Part shown: positions 1-40,861 of the stretch, piece by piece
Numbering within the stretch: position 1 is the first letter of the stretch
Layout: every line of letters starts with the position of its first letter
Source: Fidelibacterota bacterium
Lineage (GTDB): Bacteria > Pseudomonadota > Alphaproteobacteria > Rhodospirillales > Rhodospirillaceae
Length of the DNA: 40,861 nt
Reading direction: 5' to 3'
Assembly (NCBI GenBank): GCA_947475295.1
Contig: CANJLF010000023.1
Span: 1 to 40,861 of the forward strand
Translations under genes and position numbers: made by a program
The notes under the pieces: generated by a model
The model's database searches: none
What the model saw: only the letters and a program-made list of their open reading frames with translations
What the model was told of the DNA's origin: nothing

Positions 1-145
1 ATTACAACACGAAGAGACCCCATTCGGCGCTCGGCTATAGACCACCGGCGCCGGTGGCATATAGCCCGATTCCAACGCCACTCGATCAGACCGCTATCAT
101 GCAGTAAACTAACATTACGACTGGTACAGAAAATCGGTCAGGTCA
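1..145 (+). mobile_element. Right end of an IS3/IS481-type insertion sequence
   Basis: The window opens inside an insertion sequence. A transposase tail is read at 3-107. It is followed by about 38 bp of non-coding sequence ending in the direct doublet ggtcaggtca (136-145), which resembles the terminal repeats I remember for IS3-family elements. The left end is outside the window, so the inverted repeat and target duplication cannot be checked. Immediately after it the 2OG oxygenase frame resumes mid-domain, so the element probably inserted into that gene. The exact right border (about 145) is an estimate. Confidence 0.6.
3..107 (+). CDS. IS3/IS481-family transposase, C-terminal fragment (5' cut by window edge)
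   Basis: Frame 3 reads YNTKRPHSALGYRPPAP and then about 17 residues to a TAA at 105-107. The YNxxRPHSxLGYxPPAP signature is the C-terminal end of the rve/DDE integrase core in IS3 and IS481 transposases, just after the catalytic Glu region. Only the last 34 residues are inside the window, so subgroup and integrity are unknown. It is transcribed toward the truncated 2OG oxygenase and could provide read-through transcription. The motif makes the family call quite firm; IS3 versus IS481 is not resolved. Confidence 0.75.
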   Translation, partial: YNTKRPHSALGYRPPAPVAYSPIPTPLDQTAIMQ

Positions 146-156
146 GTCCGCGCATT

Positions 157-741
157 GTGGTGATCGACAATTTTCTCACTGCCGAGGCACTCGAAAAGAT
201 TCGCGAGTTCTGCCGGTGCTCCACCGTGTGGCGGGTATCCTATGAGTCGGGTTACCTCGGCACGATTCCCGAGCATGGATTCGCCTCTCCGCTCCTGGCG
301 CAAATTGCCACGGAGCTGCGCGATAAGTTTCCGGAAATCATCGGCGATCATCGCTTAAGAAATTTTTGGGGCTTTAGTTACGACAGCCGGCTCAAGGGAA
401 TTGGCATTCATGCCGACCAGGCGGCGGTGAATGTCAATTTCTGGATTACCCCGGATGAGGCCAACCTCGACCCCGAGACCGGCGGGTTGATCATCTGGGA
501 CGTCGCGTCACCGGAAGACTGGGACTTCAGAAAGTACAACACCGACGGGCCTGCGATGCGGGCGTTTCTCGCGCGCACGGGCTCCAAAGCCGTGCGAGAG
601 CCCTACCGCGCCAACCGGGCGGTGATATTTGACTCCGACCTGTTCCATGAAACCGATGCGATCGCGTTCAAGGACGGGTACGTCAACCGGCGCATCAACA
701 TCACCATGCTCTACGGCAGGCGCACATATTACGGGAAGTGA
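157..741 (+). CDS. 2OG-Fe(II) oxygenase-like protein, probably 5'-truncated by the IS
   Basis: The 194-residue product keeps the double-stranded beta-helix core of 2-oxoglutarate/Fe(II) dioxygenases: HxD at His85-Asp87 (IHADQ), a distal His164 in DLFHETD, and Arg178/179 in RRINIT to hold 2-oxoglutarate. These residues fit an active iron site; the substrate (protein or small-molecule hydroxylation) is unknown. The GTG at 157 is the first usable start, but homology-like sequence (SPRIVVIDNFL) already begins at about 145, directly at the IS end. The native N-terminus has therefore probably been lost to the insertion. No good ribosome-binding site precedes 157. It may be a remnant or may be expressed from an IS promoter. 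Such oxygenases often sit with TPR proteins and glycosyltransferases, which also occur in this window. Confidence 0.75.
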   Translation: MVIDNFLTAEALEKIREFCRCSTVWRVSYESGYLGTIPEHGFASPLLAQIATELRDKFPEIIGDHRLRNFWGFSYDSRLKGIGIHADQAAVNVNFWITPDEANLDPETGGLIIWDVASPEDWDFRKYNTDGPAMRAFLARTGSKAVREPYRANRAVIFDSDLFHETDAIAFKDGYVNRRINITMLYGRRTYYGK

Positions 742-804
742 GATGCGCGGCTGGTTGGCAGCATGAAAATCTTCGACGAGGCCTGATGCATTTTTTGAAT
801 GTGA

Positions 805-835
805 GCAATTAATTGTACCTGGTACAATTAATTGC
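805..835. promoter_or_regulatory. 31-bp perfect palindrome, operator for the cupin gene
   Basis: Two 15-bp arms meet at one central base; the core is TTGTACCTGGTACAA. The palindrome ends 28 bp before the cupin start at 864 and contains TGGTACAAT, an extended -10-like sequence, so a bound repressor would block the promoter. A second palindrome with the same core lies at 1897-1915. Size and symmetry suit a dimeric HTH repressor (TetR or GntR type), but no such regulator gene is nearby. Symmetry is seen directly; function is inferred. Confidence 0.65.
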
Positions 836-863
836 ACTTGGTCAAGTCAACGGAGGAGAGGAT

Positions 864-1283
864 ATGCACATGCGCATTCAGCGCAACGGATCGGCGCCAT
901 CGCGGAAAGGACCTGCGGAAAACTTTACCGGAGTGGTCCGGTTTGACAGCCCATTTCAGGCCGATGCGCCGGCACGTGTCTTTGGGGTCATTGTCACCTT
1001 CGAGCCTGGGGCGCGCACAAATTGGCATACGCATCCACTTGGTCAAACGCTCGTCGTCACAGCAGGTGTTGGTTGGACCCAGTGCGAAGGCGGGCCCAAA
1101 GCCGAAATCCGAGCGGGGGACGTCATTTGGTGTCCGTGTCAGCGCCGCCACTGGCATGGCGCGACGCCGACCACGGCAATGACTCACGTGGCCATCACGG
1201 AAGTGCTCGACGGCAAGCATATCGATTGGATGGAACCCGTCACGGACGATCAATACCTTGCTGCTCCCGTGCAGAAGGACTGA
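864..1283 (+). CDS. Cupin protein of the (R)-mandelonitrile lyase-like family
   Basis: The 139-residue single-domain cupin matches the bacterial cupin hydroxynitrile lyase family (GtHNL type) along its whole length as I remember it. The metal ligands are present as His55 and His57 (NWHTHPLG), Gln61, and His96 (RRHWHG). This is the His-His-Gln-His set of that Mn-dependent family at the same spacing. Family members cleave or form cyanohydrins, but many relatives are uncharacterised, so the real substrate is open. The ATG at 864 follows a clear GGAGGAGAGG ribosome-binding site, so the longer TTG-initiated frame from 813 is rejected. It has no signal peptide. Expression is probably controlled by the palindrome at 805-835. 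Confidence 0.85.
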
Positions 1284-1482
1284 GCCTTCGCATTTGTTCG
1301 CAGCCGGGCGGGTCTGCCGGGATTGCTTTAGAGCGATGCGCCATCGGTTCTCTTTTCCGTCTCTGGTGGCGCACCATCTGCATTCGGCGCGGAGCCCACA
1401 ATTTATTGTTATTGATGAGCCGTGAATGGCCAGAGACCGGTGCGGCCGTGGTCATTTTCTCCCGTACTGGTCAACTTGCGCC

Positions 1483-1797
1483 TCACCGCTTCTTCACGAA
1501 TTCGGCGCGCAGCACGAGACCCTTTATGCCGTCGTAGCGGCAGTCAATCTCTTGCGGATCACCGGTCAGGCGGATCGATTTGATGAGGGTGCCGCGACGC
1601 AGGACCTGTCCCGCACCCTTGACATCAAGATCTTTGATCAGCGTCACCTGGTCTCCGTCGGCAAGCACGTTGCCGACAGAATCGCGCACCACCACCTCGC
1701 CGGCTTTGGCCGCGTCCACCTGCTTTGCACGCATCTTGCCGGCAGGAATCCATTCACCGCTTTCATCGTCGTAAACGTAGTCGTCGTCGCCGGACAT
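1483..1797 (-). CDS. PhnA-domain protein (alkylphosphonate-uptake PhnA family)
   Basis: The 104-residue product has a C-terminal PhnA domain (about residues 35-104): RDSVGNVLADGDQVTLIKDL, then basic beta strands and the ending AEFVKKR, which is typical of the family. The N-terminal zinc ribbon of full PhnA (CxxC pairs) is absent; residues 1-22 are instead acidic and aromatic (DDDYVYDDESGEW). PhnA is not required for phosphonate cleavage despite its name, and its role is unknown. The start at 1797 (MSGDD) is chosen for the AAGGAG six bases upstream; an adjacent ATG at 1800 is possible. The operator-like palindrome at 1897-1915 lies about 100 bp upstream and may control it together with the cupin. 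Confidence 0.8.
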   Translation of the reverse strand: MSGDDDYVYDDESGEWIPAGKMRAKQVDAAKAGEVVVRDSVGNVLADGDQVTLIKDLDVKGAGQVLRRGTLIKSIRLTGDPQEIDCRYDGIKGLVLRAEFVKKR

Positions 1798-1896
1798 CAT
1801 CAACTCCTTAAATCGGGCTAGGCTGCCGTAGATGTACGTAAACCATATTTGACCTCGCGCTTCTATACACTTACCGTGCACGTTATCGACTTCAGA

Positions 1897-1915
1897 AATT
1901 GTACCGGGTACAATT
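1897..1915. promoter_or_regulatory. 19-bp palindrome, second copy of the operator core
   Basis: AATTGTACC and GGTACAATT flank a single central G. This is the same core as the 31-bp palindrome at 805-835 with shorter arms. It lies in the divergent region between the PhnA-domain gene (minus, start 1797) and the DUF6948-like gene (plus, start 2072). It is nearer to the former, where it would sit just upstream of a possible minus-strand -10 (tataga, complement of 1862-1867). Two sites of one type imply a shared regulator encoded elsewhere. Confidence 0.6.
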
Positions 1916-2071
1916 ATCTGTCTAGATGTTGGCGGTGGCTCCTGCATCTTTGAAACTGCTACGCTCGTTTAAGTGTGATTCACTAGCAGCTCTCTTCCGT
2001 CCCTGTTGGCACGCTAAACTTTTGCTGCAAGCAATGTCCGCACACTTGTTGAACTCTCGGGAGACCACGCA

Positions 2072-2413
2072 ATGGCCGTGAAACAGAAGCCGGTTCAAAA
2101 TCAAAAGAAGTCCCCGAAGGCCAAGGTGGACGCCGCTGATGCGTCTTTCGGAGCTTACACCCACCTTGGAATGCAGCTCGCCATTCTGGATCGCGGTTTT
2201 ATTTATGTCGGCGACGTGAAGGCCGACAGCGCGTGGTGCATCATCTCAAACGCGAGAAACGTGCGCCGCTGGGGCACGAAGGAGGGCCTTGGAGAATTGG
2301 CGCTCAAAGGCCCCTTACCCGACACGCAGCTTGACGATACGGGCACGGTGCGCGCGCCCATGAAATCAGTCATCGCTTTGATTGCTTGCAACCCACGCAA
2401 ATGGAAACCATGA
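2072..2413 (+). CDS. DUF6948-like small protein (phage-associated type)
   Basis: The 113-residue protein has a lysine-rich N-terminus (residues 1-20) and a compact domain with RGFIYVGDV, NARNVRRWGT, GLGELALKGP, LDDTGTV and a final W. I remember this pattern from the uncharacterised DUF6948 family, common in tailed phages and prophages; the family name is my recollection and unverified. Function is unknown. It overlaps the Gly-rich gene downstream by an ATGA (2410-2413), so the two are probably translated together. No other phage genes are recognisable around them, so this looks like an isolated cargo or remnant pair rather than a prophage. Confidence 0.7.
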   Translation: MAVKQKPVQNQKKSPKAKVDAADASFGAYTHLGMQLAILDRGFIYVGDVKADSAWCIISNARNVRRWGTKEGLGELALKGPLPDTQLDDTGTVRAPMKSVIALIACNPRKWKP

Positions 2414-2712
2414 GAACGCTGACGCTGGATGGATCGGGCTACGGTTACGTTTCGGGATCGGGCCTCGGTGACGGCTGCGGGGCAAACGCACTCGATTTCG
2501 CCGGGTTCGGCGACGGCGCCGGCGATGGCACCGGCGGCGGCTTTCGCGTCGCGTTCGGTGCCGGCTTTGGATACACCGACCGCCACGGCGGCGGCTATGG
2601 CGACGGGTACGGATATGGCTACGCCAACGGATCGACCTGCGACGGCGCCGGCTGCGGTTACGGAGCGGAAGACGGCGATGGCGCCTCCCCCGCCGTCGAT
2701 GTGCGCCCCTAA
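2410..2712 (+). CDS. Gly/Asp/Tyr-rich low-complexity protein
   Basis: About 100 residues in which Gly, Asp, Tyr and Ala dominate as short degenerate repeats (GYGYVSGSG, GYGDGYGYGYANG). There is no signal peptide, membrane segment or recognisable domain; only the first few residues (MRTLTLDGSGYG) look like a fixed head. The start is uncertain: ATG at 2410 overlaps the upstream stop (ATGA coupling), ATG at 2401 is also possible. Because the DNA is a GGC/GAC/TAC-type repeat, several frames stay open, but the coupling and the repeated peptide pattern favour this one. Its partnership with a phage-type gene suggests a structural or decoration role, which is speculation. Confidence 0.55.
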   Translation: MRTLTLDGSGYGYVSGSGLGDGCGANALDFAGFGDGAGDGTGGGFRVAFGAGFGYTDRHGGGYGDGYGYGYANGSTCDGAGCGYGAEDGDGASPAVDVRP

Positions 2713-2937
2713 GGCCGCTTACCCCCCAAGGTTCTCACCCCTTTTTCTTAGCGCGCGTGGCGCGGCGACGCCGCCGCTTCACTCCGGGCTTTCTGTTACA
2801 CATGCATACAAGCACCACGCGCATGTGAAGGCGTTCCAGTTGACTGTCTTGCCGGTAGTTGAGACAACAAGGCCGATGACGCACACCTTGGGCGAACACC
2901 TTGGGGTGACAAGGTTGGTTCTGCCTCGGGGGTTTTT

Positions 2938-4926
2938 ATGTACGTGAGCGGTGGGTCGAGTGCGCCGGCGCAAGCCAGGTCGGGCGCCGCGCGGCAAATG
3001 CGTCATTGGTTAATCGGCGCCGTCGCCGGCGTTTTCGCGTATGTTTTCCCTGGGGCGGAAGCCGCCGCGCAGTCGTCCACGAACGTCGCGAACGTCGCGG
3101 TCGACGCCTTCGGCGAGCGCGTCGGCTCGGAGCAGATCGGCCTCTACAACGAAGGGTCCGTGCGCGGATTCAGCCTGCAGGATTCCGGCAATTACCGGAT
3201 CGACGGCGCCTATTTCATCCGCTCGGCCAACATCCCTCCGCTCGCCTTCGACGGCACCACCATCCGCGTCGGCATCAACGCGCTGGGCGTCGATTTTCCA
3301 GCGCCCTCGGGAATCGTCGAGTACCGACTATCCACCGCGCGCCCCGGCTTCAATGAGGAGTTCGAGGCCACGCCGCTTAGGGACTACGGCGGCAATGCCT
3401 GGCTGCTGAAAGGCTCGGCGGCGACGCAAGACGGCAAGTACGGCGCCGCTTACGGCGTCGCGGTCATGAACGAAAAAGGATACGATGGCCAGAAGCGCCA
3501 TCCCCGATGGTACACCTTCATCCCGACGTGGCGGCCCAACGAAAAATTCGAGCTGCGGGGCTTTTTCTCCCTCGACCGGTTCCAGCGAACCGGCGGCGAA
3601 TATGTGTTCGTGCTTTCGGGCACCGAGCTGCCGGCGGCCCTGCCGGAATCCACTAAGAACTGGGCCGACTGGGCCTCTACGAACCAGTACCAATTCGGGA
3701 GCGGGGCCATTGCGCGCTATAGATTCTCGGACCGCGTGGCGCTGCAAACCTCGTTCATCTGGACCAAGCTGGAACGCTGGCGCCAGGATTCCGTCACGCA
3801 TACCATCGGCGCCGACGGCACCGGTACATCGACCGCCATCCGCGGACGCCCGATTGAGGCACATTCGAAAGCCGTTGAGACGCGCCTTCACTGGCAGCTG
3901 ACGGAAGGCCAGCGCCTGTTCGGCACGGCGCGCTGGCGCATCTCCGACACCGACTCTCGCCCGGCGGGTTCGCTCGCGCTGGGCGCTTTCAACATGTTCG
4001 ACGGGCTGTCGTCGACGCCTGCGCCTGCCCCTCTGTCCGAGATTGTGGCCACCCATGACGAAGCCCGCCAGATCATGGGCGGCATCGGCTATGAGGCCGA
4101 CATCACCGATGCGATCTGGCTGCGCGGCTCGGTCCTAAAGACGCGCTATCAGAAGGATCGCACGCCGCCGGGCGGGACGACCCTCAGCAGTCGGGCGACG
4201 CCATGGCTCTACGATTTTGCGGCCACGTTCACGCCGACCGAAAGCCTGACGTTGTTCGCGACGTCGGTGCGCGGGCAGGAAGAGTCGGGCGTCGCGCCCA
4301 GCAACGCCGCCAACCGCAACGAGGTGCTGCCCGCCGTGCTGGCAACGCAGTACGAGCTTGGCCTGCGCTATCGCATCTCGCCGACCATGACCTTGATCAG
4401 TTCACTGTTTCAGATCGAGAAGCCGACGCCGGGGCTGGACGTCACCAATGTCTATCGCCTAGTGGGCGACGCGCGTCACCGCGGCCTCGAAGTGTCCTTC
4501 GTCGGACGCCCCCATCCGACGGTCAATATTGTCAGCGGCTTTGTCTTGCTGGACGCGGACCGCCGCGGCGAGCTCATCGATAGCGGCGCGCTGGCGGGAC
4601 GTGCCGTCGGTGTCCCGAAAGTCACCGGACTTCTCAACGTCACCTATTCGCCGCCGTTCCTGCAGGGTCTGTCCATCGACAGCCAGATCAATACGCAGAC
4701 CAATACGCTGCTCAATCCCCGCACCCGCGTGACGACGCCGGCCTACACCACGCTCGATCTGGGATTTCGATATGCGTTTACCGTGGGAGACGCGCGGATG
4801 ACCCTGCGGGGCCGCGTCGGCAATGTGTTCGACGAGGACACCTGGACGGCGAGCCGCAGCGAGACATTGAATCGCATTGGCCCGCGCGCCTACCGGCTCG
4901 CGCTCACCACCAATTTTAGTCACTGA
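2938..4926 (+). CDS. TonB-dependent outer-membrane receptor (siderophore-receptor type)
   Basis: The 662-residue protein has an N-terminal signal sequence (hydrophobic stretch MRHWLIGAVAGVFAYVF, cleaved near AEAAAQ). It then has a plug-like region (GSVRGFSLQDSGNYRIDGAY is typical of receptor plugs) and a long alternating beta-barrel with many aromatic strand ends, finishing RAYRLALTTNFSH. Receptors of this class import ferric siderophores or other large ligands using TonB energy. The plug is short and no clear TonB box is visible. The C-terminus ends in His rather than the usual Phe, although an Asn-Phe sits three residues before it. The start may be the ATG at 2938 or the one at 2998 that begins the signal peptide. 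No regulator or siderophore gene is adjacent, so the ligand is unknown. Confidence 0.85.
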   Translation: MYVSGGSSAPAQARSGAARQMRHWLIGAVAGVFAYVFPGAEAAAQSSTNVANVAVDAFGERVGSEQIGLYNEGSVRGFSLQDSGNYRIDGAYFIRSANIPPLAFDGTTIRVGINALGVDFPAPSGIVEYRLSTARPGFNEEFEATPLRDYGGNAWLLKGSAATQDGKYGAAYGVAVMNEKGYDGQKRHPRWYTFIPTWRPNEKFELRGFFSLDRFQRTGGEYVFVLSGTELPAALPESTKNWADWASTNQYQFGSGAIARYRFSDRVALQTSFIWTKLERWRQDSVTHTIGADGTGTSTAIRGRPIEAHSKAVETRLHWQLTEGQRLFGTARWRISDTDSRPAGSLALGAFNMFDGLSSTPAPAPLSEIVATHDEARQIMGGIGYEADITDAIWLRGSVLKTRYQKDRTPPGGTTLSSRATPWLYDFAATFTPTESLTLFATSVRGQEESGVAPSNAANRNEVLPAVLATQYELGLRYRISPTMTLISSLFQIEKPTPGLDVTNVYRLVGDARHRGLEVSFVGRPHPTVNIVSGFVLLDADRRGELIDSGALAGRAVGVPKVTGLLNVTYSPPFLQGLSIDSQINTQTNTLLNPRTRVTTPAYTTLDLGFRYAFTVGDARMTLRGRVGNVFDEDTWTASRSETLNRIGPRAYRLALTTNFSH

Positions 4927-4960
4927 TTTAGTCCTTGGGCGTTTGCGCGACGACGACGCC

Positions 4961-6781
4961 TTATCGGCGGCCAAGACGCCGCCGCATATCGTCGCGCGCG
5001 GTGCGCGCAGCGAAGAAATCGGGCTTGAGCGCGAGGGCCTGATCGAATCCGGCGATCGCTTCGTCGAAACGCGACAGATCCGCAAGCACCAGTGCGCGAT
5101 CATAGTAAAACTCCGGCGAGGGCCGCAAAGCCACGGCCTTGTCGTAGCTCGAGAGCGCTTCTTCCCCGCGGCCGAGGCTATGAAGCACCGAGCCTTTGGT
5201 CATCAAAGCCTGGACATATGAGGGCTGGATCGCAAGCGCCGCGTCGAAACTCGCAAGCGCATCCTGCGGACGATTGAGGTGCAGGAGCGCGACGCCGCGA
5301 TTGTTCAGAACATCTGCGGCGTAGGGATTTTTTTGGAGCGCTAGATCGAAACTGGCAATGCCTTGTTCAATCCGCCCCAGGCTGGAGAGCGCGATACCGC
5401 GGTTATTGTAGGCTTCCGCGTGATCGGGATTGAGCGCGATAGCGCGGTCATAGCTCGCAACAGCCTCCGCGAACTTCCCTTGCTGCGACAACAGTACGCC
5501 GAAGAAGTAGTTGGCCATCGCATTATCCGGTTCGCGGCGCACGACCTCGGCGCACTTATCAGCGGCCGCGGCAATATTACCTGTGCGATGCAAGAGCATG
5601 GCGTCTTGTAGCCCAACCGGCAGGGACTCGTTTTTGGCCGCAGCGCGCCTTGGCTGCGCCATCGCGTTTGCGCCCTCGCGCCGCGCCGCCACCGCCGGCG
5701 CCAGGAACGCCTCCCATTGTTCAGCGCGACGTGCCCACGTGTACGCGCGGTTGACCGCCTGCAGTTGCGTGAAGCGCTGTAGCGCCCAGACTTTGGGATC
5801 GCGCCGAAATTCCATCTCGTTCTTTTCCAGAAGCTTCGTGAAGCCCGCGATGTGTTCCTCGCGGTAGATCGTGCCGCCCTTGGCTGGGACCAGGTCGGCA
5901 AAGCCCAACGTGGTTTCGGGGAGAGCGCCGAGATCATTGCTGATCACTTTGGCGCCCGCCGCCATCGCTTCCATCGCAACGATGCAGGAGCTCTCGATGA
6001 AAGTGGAGGGATAGGTCAGGAACGCCGCGCCGCGGAAAGCCTCGGCCAGCTTTTTCTGGCTCACGCCGCCATGGGTGTGAATGCGAGGGTTACGTCGCGC
6101 GGCATCGAATATTGCCGTGTAGTCTTGCCCCTTCAACTGATAAGTTTCCGCCGAGGAATAAACATCCAACTCGACTTGGCCCTTCGCCTGGCCCATCACC
6201 TCCACCAGCTGGTCGAGCCCGCGGAACGGCATGCTGGCATAGATGGCGCGATTCTGTTTGGCGGCGAGCACCTCTTCGGCCGAGGCGAACATATTCTCGA
6301 AACACGGCGCGATGGCGTTGCCAATCGCGACCGTGGGCGCGGAAATTTTGAAGGCATCGCGCAGGGTCGCGCTGACGCATACCGCGGCATCCAACGTATT
6401 CTGAAGGGTGCTTAACGACTTCAATGCGGGCTGATCGGGATAGATATGCAGCCAGACGACATTAAAAGTTCTGGGACTCGCACTTTTTATGATGGGCGCG
6501 ATGTCGGGATAGTTGATCGCGATAATGGCGTCATAGGCGCCGTCGCGGAAAAATCCGGCCGGCTGCCGCAACACCGCGTCCAGCGAGACATGCCGAACGC
6601 CCATCAGGATCTCGGGAGTATTATCCGGCAGTGTGGCCGCCAGGGTTACGTCATGCCCGCGCGTCGCCAGCGCCCGCGCCAAGTAACAGGCGCTGGACGC
6701 CATGCCGCCCAGCGGCCGCTCTTCCGGCGTCGCGACGTTGAACGTCAGGGTGGTGGGGAGGTCGATAAAGAGAATTCGCAT
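4961..6781 (-). CDS. Glycosyltransferase family 4-like domain fused to TPR repeats
   Basis: The 606-residue fusion begins with a GT-B fold glycosyltransferase (about 1-375). The N-terminal Rossmann half starts MRILFIDLP and has LGGMASSACYLARAL; the donor-binding half has YPSTFIESSCIVAMEAMAAG, the E-x7-E-like region of GT4 enzymes. Residues about 395-600 form roughly six tetratricopeptide repeats (for example AEAYNNRGIALSSLGRIEQ, AADVLNNRGVALLHLNRPQ). It probably transfers a sugar onto a protein or surface glycan, with the TPRs acting as protein-binding scaffold. ATG 6781 is preferred over an in-frame GTG at 6796. The first part of the gene and its leader are duplicated at 7833-7938. It ends convergently 34 bp from the TonB receptor. 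Confidence 0.88.
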   Translation of the reverse strand: MRILFIDLPTTLTFNVATPEERPLGGMASSACYLARALATRGHDVTLAATLPDNTPEILMGVRHVSLDAVLRQPAGFFRDGAYDAIIAINYPDIAPIIKSASPRTFNVVWLHIYPDQPALKSLSTLQNTLDAAVCVSATLRDAFKISAPTVAIGNAIAPCFENMFASAEEVLAAKQNRAIYASMPFRGLDQLVEVMGQAKGQVELDVYSSAETYQLKGQDYTAIFDAARRNPRIHTHGGVSQKKLAEAFRGAAFLTYPSTFIESSCIVAMEAMAAGAKVISNDLGALPETTLGFADLVPAKGGTIYREEHIAGFTKLLEKNEMEFRRDPKVWALQRFTQLQAVNRAYTWARRAEQWEAFLAPAVAARREGANAMAQPRRAAAKNESLPVGLQDAMLLHRTGNIAAAADKCAEVVRREPDNAMANYFFGVLLSQQGKFAEAVASYDRAIALNPDHAEAYNNRGIALSSLGRIEQGIASFDLALQKNPYAADVLNNRGVALLHLNRPQDALASFDAALAIQPSYVQALMTKGSVLHSLGRGEEALSSYDKAVALRPSPEFYYDRALVLADLSRFDEAIAGFDQALALKPDFFAARTARDDMRRRLGRR

Positions 6782-6829
6782 AGGAGCGAAGATCACATAT
6801 TTTCAGCCGGTGGCAAACTAGTCTTCGGC
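6724..6829 (-). repeat. Direct repeat copy A (5' end and leader of the glycosyltransferase gene)
   Basis: This segment covers roughly the first 19 codons of the glycosyltransferase gene and about 48 bp of its leader. A second copy in the same orientation lies at 7833-7938. By hand alignment the two differ at about 13 of 105 positions, with a fully identical 25-bp block in the leader (6785-6809). Differences within the coding part are mostly transitions, as expected for an old duplication. Confidence 0.75.
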
Positions 6830-7035
6830 GCCGACTGGGAGTCTGGGGGTCGTGAATTCGCATCTCGCCGGGAACGCCGCTTTTTCATAGCGAGCAGAGG
6901 CGAGCCTAGAAAAGCTGGCGCGCGGCCGAGCGAAGCGAGGCGGCTATGTCAGGAAGCCTCGGATCGCAGCGGAGGCGGACCTCAAATTAATTGCCCGTGG
7001 CGCCAATTATTGAGGACGCCAGCCACCGCATCGAC

Positions 7036-7560
7036 TCACGGGGACGGTTGCTGCACCAGCAAGTTGAAGGTGGTGAGGACTTTGCGCATGCCGGCGGTAA
7101 TTGCCTCCGCGGTGCGGGTCGATCCCGAGACATTTATAATTTCTCCTTTTTTTTCGAGGTCGCCGTATTTCTTGCCTTTGAATTGGGCGCGCCACGCGGG
7201 CTCCGTCACCCGGTCGTAGTAGGGCATGCATGCCAAGACTTCTACGCCCGTGACGATGCCGTTGTCGTCGAGAGCGATTGCATAGGTATCTGTTGTGTTC
7301 ACCGCCTCGACTTGGTCGACAATGAACCAGCCGCCGGTCGATACCTTCCACAGACGGAACGTGCGGTCGTAGATCTGCGCGCGGGAACGGTCCTGGATGA
7401 GAGTCATCTGCTCATCGGTCAGCACGCGAAAATCGCGCGTGAATGTCGCGCCCGGGAACAGAATGGCCTGGGCTTTTTCACCGGTCAGGTAAACCGCGGT
7501 CGCGTAGGCTGGCCCCGCCGCGCAAATAGCCGCTGGAATGAGGAGTAGTCGACTGCGCAT
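7036..7560 (-). CDS. Exported FMN-binding domain protein
   Basis: The 174-residue product has a signal peptide (MRSRLLLIPAAICAAGPAYA) and an FMN_bind domain: LWKVSTGGWFIVDQV, YAIALDDNGIVTGVEVL, WRAQFKGKKYGDLEKKGEI and VSGSTRTAEAITAGMRKVL. SGST corresponds to the SGAT motif whose Thr is covalently flavinylated by ApbE in NqrC/RnfG-like proteins, here with Ser in place of Ala. It probably carries electrons in the periplasm. ATG 7560 is chosen because it starts the signal peptide; an upstream ATG at 7605 would bury it. No apbE or membrane redox partner is seen in the window, so the electron donor is unknown. Confidence 0.85.
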   Translation of the reverse strand: MRSRLLLIPAAICAAGPAYATAVYLTGEKAQAILFPGATFTRDFRVLTDEQMTLIQDRSRAQIYDRTFRLWKVSTGGWFIVDQVEAVNTTDTYAIALDDNGIVTGVEVLACMPYYDRVTEPAWRAQFKGKKYGDLEKKGEIINVSGSTRTAEAITAGMRKVLTTFNLLVQQPSP

Positions 7561-7678
7561 GGCAAAACTTTTCCGCACGTTTGCCGACTGCGCCGCCAGG
7601 CGCACCGGACGAAAAGCATTACGTCGATTCTGTCTAAATGATACAGGCCCGCGCCGGCGGCGCTAGGGCTTTTCGGCC

Positions 7679-7701
7679 AAAAAGGCGGCCTTCTCGGCCG
7701 C
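7679..7701 (-). terminator. Intrinsic terminator, minus strand
   Basis: Read on the minus strand, GCGGCC-gagaa-GGCCGC forms a 6-bp GC stem with a 5-nt loop, followed by CTTTTT. It lies directly after the TAA of the relic frame at 7702, as if it once served that gene. Confidence 0.55.
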
Positions 7702-7905
7702 TTACTGGATTTGGACGCGAATGTAAGAGTTTTCTTCGAATTGATTGTACCGATAATTCGTCACCCCAGACCCAAATGCCGCGCGAGCTTGTCGAGGTCT
7801 GGTCCCCGAACTCCACCGCGCCGAAGCCGCCACCGGCGTCGCGACGTTGAACGCCGGGGCGGTAGGGAGGTCGATGAAGATAATGCGCCTGGGCGCGAAG
7901 ATCAC
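7702..7905 (-). pseudogene. Glycosyltransferase relic: 5' end joined to an unrelated tail
   Basis: The frame begins RRIIFIDLPTAPAFNVATP, matching the N-terminus of the glycosyltransferase at 4961-6781 (MRILFIDLPTTLTFNVATP). It then loses all similarity and runs about 45 residues to a stop that sits right on a terminator hairpin. The ATG of the intact gene is replaced by AGG, leaving an in-frame GTG five codons earlier. The simplest reading is a duplicated gene reduced by internal deletion, keeping its leader, first codons and terminator. The tail (ending SYIRVQIQ) is not recognisable. A functional small protein cannot be excluded but is unlikely. Confidence 0.6.
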
Positions 7906-7938
7906 ATATTTTCAGCCGGCGGCAAGCTGGTCTTCGGT
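7833..7938 (-). repeat. Direct repeat copy B
   Basis: Second copy of the segment at 6724-6829, same orientation, about 88% identical by hand count. It includes the leader block gatcacatattttcagccgg (20 bp, identical). It spans the start of the relic frame and extends upstream of it, so the duplication carried the promoter-proximal region as well. Confidence 0.75.
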
Positions 7939-8028
7939 AGCGGCGGGGGGTGGACGGTGTGCGAGGATTTCCCGCAGCTCAGCTGGATAAAGGCCGGATA
8001 TCAGTTCCAAGCTTCAGGTGGTTGGCCT

Positions 8029-8505
8029 ATGACAAAGCAGGCGCTTCTCATCGTCGATGTGCAACCCCGCTTTTCGCCGTCTCCTGTGCTTGTCGAAAAT
8101 ATCAAAAAACTTCTTCCTTTTATGCCGTCGGCCGCAACGGTTCAGCACCATGACGAAGCCAAGGTTCCGTTTCTCGCGCAGATCAACTGGCGTGCAAATT
8201 CCGAAGATGCCTGCATGTTCAATGCCGACCGGGTTTTCATTAAGTACGGGTACTCGCCTCCACCGGACGCAATCACCTATCTCCGCGAGCTTCAGGTGGA
8301 ACGCGTTTTGGTCTGCGGCTTGCAGACGGAAGCGTGTGTCTTGGCGGCGGGTTTCGATCTGTTCGACGCCGGTCTTTTCCCGACATTGATCGCCGACCTT
8401 ACGGCCGGCGGACGAAACGACCCCAGCGGCGAAATCGGGATCGGCCTTTGGAAACGTCACATCGGCAAGGTTGTCGAATTGCATACAGTCTTTTTGCCGA
8501 CGTAA
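8029..8505 (+). CDS. Isochorismatase-like cysteine hydrolase
   Basis: The 158-residue cytosolic protein is a compact member of the isochorismatase/nicotinamidase fold. The catalytic triad is visible as Asp10 (LLIVDVQ), Lys72 (FIKYGYS) and Cys103 (GLQTEACV, nucleophile). The family hydrolyses amides or vinyl ethers (nicotinamide, isochorismate, N-carbamoyl compounds); specificity cannot be read here. It is shorter than typical nicotinamidases (about 200). ATG 8029 follows AGGTGG; an open frame extends upstream to 7711 but crosses the relic repeat and lacks the fold. It is followed 72 bp later by an exported hydrolase, perhaps from a separate promoter. Confidence 0.85.
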   Translation: MTKQALLIVDVQPRFSPSPVLVENIKKLLPFMPSAATVQHHDEAKVPFLAQINWRANSEDACMFNADRVFIKYGYSPPPDAITYLRELQVERVLVCGLQTEACVLAAGFDLFDAGLFPTLIADLTAGGRNDPSGEIGIGLWKRHIGKVVELHTVFLPT

Positions 8506-8577
8506 CTGCGCGCCTATGGGGCTCGCTTTAGTTTCGGGTTTCGTGGCAATCTTGCAAATATCAGGCTGGGGGGTCAG

Positions 8578-9723
8578 ATGAAAATTTTCATGCGGATTTG
8601 TTTGTCGCTGTTCGTCATATTTGGCGTCACTGCGGCTTCGCAGGCCGCCGACGCCACGAAGATTATCAGAGCCGATCACTACGTGCGCGTCACATCCACC
8701 GCGCCCTCCATGACCGGGCAGACGGCGCTGATTTATGTGCGCGAGGTAGCGGCCGGAGCGGCGCTGCCCGCCAAGTCCCCAAACAATCGCGTGGTGTTGT
8801 TCGTGCACGGTGCGGGAACGCCCGCTGAAGTTTCCTTCGATGTGCCCTACAGCGACTACAGCTGGATGGCCTATCTGGCGAAAGCTGGCTTCGACGTCTT
8901 CTCGGCGGACATGACCGGTTATGGACGCTCGACGCGGCCCACGGTCATGAACGATCCTTGCAACATCCAGGCTGACTTCCAAAAACAGTTTGCGCCGGAT
9001 CTCATGCCCGCCCCATGCGCGGCACCCTACACCAAGCCCATCACCACCATGGGTTCCGATTGGGACGATATCAGCGGCGTCGTGGATTACCTGCGCGCTT
9101 TGCGCGGCGTTGACAAAGTCTCTCTGGTGGGCTGGTCGCAGGGCGGACCGCGTACGGGCGGCTTTGCCGCGCGCCACCCTGAGAAAGTTTCGCGCCTTGT
9201 TGTGCTGGCGCCCGCCTATGGCCGCGAGGGACCGCTAGAGGCGCCGAACCCCCTGCCGACCAACACAGCCGGGTATACGACAGTGCAGACGGAAGCCGAC
9301 TTCATTGCCAATTGGGACCGCCAGGTGGGCTGCCCCGATCAGTATGAGCCCACCACAAAAGCCAGTGTATGGGCCGAGATGATGGCGTCGGACCCGGTCG
9401 GCGCAACCTGGGGCAAAGGTGTGCGCCGCGCGCCGCAGGTGCCGAGCTGGGGCTTCAACAAAGCCGTCGTGGAAAAGATGACCGTGCCGTTCCTGATGGT
9501 GACCGGCGTCCACGACAAGCAGGCTCTGCCTGAACGCGTGCATGAGCTGTACGCGGACTTGGGCTCGCGCGACAAAGTCCTCATCGACCTGGCCTGCTCG
9601 GGCCACAATGCCATGTGGGAGCGCAATCACTTGACGCTGTTCCAAGCCTCGCTGGAGTGGTTGGACAAAGGAACCTACACCGGCAAGACGCGCGGCGAAT
9701 TCAAAGCGGGCGCCACGAAGTAA
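8578..9723 (+). CDS. Exported alpha/beta hydrolase
   Basis: The 381-residue protein carries a Sec signal peptide (MKIFMRICLSLFVIFGVTAASQA) and an alpha/beta hydrolase fold. The oxyanion region is LFVHGAG (about 74-80), the nucleophile elbow GWSQGG has Ser187, the acid is Asp313 (TGVHDKQ) and the base His343 (SGHNAMW). Paired cysteines (Cys128, Cys147, Cys252, Cys340) fit a periplasmic disulfide-bonded enzyme. The lid region is long (about 215-295). Likely an esterase, lipase or haloalkane-type hydrolase; substrate unknown. The GGGGGG leader before ATG 8578 acts as ribosome-binding site. It is 21 bp from the next gene, which starts after GGAG, so the two form an operon. Confidence 0.88.
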   Translation: MKIFMRICLSLFVIFGVTAASQAADATKIIRADHYVRVTSTAPSMTGQTALIYVREVAAGAALPAKSPNNRVVLFVHGAGTPAEVSFDVPYSDYSWMAYLAKAGFDVFSADMTGYGRSTRPTVMNDPCNIQADFQKQFAPDLMPAPCAAPYTKPITTMGSDWDDISGVVDYLRALRGVDKVSLVGWSQGGPRTGGFAARHPEKVSRLVVLAPAYGREGPLEAPNPLPTNTAGYTTVQTEADFIANWDRQVGCPDQYEPTTKASVWAEMMASDPVGATWGKGVRRAPQVPSWGFNKAVVEKMTVPFLMVTGVHDKQALPERVHELYADLGSRDKVLIDLACSGHNAMWERNHLTLFQASLEWLDKGTYTGKTRGEFKAGATK

Positions 9724-9744
9724 TCACACGCACCGGAGAATGAA

Positions 9745-10470
9745 ATGACAGCCCTAACTTTGACGCGCCGTATATTTGTGGCCGGCGTCGGCATGATTGC
9801 CCTCAGCGTCGCCACGCCCTCTTTCAGCGCGGAAACGGGACCCGTAAAGATCGGCATGATCGGCGGAGGCGTGGTGTCCACCAACCTCGCCAAAGCGTGG
9901 ATCAAGACCGGTCACCAGGTGATGCTGTCCTCACGCAATCCTGAAAGTTTGAAGGATAAGGTCGCGGCGCTCGGACCCAATGCGCGCGCCGGCACGGTGG
10001 CCGAAGCGGTCGCCTTCGGCGATGTGATCTTGCTGGCGGTTCCCTACACCGCCGTTCCGGATATCGCGAAGGAATACGGCAAGGCCCTGGCCACGAAGAT
10101 TCTGGTGATCGATGCGTCCAACCCGATCCCTGACCGCGACGGCGAATTCGCGGCCATGGTGCGCAAGATCGGTGTCGGCGAATACACCCAGGGCCTGATG
10201 CCGGGCGCCAAACTCGTGCGCACCTTTAACGGTTTTACAGCGGTACGCTTCGCCGAGGGCGGCAAGAAGGACGGCGTGCAGATGGGAATGCCCATCTCCG
10301 GCGGCGATCCGCGAGCCCTGGGGTTAACGACACAGCTTGTGCGCGAAACCGGCTACGAGCCGGTGCTTGTCGGCAATGTCGCCTTCGGCAAGCATCTGAT
10401 GCCGCGCGAACCGCTGGGGCCGGAAATGAGCCCCGACGAAATCCGCCGGATCGCCGCGACGCTGAAATAA
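9745..10470 (+). CDS. Tat-exported NAD(P)-binding oxidoreductase (F420-dependent NADP reductase-like)
   Basis: The 241-residue protein opens with a twin-arginine signal (LTRRIFVAGVGMIALSV, cut near SFSA). A Rossmann domain follows: KIGMIGGGVVSTNLA (dinucleotide loop), VMLSSRNPESL (a basic Ser-Ser-Arg after strand 2 that suits the 2'-phosphate of NADP), then GDVILLAVPYTAV and VIDASNPIPDRDGE. It resembles the NADP reductase domain of F420-dependent NADP oxidoreductases (coenzyme F420 reductase, Fno-like). Tat export suggests it folds with its nucleotide bound before crossing. Substrate unknown. A paralog with the same architecture is at 27502-28245. Operon partner of the upstream hydrolase. Confidence 0.85.
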   Translation: MTALTLTRRIFVAGVGMIALSVATPSFSAETGPVKIGMIGGGVVSTNLAKAWIKTGHQVMLSSRNPESLKDKVAALGPNARAGTVAEAVAFGDVILLAVPYTAVPDIAKEYGKALATKILVIDASNPIPDRDGEFAAMVRKIGVGEYTQGLMPGAKLVRTFNGFTAVRFAEGGKKDGVQMGMPISGGDPRALGLTTQLVRETGYEPVLVGNVAFGKHLMPREPLGPEMSPDEIRRIAATLK

Positions 10471-10489
10471 ACCGAGCGCCGCAGCGTAT

Positions 10490-10514
10490 CCGGGTTCTTG
10501 GCTACTTCACCCGG
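10490..10514. terminator. Possible bidirectional terminator
   Basis: CCGGGT (10490-10495) and ACCCGG (10509-10514) can pair around a 13-nt loop in the 45-bp gap between convergent genes. The stem is short and there is no T run, so the call rests mainly on position. Confidence 0.3.
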
Positions 10515-10515
10515 G

Positions 10516-11244
10516 CTACTTTATCTGTCCAACAGTCGTGGCCTTATAGGCGGCGGCGGCCGCAGGGCTTTTGACATAGGCGATGAAACGCATGGCAGCG
10601 GCGCCCGCCTTCGCATCAGTGGTAATTGCGGCAGTGTAAACCGTGACGCGCTGAATGGACTCCGGCAGCGGACCAACGATGGAGATGCCCTTGATCGGCA
10701 AGAGCTCGCTCATCTGCTGGAAACCCGCTTCCGCCTCGCCCCGGGGAACCACTTCGGCGACCAGGCCCGTGGTGACGACGACGGTTTTGGGTTTCATCTG
10801 ATCGGCGATGCCGAGTTTTGGAAACAGCTCGGTCGTCAGGTACTGACCGCTGGGGCCGCGCGATACGGCGACGGACTTGGCGGCAAGCATCGCCGCCTTG
10901 AACTTGTCGGGCGTGGAAATGTCGGGCTTCGCAGCACCTTCCTTAACCGCCATACCCACGCGCATCTCGGCGACGTCAGCGCCCACTGAAACTAGCTTAC
11001 CCGCTTTGAATTGCGCTTCGATATCGGTTTTGAACGTGATCACGAGATCGGCGGGGACATCATTGCCTTCGACGATCTTGATCTTGTCGCCCGAAGAAGC
11101 TTCGTAACCCGCCTTGAGCGCCTCCAAGGTAATGTTGTAGGCCGCCAAGGGCTTGCGAATGACAAGTTCATCGGCGGCGGCGGGCGCGGCGACCACAGGC
11201 GCGACGATGACGGCGGCAAGCGCGGCGATCCATCCGAATTTCAT
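10516..11244 (-). CDS. ModA-like periplasmic substrate-binding protein
   Basis: The 242-residue protein has a signal peptide (MKFGWIAALAAVIVAPVVAAPAAA) and a small type II periplasmic binding fold. It has the features of the molybdate-binding ModA superfamily: SSGDKIKIVEGNDVPADLVI near the hinge, SRGPSGQYLTTEL, and GEAEAGFQQMSELLPIKGISIVGPLPESIQ, where domestic ModA has the oxyanion loop. No permease or ATPase gene is adjacent, so it is an orphan binding protein that may serve another transporter or act as a scavenger or enzyme. The oxyanion ligand residues are not clearly kept, so molybdate specificity is unproven. ATG 11244 follows AAGGGAA. Confidence 0.8.
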   Translation of the reverse strand: MKFGWIAALAAVIVAPVVAAPAAADELVIRKPLAAYNITLEALKAGYEASSGDKIKIVEGNDVPADLVITFKTDIEAQFKAGKLVSVGADVAEMRVGMAVKEGAAKPDISTPDKFKAAMLAAKSVAVSRGPSGQYLTTELFPKLGIADQMKPKTVVVTTGLVAEVVPRGEAEAGFQQMSELLPIKGISIVGPLPESIQRVTVYTAAITTDAKAGAAAMRFIAYVKSPAAAAAYKATTVGQIK

Positions 11245-11344
11245 CACGTAAGATTCCCTTCTTTTGGCGTTTCCGTTTGGACGCCAAGCGCGCGCCCAGC
11301 GCTTCCTCATAGTCCAGACGCGACGCTTCTCCGGCCCCCACCGC

Positions 11345-12271
11345 TTACTTTGGCTGAGAAGCCTTCCATTGCGCGATGGCCACTTCAGTCGTGCGGATCA
11401 TTTTCCAGCCCTCGGCCAGGCGGCGCGTAATGCCCGCCGCGGTGGTTTCGGAAAGGCCGCAGGCGACGTTGTTTTTAATGCAGGCCTTCAAGATCGTCTG
11501 CCGGGCCTGTTCGACCTCCGGTGCGTCGACTTCCACGCCCAGCGACTGATGAAGGTCGCCGGCAGCGCCGAGGAAGATCGCGCCAACACCCGGTACCGCG
11601 GTGATGGCGTCGATGTTTTTCAAGCCTTCGGTCGATTCGATCATCATGATGGCCAGGAGATCGCCGTCGGGATTGAGCGGCCACACATCGGCGCGTGCCT
11701 CATATTCTTTGGCCGAGATACCCCACGCCCAGAGAGCGGCGGCGGGGCCGGATCCACGCAGTCCGACGGGTTTCTGGTACTTCGAGGTCTTCTTTTGCGG
11801 GTAGCGCATGTTCTGAACCGCGAGCGATGCCTGTGCGGGCGTATCGATGCCATTGAAGATGACGCCCATCAGACCGCCGTCGAGGGCCTGCTTTGCGATC
11901 CACTGCGCGCCCTCGCGGCCATAGGGCGCAAAGCGCGCGAACAACGCCACGTTCGGCTGGGCGTTGCCCTTCCGAAGCGCGGTGGCTTTATCGACCATGC
12001 CGGCCGCGAATTGGTGCAGCGCCGCCATATCCATTGGCGTGTGCTCCATGTCGACGTAGACATAGTCGGCATCGGCGCGCGCCATGGCGCGGGCGTTATC
12101 CGCCGTCATGCTGCCGGTCTGTAATCCGATAATAGGTTTGCCCGCCGCAAGCTTTTCAATGGCGGGATTGAGGTGTTTGACCTCGGCCGCAGAAAGCGCC
12201 TGCGGTAGCGTTGCGATCGCGGCCGTCAGCAGCGCGATGCGGAAGTATGTAATGCTATTGGCTATGCCCAT
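11345..12271 (-). CDS. Exported HpcH/HpaI-family aldolase
   Basis: The 308-residue protein is a class II 2-oxo-acid aldolase of the HpcH/HpaI/citrate-lyase-beta superfamily: DYVYVDMEH (acid-base and phosphate side), ALFARFAPYGRE, IMMIESTEGLKNI (metal-binding Glu) and GVGAIFLGAAGDLHQSLG (metal-binding Asp). HpaI cleaves 4-hydroxy-2-oxoheptane-dioate at the end of homoprotocatechuate breakdown. Unusually it carries a signal-like N-terminus (YFRIALLTAAIATLPQALSA) before the barrel, implying a periplasmic or anchored enzyme. ATG 12271 has a strong GGGGGAG site, so the leader is genuinely translated. A FAH-family gene, often the partner of HpaI in that pathway, lies nearby on the same strand. Confidence 0.85.
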   Translation of the reverse strand: MGIANSITYFRIALLTAAIATLPQALSAAEVKHLNPAIEKLAAGKPIIGLQTGSMTADNARAMARADADYVYVDMEHTPMDMAALHQFAAGMVDKATALRKGNAQPNVALFARFAPYGREGAQWIAKQALDGGLMGVIFNGIDTPAQASLAVQNMRYPQKKTSKYQKPVGLRGSGPAAALWAWGISAKEYEARADVWPLNPDGDLLAIMMIESTEGLKNIDAITAVPGVGAIFLGAAGDLHQSLGVEVDAPEVEQARQTILKACIKNNVACGLSETTAAGITRRLAEGWKMIRTTEVAIAQWKASQPK

Positions 12272-12404
12272 GTCGGTTCTCCCCCATATTGAATGGACCG
12301 CAGCTTATATTGCCTCAGTATGAGTGTGCGCCGCTACCCCTGCTTAGCGAGTCGTTCGCTCACCGAGCGGATTTTGCATCATAGGGCCGGAGGGCGTATG
12401 TGTG

Positions 12405-12430
12405 GCGGGCGGTCCGATAGGACCGCCCGC
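12405..12430. terminator. Hairpin terminator between LPMO-like and aldolase genes
   Basis: GCGGGCGGTCC (12405-12415) pairs perfectly with GGACCGCCCGC (12420-12430) around GATA. It lies downstream of the LPMO-like gene and about 130 bp ahead of the aldolase start, both minus strand. No U run follows. The rest of 12272-12568 shows nothing I can support. Confidence 0.5.
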
Positions 12431-12568
12431 GCCTTTCAGACGTAACCCAGAACATATTCCAGTGACCTGACGGCTGTTTAGGCACCTGTTCGGCAGTCGC
12501 CGTCGCTCCAGCATTGCGACACCACCCCGGTTAGGGTGTGCAAAGATTTGCGGTGCGGCTACACTGGT

Positions 12569-13174
12569 CTATTTTTTACCAGCCCACCCTTGATCGCGCG
12601 GCAGCTTAGGGTCCGCACTGATCTTTAATTCAGCGCAGTGGTGATAGGTATAGCCCCCCTCAGCATTAAACCCGTGTTCAGCCATCCATTGGATGACCTG
12701 CAGCGTGCAATTCTCGCAGTCGATGTTCGGAATGCGAACATCAGTTTCCCAGATGTGACCGGATGGGAAACGTTCGCTATGGACGAACAACCCATCCGCG
12801 AGGACGGGCGCCTTTGGACTTTTGTCAATCTTGGCCGAGACGGAATAAGGGCCCTTCTCCGTACTGCGCGTAACGGTTTCGGGATCCTCCGGCAGACCCG
12901 TCGGGTCAGCCGCCAGGGCAATACGGTAGTGCCCCGGATGATAAACGGTTTCCTTCACTTTGATATGGAGCTGCGTGCCGCCGCGAACGGGCGTCACCAC
13001 GGCAGTTGCCGGCGTCGAACCGTGCGTCGTTCCACCGCACGGCTCCGGCTTCTGAGGATTGCCACGGTCATCGAGAATGAGCGTCGGCACCGGTTCCATC
13101 AGCTGAAAATGCGAGCTCGCTTGCGTCGGAATGAGAAGTGCGAAAGGGGCGAGAAAAGCCGGATGAATTCTCAT
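12569..13174 (-). CDS. LPMO-like exported copper protein (SCE4755-like family)
   Basis: The 201-residue product has a short signal peptide (MRIHPAFLAPFALLIPTQASS) that would be cleaved directly before His22, leaving an N-terminal histidine as in copper-brace proteins. The mature part has NPQKPEPCGGTTHG, VKETVYHPGHYRIAL, LADGLFVHSE, CENCTLQVIQWMAEHG and TYHHCAELKI. I remember these features from the SCE4755 family of polysaccharide-monooxygenase-like proteins. Candidate copper ligands are His22, a His of HPGHY and the YHHC pair. It may oxidise polysaccharide or carry copper; activity is unproven. ATG 13174 is preferred because it starts the signal; an ATG at 13189 is also in frame. It lies in a run of exported proteins on the minus strand. 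Confidence 0.75.
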   Translation of the reverse strand: MRIHPAFLAPFALLIPTQASSHFQLMEPVPTLILDDRGNPQKPEPCGGTTHGSTPATAVVTPVRGGTQLHIKVKETVYHPGHYRIALAADPTGLPEDPETVTRSTEKGPYSVSAKIDKSPKAPVLADGLFVHSERFPSGHIWETDVRIPNIDCENCTLQVIQWMAEHGFNAEGGYTYHHCAELKISADPKLPRDQGWAGKK

Positions 13175-13248
13175 GTGTTCTCTCTTCATGGGTTTCAGGA
13201 AGGAAAGGTCGCGCACTTTACGCCGGCGCACCAATCACAATTCGGGGA

Positions 13249-14040
13249 TTAGGTCACTTTCACGACGAGGTCTGGAAAGCCTTCGATCTTGCCTGTCATC
13301 GTGTCGCCGGAGACAACCGGCCCCACATTCTCGGGCGTGCCGGAGAAAATAATGTCTCCGGCCTTCAGTTCATTGGCGCGGGAAAGTTGGGCGATCTGCT
13401 CGGCGACGTTCCAGATCATCTGGTTCAGGTCGGCATTCTGCTTTACGGCGCCATTCACCGCGAGGGAGATGCGGCCTTTGATGATATGGCCGACGTTAGC
13501 CACCGGATGGATCGGACCCATGGGGGCCGATTGGTCAAAGCTCTTGCCGATTTCCCAGGGCTTTTGCTCCGCTTTCATGGCGTTTTGAAGGTCGCGGCGC
13601 GTCATGTCGAGGCCCAGGGTGTAGCCGAGCACATGGTCGAGGGCTTGCTCGACCGGGATGTTCTTTCCGCCCGACTTTAGAAACGCCACCAGCTCAATCT
13701 CATAATGGAAATCCTTGGTCAGCGTCGGATAGGCAATGCTGCCGGTGGCGCCCGGCTGAACAACCATGACCGCGTCCGCGGGCTTCTGAAAGAAGAACGG
13801 CGGCTCGCGGTTAGGATCAGATCCCATTTCGCGAGCGTGAGCAGCATAGTTGCGGCCTATACAATAGACACGCCGAACCGGGAACAAGGCACCGGTGCCG
13901 ACAACCGGCACGGTGGGCTGGGCAACACTAAACAGAGCATTGTTGGCCGAAGCGGCGCTTGTTTCCGGCGTTGCGGCCATGGAAGTCACCGCGCCGAGTC
14001 CCGCCGACACGGCGGCGCGGCGCGTCATATGGATGGTCAT
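13249..14040 (-). CDS. Tat-exported fumarylacetoacetate hydrolase (FAH) family protein
   Basis: The 263-residue protein has a twin-arginine leader (HMTRRAAVSAGLGAVTSMAA) and a complete FAH C-terminal domain. The signature RVYCIGRNYAAHAREMG is followed by PFFFQKPADAV, KDFHYEIELVAF (the Glu-x-Glu metal ligands), GYTLGLDMTRRDLQ (metal Asp), GKSFDQSAPMGP and GDIIFSGTPENVGPV. The family cleaves or decarboxylates acyl-pyruvates with Mg or Mn; HpaG-type members act in aromatic acid breakdown. Export of this fold is unusual. ATG 14040 has AGGAGG eight bases ahead, so the leader is translated. It sits on the same strand as the exported aldolase, 1 kb away, with the LPMO-like gene between. Confidence 0.88.
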   Translation of the reverse strand: MTIHMTRRAAVSAGLGAVTSMAATPETSAASANNALFSVAQPTVPVVGTGALFPVRRVYCIGRNYAAHAREMGSDPNREPPFFFQKPADAVMVVQPGATGSIAYPTLTKDFHYEIELVAFLKSGGKNIPVEQALDHVLGYTLGLDMTRRDLQNAMKAEQKPWEIGKSFDQSAPMGPIHPVANVGHIIKGRISLAVNGAVKQNADLNQMIWNVAEQIAQLSRANELKAGDIIFSGTPENVGPVVSGDTMTGKIEGFPDLVVKVT

Positions 14041-14127
14041 ATCGTCCTCCTCTTCTTACGCTGTTCAAAGGATACCATAAGTTATGGCCGTTTGAACGCG
14101 TCGAAGCGGAAGCAAGTCCCGCGCAGG

Positions 14128-14612
14128 CTAAGAATGAGTGCCAAGCAGCACGTCCAGCTGCTCGAACTGTTCAGGGAACCCGCCCGTGCTGCCGGAGGCC
14201 ATGGCGGCGTCTAGTGCCTCCTTGGACGGATAGAGGTCGTGCACCACGACCACTGTCTTGCCGCCCTTTTCCGTGAAGGTCGCGGTGCTTGTCGAACCCT
14301 CGGGGCTTTCTTCATTGGTCCAGATGATGCGGGTGTGAGGCGTGACTTCGATGTACTTGCCGAAGAACGCCATAGGCTGCTCCGCGGCAGGATGGGCGAA
14401 CACAAAACGGTAAGCGCCCCTGTACGGATATCGGCCTCGCAGGACACGAAGGAGATGCCGAAGGATTTCGGCGCCCACCATTGCTTGAACAGCTCGAGTT
14501 TGGTCCAGGCTTCGAACACGATGCGCGCCGGGGCGTTGAAGGTTCGCGTCACCACCAGCTCACGGTCCGACGTCCGCTCCACCGTTGTCTCATTCTTTTT
14601 TTTTGCGCCCAT
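14128..14612 (-). pseudogene. SRPBCC (AHSA1-type) protein with a 1-nt frameshift
   Basis: Two overlapping minus-strand frames give the two halves of one START-like SRPBCC domain. The first (from 14612) reads RTFNAPARIVFEAWTKLELFKQWWAPKSF and ends at ADIRTG. The second resumes GAYRFVFAHPA and runs to FEQLDVLLGTHS at 14128. The switch falls at the C run 14417-14420 (G run on the coding strand); one extra G restores a 161-residue protein. Such proteins bind hydrophobic ligands and usually sit directly after an ArsR gene, as here, with a 23-bp overlap. The shift may be true inactivation, programmed slippage or a sequencing error in a homopolymer; I cannot tell which. Confidence 0.85.
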
Positions 14613-14955
14613 CGGCCCTCTCCTTGCGTTTCAGGTCCTCGACAACCGCGTCCAGCGCGTCGAAGCGCGCGGCCCAGAGCTGGCGGTACCGCTCGATCCA
14701 TGCCGCTTCTTCCGCCAGGCGCCGCAGGCCGAGCTTGCAGGTCCGCACGCGCCCGACCTTCTCCGTGGTGACAAGCCCCGCCTGCTCCAAGACGCCGACA
14801 TGCTTTTTCATGCCCGTGAGGGTCATGTGGAATTTCTCGGCAAGCTCCGTGATCGAAGCGTCTGTACGCCCGAGTTGTTCCAGAACGCCGCGCCGGGTGG
14901 CGTCCGAGAGCGCGGCGAAGGAGGCATCGAAGCGGGCTTGCGTATACTGAACCAT
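14590..14955 (-). CDS. ArsR-family transcriptional regulator
   Basis: The 121-residue winged-helix protein is of the type found with SRPBCC partners: ALSDATRRGVLEQLGRTDASITELAEKFHMTLTGMKKHVGVLEQAGLVTTEKVGRVRTCKL covers the DNA-binding domain (about residues 16-77), with a helical C-terminus for dimerisation. No metal-binding CVC motif is present, so it is not an arsenic sensor. It overlaps the SRPBCC gene by 23 bp, giving one transcription unit. The inverted repeat at 14944-14967 covers its start codon, which implies autorepression. The C-terminus ends in a lysine-rich stretch. Confidence 0.9.
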   Translation of the reverse strand: MVQYTQARFDASFAALSDATRRGVLEQLGRTDASITELAEKFHMTLTGMKKHVGVLEQAGLVTTEKVGRVRTCKLGLRRLAEEAAWIERYRQLWAARFDALDAVVEDLKRKERADGRKKKE

Positions 14956-14967
14956 TCGGTTCAGTAT
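14944..14967. promoter_or_regulatory. Inverted repeat operator over the arsR start codon
   Basis: ATACTGAACC and GGTTCAGTAT form perfect 10-bp arms around a 4-nt spacer. The ATG of arsR (14953-14955 on the minus strand) lies inside. Size and position suit an ArsR dimer that blocks its own transcription or translation initiation. Confidence 0.7.
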
Positions 14968-15151
14968 TTAACATATGGCTTGGCAGCCAGCAAGGGGGCC
15001 AATCAACAAACCCTGCCCGCTGTTGCCACGGCCCGATTTAAGCGCGATCCTTATGGTCCGGCGGTTCATGCCTTCATATCGCTTGGCCCGATACTTTTCC
15101 TGGAGTTCGCCCCTTCTTGGAGTTCGTCCCGTGCATCATGTTTTTGCGGCC

Positions 15152-15589
15152 ATGATTCGCACACCCAAATTGCTGCTTCCGGCGCTGGTCCCATCTTGGA
15201 ATTTCTTCAACGTGATCGGGGCTTCGCCGCGCATCGAATACACGCTCCTGAAGTCGCCTGAAGAACCCGCCGGCGACTGGCGGGAGTTCCGCCCCCGTCC
15301 TAACCGCGTGCCGCTCCCCGCCATGCTTGGGCGATTGTTCTGGAATGCGTGGTGGAACGAGACGATGTTTGTCGTGAGTTGCGCAGAACGGCTGCTGGAC
15401 GAACCGACGGAGCATAGCGAGAACGAGATATTCCGCCGCATCGCCGCCGATTTTGACGACTGCCCGGAGTGGAACGGGGCGTGGTTGAGATTCCGGATCG
15501 CGCTTTTAAGCGAGCACGAGAACAGGATTGCCCGCGAGATCGCCTTTGTCTCCGATCCACGCCGCGTCGTGATCAATACCGTCCGATGA
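15152..15589 (+). CDS. Conserved hypothetical protein next to HTTM gene
   Basis: The 145-residue protein is soluble, acidic-basic mixed and tryptophan-rich (PSWNFFNVIGASPRIEYTLL, LGRLFWNAWWNETMFVVSCAERL, WNGAWLRFRIALL). I do not recognise a named domain. It overlaps the membrane protein downstream by ATGA (15586-15589), so they are translationally coupled and probably act together. The start at 15152 is chosen because sequence upstream (from 14975) looks non-coding in composition, but no strong ribosome-binding site is seen. It may be a dedicated partner of HTTM proteins. Confidence 0.65.
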   Translation: MIRTPKLLLPALVPSWNFFNVIGASPRIEYTLLKSPEEPAGDWREFRPRPNRVPLPAMLGRLFWNAWWNETMFVVSCAERLLDEPTEHSENEIFRRIAADFDDCPEWNGAWLRFRIALLSEHENRIAREIAFVSDPRRVVINTVR

Positions 15590-16296
15590 CTCTCGACACC
15601 GCCACCCGCCTGACGGAGGTGCTTCTCGCGCTGGCATTCATCCAGCAGAGCGCCGAGCACCTGCGCCGGTTCCGCGACGAACAGGTCTTATTCCTGGCGC
15701 GAATGGCGCTGTGCGTGTTGGTGATCCTGGGCGCCATGACACCCCAGTCTTTAACATCATGGTCTTTGGCGCCTTGGCCCTTGGTAGGCTTAGCCCTGCT
15801 TTCGCTGGTAATACTCCATCGTTTTCAGGGGCCCTTTAATGGCGGCAGCGACCGCATGGGGCTTCTGGCGCTTTGGTGCCTGACGCTTTCAGAGTGCCTA
15901 CCGACGGAGAAAGGGCGCGAAATCGCCTTCGGTTATCTCGGGGCGCAGGTGGTGTTGTCCTACTTCATCGCAGGCTGGGTGAAGATCGTGAATCCGGACT
16001 GGCGCAACGGGCGGGCCTTGCGTCAGGTGTTCGCTTTCTCCGCCTATCCCGTGAGCGAGGGCGTGCGCGGCTGGGCAACGCAGCCCGCGATTCTGCACGC
16101 CATGTCCTGGGCGGTGATTCTGTTCGAAATCGGCTTTCCGTTGACGCTGGCCTCGCGACCGACATTGGTGGTCGGATTGGCGGTCGCTGGAGTGTTCCAT
16201 CTCGCCAACGCCTGCCTGTTCGGCCTCAACAGGTTCTTCTGGACGTGGCCGGCCGTGTATCCCGCGATTATCTGGCTGCAGGGGCGACTATTCTGA
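15586..16296 (+). CDS. HTTM-domain integral membrane protein
   Basis: The 236-residue protein has about six hydrophobic segments and the HTTM pattern seen in vitamin-K-dependent gamma-carboxylase relatives: LSYFIAGWVKIVNPDWRNGRALRQVF, then WAVILFEIGFPLTLASRPTLVVG and GVFHLANACLFGLNRFFWTWPAVYPAIIW. It lies in the inner membrane. Bacterial HTTM proteins commonly neighbour DCC-type thiol-disulfide oxidoreductases, and one lies just 5 bp away on the opposite strand. Function is unknown; a redox-linked membrane reaction is the usual guess. Start ATG 15586 overlaps the upstream stop. Confidence 0.75.
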   Translation: MTLDTATRLTEVLLALAFIQQSAEHLRRFRDEQVLFLARMALCVLVILGAMTPQSLTSWSLAPWPLVGLALLSLVILHRFQGPFNGGSDRMGLLALWCLTLSECLPTEKGREIAFGYLGAQVVLSYFIAGWVKIVNPDWRNGRALRQVFAFSAYPVSEGVRGWATQPAILHAMSWAVILFEIGFPLTLASRPTLVVGLAVAGVFHLANACLFGLNRFFWTWPAVYPAIIWLQGRLF

Positions 16297-16301
16297 GGTT
16301 T

Positions 16302-16754
16302 TCAGATCACCCGGTCGGCCACGCTGGGTGGAGGCGTCCAGCACGTCTCGCGCCGGCCGAACAGACCGTAGCGGTTTTGTGCGATTCTATCATAAATCCA
16401 ATCGCCCAGTGACCCAGGCAGCAGTCTGAGCAACGCCGCCGCGCGCCAGGCCCCGCCCAGCCGCGTGGCGATCTCGATGATGCCGGCGAACTTGACGTAG
16501 GCCATGCCGTCCACCACTAGCAGGTTGGTCTCGAACCGGACCGGATCGAGGCCCAGGTCGCGGTAGAGCGCCTGACCCAGGGAGCCTTGTGCGGATGTGA
16601 ATCGGAACCGGCCATACCGGTCGTGGCGGACCACCCACTGGACGAAGTGCGAGCAGAGCACACAGACGTCGTCGAACACGATCAAGGGCGCCGTTCCCGG
16701 AAGTACCGGCGCAGAGGCACTTAAGCGTCGAACGATGGAGCGGGCGACTGTCAT
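16302..16754 (-). CDS. DCC1-like thiol-disulfide oxidoreductase
   Basis: The 150-residue protein has the DCC-family signature LIVFDDVCVLCSHFVQWVVRHD (DxxCxxC; redox Cys pair), followed by FTSAQGSLGQALYRDLGLD, LLVVDGMAYVKFAGIIEIATRLGG and a C-terminal amphipathic part with LLRLLPGSLGDWIYDRIAQNRYGLFGRRETCW. The family is thioredoxin-like and linked to HTTM proteins. ATG 16754 gives the normal family length; the open frame continues far upstream only because of base composition. It is convergent with the HTTM gene, 5 bp apart, so the two are not one operon here although their pairing suggests a shared function. Confidence 0.85.
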   Translation of the reverse strand: MTVARSIVRRLSASAPVLPGTAPLIVFDDVCVLCSHFVQWVVRHDRYGRFRFTSAQGSLGQALYRDLGLDPVRFETNLLVVDGMAYVKFAGIIEIATRLGGAWRAAALLRLLPGSLGDWIYDRIAQNRYGLFGRRETCWTPPPSVADRVI

Positions 16755-16890
16755 GGCCGCCAGCCTACAGCACGTTTCAGTAATGTGGAGAGGGCACGCC
16801 AATCCCTTGATCAACCAGCGTTTCAGGCTGCCGATAATCCGGGCGTTACTTTGTAACAGGCGCATTTCGCACGCTAGCCCCGTGAAAGGT

Positions 16891-16919
16891 TTGTCGCGCG
16901 CCGGGAGACTAGATATTCT
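16891..16919 (+). promoter_or_regulatory. Candidate sigma70-type promoter
   Basis: TTGTCG (16891-16896) and TATTCT (16914-16919) are spaced by 17 bp and lie about 35 bp ahead of the lectin-like gene's start. Each hexamer matches consensus at 4 of 6. Weak evidence, but well placed. Confidence 0.3.
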
Positions 16920-16954
16920 GCCGTCCTCAGGGACCAGAACAGGGAGGACATTAG

Positions 16955-17626
16955 ATGAAAAAGATACTTTTCGTTGCGGGCGCGTCGGTAGCGATGCTCG
17001 TGGGTAGTTTGGCGATGGCGCAACAGGCCGCCGCACCGCCGCCACCGATGAATTTCTTCGTGAGCAGCGTGGGATTGGGCAAAGGCGCCGATCTGGGCGG
17101 CCTCGCGGGCGCCGATAGGCACTGCGCGGCATTGGCGAAAGCTGCGGGCTCGGCGAAGAACGTATGGCACGCCTATTTGAGCACGCAAGGCGCGGGTGCT
17201 GTAAATGCCCGCGATCGGATCGGCAAGGGTCCGTGGTTCAACGCCAAGGGTGGCCGCGTTGCCCAGGGCCTCGCGGATCTGCACGGCGATACACTCGAAC
17301 TTGCCCGGCTTGGCAACACCCTTACAAAGGCAACGGCGCTCGACGAGAAGGGCAATCCCATCAAGGGCGTCGGCGACACCCCCAACCAGCACGATATCCT
17401 GACCGGCAGCAACCCGGACGGCACCGCGTTCACCGATGCCGCCGATCACACCTGCAAGAACTGGACGAGCAGCGCGGCCGATGGCGTCGCTCAACTGGGC
17501 CACTTCGACCGCACCGGCGGACCGAACGTGTCGTGGAATTCGACGCACCCCAGCCGCGGCTGCGGCCAGGAGAACTTGGTGAGCACGGGCGGCGCTGGGC
17601 TCCTCTATTGTTTTGCTATCGACTAA
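16955..17626 (+). CDS. Exported lectin-like conserved protein
   Basis: The 223-residue protein has a clear signal peptide (MKKILFVAGASVAMLVGSLAMA) and a proline-rich linker. Its domain reads FFVSSVGLGKGADLGGLAGADRHCAALA, NARDRIGKGPWFNAKG, LDEKGNPIKGVGDTPNQHDILTGSNPDG, CKNWTSS, GHFDRTGG and SWNSTHPSRGCGQENL, ending in a Cys near the C-terminus. I recognise this as a widespread family of exported proteins resembling C-type-lectin or endostatin-like folds, but no function is established. Four cysteines probably form disulfides. GGGAGGAC lies seven bases before ATG 16955. It is a single gene flanked by a hairpin terminator at 17649-17678. Confidence 0.75.
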   Translation: MKKILFVAGASVAMLVGSLAMAQQAAAPPPPMNFFVSSVGLGKGADLGGLAGADRHCAALAKAAGSAKNVWHAYLSTQGAGAVNARDRIGKGPWFNAKGGRVAQGLADLHGDTLELARLGNTLTKATALDEKGNPIKGVGDTPNQHDILTGSNPDGTAFTDAADHTCKNWTSSAADGVAQLGHFDRTGGPNVSWNSTHPSRGCGQENLVSTGGAGLLYCFAID

Positions 17627-17648
17627 CTGAGCGCTCAATTTGTCAGCC

Positions 17649-17678
17649 ATAGCCGGCGCCGTTCGCGGCGTCGGCTAT
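17649..17678 (+). terminator. Hairpin terminator after the lectin-like gene
   Basis: Arms 17649-17661 and 17666-17678 pair over 13 positions with one G-T wobble around a TTCG tetraloop. No T run follows. The stem core (TAGCCGGCGCC) is the same as in the hairpin at 18731-18760, so both may belong to one repeat family. Confidence 0.6.
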
Positions 17679-17715
17679 CAGCGCTTCGAGACGGGATGAA
17701 TTGGGAGAATACGCA

Positions 17716-18720
17716 ATGATTCGCATTTTCGGGTCTATTTTGAGCTCTGGGGCCGCCGGCCTGTTGGTCACAAGCTGCTTGTTTACCGGCGTGTCGTTGG
17801 CTCAGACGGCCGCCAAACCGTTCGCGGCGGGGCAGCCCTTGGGCGTGGTGGCGAATGGACAATTCAATGCCATGAGCAGCAACGTCAAAGTCTACGGCGG
17901 GTTCAACTTCGCTGAGAGCTGTTCCTACGATGAGGCGCGCGGCCTTATCATCGTGCCGAGCCGGGGTGCTGCGCAGAACGAGATTGCCAACGACGGCTAT
18001 GTATCCCTCATCAATCACGACGGGACCGTACACACATCCAAATGGATCGGCGCGACCCGCGATGGGCTCACACTCAACAATCCGCTGGGCGGCGATGTCC
18101 AAAACGGCATCTACTATGTGGCCGACGTCGACGGCGGTTTGAAGTTGGGCGAACCCACGGCCTCGGTGATCCGCAAGTTCGATCTGAAGACCGGCGCGCC
18201 CATGGGTGAAATCAAGTCGGAAGGCGTGCCGAACCTCAACGACATCGCCGTCGCCAAGGACGGCACGATCTACGGCACCCAGACCGGAATTGGCGGCGAC
18301 ACACCCGACCCCAAGACCTGGAAAGTGATCAAGGTCACACCCGACGGAAAGAGCAGCGAGTTTTTTGTCGGCGCGCCCTTGTTCCAACCGAACGGGATCG
18401 CCCTGGACCCTGACGGCAATATTGCCGTGGTAAATGTGGGAACCAACGACGTCATTACGTTGTCGCCCGCAGCCAAGGTGTTGAAAACGGAAAAGGCGGT
18501 ACAGCCGGGCAACGACGGCTTGGTGATCATGAAGGACGGCACCAAGTACGTGAGCAGCGTGCGCAACGGCGCCGTGTCGCGCATCAGACCGGGCCAGCCG
18601 GCCGAAGCGATCGCCATGAACGTCCCGAGCGCCGCGTCGATGTGTTACGACTCGGGCGCCAATCAGCTCGTGATTCCTATGAACCCCAACAACGCGATTG
18701 CGGTTATTTCGCTGAAGTAG
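17716..18720 (+). CDS. Exported SMP-30/gluconolactonase-like beta-propeller protein
   Basis: The 334-residue protein has an N-terminal signal segment (SSGAAGLLVTSCLFTGVSLAQT; a Cys in the hydrophobic core could also allow lipidation). Repeated propeller blades follow: ARGLIIVPSRGAAQNE, GGDVQNGIYYVADVDGG, NLNDIAVAKDGTIYGTQ, QPNGIALDPDGNIAVVN and NDGLVIMKDGTKYVSS. Blades with PNG(I/L)xxDPDG belong to the SMP-30/gluconolaconase/LRE-like group, which hydrolyse lactones with a divalent metal; the metal site cannot be assigned surely. ATG 17716 follows GGGAG; an earlier TTG at 17701 is less likely. It is bounded by hairpins on both sides and so is monocistronic. Confidence 0.8.
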   Translation: MIRIFGSILSSGAAGLLVTSCLFTGVSLAQTAAKPFAAGQPLGVVANGQFNAMSSNVKVYGGFNFAESCSYDEARGLIIVPSRGAAQNEIANDGYVSLINHDGTVHTSKWIGATRDGLTLNNPLGGDVQNGIYYVADVDGGLKLGEPTASVIRKFDLKTGAPMGEIKSEGVPNLNDIAVAKDGTIYGTQTGIGGDTPDPKTWKVIKVTPDGKSSEFFVGAPLFQPNGIALDPDGNIAVVNVGTNDVITLSPAAKVLKTEKAVQPGNDGLVIMKDGTKYVSSVRNGAVSRIRPGQPAEAIAMNVPSAASMCYDSGANQLVIPMNPNNAIAVISLK

Positions 18721-18730
18721 GAACTGGGAT

Positions 18731-18760
18731 TTAGCCGGCGCCACAAGCGGCGCCGGCTAA
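18731..18760. terminator. Bidirectional hairpin terminator
   Basis: TTAGCCGGCGCC (18731-18742) and its exact complement (18749-18760) flank a 6-nt loop. It lies in the 43-bp gap between convergent genes. There is no T run. It shares its stem core with 17649-17678. Confidence 0.6.
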
Positions 18761-18763
18761 AGG

Positions 18764-19225
18764 CTATGGCTGCGGCATACCCGCGGCGTTCTTCAAATTC
18801 CGTTCAAATATCGCCGCCGCCGCGGCCATCGCGATCGCGCCAAGGGTCGCGAGCAGGCCCATGAGAACCCCGCCGGCGCGGTCGTCTGAATCGCCAAGCA
18901 TGATGAAGATTTCCGCGCCCGCGACGACGCCAATCAAAGCTACCCCACAATATTTTATGGTTCGCAGCGCCTTTAGGACCGCCGGCGAGAACACCTTATT
19001 TTGTCCGGCTAGTCCTAAGACCTTGAAGGCGTGAATGAGCGCCACGAAAAAGGGAGTGGACCCGACATAGGCGTAGGCCAGAAAGGGATCGTTGAAATAG
19101 ATCTCAAAGACCGTGGCCTGGGCGTTCCGGCCCTCAAGGTGCGGTTCCCACAGCATGAGCGCAAGACTGCCGATGCCGACGAGCACAACGATGATTTGAA
19201 GAACAAGCGCTGTGCTTCTTTTCAT
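18764..19225 (-). CDS. DUF2975 membrane protein
   Basis: The 153-residue protein has four predicted transmembrane helices (about 7-29, 52-72, 91-112, 119-140). It carries family marks: FVALIHAFKVLGLAGQNKVFSPAVLKALRTIKYCG and DDRAGGVLMGLLATLGAIAMAAAAAIFE, ending NLKNAAG. DUF2975 proteins are inner-membrane proteins of unknown role, often encoded beside a small Xre regulator, which is missing here. ATG 19225 begins a positively charged MKRSTA before the first helix. It lies 14 bp downstream of the MFS transporter gene, on the same strand, so they are probably co-transcribed. Confidence 0.8.
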   Translation of the reverse strand: MKRSTALVLQIIVVLVGIGSLALMLWEPHLEGRNAQATVFEIYFNDPFLAYAYVGSTPFFVALIHAFKVLGLAGQNKVFSPAVLKALRTIKYCGVALIGVVAGAEIFIMLGDSDDRAGGVLMGLLATLGAIAMAAAAAIFERNLKNAAGMPQP

Positions 19226-19239
19226 AGCCACGCGCGAAT

Positions 19240-20445
19240 CTAGGCGGTCATATCCGTCTCGCGCGCTTCTCGTCCGAAATAAATGAAGACCGCAATCCAC
19301 AGCGCCGACGCGACGGCAATCGTGACCAAGGCCATACTGTAGTCGTAGCGCTCGGCAATGGCGACCTGTAGAGGCAGGTTGATGGCGGCGATGAGGTTGC
19401 CCAGCTGATAGACCGTGCCGGGGAACGTCGCACGTGCGCCTTTGGGTGCAAGCTCGTTCAAGTGCGCTGGGATAACGCCAAAGGCCGCCTGAACGCAGAC
19501 TTGCATGAGGAAAGAGGTTATGGCGAGTGTCGCGATCGTCGGGGCATAGGCCCAAAGAAACGCAACCGGTACCGAGACCAGCGACATGATGATGATTGTG
19601 CGCCGGCGGCCCCACACCTGACTCATGGAACCGAACGTCACGCCGCCGATGACGGCGCCAATGCCATAGATAACCCCAATCGTGCCGACGATTTCGGGGC
19701 TGAGGCCGTGCTGCTTTTGCAGGAAGGTCGGATACAGATCCTGCGTGCCGTGTGCAAAGAAATTGAACCCGGTCATCAGGAGGACGCCATATACGACCAG
19801 CTTCCAGTGTGAGCGCAGGACCTCAATGGTCGACACAGACGACCGTGTCGGCGAGCTGGAGACGGGCGATTCCTTTACGGCGGTTGCCATATAAATAATG
19901 ACCAACACGCCCGGCACAGCTCCCAGAGCAAACAAGCCGCGCCATCCAATGCTGGTGTAGGACAGAGCGTAGGCCGCCGAGGCCAACAGATGACCTGTCG
20001 GATATCCGGCCTGCAGCAGGCCCGAGGCAAATCCGCGCGATTCCGTCTTGATAGTCTCAAAGGCCAGAGACGCGCCGACACCCCAGATGCCGCCCATGGC
20101 GACGCCGAACAAGGTTCGAATCAACAGGAATATAAAAATATTCGGAGCAAAGGCGGTTGCCAGCGCGAAACCGGAGTAAAGAGCGATGTCGGCGATCAAG
20201 ACGCGCTTGCGGCCGTAGCGATCGGCGAGGCGCCCGAAGATGAATGCGCCGACGGGACGCATAGCCAGCGTAAGCGTTGTGGCGAAAGCGACCTCGGTGA
20301 GGCTAACGCCGAATTCAGCCGCGACATCCCTCAGAACAAAGACCAGCACGAAGTAATCAAAGATGTCCGTGGCCCAGGCAAAAAACGTCGCCGCGACGGC
20401 GTGCTTTTGTTGCGACGTCCACCCACGCAATGCTTCGAAAGCCAT
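19240..20445 (-). CDS. MFS transporter (metabolite:H+ symporter type)
   Basis: The 401-residue protein has 12 predicted transmembrane helices. Its MFS signatures are GRLADRYGRKRVLIADI in loop 2-3 and GSMSQVWGRRRTIIIM in loop 8-9. The start FAWATDIFDYFVLVFVL and GIWGVGASLAFETI resemble the aromatic acid and carboxylate symporter groups (AAHS, SHS). It probably imports a small organic acid, which would suit the catabolic genes around it, but specificity is not readable. ATG 20445 is preferred, after GGGGGA; ATG 20481 is an alternative. It is divergent from the exported cupin gene at 20598, sharing about 150 bp of promoter region. Confidence 0.85.
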   Translation of the reverse strand: MAFEALRGWTSQQKHAVAATFFAWATDIFDYFVLVFVLRDVAAEFGVSLTEVAFATTLTLAMRPVGAFIFGRLADRYGRKRVLIADIALYSGFALATAFAPNIFIFLLIRTLFGVAMGGIWGVGASLAFETIKTESRGFASGLLQAGYPTGHLLASAAYALSYTSIGWRGLFALGAVPGVLVIIYMATAVKESPVSSSPTRSSVSTIEVLRSHWKLVVYGVLLMTGFNFFAHGTQDLYPTFLQKQHGLSPEIVGTIGVIYGIGAVIGGVTFGSMSQVWGRRRTIIIMSLVSVPVAFLWAYAPTIATLAITSFLMQVCVQAAFGVIPAHLNELAPKGARATFPGTVYQLGNLIAAINLPLQVAIAERYDYSMALVTIAVASALWIAVFIYFGREARETDMTA

Positions 20446-20597
20446 CGTTTGATCCCCCGCTTTTCCCGGGCTCCGGGCCATCCCTAAGCGGTAGGCTACC
20501 TTTCCAAGGCTGTAAAAGCCATAGCGAGACGCGCGAACGTGCGCTAAATTTGACGCGACCAATGCGGTGTCATCGTGTGTCAATCAGGGAGGAGAAA

Positions 20598-21020
20598 ATG
20601 ATGCGGTCTATCGTTACAGCTGGCGTGGTCGCTCTCGCGCTTTCCGGCGCTCTATACGCGGCAAGCGCGGCAAGTCCGGGGGCCGACGTTCCCATCGCGA
20701 ACCCGCCGGCCACGCAAGCTAAAACCATCGTCGGCGATTCCAGAAAGCCGGGGTTCTATATTATCCGCACCTTCATACCCGCCGGCGGGTTGTCGACACC
20801 GCATCACCATAACCAGGACCGCCACATCGCGATTCTCTCGGGCACGCTGTACGTCTGCAACACGAAGGTCGTGTCCGTCGCTACCAGCGTCGCCCATAAA
20901 GCCGGCGAGTACTTTGTTGAGCCCGCTGAGTCGGTCCATTGCTCCTGGGCCAGAGATGGCGCCGTGGATTATCTGGAATTCGGCGAAGGCCCCGTCACAA
21001 CCGTACGCGAACAGCCGTAG
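20598..21020 (+). CDS. Exported cupin-domain protein
   Basis: The 140-residue product has a signal peptide (RSIVTAGVVALALSGALYAASA) and one cupin barrel: GFYIIRTFIPAGGLSTPHHHNQDRHIAILSGTLYV, then AGEYFVEPAESVHCSW. Metal-binding His residues are in HHHNQDRH and VHCSW. Two cysteines (CNT and HCSW) may pair. Periplasmic cupins of this form are common and mostly uncharacterised. GGGAGGAG sits ahead of ATG 20598, fixing the start. A strong hairpin follows at 21034-21062. Confidence 0.8.
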   Translation: MMRSIVTAGVVALALSGALYAASAASPGADVPIANPPATQAKTIVGDSRKPGFYIIRTFIPAGGLSTPHHHNQDRHIAILSGTLYVCNTKVVSVATSVAHKAGEYFVEPAESVHCSWARDGAVDYLEFGEGPVTTVREQP

Positions 21021-21033
21021 CTTCTAGCAGACA

Positions 21034-21062
21034 CTGGGGCGGTTCTTCTTGAGCCGCCCCAG
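21034..21062 (+). terminator. Hairpin terminator after the exported cupin
   Basis: CTGGGGCGGTTC (21034-21045) pairs with GAGCCGCCCCAG (21051-21062) with one wobble, loop TTCTT, 14 bp after the cupin stop. No T run follows. Confidence 0.55.
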
Positions 21063-21151
21063 ATACTTGCGGGTTCGCTAGTTATTTGAAACGGCCGCGC
21101 TGCGCGCCCGAGACGTCGTCAGGCTTTCACTCAGATGAAGGACTTAATGAA

Positions 21152-21556
21152 ATGAAACAATCACGACTGTTGATCGCCCTCGTGGCGCTTTGTGTTGCGG
21201 CCTGCGCGGCCATGCCGATGCGTGCCCAGGCCGCTGAGATTCAATTGCCCACGACGTATTTTGTCCTCACGGTCGATATGGAAGTCATTCCGGGCCAGAT
21301 CGAAGCTTTTAGAAAAGCCATTGAGGAGAACAGCGCGGCCAGCATCAAAGAGCCGGGCTGCCTTCAGTTTCATGTCGTATCTTCGGCGACCGATCCGAAC
21401 CGTATCTTCCTCTACGAGATTTATGTTAACGAGGCCGCGTACCAATTCCATCGCACCACGGAACATTTCAAGAAATTCGATGCCATCAGAAGCAAGCTGA
21501 TCGTCAAAAGCGAAGCCAAGCCCTTTAAGCCCATTGTGCTGCACGAGAAGAAATAG
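21152..21556 (+). CDS. Exported antibiotic biosynthesis monooxygenase (ABM/YgiN-like) domain protein
   Basis: The 134-residue product has a signal peptide (MKQSRLLIALVALCVAACAAMPMRAQA; VAAC could be a lipobox, otherwise cleavage near AQA). A ferredoxin-like ABM domain follows: VLTVDMEVIPGQIEAFRKAIEENSAASIKEPGCLQFHV, RIFLYEIYVNEAAYQFHRTTEHFKKF. YgiN-type members oxidise quinols without cofactor. Export of an ABM domain is unusual but fits the other exported enzymes here. ATG 21152 follows GAAGGA at a slightly long distance; an earlier frame start at 21086 would not give a proper signal peptide. Confidence 0.82.
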   Translation: MKQSRLLIALVALCVAACAAMPMRAQAAEIQLPTTYFVLTVDMEVIPGQIEAFRKAIEENSAASIKEPGCLQFHVVSSATDPNRIFLYEIYVNEAAYQFHRTTEHFKKFDAIRSKLIVKSEAKPFKPIVLHEKK

Positions 21557-21574
21557 CGGCACGCCTGCTTTTCT

Positions 21575-22575
21575 ATGACGGTGCGCGCGGCCATTGTTAC
21601 GACCTTGCGCGATGCCGCGGTGACCTTGGGATCGTTTATCGCTTACCACCGCGCGATCGGCTTTGCGCACTTCCTCTTGTTCTTTGACGACCCCGCCGAT
21701 TCGATGCTGGCCTGGGCGCGTACCCAGCCGGACATAACGGCCATCGCGCGGGGCGAGGATTTGCAGCGCGCCTGGCGTGGTACGGCGCTCTGGAACGAGG
21801 CGGGCCCCCACGTCGAGCGCGAGGTCATGGCGCGCCAGCTTCTTAACGCCGAGCATGCCATGAATTTGGCCCGCGCCATGGGCTTCGACTGGCTGTTGCA
21901 TATCGATTCCGATGAGCTTTTCTACGTCCCGGGCGGCGACGCCTCCGGTGGCCACGCCGGGGCGCATTTTGCAGCACTCGCGACGACACCGGCAGATGTT
22001 TCCACCTACGCCAATTTCGAGGCCGTGCCTGAAACCGAGGATACCGGCGACTTCTTCCGCAGCGTCACGCTCTTCAAAATGCCGCTATCCAACGCGCCGT
22101 CGCCGGAGGAGCGGGCGCTCATTGCCCGCGCCGGTCAACGCGTCGAGACATTCTTTCATTTCTACGGAAACGGCAAATCCGCGGTACGCCTGGCGGCGCC
22201 CGGCATGCTGCCGGTGAACGTTCACGGTTTCGCGCGGCGCGGCAAATTTACGGGGGTGGGTTATCGGGGCCCGTTCATTCTGCATTACGCCTGCTGCGGC
22301 TTTGCGGCCTTCTGGCAGAAATATGTCACCCTCGGGCGCTTTGCCGATAAATGGTGGGGGCAGATTGATATCGCCCAGGCCGTCGGCCCGTTTCACCTGG
22401 AAGCGCGCGATGCGGTGATGGACGCTGTTGCATCGGGCAATGCCGAACCCACCCATCGCTTCTACCGCGACCGACTGATGATTGCCGATCCCGAGTTGAT
22501 CGCCGAGATGACGCGGCACAACCTTTTGCAACGCATCGACGCGCCGCGAAAAATCCTCGCCGAACTTCGATATTC

Positions 22576-22579
<4 letters not shown>
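21575..22579 (+). CDS. Glycosyltransferase family 2/92-like protein
   Basis: The 334-residue protein has a GT-A type nucleotide-binding half: [39 protein letters not shown], then [14 protein letters not shown] with the DxD motif that binds metal-UDP-sugar. The C-terminal half contains [22 protein letters not shown], as in the glycosyltransferase 92/DUF23-like group. It is cytoplasmic and likely adds sugar to a surface polymer or protein. It begins 18 bp after the ABM gene and overlaps the stop of the molybdenum hydroxylase gene by 4 bp convergently. No other glycan cluster genes are directly next to it. Confidence 0.82.
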
Positions 22580-24840
<2,261 letters not shown>

Positions 24841-24853
24841 TGTGGGCCCTTCC

Positions 24854-25315
24854 TTACGCGATTTCGCCGGCGGCCATTTTGATGGCCGTGCGGATGCGGT
24901 TGTATGTCGCGCAGCGGCAGATGTTGCCGTTCATGTGCGCCTCGATTTCGGCATCGGTGGGCTTCGGCTTGGACGTGAGCAACGCCGTCGCCGCCATGAT
25001 CTGGCCCGGCTGACAGTAACCGCACTGGGCGACGTCGACCGCGAGCCAGGCTTCCTGAACCTTCTTGCCGACCGGTGTGTCGCCGATGGCTTCGATGGTG
25101 GTGATGGCGGCGGTGACGACGCCGGCGACCGGCAGGACGCACGAACGGGCCGGGGAGCCATTGATATGCACCGTGCAAGCGCCGCACATACCGCCGCCAC
25201 ACCCATACTTCGCGCCCTTGAGGTCGAGCGTATCACGCAACACCCAGAGCAGCGGCGTCTCCCCGTCAACATCGACGGTGTGACGGACGCCATTGATGTT
25301 CAGTGTATAGGCCAT
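24854..25315 (-). CDS. 2Fe-2S small subunit of molybdenum hydroxylase (IorA-like), copy 1
   Basis: The 153-residue protein has an N-terminal plant-type 2Fe-2S cluster ([21 protein letters not shown]) and a C-terminal all-helical 2Fe-2S domain ([10 protein letters not shown] and [17 protein letters not shown]), the full set of eight cysteines. It passes electrons from the molybdenum site to an acceptor. It has no signal peptide and would be carried across the membrane with the Tat-targeted large subunit. ATG 25315 with GGGAGG ahead fixes the start. Upstream 25316-25475 is a leader with an A/T-rich stretch (tatttatatgg on the minus strand) that may hold the promoter. Confidence 0.92.
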
Positions 25316-25475
25316 CAAGTCCTCCCTATGCGCTTGCGGCGCGCGGATATCGGGCGCACGTGACTTTACCATATAAATAGGGGCTTGGCATAGGCGCTGG
25401 GCCCCTCCCAGGGAGCCGTCAGATTTGGGGCAATTGTAACACCGGGACATGCGACGCCCGTAAAGAGCGAATACC

Positions 25476-26390
25476 TCAGAACAGCCAACCGTTTAAGGTT
25501 AAGCGCTGATCGGTGAGGGCGCCGGAGGCGGACTGGATGGGGCTAACACGGTGGTAGATGTGGGTGGGAAAGATCATGAGGCCGTTACGCGGCGGGTCGA
25601 TGTCGGCCGCGAGCTGGCCGCACTTGCTGTAACCGTCCTGGAGCAGCGTGTTGTAGAGGCACAGGTGACCACCGCTGAACTGTTTGGGCTCGCGGTGAAA
25701 GTAGTGGACGTAGCTTATACGGCGGTAGGCAATCTCCGGCGGGCTGTTGTCCGTATGGATAGCGAAGTAATCGCCGTCGCCGTGGGCGGTGATCTGACAT
25801 TCCAAATTGCGCAAAAGCAGCGGACTCATGCCGAGCTGCGGCCAGAGTTTCGGCATTAAGGCTTGCAACTTCGGCAGGATGAGCGCCGCCATGGCCCCGT
25901 TTGCAGGTCCGTCCAGAATACGAGAGCGCCGGCCCTTGGTTGATTCGCCCGGCTTGGGCGCCTCGTAGGTGCCCGCGTCTTGGAAAGCATGCGCGTGCGT
26001 GAGCGTGAAGGCCAAGACCTGATCGAGCTCGGCTTCCGTCATGAAATTGCGGATCAGGGCATGAGGTGGCGGGACCTCGAGGCCGGCGATGTCGGTGGCG
26101 GCAACGTCTATCGCAGCGCCCGTGAGATCCTGCAGGCGCAGCGTCCTTCCCGCTGTATCGGCGGGCGCGCGTATATAATGAAAAATGCCCTGGAGCTCGC
26201 GGCCGACCGGCATGCGGATCGCGCGGCTCTGGCCGTCCTTGAGATGGAGTATGGCTTCATTCACGGCTAGGATTCCGAGCTTCGACACACGGCCGCAGCG
26301 CATATCTAAATCAGACCAGACGCCGCCTCGCAATGAGCTTTTCGCCGCTACCCGAATAAGCTCGCGCGCAGTTATGGGTGTCCAGTACAT
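25476..26390 (-). CDS. 2OG-Fe(II) oxygenase (prolyl 4-hydroxylase-like)
   Basis: Up to 304 residues. The C-terminal half is a dioxygenase core: ITAHGDGDYFAIHTDNSPPE with HxD, ISYVHYFHREPKQFSGGHLCLYN, and NGLMIFPTHIYHRVSPI with the distal His, then RLTLNGWLF with a 2-oxoglutarate-binding Arg. This pattern matches prolyl-4-hydroxylase-like bacterial oxygenases. The N-terminal 100 residues are of unknown fold. The ATG at 26390 lies only 8 bp from the divergent gene start at 26399, which would leave no room for promoters; ATG 26303 or GTG 26264 (VNEAILHLKDG) are plausible real starts. Second oxygenase of this superfamily in the window after 157-741. Confidence 0.8.
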   Translation of the reverse strand: MYWTPITARELIRVAAKSSLRGGVWSDLDMRCGRVSKLGILAVNEAILHLKDGQSRAIRMPVGRELQGIFHYIRAPADTAGRTLRLQDLTGAAIDVAATDIAGLEVPPPHALIRNFMTEAELDQVLAFTLTHAHAFQDAGTYEAPKPGESTKGRRSRILDGPANGAMAALILPKLQALMPKLWPQLGMSPLLLRNLECQITAHGDGDYFAIHTDNSPPEIAYRRISYVHYFHREPKQFSGGHLCLYNTLLQDGYSKCGQLAADIDPPRNGLMIFPTHIYHRVSPIQSASGALTDQRLTLNGWLF

Positions 26391-26398
26391 TGCTTCAT

Positions 26399-26896
26399 AT
26401 GAGCATCGAAGTCAGCGAACTTCCGGCCGCGGTTGCCGTGGGGATCGGCGCAACTCTTGTTATGGACCTGTGGTCGGTATTCCTTAAACGCGCCTTCAAT
26501 ATTCCAACGCCCAACTACTGCCTCGTGGGCCGGTGGTTGCGCCATATTCCCGAAGGTACCTTCCGCCACAAGAGCATTTCCGCCGCGTCACCTAAGCCAG
26601 CAGAGTGCGCTGTCGGTTGGATCGCGCACTACGCAATCGGCATTTTCTTCGCCCTGATGCTCGTGCAGCTGACGCCCGCGTCCTGGCTTGAGCAGCCCAC
26701 ACTTCCGCCGGCGGTGATTCTGGGCCTTGGCACCGTTGTGCTGCCATTTTTTGTATTGCAGCCATCGTTTGGGTTGGGTGCTGCGTCTTCAAAGGCGCCA
26801 AACCCCACTCAGGCTAGGCTCCGAAGCCTCATGAACCACGCCATATTCGGCATCGGGCTATATATTGCGGCCCTGGCTGTTCGGCTCGCATTTTAG
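26399..26896 (+). CDS. DUF2938 membrane protein
   Basis: The 165-residue protein has four hydrophobic segments and strong DUF2938 marks: GIGATLVMDLWSVFLKRAF, NYCLVGRWLRHIPEGTFRH, GWIAHYAIGIFFALMLV, FFVLQPSFGLGAASSKAPNP and LMNHAIFGIGLYIAAL. It is an inner-membrane protein of unknown role. ATG 26399 is used because it gives the usual family N-terminus (MSIEV); an ATG seven codons earlier is unlikely. It is followed after 59 bp by another small membrane protein on the same strand. Confidence 0.85.
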   Translation: MSIEVSELPAAVAVGIGATLVMDLWSVFLKRAFNIPTPNYCLVGRWLRHIPEGTFRHKSISAASPKPAECAVGWIAHYAIGIFFALMLVQLTPASWLEQPTLPPAVILGLGTVVLPFFVLQPSFGLGAASSKAPNPTQARLRSLMNHAIFGIGLYIAALAVRLAF

Positions 26897-26955
26897 GGCG
26901 CGTTTTTGAATACGCCTCTAGTTCTGCACTCCATCACTCGTGAAATGAAAAAGTC

Positions 26956-27312
26956 ATGAACAAGTCCCTCTTCGCTCTTGGTTTTCTGATTCTCGCAACC
27001 ACACTTGAGTCCACGGGCGACGCACTCGTCCGTATTGGTTTGTTTGAGAGGGCCGGGTTTCAGCGCGTGGTGCCGATTGCCATTGGCGCATGCTTGTTGC
27101 TCGGCTACGGGACATTTCTAAATCTTGTGCCGCTTCCTTTTGAGCGTGTCGTGGGTCTGTATATCGCGACGCTTTTTGTTGTCTGGCAGATCGTGAGCTT
27201 CTTCACCTTTCGGACGTTGCCGACGGCGCCTGTATTGATTGGGGGCGCCCTCATCGTTGTCGGCGGACTTATCGTGAGTTTCTGGGGCGCGAAAGACGTG
27301 CAAAGCCTTTAA
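26956..27312 (+). CDS. Small SMR/EamA-like four-helix membrane protein
   Basis: The 118-residue protein has four predicted transmembrane helices. A Glu in the first helix (TTLESTGDALVRIGL) resembles the essential Glu of small multidrug resistance transporters, and the last helix is glycine-rich (VLIGGALIVVGGLIVSFWG) as in SMR and DMT half-transporters. It may act as a dimer exporting a small cation or lipid-linked compound. It is not a clear EmrE match, so the family is provisional. Just downstream lies a GrpB remnant. Confidence 0.6.
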   Translation: MNKSLFALGFLILATTLESTGDALVRIGLFERAGFQRVVPIAIGACLLLGYGTFLNLVPLPFERVVGLYIATLFVVWQIVSFFTFRTLPTAPVLIGGALIVVGGLIVSFWGAKDVQSL

Positions 27313-27328
27313 AGCCTTTAAGGCGGCG

Positions 27329-27472
27329 TACGCGCAGTAAAAGAAGCAACTCGCTGCCACTTACCGGAACGATCGAGCGGCTTACACCGACGGCAAGACG
27401 CAGTTTGTCGCGAAAATATTACGAGATATACGACAGTCTCCTGCTGGACCACCAACGGTTACCGCTGCATAA
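27329..27472 (+). pseudogene. GrpB-family protein remnant (C-terminal fragment)
   Basis: This frame reads YAQ, a TAA stop (27338-27340), then KKQLAATYRNDRAAYTDGKT, QFVAKILRDIR and more to TAA at 27470-27472. The pattern Y-A-x-(L)-K-x-x-L-A...D-R-x-A-Y-T-x-x-K-T-x-F is the C-terminus of GrpB/UPF0157 nucleotidyltransferase-fold proteins as I remember it. The in-frame TAA stands where Leu is expected (one base from TTA). No catalytic N-terminal part is present upstream, which is the end of the SMR-like gene. It has no start codon near and is therefore called a relic. It also contains the leader of the next gene. Confidence 0.55.
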
Positions 27473-27501
27473 TGCCGGGCGTAACCAAGGGGAGCATCAT
27501 C

Positions 27502-28245
27502 ATGCAGAATTTCAGAGCGATTATTCGGCGCCGTCACTTCCTCGGTGTCGCGGGCACACTATCGGCGGCCTCAGTCTTTTCGAAATTCGCCTTCGCCGCC
27601 GCCGCGGCGAAACCGAAGGTCGGCATCATCGGCGCGGGGCGCATGGGCGGAGGACTCGGTACGGCTTTGGCCAAAGCCGGATACCAGGTGATGTTTTCAT
27701 CCCGCAAGCCGGAGGAGCTGAAAGACCTGGTCGCGGCTGCGGGCCCCAACGCCCAAGCCGGCACCGTGGAACAGGCGGTGGCTTTTGGTGATATCGCGCT
27801 GCTGGTTGTTCCCTATAGCGCCATGCCCGCCCTCGCCAAACAAGTCGGGCCGGTGCTCGCGAAGAAACCCCTCGTATTTGATGTCAGCAATCCATCACCG
27901 CAGCGTGACGGTGCCGAAGGAGAAAAGGCGCTGCAAGAGGGCCCGGCCGAATATCTCGCCAAGCTTATGCCCGGCATAAAAGTCGTTCGCGGATTTAACT
28001 CGACCGGTTTCGCGTCCATTCCCAGCCCCAACCTGCCGAGCGGCGGGAGGCGCGGAACCGCCATGGTCGGAGAGGACGCAAAAGCCGTGGAGATTGCCTC
28101 CACGCTGGTCCGCGATATTGGGTTCGAGCCGGTGATCATTGGGCCCTTGAACCTCGGCAAATATCTGTATCGTCCGAGCACTTACTTCAACGGCAACCAA
28201 AGCCCCGATGAGATTCGCGCCATCGCCAAGACCATAAAGCCGTGA
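27502..28245 (+). CDS. Tat-exported NAD(P)-binding oxidoreductase, paralog of 9745-10470
   Basis: The 247-residue protein has a twin-arginine leader (IIRRRHFLGVAGTLSAASVFS, cleavage near AFA). Its Rossmann fold reads KVGIIGAGRMGGGLGTALAKAGYQVMFSSRKPEEL, then GDIALLVVPYSAMPAL and VFDVSNPSPQRDG. The similarity to the earlier gene is collinear through to the ending SPDEIRAIAKTIKP (SPDEIRRIAATLK there). It is an F420-dependent NADP reductase-like protein; the classical GxGxxG loop is better kept in this copy. Start ATG 27502 follows GGGGAG. A cupin gene follows after 9 bp in the same operon, so the pair may share a substrate. Confidence 0.85.
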   Translation: MQNFRAIIRRRHFLGVAGTLSAASVFSKFAFAAAAAKPKVGIIGAGRMGGGLGTALAKAGYQVMFSSRKPEELKDLVAAAGPNAQAGTVEQAVAFGDIALLVVPYSAMPALAKQVGPVLAKKPLVFDVSNPSPQRDGAEGEKALQEGPAEYLAKLMPGIKVVRGFNSTGFASIPSPNLPSGGRRGTAMVGEDAKAVEIASTLVRDIGFEPVIIGPLNLGKYLYRPSTYFNGNQSPDEIRAIAKTIKP

Positions 28246-28254
28246 TGTAGCGTT

Positions 28255-28770
28255 ATGGGCGGCGATCACATACACGGTCCGCCCCACGATCTTCACGAGC
28301 CTGGGCACCCCGAGTCGGTTGATTGGAAGTTGCACGGGGTTAAGGTCATCCCGGGCGATCAGCTTGATGCCAATACCGCCCAGACACCCGGCATGAACCG
28401 GGCGGCGGCAATCAACTTGGCCCGCGTCGGCGCGCAGAAGATCTGGGCGGGAACGGTGCACATTCACCCCAACGCCAAGACCGGCGCGCACCATCACGGC
28501 CACCTTGAGAGCGTGATCTACGTGGTGAAGGGCCGTGCGCGCATGCGCTGGGGCAACGCGTTGGAGTTTACCGCCGAAGCGGGGCCGGGTGATTTCATTT
28601 TCGTGCCGCCTTTTGTTCCCCACCAGGAGATCAACGCCAGCACCGACGAGGTATTGGAATGTGTGCTGGTTCGCAGCGATAACGAAGCCGTGGCCATCAA
28701 CCTGGAAATCGAGCCGATTGAAAAGCCCGAGACCGTTCTCTGGGTCGATCCGGTTCACCGCGCGCCATAA
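28255..28770 (+). CDS. Cupin-domain protein
   Basis: The 171-residue cytosolic protein has one cupin barrel: GTVHIHPNAKTGAHHHGHLESVIYVVKGRARMRWG, GDFIFVPPFVPHQEINAS. The metal ligands are in AHHHGHLE and the later His of FVPHQE. The N-terminal 30 residues are His- and Pro-rich (HIHGPPHDLHEPGHPE) and might bind metal. There is no signal peptide, unlike its operon partner. Such cupins are sugar or small-molecule binding or dioxygenase-like; function unknown. It overlaps no other gene, and the next unit begins about 110 bp later. Confidence 0.8.
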   Translation: MGGDHIHGPPHDLHEPGHPESVDWKLHGVKVIPGDQLDANTAQTPGMNRAAAINLARVGAQKIWAGTVHIHPNAKTGAHHHGHLESVIYVVKGRARMRWGNALEFTAEAGPGDFIFVPPFVPHQEINASTDEVLECVLVRSDNEAVAINLEIEPIEKPETVLWVDPVHRAP

Positions 28771-28884
28771 AGTCGCCCCCTGGACACTGCTGGGGTTGCT
28801 TTTTTCGCCCCTCACGATACGTCATCTTGTATAAAAGTTGGGCGTTGCGCGCCGCGTCTGGCTAAAAAGGACCAAACCTTGAGC

Positions 28885-29055
28885 ATGCAGGAAAAATACG
28901 AAGCGCTGATGCGGCAGATCGAGGCCTACCGCACCGCCGATCCGCTTCTGTATCTGCGGGGCCTTGCGATTGCGAAGAGCTTGCCGATTCAGATCTGCGG
29001 TTTGTACGCGCAGAAGCCCTTCGCACGTTGGCGACAAAGCTGCACAGCGCCATGA
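28885..29055 (+). pseudogene. Probable frameshifted N-terminus of the FkbM methyltransferase
   Basis: The 56-codon frame starts at ATG 28885 (or TTG 28879) and reads EKYEALMRQIEAYRTADPLL, then YLRGLAIAKS, a good helical protein start. Beyond about 28980 its sequence turns poor, while the frame of the downstream methyltransferase turns good (ADSDLRFVRAEALRTLATKL). Adding one base near 28978-28983 would join them into a 318-residue protein. Alternatively it is a separate 56-residue gene whose stop overlaps the ATG at 29052 by ATGA. The first reading fits codon quality better. Confidence 0.6.
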
Positions 29056-29840
29056 AGCTTTGCGATTTTCAGAATGAAATTGTCCTGCGCCCAGAAGGCA
29101 TCTTCGTCAATTTCGACGGCATTCTGATGGAGTCGTCGCATACGGCGTTGTATTTGAAGAACTCGGGGCCGCCGGCGGTGCATAGGGGCAGACACGTTTC
29201 GCAGACGCTCAATCGCTTGAACATTGACGTTTCGACCGTGGTGGATGTCGGCGCAAATTTTGGCGAGTTGTCGCTGTGGCTGACGCGCGAATGCCCACAC
29301 GCGCGCATTGTCGCGGTTGAACCGTCGTCGGACAACTTGAGCGTTTTTAAACTCAACAGAAAGGCACAGAGTTTTCCCACGGAGCACATCGAGATCGTTC
29401 AGCAAGCTATCTCGGATCGCGCGGAAGTCGCGGCCATTCAGAGAGGCGCCAGTCCCATGAGCAGAGTCGTGGCGCCGGGTGATACGGCCGGCACCGAGAC
29501 TGTACAGTGCGAACGCCTCGATGTGCTGTTCGACAAGCTCGGTATCAAGACCGCCGACTTCGTAAAAATAGACATCGAAGGCGGGGAGCCGAAGGTGAAA
29601 GAGGCCCTTATGGCGTTGGACGAGCGCGTGCGCTCGTACTACATCGAGTTTTCCCAGTTCGCGCCGCTGGAGGATTACCTAGGGCTGGCGTCGGCGCTGA
29701 TCGGACGGAAGTTCACCTGCTATGACGAGACCGCCGCGGTGCGGCTGAACACCGCCGAGGAGATCTCGCGCCATCTGCGCGCGGCCTTCGCCCCCAGTAA
29801 AATCGCCGTCACCAATTTGTGGTTCATAGCGGAACGTTAA
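29052..29840 (+). CDS. FkbM-family SAM-dependent methyltransferase, copy 1 (probably 5' frameshifted)
   Basis: From ATG 29052 the protein has 262 residues with the FkbM fold: STVVDVGANFGELSLWLTRE (SAM-binding motif I), ARIVAVEPSSDNLSVFKLN (acid at strand 2), IEIVQQAISD and DFVKIDIEGGEPKVKEAL (motif characteristic of FkbM). It probably O-methylates a sugar or glycolipid. The domain is complete, but the likely N-terminal 50-60 residues lie in another frame (see 28885-29055). The glycosyltransferase gene starts 2 bp after its stop, giving a two-gene unit for glycan modification. Confidence 0.85.
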   Translation: MKLCDFQNEIVLRPEGIFVNFDGILMESSHTALYLKNSGPPAVHRGRHVSQTLNRLNIDVSTVVDVGANFGELSLWLTRECPHARIVAVEPSSDNLSVFKLNRKAQSFPTEHIEIVQQAISDRAEVAAIQRGASPMSRVVAPGDTAGTETVQCERLDVLFDKLGIKTADFVKIDIEGGEPKVKEALMALDERVRSYYIEFSQFAPLEDYLGLASALIGRKFTCYDETAAVRLNTAEEISRHLRAAFAPSKIAVTNLWFIAER

Positions 29841-29842
29841 GA

Positions 29843-30604
29843 ATGACAACCAAAATCGCCATCGGCACGCCCTGTTTCGGCGGCAATGTGACGTCGGTCT
29901 ATATGGCCTCGGTCATCAAGGCCATGAGCCAGTGCAGCCAGCGCGGCATCGAGAGCTACGTCAATCTTTTGAGCGGCGACGCGCTGATCACGCGGGCGCG
30001 GGCGCAGATCACGGCGGATTTTCTTGACGACCCGGCCGCGACCCACCTGCTTTTTATCGACGCCGATATTTCCTTCGAGCCGGCCCAGCTTATGCGCCTC
30101 TTGGACTTCGACAAAGACATGGTGGCCGCGATCTACCCGGTGAAGAATATCTTCTGGAACAGAATTCCGGGCCAGATGGCCCTAGGCGAGCCCATGAACG
30201 AGGCCGGGCTGCTATACACGACGCAGCATTGCACCGGAGCGGATCTTAAGATCGAGCAGGATTTCGCCACCGCCGAATACGCCGCCACGGGATTTCTGCT
30301 GATCAAGCGCCAGGTGATTGAACGCATGATCGCGGCATACCCAGAGACAAAATACAATCATCCGGACACGCCCGGCACGTCGGAATTCCGAACGAAAAAC
30401 TATTACGCGCTGTACGAGTGCGTCATCGATAAGGAAACCAGGCGCTATCTCAGCGAGGATTACGCCTTTTGCCGGCGATGGCGACAGATCGGCGGGGAAA
30501 TATGGATCGATCTGAAGAGTCAGCTGACGCACACCGGACCAAGCGCCTTCAACGGCGATGCGACCAAGCGTTACGCCGCGCTGACAAATTCCGTAAGGAA
30601 ATAG
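29843..30604 (+). CDS. Glycosyltransferase (GT2-like, GT-A fold)
   Basis: The 253-residue protein has a GT-A core: IGTPCFGGNVTSVYMASVIKAM, SGDALITRARAQITADFLDD, HLLFIDADISFEPAQLMRLL with the DxD motif, then DKDMVAAIYPVK and a C-terminal SEDYAFCRRWRQIGGEIWIDL that often positions the catalytic base. It is cytosolic and likely works with the adjoining FkbM methyltransferase on a surface saccharide. ATG 29843 lies just after the methyltransferase stop, with AAG/GAA sequence as a weak ribosome site. Confidence 0.82.
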   Translation: MTTKIAIGTPCFGGNVTSVYMASVIKAMSQCSQRGIESYVNLLSGDALITRARAQITADFLDDPAATHLLFIDADISFEPAQLMRLLDFDKDMVAAIYPVKNIFWNRIPGQMALGEPMNEAGLLYTTQHCTGADLKIEQDFATAEYAATGFLLIKRQVIERMIAAYPETKYNHPDTPGTSEFRTKNYYALYECVIDKETRRYLSEDYAFCRRWRQIGGEIWIDLKSQLTHTGPSAFNGDATKRYAALTNSVRK

Positions 30605-30632
30605 CGGACTCATGTGCGAGAAAAGGTAAGCT

Positions 30633-31085
30633 TTAGGCATCCTTGAGCAGTGTCACGGCATCGCCAATCTTGATGCGGCCACCGCGCACGACGCGGCACC
30701 GCACGCCCCCGCGGGCGTCGGGCCGCAAAGCTGCTTGCAGCCCCGCTCGCGCTTGATCCATGCGGTAACAGGGATCGGTTTCGCCGGTGATCTCAAGCAC
30801 CGCGGCGCCGACGGACAATTGGCGGCCGGGGATAGGTTCTAGATCGACGCCCGCAACACAAAGGTTGGCGCGCCGCGCGGGCCAGGGAATATCAACGCCC
30901 AGCTCGGCACAGGCGCCAGCCCACTTCTCCGCCGACACGATGGTCACTTGGGAGCGTCCGGGCCTACGGCCGAAGTCGCCCGCCACGCCGGCATCTTCGA
31001 GAATTTCGGAATCGCAAAGTTCCTCCATGGGCGCCCGCTTGGCGCTGCGGATGGCGATGCCGCGTAAAGTGCCCGGGTGCGTCAT
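30633..31085 (-). CDS. MOSC-domain protein
   Basis: The 150-residue protein is a minimal MOSC (molybdenum cofactor sulfurase C-terminal) domain: GIAIRSAKRAPMEEL, EDAGVAGDFGRRPGRSQVTIVSAEKW, ARRANLCVAGVDLEPIPGRQLSVGAAVLEITGETDPC, and GGVRCRVVRGGRIKIGDAV. MOSC proteins bind molybdenum cofactor or carry sulfur; the conserved Cys is in TDPCYRMD. The start ATG 31085 is 17 bp from the YkgJ-type gene upstream on the same strand, so they form an operon. Its closeness to two molybdenum hydroxylases suggests a cofactor role, which is inference. Confidence 0.88.
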   Translation of the reverse strand: MTHPGTLRGIAIRSAKRAPMEELCDSEILEDAGVAGDFGRRPGRSQVTIVSAEKWAGACAELGVDIPWPARRANLCVAGVDLEPIPGRQLSVGAAVLEITGETDPCYRMDQARAGLQAALRPDARGGVRCRVVRGGRIKIGDAVTLLKDA

Positions 31086-31102
31086 GTTCTTATCATGGAC
31101 TG

Positions 31103-31891
31103 TCAGACGCTGGGCGCAACATGCGCGGCCATTTTCTGGACTTGCGCGAGGAAGTTCGGAGGCGTTGAGCTATCCACCTCGACGCCCGCGAAAACATCTT
31201 CACCCGCCAGCCAACGCCGCTCGGCGCCGTCTTCAAGGGCTACCGCCACCGCGCCGATCATCTCATAGCCCGTCGCGGGCAGGCGCGCGAGCGTGAGCGC
31301 CGCGCTTAGCATCATGCGCATGACATTCATGGTCTTAATGTGATCCAGCGGCATGGGGATGCCATTGTCTTTGAGGTCCACATAAGCGCCGATACAGGCA
31401 TTGACGTCGAGCGACATGGCGCCGCGGCAGCCGATGGGCCGTTCCGCGTAGATTGAACAAGCCGCATCAACCAGAAGCGGGCACGGCACGCGGGCGTGCC
31501 TGCGTTCGTCCAGTGAGAGCCCCTTGGTCTGCTGACGGGCTTCGGCGACGCGGGCGGTTTTTGCGCGGTCGGCGCGGATGTGGCCGGCGATAAAGAACGC
31601 CTCCGGCGCGGTTATGGTGACGCGCTGATAACAGCAATGGGAACAGCCGCGCTTACAAGCCACCTCGCCCTTCGTCGTGACGGAAACCGTACGGTCGAAG
31701 AGGGCTGAGAGATGCGCAATGACCGCCGCGCACGGCGACGGGGAGCGGTCGCTTTGGAGCAGATGAACGGCGTGGCGAATATGAGCCTCGGCGCGCCGTG
31801 GATCGCCGCCGATATTCATCGGCAGGACCAGAAGGCGCTCGTCCTCACGCACGAGCGCGCGCCGCTCGGGCCTTGATAGGCGGTCGCTCAA
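31103..31891 (-). CDS. YkgJ-family cysteine cluster protein, paralog 1
   Basis: The 262-residue protein has the YkgJ-type metal-binding motif: ACKRGCSHCC (C-x3-C-x2-CC), then PCPLLVDAACSIYAERPIGCRG. It also has the extra shared head DRLSRPERRALVREDERLLVLP, a Cys in SPCAAVIAHL, and the tail AAHVAPSV. The family is thought to bind Zn or an Fe-S centre and is uncharacterised. Two more paralogs lie at 35838-36626 and 36642-37433 with the same architecture. It is co-transcribed with MOSC. Confidence 0.82.
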   Translation of the reverse strand: MSDRLSRPERRALVREDERLLVLPMNIGGDPRRAEAHIRHAVHLLQSDRSPSPCAAVIAHLSALFDRTVSVTTKGEVACKRGCSHCCYQRVTITAPEAFFIAGHIRADRAKTARVAEARQQTKGLSLDERRHARVPCPLLVDAACSIYAERPIGCRGAMSLDVNACIGAYVDLKDNGIPMPLDHIKTMNVMRMMLSAALTLARLPATGYEMIGAVAVALEDGAERRWLAGEDVFAGVEVDSSTPPNFLAQVQKMAAHVAPSV

Positions 31892-32036
31892 GATATGGGG
31901 TTCCGGTGTTTAGCCATGGCCCTATTTACACGGATTCCTTGCTCAGTTCCAATTCCGCGATCCAACCCAAAGAAACGCGTGCACGGTGTTGCTGCGCTCT
32001 GGCATATTCCCACCTCCCGCTTTTTCAGGATGCCCT

Positions 32037-32888
32037 ATGCTCAAAGCATTTCACGCTTTGCTGAAATTCGACCGGCTTACCCATGTGGTCGACGTCGGCG
32101 CCAATCCGATCGACGGAGAGCCGCCTTACAAAGCGATACTCGACGGGGGGCTTTGCCGGGTCACGGGCTTCGAGCCGCAGCGGGAAGTCTTGGCGGAGCT
32201 TAACAAGACCAAGTCCGCCTACGAGACTTATCTGCCCTACGGTGTCGGCGACGGCACCCGGAAAACCCTGAATATTTGCCGCTATTCGGGCTGGACCAGC
32301 ACGCTGAAGCCCAGCGCGTCGTCGCTCAACGTATTCAGGGTTTTTGAACAGAACGCTGAGGTGTTGCGCGAGGTCCCGCTTCAGACCAAGAAGCTCGACG
32401 ATATTGCGGAAATCGATTATCTCGATTTTCTGCAAATCGATATTCAGGGCGGCGAGCTTTCGGTTTTTCGGAATGCCAAACGCCTGCTTTCAAAAGCGTC
32501 GGTCATTCAGACAGAAGTGTCCTTCGTGACGCTCTACGAGAACCAGCCCAGTTTTGGCGAGATCGACGTTGAATTGCGAAGCCAAGGCTTCATGCCGCAT
32601 TGCTTCGCCACGGTGAAAAATGGACCGATCGCGCCGTTGGTGTTCAACAATAATCCGCGGCAGCCGTTGAACCAACTGCTGGAAGCCGATGTGGTCTACG
32701 TCAAGGATTACCGCGAGCCAAAAGCCCTATCGGACGAGCAGCTCAAGAACATGTGCTTTGTCGCCCACGCCTGTTACGGTTCCTATGACCTGGCATACCG
32801 GCTCTTGGTGCTTTTGCAGGGACGCAAGGCCGTGGCTGAAGACGCGCCTCAACAATACGTCAAGTTGCTGACCGCCCCCCAAAAGTAA
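32037..32888 (+). CDS. FkbM-family methyltransferase, copy 2
   Basis: The 283-residue protein has VVDVGANPIDGEPPYKAILDGG (SAM loop), CRVTGFEPQREVLAELN, LPYGVGDGTRKTLNI, and DYLDFLQIDIQGGELSVFRNAKRLL (FkbM signature), then VIQTEVSFVTLYENQPSFGEID. It differs widely from the FkbM at 29052 and is probably not a recent duplicate. Likely a sugar O-methyltransferase. ATG 32037 is used because it starts the domain normally (MLKAFHALLKFDRL). A strong terminator follows at 32940. Confidence 0.85.
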   Translation: MLKAFHALLKFDRLTHVVDVGANPIDGEPPYKAILDGGLCRVTGFEPQREVLAELNKTKSAYETYLPYGVGDGTRKTLNICRYSGWTSTLKPSASSLNVFRVFEQNAEVLREVPLQTKKLDDIAEIDYLDFLQIDIQGGELSVFRNAKRLLSKASVIQTEVSFVTLYENQPSFGEIDVELRSQGFMPHCFATVKNGPIAPLVFNNNPRQPLNQLLEADVVYVKDYREPKALSDEQLKNMCFVAHACYGSYDLAYRLLVLLQGRKAVAEDAPQQYVKLLTAPQK

Positions 32889-32939
32889 GCGCACAAGATC
32901 GCGAATTGCCGGGCGGTTTGCGGGAGTATTCAAAAGAAA

Positions 32940-32972
32940 AAGGCGCAGCCCGGGTGGGCTGCGCCTTTTTTT
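32940..32972. terminator. Strong intrinsic terminator, probably bidirectional
   Basis: AAGGCGCAGCCC (32940-32951) pairs perfectly with GGGCTGCGCCTT (32956-32967), loop GGGT, followed by a run of T to 32972. On the other strand the A run before the stem gives U residues too, so it can stop both the FkbM gene and the convergent molybdenum hydroxylase gene. Confidence 0.9.
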
Positions 32973-32986
32973 AAGGAACCGAAGAA

Positions 32987-35209
32987 CTAGACCGCAGCGG
33001 TGCCGCGGATGGATTTGTTCAAGGGTATATCGCGCAGACGCTGGCCGCTGGCGGCGAAGATCGCATTTGCGATTGCCGGCAGTGTCGGCGGCAGGGCCGG
33101 TTCGCCAAGGCCCGTGGGCGGGTTATTCGACAGAAGGAAATGCACCTCGACCGGCGCGGCCTGTTTCATGCGAAGGGCCGTATAGGTGTCGAAGTTTCCC
33201 TGCACCGTGCTGCCGCGGGCGATGGTGATTTCCTGGCCCATGACCTGGGCGATGCCGTCGAGGACCGCGCCCTGCATTTGATTCTCAGCGCCCGACGGAT
33301 TGACGATGTGGCTGCCAACGTCGGCAACGGCCCAGACCTTGTTGATCTTCACCGCATTGACGCTAAGCGGCACATCGGGTGTGACCGTGACTTCCGCCAC
33401 ATGGGCGACGTAACCCGAGTGGGAGAAGTAATAAGCCAGACCCATGCCCGTACCCTTCGGCAATTCGCGTTTGCCCCAGCCGGCCTTCTCGGTCACCAGC
33501 TTCAAGACCGCGCTCATGCGTGCGGAATCGAAGGGCAGCGGCGTGGGGGACTTTGCGCGGTGTTCGCTCAAAAGCTCGAGATGGAATTCCAAAGGATCGC
33601 GTCCCGCCGCATGGGCGACTTCGTCCAGGAACGACTGGAATACCATGGCGAGCGCGTTGCTGCGCGGCGCCCGCATGGGACCGGTCGGCGTACCCAGCGG
33701 CATGAAACTCGCGCTGTAGTCGAGGTTCGGCACAAATTCCGCCGGGAAAATATCGGCCCCGAGGTTGGCGCTGTTCGCGAACTTGCCGTCGCTACCGTAG
33801 GTTTGGAAATGATCCCGGAGTGCGATTAGCTTTCCCGAAGCATCGATGCCGGCCGTGAGAGTGTGGAATCCGCCGGGACGGTAGTGGTCGTGGCGCATGT
33901 CGTCTTCGCGCGTCCACAGCAGTTTCACAGGCACGCCGGCTTCCCGTGAGATCCAGGCGGCCTCCGCCATGAACTCGCAGGTCAGACGCCGGCCAAAGCC
34001 GCCGCCGCCGCGGATCATGTGAACGAGGACATCCTTCTCATCCATGCCGAGCGCTTTTGCAGCCTGAGCGCGGCCGGCGGCGGGATTCTGGCTCGGTACC
34101 CAGATTTCCACTTTGCCGTCCTTGAAGTGCGCGGTGGCGTTTTGCGGCTCCATGGCCGCATGAGCGAGGAACGGATAGCTGTAAGAGGCTGTGATGACTT
34201 TCGCCGCGCCTTTGAGCGCCGCGTCCACATCACCGTCGGTACGCACCGACAATTCGGGCTTCTGCTTGGCGAGTTCAGCGGCGCGTGCGGCAAAGCCGAC
34301 GCTGCTTTGCGACTTCGACGCGGGCTCTTTCCATTCGACCCGCAGCTTGCCGCGCGCGGTTTTCGCTTGCCACCAAGTATCGGCGACAATCGCGACACCG
34401 CCAGCTAGCCCTGCGCCAAGGTTCACTTCGCCCGGCGCTAATGTTCCCGCAACGATGAAGGCGTGACGCACGCCTGGCATGGCTTTAACTTCGTCGAGAT
34501 TGGCGCTGGCAACTGTGCCGCCGAAAACCGGGCACTTTTCATAAACCGCATACAACATGCCCGGCACAGACACATCGATGCCGAACAGCGGTTGCCCGGT
34601 GACGATCTTGGGGCCGTCGATATCCTTTGTGCGCTGGCCGATGATCTTGAAGGCCGTCGGATCTTTGAGAGCGACAGTTTTAAGATCCGGCACCGGCACA
34701 GTCGCGGCCGTAGCGGCGAGCGCGCCGTAGCTCAGCGAGCGCTTGGAGGCAGCGTGAATTACATTGCCGCCTGAGGTGGTCAACTCACTTGCCGGCACCT
34801 TCAACGTCTTCGCGGCGGCGGAGACCAACATCTGCCGGCCGGCCGCGCCGACGCGGCGCAGGGTGTCCCAGTTACGCGGGATCGACGTGCTGCCGCCGGC
34901 GGACTGCACGCCGTACTTGTCGCCATCGACAGCGGCCATCTCGATCCGCACGTTCTTCCAATCCACGTCCAGTTCTTCGGCGATGATCATCGGCAGCGAC
35001 GTCTTGATGCCCTGCCCGACCTCGGGATTTTTGGCGGCGATGGTAACGATACCGTCGGCGGCGATGCGGACGTACGCATTGAGTGTCGCCTCGGTGGGAC
35101 CGAGGGCCGCGAAGGCCGGCACGCTGAAGCTGAGCATGAGACCGCCGCCGGTGACGGCGCTGGCCTTCAGGAACATGCGGCGTGAAACTTTGGAACGAAT
35201 GGCGTTCAT
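32987..35209 (-). CDS. Tat-exported molybdopterin-binding large subunit (IorB-like), copy 2
   Basis: The 740-residue protein is collinear with 22576-24840 and closely similar throughout: Tat signal [58 protein letters not shown] (three residues shorter than copy 1 at this point), GTPTGPMRAPRSNAL, and the active-site Glu in [23 protein letters not shown]. It probably oxidises a different substrate from copy 1, since pocket segments vary. The 2Fe-2S subunit is just 2 bp upstream. No cytochrome partner is seen. ATG 35209. Confidence 0.9.
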   Translation of the reverse strand: MNAIRSKVSRRMFLKASAVTGGGLMLSFSVPAFAALGPTEATLNAYVRIAADGIVTIAAKNPEVGQGIKTSLPMIIAEELDVDWKNVRIEMAAVDGDKYGVQSAGGSTSIPRNWDTLRRVGAAGRQMLVSAAAKTLKVPASELTTSGGNVIHAASKRSLSYGALAATAATVPVPDLKTVALKDPTAFKIIGQRTKDIDGPKIVTGQPLFGIDVSVPGMLYAVYEKCPVFGGTVASANLDEVKAMPGVRHAFIVAGTLAPGEVNLGAGLAGGVAIVADTWWQAKTARGKLRVEWKEPASKSQSSVGFAARAAELAKQKPELSVRTDGDVDAALKGAAKVITASYSYPFLAHAAMEPQNATAHFKDGKVEIWVPSQNPAAGRAQAAKALGMDEKDVLVHMIRGGGGFGRRLTCEFMAEAAWISREAGVPVKLLWTREDDMRHDHYRPGGFHTLTAGIDASGKLIALRDHFQTYGSDGKFANSANLGADIFPAEFVPNLDYSASFMPLGTPTGPMRAPRSNALAMVFQSFLDEVAHAAGRDPLEFHLELLSEHRAKSPTPLPFDSARMSAVLKLVTEKAGWGKRELPKGTGMGLAYYFSHSGYVAHVAEVTVTPDVPLSVNAVKINKVWAVADVGSHIVNPSGAENQMQGAVLDGIAQVMGQEITIARGSTVQGNFDTYTALRMKQAAPVEVHFLLSNNPPTGLGEPALPPTLPAIANAIFAASGQRLRDIPLNKSIRGTAAV

Positions 35210-35211
35210 GA

Positions 35212-35679
35212 CTATGCCCCCTTCGTTTCGCCGGCCGCCAACTTGATGGCGGTGCGAATGCGGTTATAGGTGGCGCAACGGCAGATGTTGCCGCTCATAT
35301 GAGCGTCGATGTCGGCATCGGTGGGTTTAGGTGTCTGAGCGAGCAAGGCGGTGGCCGACATGATCTGCCCGGCCTGACAATAGCCGCACTGCGCGACGTC
35401 GATTTCCAGCCAGGCATCTTGAACTTTTTTACCGACGGGATGCTCGGCCATGCCTTCGATGGTCGAGATGGCCGCTGTGCCGACACCGGACACCGGCGTG
35501 GAACACGCGCGCACCGCAACGCCATTGAGATGCACGGTGCAGGCACCGCACAATCCGGATCCGCAACCGAACTTCGTGCCCTTCATGTCGAGGACATCGC
35601 GCAACACCCACAGCAGCGGTGTGGCCTCGTCCACATCCACAGCGTGGTTCACCCCATTGATATTGAGTGTGTAAGCCAT
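35212..35679 (-). CDS. 2Fe-2S small subunit of molybdenum hydroxylase (IorA-like), copy 2
   Basis: The 155-residue protein carries [21 protein letters not shown] and [10 protein letters not shown] plus [17 protein letters not shown], the eight cysteines for two 2Fe-2S clusters. ATG 35679 is preceded by GGAGGG; the ATG five codons earlier is not preferred. It begins [10 protein letters not shown] like copy 1. A perfect TATAAT in minus-strand sense lies at 35721-35726, about 40 bp upstream, but I find no good -35 at the right distance. Confidence 0.92.
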
Positions 35680-35837
35680 CGTGTCCCTCCACATCGCTAT
35701 TTTGGCGCCAGACTCTGGGTATTATAGCGGTTTTTCAAGACTTAAGGGAGTCCGAAACCCTTATAATCGTATGGGGATTTTCCGGCCTTAATGGAAGCCC
35801 GCTGCCGGGACCCTAAAACCTGTTACAATCCGCGTCA

Positions 35838-36626
35838 TTAGACCGTCGGCGCGATAAAGGCCGTCATTTGCGCAACCGTTTTATCGTACCGGGATGGGGG
35901 AGGCGCCTGGGCTACGCCTGCCAGAATATCCTCGCCGGCCAGCCAGCGGGCCTCGGCCCTTTCGGTAGCCAAAATGGTAACGAGAGCTTGGTTCATTTCA
36001 TAAACGGTGACGGGCAACCCGGCGAGCCGTAAGGCCGCCGTATAGAGCATCCGGCAGGTGTCCAGCATCGCAACATTCAGGCCTGGTATAGGAATGTTCG
36101 GGGGCTCGCCGTCTGCAAGGCCCGCAATGCAGGCTTTTAAATCCATCGATACAAAGCCGTGGCAAGACAGGGGCCGTGCCGCATAGACCGAACAAACGGC
36201 GTCATCGAGCAAGGGACAGGAGACTTTACTCCGCAAGCGGGCCTTTACCGTAAGGCCGCCGGTGAGGCTGTGGGCCTGCCCAATGGTAGCCACAGTCTTA
36301 GGCCGTTCGCGGAGCTGCGCGGCCACAAAAAAGGCTTCCGGCGCCGTGAGCGTAACCATTTGAGAACAGCAATAAGAACAACCTTTGCGGCAAGCCAGGG
36401 GCTGTTCCGGCGTCTCCGGAACGCTGCGGTCGAAAAGACCGGCGACGTGCGCCACGGCCTCGGAGCACGGCGATGTCGACTGAGGATCGCGCAGCAAACG
36501 AACAAGATGGCGGACATGGGCTGCCAGAGGGCGGGGGTCCGCGCTCAACTGCAGAGGCAAAGGCAGGAACGCTTCATCCTCGCGCTGTAACGCGCGGTGT
36601 TCCGGACGGGAAAGCCCATCTGTCAT
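35838..36626 (-). CDS. YkgJ-family cysteine cluster protein, paralog 2
   Basis: The 262-residue protein shares the layout of its neighbours: head DGLSRPEHRALQREDEAFLPLP, SPCSEAVAHVAGLFDRSVPE, CRKGCSYCC, CPLLDDAVCSVYAARPLSCHGF, and a C-terminal FIAPTV. The cysteine sets suggest a bound metal centre. It starts at ATG 36626, 15 bp after paralog 3's stop, so the two are one operon transcribed leftward; an in-frame GTG at 36638 is less likely. Function unknown. Confidence 0.82.
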   Translation of the reverse strand: MTDGLSRPEHRALQREDEAFLPLPLQLSADPRPLAAHVRHLVRLLRDPQSTSPCSEAVAHVAGLFDRSVPETPEQPLACRKGCSYCCSQMVTLTAPEAFFVAAQLRERPKTVATIGQAHSLTGGLTVKARLRSKVSCPLLDDAVCSVYAARPLSCHGFVSMDLKACIAGLADGEPPNIPIPGLNVAMLDTCRMLYTAALRLAGLPVTVYEMNQALVTILATERAEARWLAGEDILAGVAQAPPPSRYDKTVAQMTAFIAPTV

Positions 36627-36641
36627 TGCCGATCCCACTCC

Positions 36642-37433
36642 CTATACTGTCGGCGCGACAAACGCGGCCAACTCGGCGATGGCCTTATCGTACTGAGGCG
36701 GCGGAGGGGCCTTGGCCGGGACGCCGGCCAGGATATTCTCGCCGGCGAGCCAACGGGCCTCGGCCTTGTCCGTGGCGAAAATGGTGGCCAGAACCTCGTT
36801 CATCTCATAGGCGGCATCGGGCAGGCCGGCGAGCCGTAAGGCAGCCATATAGAGCATGCGACAGGTCTCAAGCGTCGTGACATTGAGCTGGGGTGTTGGG
36901 ATGTCGGGGGGCGCGCCGCGCTCGAAGGCGGCAAGACAGGCCTCCAAGTTGAGCGACACAAAGCCGTGGCACGCCAGGGGCCGCGCGGCATAGACCGAGC
37001 AGATCGCATCCTCGAGCAAGGGGCACCAGATCTTGCTGTGCAGGCGTTCGTGGAGCGTGAGGCCTTGGGCGCGGCTGTTGGCTTCGACAATGGCGGCCAC
37101 TGTCTTAGGCCGTTTGCGGAGCTGCGCGGCCACAAAAAAAGCCTCGGGCGCCGTCAGCACAACCATCTGCACGCAGCAATGGGAGCAACCTTTGCGGCAG
37201 GCCAGCGGCGCGGCCGGTGTAGGCGGGACGCTGCGGTCGAAAAGGCCGGTGATATGCGCAACGGCTGCGGAGCACGGCGAATTCGCCTGGGGATCGCGCA
37301 GCAGGTGAACAATATGGCGGATGTGGGCGGCCACGGGCCGGGGGTCACCATTGAGTACGAGGGGCAAAGACAGGAGCGCTTCATCCGCGCGCTGCAATGC
37401 GCGGCGTTCCGGTCGTGAAAGCCTGGCTGTCAT
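36642..37433 (-). CDS. YkgJ-family cysteine cluster protein, paralog 3
   Basis: The 263-residue protein is the closest relative of paralog 2 (CRKGCSHCC, CPLLEDAICSVYAARPLACHGF, LETCRMLYMAALRLAGLPDAAYEMNEVLATI, ending FVAPTV), pointing to a tandem duplication. Between the cysteine sets is a lysine/arginine-rich helix (RKRPKTVAAIVEAN). ATG 37433 is fixed by AAGGGA; the longer frame from 37478 lies in the repeat region. First gene of the operon. Its leader abuts the palindromic elements at 37453-37615. Confidence 0.82.
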   Translation of the reverse strand: MTARLSRPERRALQRADEALLSLPLVLNGDPRPVAAHIRHIVHLLRDPQANSPCSAAVAHITGLFDRSVPPTPAAPLACRKGCSHCCVQMVVLTAPEAFFVAAQLRKRPKTVAAIVEANSRAQGLTLHERLHSKIWCPLLEDAICSVYAARPLACHGFVSLNLEACLAAFERGAPPDIPTPQLNVTTLETCRMLYMAALRLAGLPDAAYEMNEVLATIFATDKAEARWLAGENILAGVPAKAPPPPQYDKAIAELAAFVAPTV

Positions 37434-37452
37434 TGTTGAATCCCTTTCCCCA

Positions 37453-37527
37453 AGTGGAGCGGATTTGACATTCGCCACCGATCCCGCCGCGGAACCCCGA
37501 GGCGAATGTCAAATCCTAAGCTCCACT
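37453..37527. repeat. Long imperfect palindrome, element 1 (REP/REPIN-like)
   Basis: A 24-nt left arm (37453-37476, AGTGGAGC then GGATTTGACATTCGCC) is complementary to the right arm (37501-37527) except for a 3-nt bulge (TAA, 37517-37519), around a 24-nt GC-rich spacer. It lies between divergent genes, upstream of the YkgJ operon. No coding capacity. Confidence 0.8.
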
Positions 37528-37549
37528 AGATTCTATAGATATCTAGTGG
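37523..37549. repeat. Palindromic linker between elements 1 and 2
   Basis: CCACTAGAT (37523-37531) and ATCTAGTGG (37541-37549) are exact complements around a 9-nt AT-rich loop. The arms are the outer ends of the two large elements, so three hairpins are stacked or mutually exclusive. Confidence 0.7.
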
Positions 37550-37615
37550 CCCTTTGATTCTAACATTCGCAAGGTCGCCCGCCGAACTCGGGTGCGAATG
37601 TTAGAATCGGGCCAC
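37545..37615. repeat. Long imperfect palindrome, element 2 (REP/REPIN-like)
   Basis: A left arm (37545-37571, AGTGGCCC, TTT, GATTCTAACATTCGCA) pairs with 37593-37615 apart from a 3-nt bulge (TTT, 37553-37555), around a 21-nt spacer. Arms and spacer are clearly related to element 1 (shared ACATTCGC, cccgccg and gaac) but not identical, so this is a diverged second member. Confidence 0.8.
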
Positions 37616-37732
37616 GAGTATCGACACTACGGCGGTGAAAAGGCGCTCACAAGAAGGGACCTCGCCCGCTGTACCTACCCAGGCGGCACAAGTTCCGCTA
37701 AACCAAGGGCACCTATGGCAGACGGAGCGACA

Positions 37733-38470
37733 ATGGCTTTGCGGCGGGCATTCTTTTTTCTGATTGTAGCCATGCTGGCGGCGATGCCTTTGACCCGGGC
37801 CGAGGCCGCCGGCAATGTCGCGGTTGATCTGGCCCTGGTGTTGGCGGTTGATGTCTCCTCAAGCGTCGATCCGACCGAAGCCATCACCCAGCGGGCCGGC
37901 TATATCTATGCCTTGCGCGACAAGCGCGTCCATGACGCGGTGCGCGGCGGCCCCATTGGCCGCGTGGCCATCAGCTACGTCGAATGGTCGAGCCCCACGC
38001 AGCAACGCGTGGTGATTCCCTGGCGCATCATCACCGACGGTGAAGGCGCAAAAAAAATCGCCGACGAATTGGAAAAGCTTCCTTACCAGGCTGGGACGAC
38101 GACATCTATCAGCGGCGGCATCGACTTCGCCGCGAATATGTTCAAGTCGATGGATTTCGAGCCGGTGCGAAAGGTCATCGATGTGTCGGGCGACGGCTAC
38201 AGCGATTACGGCCGCCCGGTAACACAAGCGCGCGATGAAGCCGTGGCGGCGGGCATTACCATCAATGGCCTTGCGATCATGACGCCGCGGCCGCCGGGCC
38301 TCGCGCCGACGCCGGACGATCTCGACACCTATTACCGCGACAATGTCATCGGCGGGCCGGGATCGTTTTATCTTCCCATCCATATCCTGGAAGACTTCAG
38401 CCGCGCGATCCTGCAGAAAATGGTTCTGGAAATTTCCAGCCTCATGCCGCCGCGTGAACCCAGCGCCTGA
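37733..38470 (+). CDS. DUF1194 (von Willebrand factor A-like) exported protein
   Basis: The 245-residue protein has a signal peptide (RRAFFFLIVAMLAAMPLTRAEAA) and a vWA-like fold. The MIDAS-like DVSSSVDPTEA (DxSxS) comes right after strand 1, then YVEWSSPTQQRVVIPW, TTTSISGGIDFAANMF, KVIDVSGDGYSDYGRPV and a C-terminal FSRAILQKMVLEIS. It is a periplasmic, probably metal-dependent binding protein of unknown partner. ATG 37733 starts the signal peptide; other starts upstream run through the repeat region. The YaiI/YqxD gene follows after 25 bp. Confidence 0.85.
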   Translation: MALRRAFFFLIVAMLAAMPLTRAEAAGNVAVDLALVLAVDVSSSVDPTEAITQRAGYIYALRDKRVHDAVRGGPIGRVAISYVEWSSPTQQRVVIPWRIITDGEGAKKIADELEKLPYQAGTTTSISGGIDFAANMFKSMDFEPVRKVIDVSGDGYSDYGRPVTQARDEAVAAGITINGLAIMTPRPPGLAPTPDDLDTYYRDNVIGGPGSFYLPIHILEDFSRAILQKMVLEISSLMPPREPSA

Positions 38471-38495
38471 AGAAGCTTGAAGAAGGAGCCCGGGC

Positions 38496-38945
38496 TTGCA
38501 GATTTTCATCGATGCCGATGCCTGCCCGGTGAAGGACGAAGTCGTGCGCGTGGCCGAGCGCCACAACCTTCCGGTGCTTCTGGTCAGCAACAGCTGGATG
38601 CGCGGACCCGATCATCCGCTGGTGCAGCGCTTCACCGTCAATAACCATCCCGATGCCGCCGACGACTGGATCGCCGAGCGGGTCACCGATCAGGATGTGG
38701 TCATCACCTCCGACATTCCGCTGGCCGCGCGCTGCGTGGCCAAGGGTGCCAAAATCCTGCGCCCCAACGGCAAGCCCTTGGACCAGGATTCCATCAGCAT
38801 GGCGGTAGCCATGCGCGACTTGCACACACACTTGCGCGAGACCGGCGAGATCATCAGCGGACCGGCGCCTTTCCAGAAACAAGACCGCTCGCGCTTCCTT
38901 GATGCGCTAGAAACCAGCGTTCAAGCCATAAAGCGCAGAAAGTAA
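38496..38945 (+). CDS. YaiI/YqxD-family (UPF0178) protein
   Basis: The 149-residue protein matches UPF0178 from end to end: QIFIDADACPVKDEVVRVAER, VSNSWMRGPDHPLVQ, ADDWIAERVTDQDVVITSDIPLAARCVAKGA, MRDLHTHLRETGEIISGPAPFQKQDRSRFL. The Asp-rich start and TSDIPLA resemble PIN-like nuclease sites, but activity is not established. The start is TTG 38496 (no ATG or GTG fits), supported by GAAGGAG nine bases upstream. It lies 25 bp after DUF1194 and so probably shares its transcript. Confidence 0.9.
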   Translation: MQIFIDADACPVKDEVVRVAERHNLPVLLVSNSWMRGPDHPLVQRFTVNNHPDAADDWIAERVTDQDVVITSDIPLAARCVAKGAKILRPNGKPLDQDSISMAVAMRDLHTHLRETGEIISGPAPFQKQDRSRFLDALETSVQAIKRRK

Positions 38946-39180
38946 TTGACTTATTAACCTTTAGAGCCTACACCCCGGCCACCCGCATCATGCGGCAACG
39001 TCTCGCGATACGCGCGCAGGTGCCATAAAACGCTCTTTAGCGGCGGCACCGTTCCTCGAGAAGTTCAATTCTCCCTCCCGTCGGTTGCGTGCCTACCGGG
39101 TTTTCGCAGACCACTCTTTTGCCGGCGCTTTTCAGCGCGGCCTCATGTCCGTTTGCGCATTTTGAAAGTGAATACATTAC
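38946..39180 (+). promoter_or_regulatory. Long leader and promoter region of the RhlE-type helicase
   Basis: These 235 bp are non-coding. TTGACT (38946-38951) and TACACC (38969-38974) with 17-bp spacing form a possible promoter. That would leave an untranslated leader of about 200 nt before ATG 39181, with C/T-rich tracts. Long leaders of helicase genes can be cold- or self-regulated; nothing specific is proven. Confidence 0.35.
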
Positions 39181-40488
39181 ATGACTACTTTTTCCGACCT
39201 CGGCCTCATCGAGCCGCTTCTGCGCGCCCTGACGGCCGAAGGCTATAGCGTTCCAACGCCGATCCAACAGCAAGCCATTCCCATGCTGCTGGAAGGCCGC
39301 GACATGCTGGGCATCGCCCAGACCGGCACCGGCAAGACCGCCGCCTTCGCGCTGCCGATCCTGCAGCGCATGGCTGCCAACCGCATCAAGGCTGCACCCC
39401 GCTGCCCGCGCGCGCTGATCCTGACACCGACCCGCGAGTTGGCTGTCCAGATCGGCGAAGGCTTTGCGACTTACGGCAAACATTTGGGCTTCAAACGCGC
39501 CGTGATTTACGGCGGCGTCGGCCAGGGCGCGCAAGTCAGCGCCATGAATGCCGGCGTTGATATCCTGGTGGCGACACCGGGACGCTTGCTGGATCTCATG
39601 AACCAGCGCCACGTTAACCTGCAGCATGTCGAATTCCTGGTGCTGGACGAAGCCGACCGCATGTTGGACATGGGCTTCATCCGCGACGTCAAGGTGATCG
39701 TCTCGAAGATCGTCGCCGCCCGCCAGACCTTGCTGTTCTCCGCCACCATGCCGGAAGCGGTCATGAGCCTGGCGAAGGGCATCCTCAAGAACTACGAGCG
39801 CATCGAAGTCACGCCGCAGTCGACCACTGTCGAACGCATCGAACAGCGCGTCATGTTCGTCGCCCGCGACGACAAGCGCCGCCTGCTCAGCGAACTTCTC
39901 AAAGACAAGGCCGTGACTCGCGCGCTGGTCTTTACCCGCACCAAACACGCCGCCAACCGCGTCGCCGAGCACCTCATCAAAAGCGGCGTTTCGGCCGACG
40001 CCATCCACGGCAACAAGTCGCAGAACGCCCGCCAGCGCAGCTTGAACGACTTCAAGGCCGGCAAAGCGCGTGTTCTGGTGGCGACCGATATCGCCGCGCG
40101 CGGCATCGACGTCGACGGCATCAGCCATGTTATCAACTTTGAACTGCCCGCCGATCCGGAAAGCTACGTGCACCGCATCGGCCGTACGGCGCGCGCGGGC
40201 GCCGTGGGTGTTGCCATTGCTTTTTGTGATGCCGATGAAGTCGGCGATCTGCGCGCCATCGAACGCACCACGCGCCAGACCATCACGGTTGATACGACAC
40301 ATGCTTTCCACGCGGCGCATATCGCCACGCGCAGCGAACGCGACAGCCCGCGCAGCAGAAACGGCCGCCCCGCTGGAAAGCCGAGTGGCGGCAATCGCCC
40401 GCCGCAAGGCAACCGCAATAGCCGCGGTGGACGCGGCGGCAGCGGTGGTGGCGGACGCCCGTGGGAGAATCGCTCAAGAGCGACGTAA
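39181..40488 (+). CDS. rhlE: DEAD-box RNA helicase, RhlE type
   Basis: The 435-residue protein has the full motif set: Q motif VPTPIQQQAI (24-33), motif I AQTGTGKT (46-53), TPTRELA, ATPGR, DEAD (156-159), SAT (187-189), then RALVFTRTKHAANRVAEHL, ATDIAARGIDV and HRIGRTARAG. The tail after about 375 is Gly/Arg/Asn-rich with RGG-like repeats for RNA binding. The N-terminus (FSDLGLIEPLLRALTAEGY) is typical of RhlE. It unwinds short RNA duplexes in ribosome assembly and RNA turnover. It stands alone; the only neighbour close by is YaiI upstream. The last codons carry a 16-bp stretch repeated at 40567-40582. Confidence 0.92.
   Translation: MTTFSDLGLIEPLLRALTAEGYSVPTPIQQQAIPMLLEGRDMLGIAQTGTGKTAAFALPILQRMAANRIKAAPRCPRALILTPTRELAVQIGEGFATYGKHLGFKRAVIYGGVGQGAQVSAMNAGVDILVATPGRLLDLMNQRHVNLQHVEFLVLDEADRMLDMGFIRDVKVIVSKIVAARQTLLFSATMPEAVMSLAKGILKNYERIEVTPQSTTVERIEQRVMFVARDDKRRLLSELLKDKAVTRALVFTRTKHAANRVAEHLIKSGVSADAIHGNKSQNARQRSLNDFKAGKARVLVATDIAARGIDVDGISHVINFELPADPESYVHRIGRTARAGAVGVAIAFCDADEVGDLRAIERTTRQTITVDTTHAFHAAHIATRSERDSPRSRNGRPAGKPSGGNRPPQGNRNSRGGRGGSGGGGRPWENRSRAT
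40460..40475 (+). repeat. 16-bp direct repeat, copy 1
   Basis: cgtgggagaatcgctc in the last codons of the helicase gene. The same 16 bases occur at 40567-40582 in the 3' flank. Confidence 0.7.
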
Positions 40489-40566
40489 TTTAAGCCAGCC
40501 GCCTCGCAAGCGCTCGGCAGCGCGCTAGCTTCTGTTGGTGAGTAAAGCGAGCCTACAGAAGCTGAG

Positions 40567-40582
40567 CGTGGGAGAATCGCTC
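40567..40582 (+). repeat. 16-bp direct repeat, copy 2
   Basis: Exact second copy of the helicase 3'-end sequence at 40460-40475, 107 bp downstream; it forms part of a short hairpin. Confidence 0.7.
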
Positions 40583-40617
40583 CCGCACCGCCTAAGCGCC
40601 TAGAGATTTGAAGGACC

Positions 40618-40651
40618 AGCGGCGCGGACAAAGTCCGCGCCGCTTTCTTTT
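40618..40651 (+). terminator. Intrinsic terminator
   Basis: AGCGGCGCGGA (40618-40628) pairs perfectly with TCCGCGCCGCT (40634-40644), loop CAAAG, followed by a T-rich tract (ttcttttg). It probably ends the helicase transcript, which would thus have a 3' UTR of about 150 nt. Confidence 0.85.
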
Positions 40652-40787
40652 GGCCCAGACAGTTACATGCACTTCGGTGTCATGTTCGCTCAGAAGTCCC
40701 TCTCCTCGAAGGTGTGCGTCGTCAAAGCATTTGGGACAGATTGGGGCGTGATTTAGCGGAGTGTTGGCCTCATCTGGTTTTTCGATC

Positions 40788-40861
40788 TTAGGCGGCGAGC
40801 TTGCGGTGAAGCAAGCGACGATGTTCGATGGTTTTCCGTTTGATGCGGTGTCGTTCCTGCA
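40788..40861 (-). CDS. Basic C-terminus of a gene cut by the right edge (possibly a transposase)
   Basis: The minus strand reads QERHRIKRKTIEHRRLLHRK and then LAA before TAA (40788-40790), about 24 residues inside the window. It is very rich in Arg, Lys and His, as in DNA-binding or transposase tails. I do not recognise the family with certainty. It may belong to another mobile element flanking the window, but this is a guess. Confidence 0.35.
   Translation of the reverse strand, partial: QERHRIKRKTIEHRRLLHRKLAA

Follow-up and report, generated by a model that had tools for sequence, protein, structure and literature searches.

A short intergenic stretch of the window, as we call the entire DNA analysed (40,861 bases), is likely to be a non-autonomous mobile element of approximately 164–170 bp, composed of two distinct bulged hairpins in inverted orientation, that inserts at CTAG or a near match of it and has been amplified within lineages. 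The element occurs in repeated copies, its sites are empty in relatives, different relatives carry sub-families of it, and the paired positions of its arms covary.

Anatomy and covariation of the two hairpins

The preliminary description of this stretch had proposed a tandem pair of long bulged palindromes, and the pair is real. The element contains two perfect inverted repeats, 37461–37516 and 37556–37608, and a search for exact arms of 15 with a spacer of 3–40 returned just these two and a further one at 32937–32970 in the 40,861 bases; when the window was shuffled base by base 20 times, the same criteria gave none. A single-stranded DNA fold of the element reaches −56.8 kcal/mol, compared with a shuffle mean of −21.8 (z = −11.6). 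The two hairpins, designated A and B (Table 1), have 25-bp arms each, with a 3-nt bulge that faces the linker. In order, hairpin A consists of the outer arm CAAGTGGAGC, the inner arm GGATTTGACATTCGC, the loop, the inner arm GCGAATGTCAAATCC, the bulge TAA and the outer arm GCTCCACTAG, and hairpin B of the outer arm CTAGTGGCCC, the bulge TTT, the inner arm GATTCTAACATTCGC, the loop, the inner arm GCGAATGTTAGAATC and the outer arm GGGCCACGAG. Hairpin B is an inverted relative of A and, judged by eye, the loops also seem related once B is reversed.

Table 1. Coordinates of the element and its parts in the window
Feature	Position	Strand	Basis
Whole element, A to B orientation, 168 bp	37451–37618	+	End-to-end alignment with 12 other source-genome copies
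Left outer tetranucleotide, CAAG here, mostly CTAG elsewhere	37451–37454	+	Profile of 142 elements; insertion-site comparisons
Hairpin A 5' arm, TGGAGC + GGATTTGACATTCGC	37455–37475	+	
Hairpin A loop, 26 nt (26 in 46/63 copies), variable sequence	37476–37501	+	
Hairpin A inner 3' arm, GCGAATGTCAAATCC	37502–37516	+	
Hairpin A bulge TAA, linker side (AAA in 36/63 copies)	37517–37519	+	
Hairpin A outer 3' arm, GCTCCACTAG	37520–37529	+	
Linker, A+T-rich, 13 nt (13 nt in 52/63 copies)	37530–37542	+	
Hairpin B outer 5' arm, CTAGTGGCCC	37543–37552	+	
Hairpin B bulge TTT, linker side (TTT in 36/63 copies)	37553–37555	+	
Hairpin B inner 5' arm, GATTCTAACATTCGC	37556–37570	+	
Hairpin B loop, 23 nt (23 nt in 53/63 copies)	37571–37593	+	
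Hairpin B 3' arm, GCGAATGTTAGAATC + GGGCCA	37594–37614	+	
Right outer tetranucleotide, CGAG here, mostly CTAG elsewhere	37615–37618	+	Profile of elements

Comparison with the other copies extends the unit a little on both sides of the stretch where it had first been located, 37453–37615. The third, 27-bp palindrome (37523–37549) that was thought to join the pair turns out to be no separate part; it is formed by the outer arms CCACTAG and CTAGTGG, which stand back to back across the linker. The reported arm differences between the hairpins, AGC/GCT versus CCC/GGG, are genuine. The outer arm of hairpin B is TCC/GGA in 11 of the 12 other source-genome copies, so that the CCC/GGG of the window includes a two-sided change. 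The outer letters of the window copy mismatch their inner partners, and this copy may be an older, drifting insertion.

Covariation was assessed on 63 aligned copies selected for full length, comprising the 13 of the source genome and 50 of 101 others. Pairing is kept in 95.7% of cells, and two-sided changes are present in 25 of 50 pairs (5.9 in shuffles, 8–13 in slid versions) and in 69 cells (13.4 in shuffles); the source-genome copies alone give five such pairs compared with 1.2 in shuffles. The compensation of arm changes suggested at the outset is thereby borne out across copies. Since template switching in replication can keep palindromes perfect, covariation alone is no proof of selection for the fold. 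Identity amounts to 96–99% in the inner arms, 89–96% in the outer arms (seven inner letters) and 66–72% in the loops, the arm values being inflated by the detection of the copies via their arms. Loop and linker lengths are nearly fixed despite the drift of the loops, and conservation of the arms is much the same on the linker side as on the end side. Among single-step mismatches there are 43 G–U and 53 A–C (hairpin A, 17 versus 30, p 0.08; hairpin B, 26 versus 23, p 0.78). An RNA fold of the strand would favour G–U; as G–U is not the commoner mismatch, the constraint appears to lie in DNA, which suggests that pairing matters at the DNA level rather than in RNA.

Conserved arms, drifting loops and preserved loop and linker lengths would also be expected of a resident regulatory or chromosome-organising element under host selection, such as an RNA hairpin, a protein-binding palindrome or a CcrM-associated repeat, and the stem of hairpin B matches GANTC, with GATTC in 52 and GAATC in 51 of the 63 copies. 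We consider a resident element improbable: the mismatches do not favour G–U, and GANTC is present in just 15 of 63 linkers and one of 63 A 5' arms. The distribution and insertion sites described below bear on this alternative as well.

Distribution, insertion sites and neighbouring genes

The source genome (2.70 Mb, 43 contigs, 97% complete) contains 13 full copies, with a pairwise identity of 71–92% (mean 82%), and two single-ended relics (C9:3087 and C24:28290), so that the search proposed at the outset found far more than a single occurrence. The exact core pattern is present in 15 of the 73 genomes of the family and in eight of 19 in the source genus, while a reversed control pattern has no match in the 73. 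The 11 source-genus genomes without an exact match argue against a resident element, with the qualification that partial BLAST matches exist in some others (G052 and G059, for example). Of 387 evenly drawn Alphaproteobacteria, three have the pattern; one of these is the source genome, and another, with a single match of different sequence, is probably due to chance.

Named genomes contain at least 118 matching stretches. Among the 80 titles listed, most belong to Xanthobacteraceae (Bradyrhizobium, Afipia, Nitrobacter, Rhodoplanes) and Rhodospirillaceae, with one Mesorhizobium; the family was also found in Rhizobiaceae. A search for distant relatives with a Hyphomicrobiales copy (L094) recovered 12 plasmid records, five with a query coverage of 80% or more, from Labrenzia, Roseibium, Martelella, Aminobacter, Rhizobium, Bradyrhizobium and Agrobacterium. 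The spread of the family across alphaproteobacteria is thus wide but patchy. An Omnitrophota match among those listed (L120) lacks the element arms. A contig labelled Betaproteobacteria (L139) carries a full element of Xanthobacteraceae type, through misbinning or transfer. Phage records yielded no element match; seven IMG/VR contigs (L328–L334) match the core pattern, either as phage DNA or as host flanks. A search of the whole window against Rfam gave no match at the gathering score, two microRNA matches being far below threshold.

Four insertion sites could be compared with unoccupied counterparts. The site between fmt and truA, occupied in the source genome, is empty in all 17 relatives that have both flanks; the length of this gap varies among relatives, so that the site demonstrates absence and not the exact target. 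In two relatives (G051 and G047; L253 and L254) the same gap holds another inverted-repeat element, GGGGTCAGATACGAA ... TTCGTGTCTGACCC. The mgtE site is empty in 15 of 15 relatives compared, with CTCTAG exactly at the start of the source element in two (G061, G053), another NTAG in six and another stop in seven; its right flank is unalignable, and the site is consistent with a gain of the core plus a tetranucleotide. At the ftsX-like gene 16 of 16 relatives are empty. The distance between anchors is 76 nt in three of them (G050, G060, G049) and 77–133 in the rest, and the source genome likewise has 76 if one tetranucleotide is kept; the matching stop is CTAG in two (G060, G051), another NTAG in five and another stop in nine, the left letters of the source being ATAG. 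No element end was seen in the loci of relatives fetched for these three sites, the best having at least six mismatches in 21. The fourth copy, on a Martelella plasmid, lies inside group II intron sequence with CTAG on both sides; the two relatives read at this point show four letters in its place, CTGA. Among the rows listed there was no usable empty site near the plasmid copies of Labrenzia, Aminobacter and Bradyrhizobium.

Together with the 13 copies, the three source-genome sites that are empty in all relatives compared support the earlier suggestion of a small non-autonomous mobile element; these empty sites also speak against a resident one. Two junctions (ftsX-like and Martelella) fit the gain of the core and one tetranucleotide; that most relatives lack CTAG at the source-genome insertion points counts against this target. 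A CTAG-like target is nonetheless well supported, and we conclude that the core and a single tetranucleotide are gained where CTAG or a near match stood. Such an insertion would leave one tetranucleotide of this kind at each end. CTAG is scarce in the window, which has 32, where base frequencies predict 145, dinucleotides 57 and trinucleotides 41. Many of the insertions are located at gene ends and between genes, because the tetranucleotide is so scarce and contains TAG, a potential stop codon.

An outer TAG closes an open frame of at least 100 codons at 55 of 284 element ends, and 140 of 792 other CTAG sites in the named loci L083–L200 close such frames, as read mechanically; targeting of stop codons is therefore not favoured beyond CTAG itself. 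The window copy, first placed between divergent promoters, is situated between divergent genes, a minus-strand CxxCxxCC-domain gene (ATG at 37433) and a plus-strand DUF1194/VWA gene (ATG at about 37715). The element might, as was proposed, affect both operons; no promoter-like site emerged within it from a consensus scan, and the promoter/terminator scan gave one terminator-like site, at 37410–37429, outside it. Two adjacent minus-strand genes with the CxxCxxCC domain (PF03692), at 35838–36638 and 36642–37433, are possibly a tandem duplication. The inverted repeat at 32937–32970 lies just past the 3' end of a minus-strand ORF (32987–35209) and may be a terminator. At another locus (L036), a TATAAT-like motif, GGTATAATC, lies between the element and a DUF218 gene, with a similar form in several relatives.

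Of 142 places, 20 have the ATG of a long reading frame, taken from mechanical frames and not from annotated genes, no more than 15 nt from the B end, compared with three for the A end (two-sided binomial p 0.0005). This asymmetry might be expected of a resident element; it shrinks, however, to 41 versus 26 within 40 nt, and it could reflect either a preference in insertion or selection against A-end insertions upstream of genes. With start codons frequently right beside hairpin B, the element may adjust the expression of neighbours such as truA.

Relatives carry sub-families of their own. In G054, one inner-arm position is A instead of G in 11 of 13 fetched copies, and this A faces G in nine, as a mismatch, and T in two; since this genome kept a mismatch while the element multiplied, not every pair is needed. 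In G051 a 4-nt bulge is common to four of seven fetched copies. The flanks of the 13 source sites (up to 1.2 kb on each side) had no match at threshold to those of 20 G054 and G051 copies, and one G054/G051 pair has neighbouring sequence in common, without sharing the junction. One or a few master copies multiplying within a lineage would produce such species-specific sub-families. Abundance is high in G041 (Rhodospirillaceae FW301_bin.2), with at least 111 forward and at least 103 reverse matches to the end pattern. Short forms, with a core of 57–117 bp, occupy 26 of 142 places, many of them in this genome; what remains in these is the left arm of A, one loop and the right arm of B, the linker-side arms being absent. 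One of its loci (L227, G041:C100) has four short single-hairpin forms within approximately 4 kb. The short forms could have arisen by deletion between the direct repeats GCGAATGT or ACATTCGC, or could represent a short form that is itself mobile. Unless they are later deletions, they favour recognition of the ends alone, and they could be used to test directly if entire hairpins are required or the ends suffice.

Terminal tetranucleotides and the search for a mobilising enzyme

The leading alternative is a conventional MITE, in which a CTAG-duplicating DDE insertion sequence would have the outer arms as its terminal inverted repeats and the linker-side arms would be by-products. CTAG-type targets are used by insertion sequences of the IS5 or IS701 type, most of the 142 profiled elements have CTAG at both ends, the two junctions are what a 4-bp duplication would give (mgtE being consistent), and the short forms retain the outer ends alone. 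Target-site duplication would place the same tetranucleotide at both ends, yet left and right agree at chance level: among the full elements whose inner arms are readable, 107 in number (with 116 exceeding a length of 130), they are identical in 45 compared with 42.9 in shuffles (p 0.27), and neither these nor the 142 elements as a whole show left–right agreement beyond CTAG, although L208 and L218 have equal non-CTAG letters at both ends. Each outer tetranucleotide instead matches its own hairpin partner (left, 66 versus 39.1; right, 75 versus 56.9), a value reached in none of 2000 shuffles, and since the letters match their partners far above chance and not each other, they behave as part of each hairpin. 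This pattern makes duplication of a variable target less likely, whereas duplication of a target that almost always reads CTAG is still compatible with it. The similar conservation of linker-side and end-side arms also weighs against a MITE, and no insertion sequence with the ends of the element was seen in the fetched loci and end listings, which were searched by way of paired ends. Overall, a conventional MITE appears to us a possible, if doubtful, explanation.

The search for a mobilising gene between or beside element ends found none. None of the 11 lone ends (nine distinct places) of the fetched loci belongs to a pair spanning a gene, and no convergent ends far apart were found by eye in G000, G054, G051, G006 and G337 or among the G041 ends listed. 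Ten ORFs beside lone ends include no transposase family, two of the ten being without a Pfam match. When 788 ORFs from 118 named loci were compared with one another, recurrent clusters emerged, of which the largest spans 12 loci.

A REP-associated tyrosine transposase (RAYT) was the enzyme first proposed, and it is the one that would move a REPIN proper. The inverted pair of bulged hairpins with a linker is in keeping with this, and outside the source genus Y1_Tnp matches are present in five of seven carriers of the element compared with six of 47 non-carriers (Fisher p 0.0025, uncorrected for kinship). Y1_Tnp matches listed in the family number 46, in 29 of 73 genomes; none of the 30 loci examined has element ends beside the gene (about 1.5 kb, less at contig ends), and three carriers, G006 (98% complete), G010 (99%) and G050 (89%), have no Y1_Tnp match. 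Given these observations and the relatedness of the genomes, the co-occurrence is discounted; moreover, within the source genus Y1_Tnp is present in 11 of 11 non-carriers and seven of eight carriers. With no flanking copies at the loci examined and with carriers that show no Y1_Tnp match, RAYT was rejected as the mobiliser, and a REPIN proper is very unlikely. The only Y1_Tnp gene of the source genome (L082:1410–2193, on C11) is flanked by a different palindromic repeat of its own, of the AATTCGTACCTGGTAC type. Three or four GTACCNGGTAC sites are present at 13 of the 30 Y1_Tnp loci, 12 of them in the source genus, as in a separate RAYT/REP-like pair.

For the mobile element that we favour, an enzyme encoded elsewhere would recognise both folded hairpins, perhaps on single-stranded DNA, as suggested by the equally strong conservation of linker-side and end-side arms next to drifting loops. 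IS200/IS605 and RAYT enzymes act on single-stranded DNA. A more specific version, rather unlikely as it stands and offered with due caution, is that this widespread alphaproteobacterial DNA moves as a folded single strand, with an enzyme unrelated to RAYTs reading the paired, asymmetric bulged hairpins and aiming at CTAG. If so, it would represent a kind of non-autonomous element with its own class of mobilising enzyme still to be found. Since the family offers unoccupied sites, CTAG as a target and sub-families particular to single lineages, the mobilising enzyme can be sought experimentally.

Comparison with known repeat families

CIR repeats of Caulobacter and Brucella, with two arms and a linker, have reportedly been known since Chen and Shapiro (2003). 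The passages on CIR in later sources describe two long stem-loops joined by a linker, unlike other bacterial repeats, with GANTC and with a mobility mechanism that is unknown (PMC2229807, PMC10969869); one of them, a review, calls for more information on how these repeats move (PMC2229807). The likeness is close, both being alphaproteobacterial, built of two long inverted repeats and a linker, and carrying GANTC (PMC2229807). As described there, however, CIR is approximately 110 bp, compared with 164–170 bp in the 63 copies selected here for full length; its GANTC is at a terminal loop (PMC2229807, PMC10969869), whereas here the motif is mostly in the stem of hairpin B and is present in the A loop of 7 and the B loop of one of the 63 copies; and it is reported as strictly intergenic, whereas group II intron sequence surrounds one copy of the present element. 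Of the kinds described so far, CIR, compared here through its published description, comes closest.

MITEs resemble the element in being short and non-coding (here about 166 bp) with related inverted ends, CTAGTGG..CCACTAG. IS200/IS605 elements have subterminal imperfect hairpins with an unpaired base and a specific short target, the hairpins are in the same orientation, and the elements carry tnpA; the element described here differs in its inverted hairpins and in having no gene. REPINs consist of hairpins in inverted pairs with a short linker, as does the element, in this case with a linker of 13 nt. The resemblance to them extends to small size and to a copy number that varies among related species (PMC3733652). 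REP units, in the account consulted, are 20–40 bp with a GTAG or CGTC tag (PMC3733652), whereas those of the element are about 75 bp, a size that also counts against a REPIN proper, and have CTAG inside the paired arm with no GTAG or CGTC tag. In addition, no flanking RAYT was seen at the Y1_Tnp loci examined, and A and B differ constantly. The initial likening to REPINs thus holds for the inverted two-hairpin anatomy with its linker and fails for unit size, tag and a RAYT flanked by the same repeats.

Br-REP1 and Br-REP2 are likewise intergenic palindromic repeats of Bradyrhizobium and relatives; the text describing them gives Br-REP1 flanking palindromes and assigns Br-REP2 to a larger element, and their printed consensus sequences are unlike the present arms by eye (PMC5082802); a link through the flanking palindromes or the larger element is conceivable. 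QMITE2, a repeat of 150–190 bp located mostly in 3' untranslated and intergenic sequence, with QMITE2-like sequences in alphaproteobacteria, is described as having variable direct repeats of 7–11 nt and a GTAG REP (PMC5896051); the element has CTAG ends, and no variable duplication was seen. The four inner-arm sequences are absent from the text of 5.39 million published articles, figures and supplements aside. Given the length and GANTC placement of CIR, the size, tag and RAYT of REPINs, the different sequences of Br-REP1 and Br-REP2 and the absence of the arms from article text, we therefore assign the element to no named family, with CIR compared by description and Br-REP1/2 by eye, and regard it as representing a new family of non-autonomous mobile repeats that have two hairpins and target CTAG, set apart by description from its closest counterpart, CIR.
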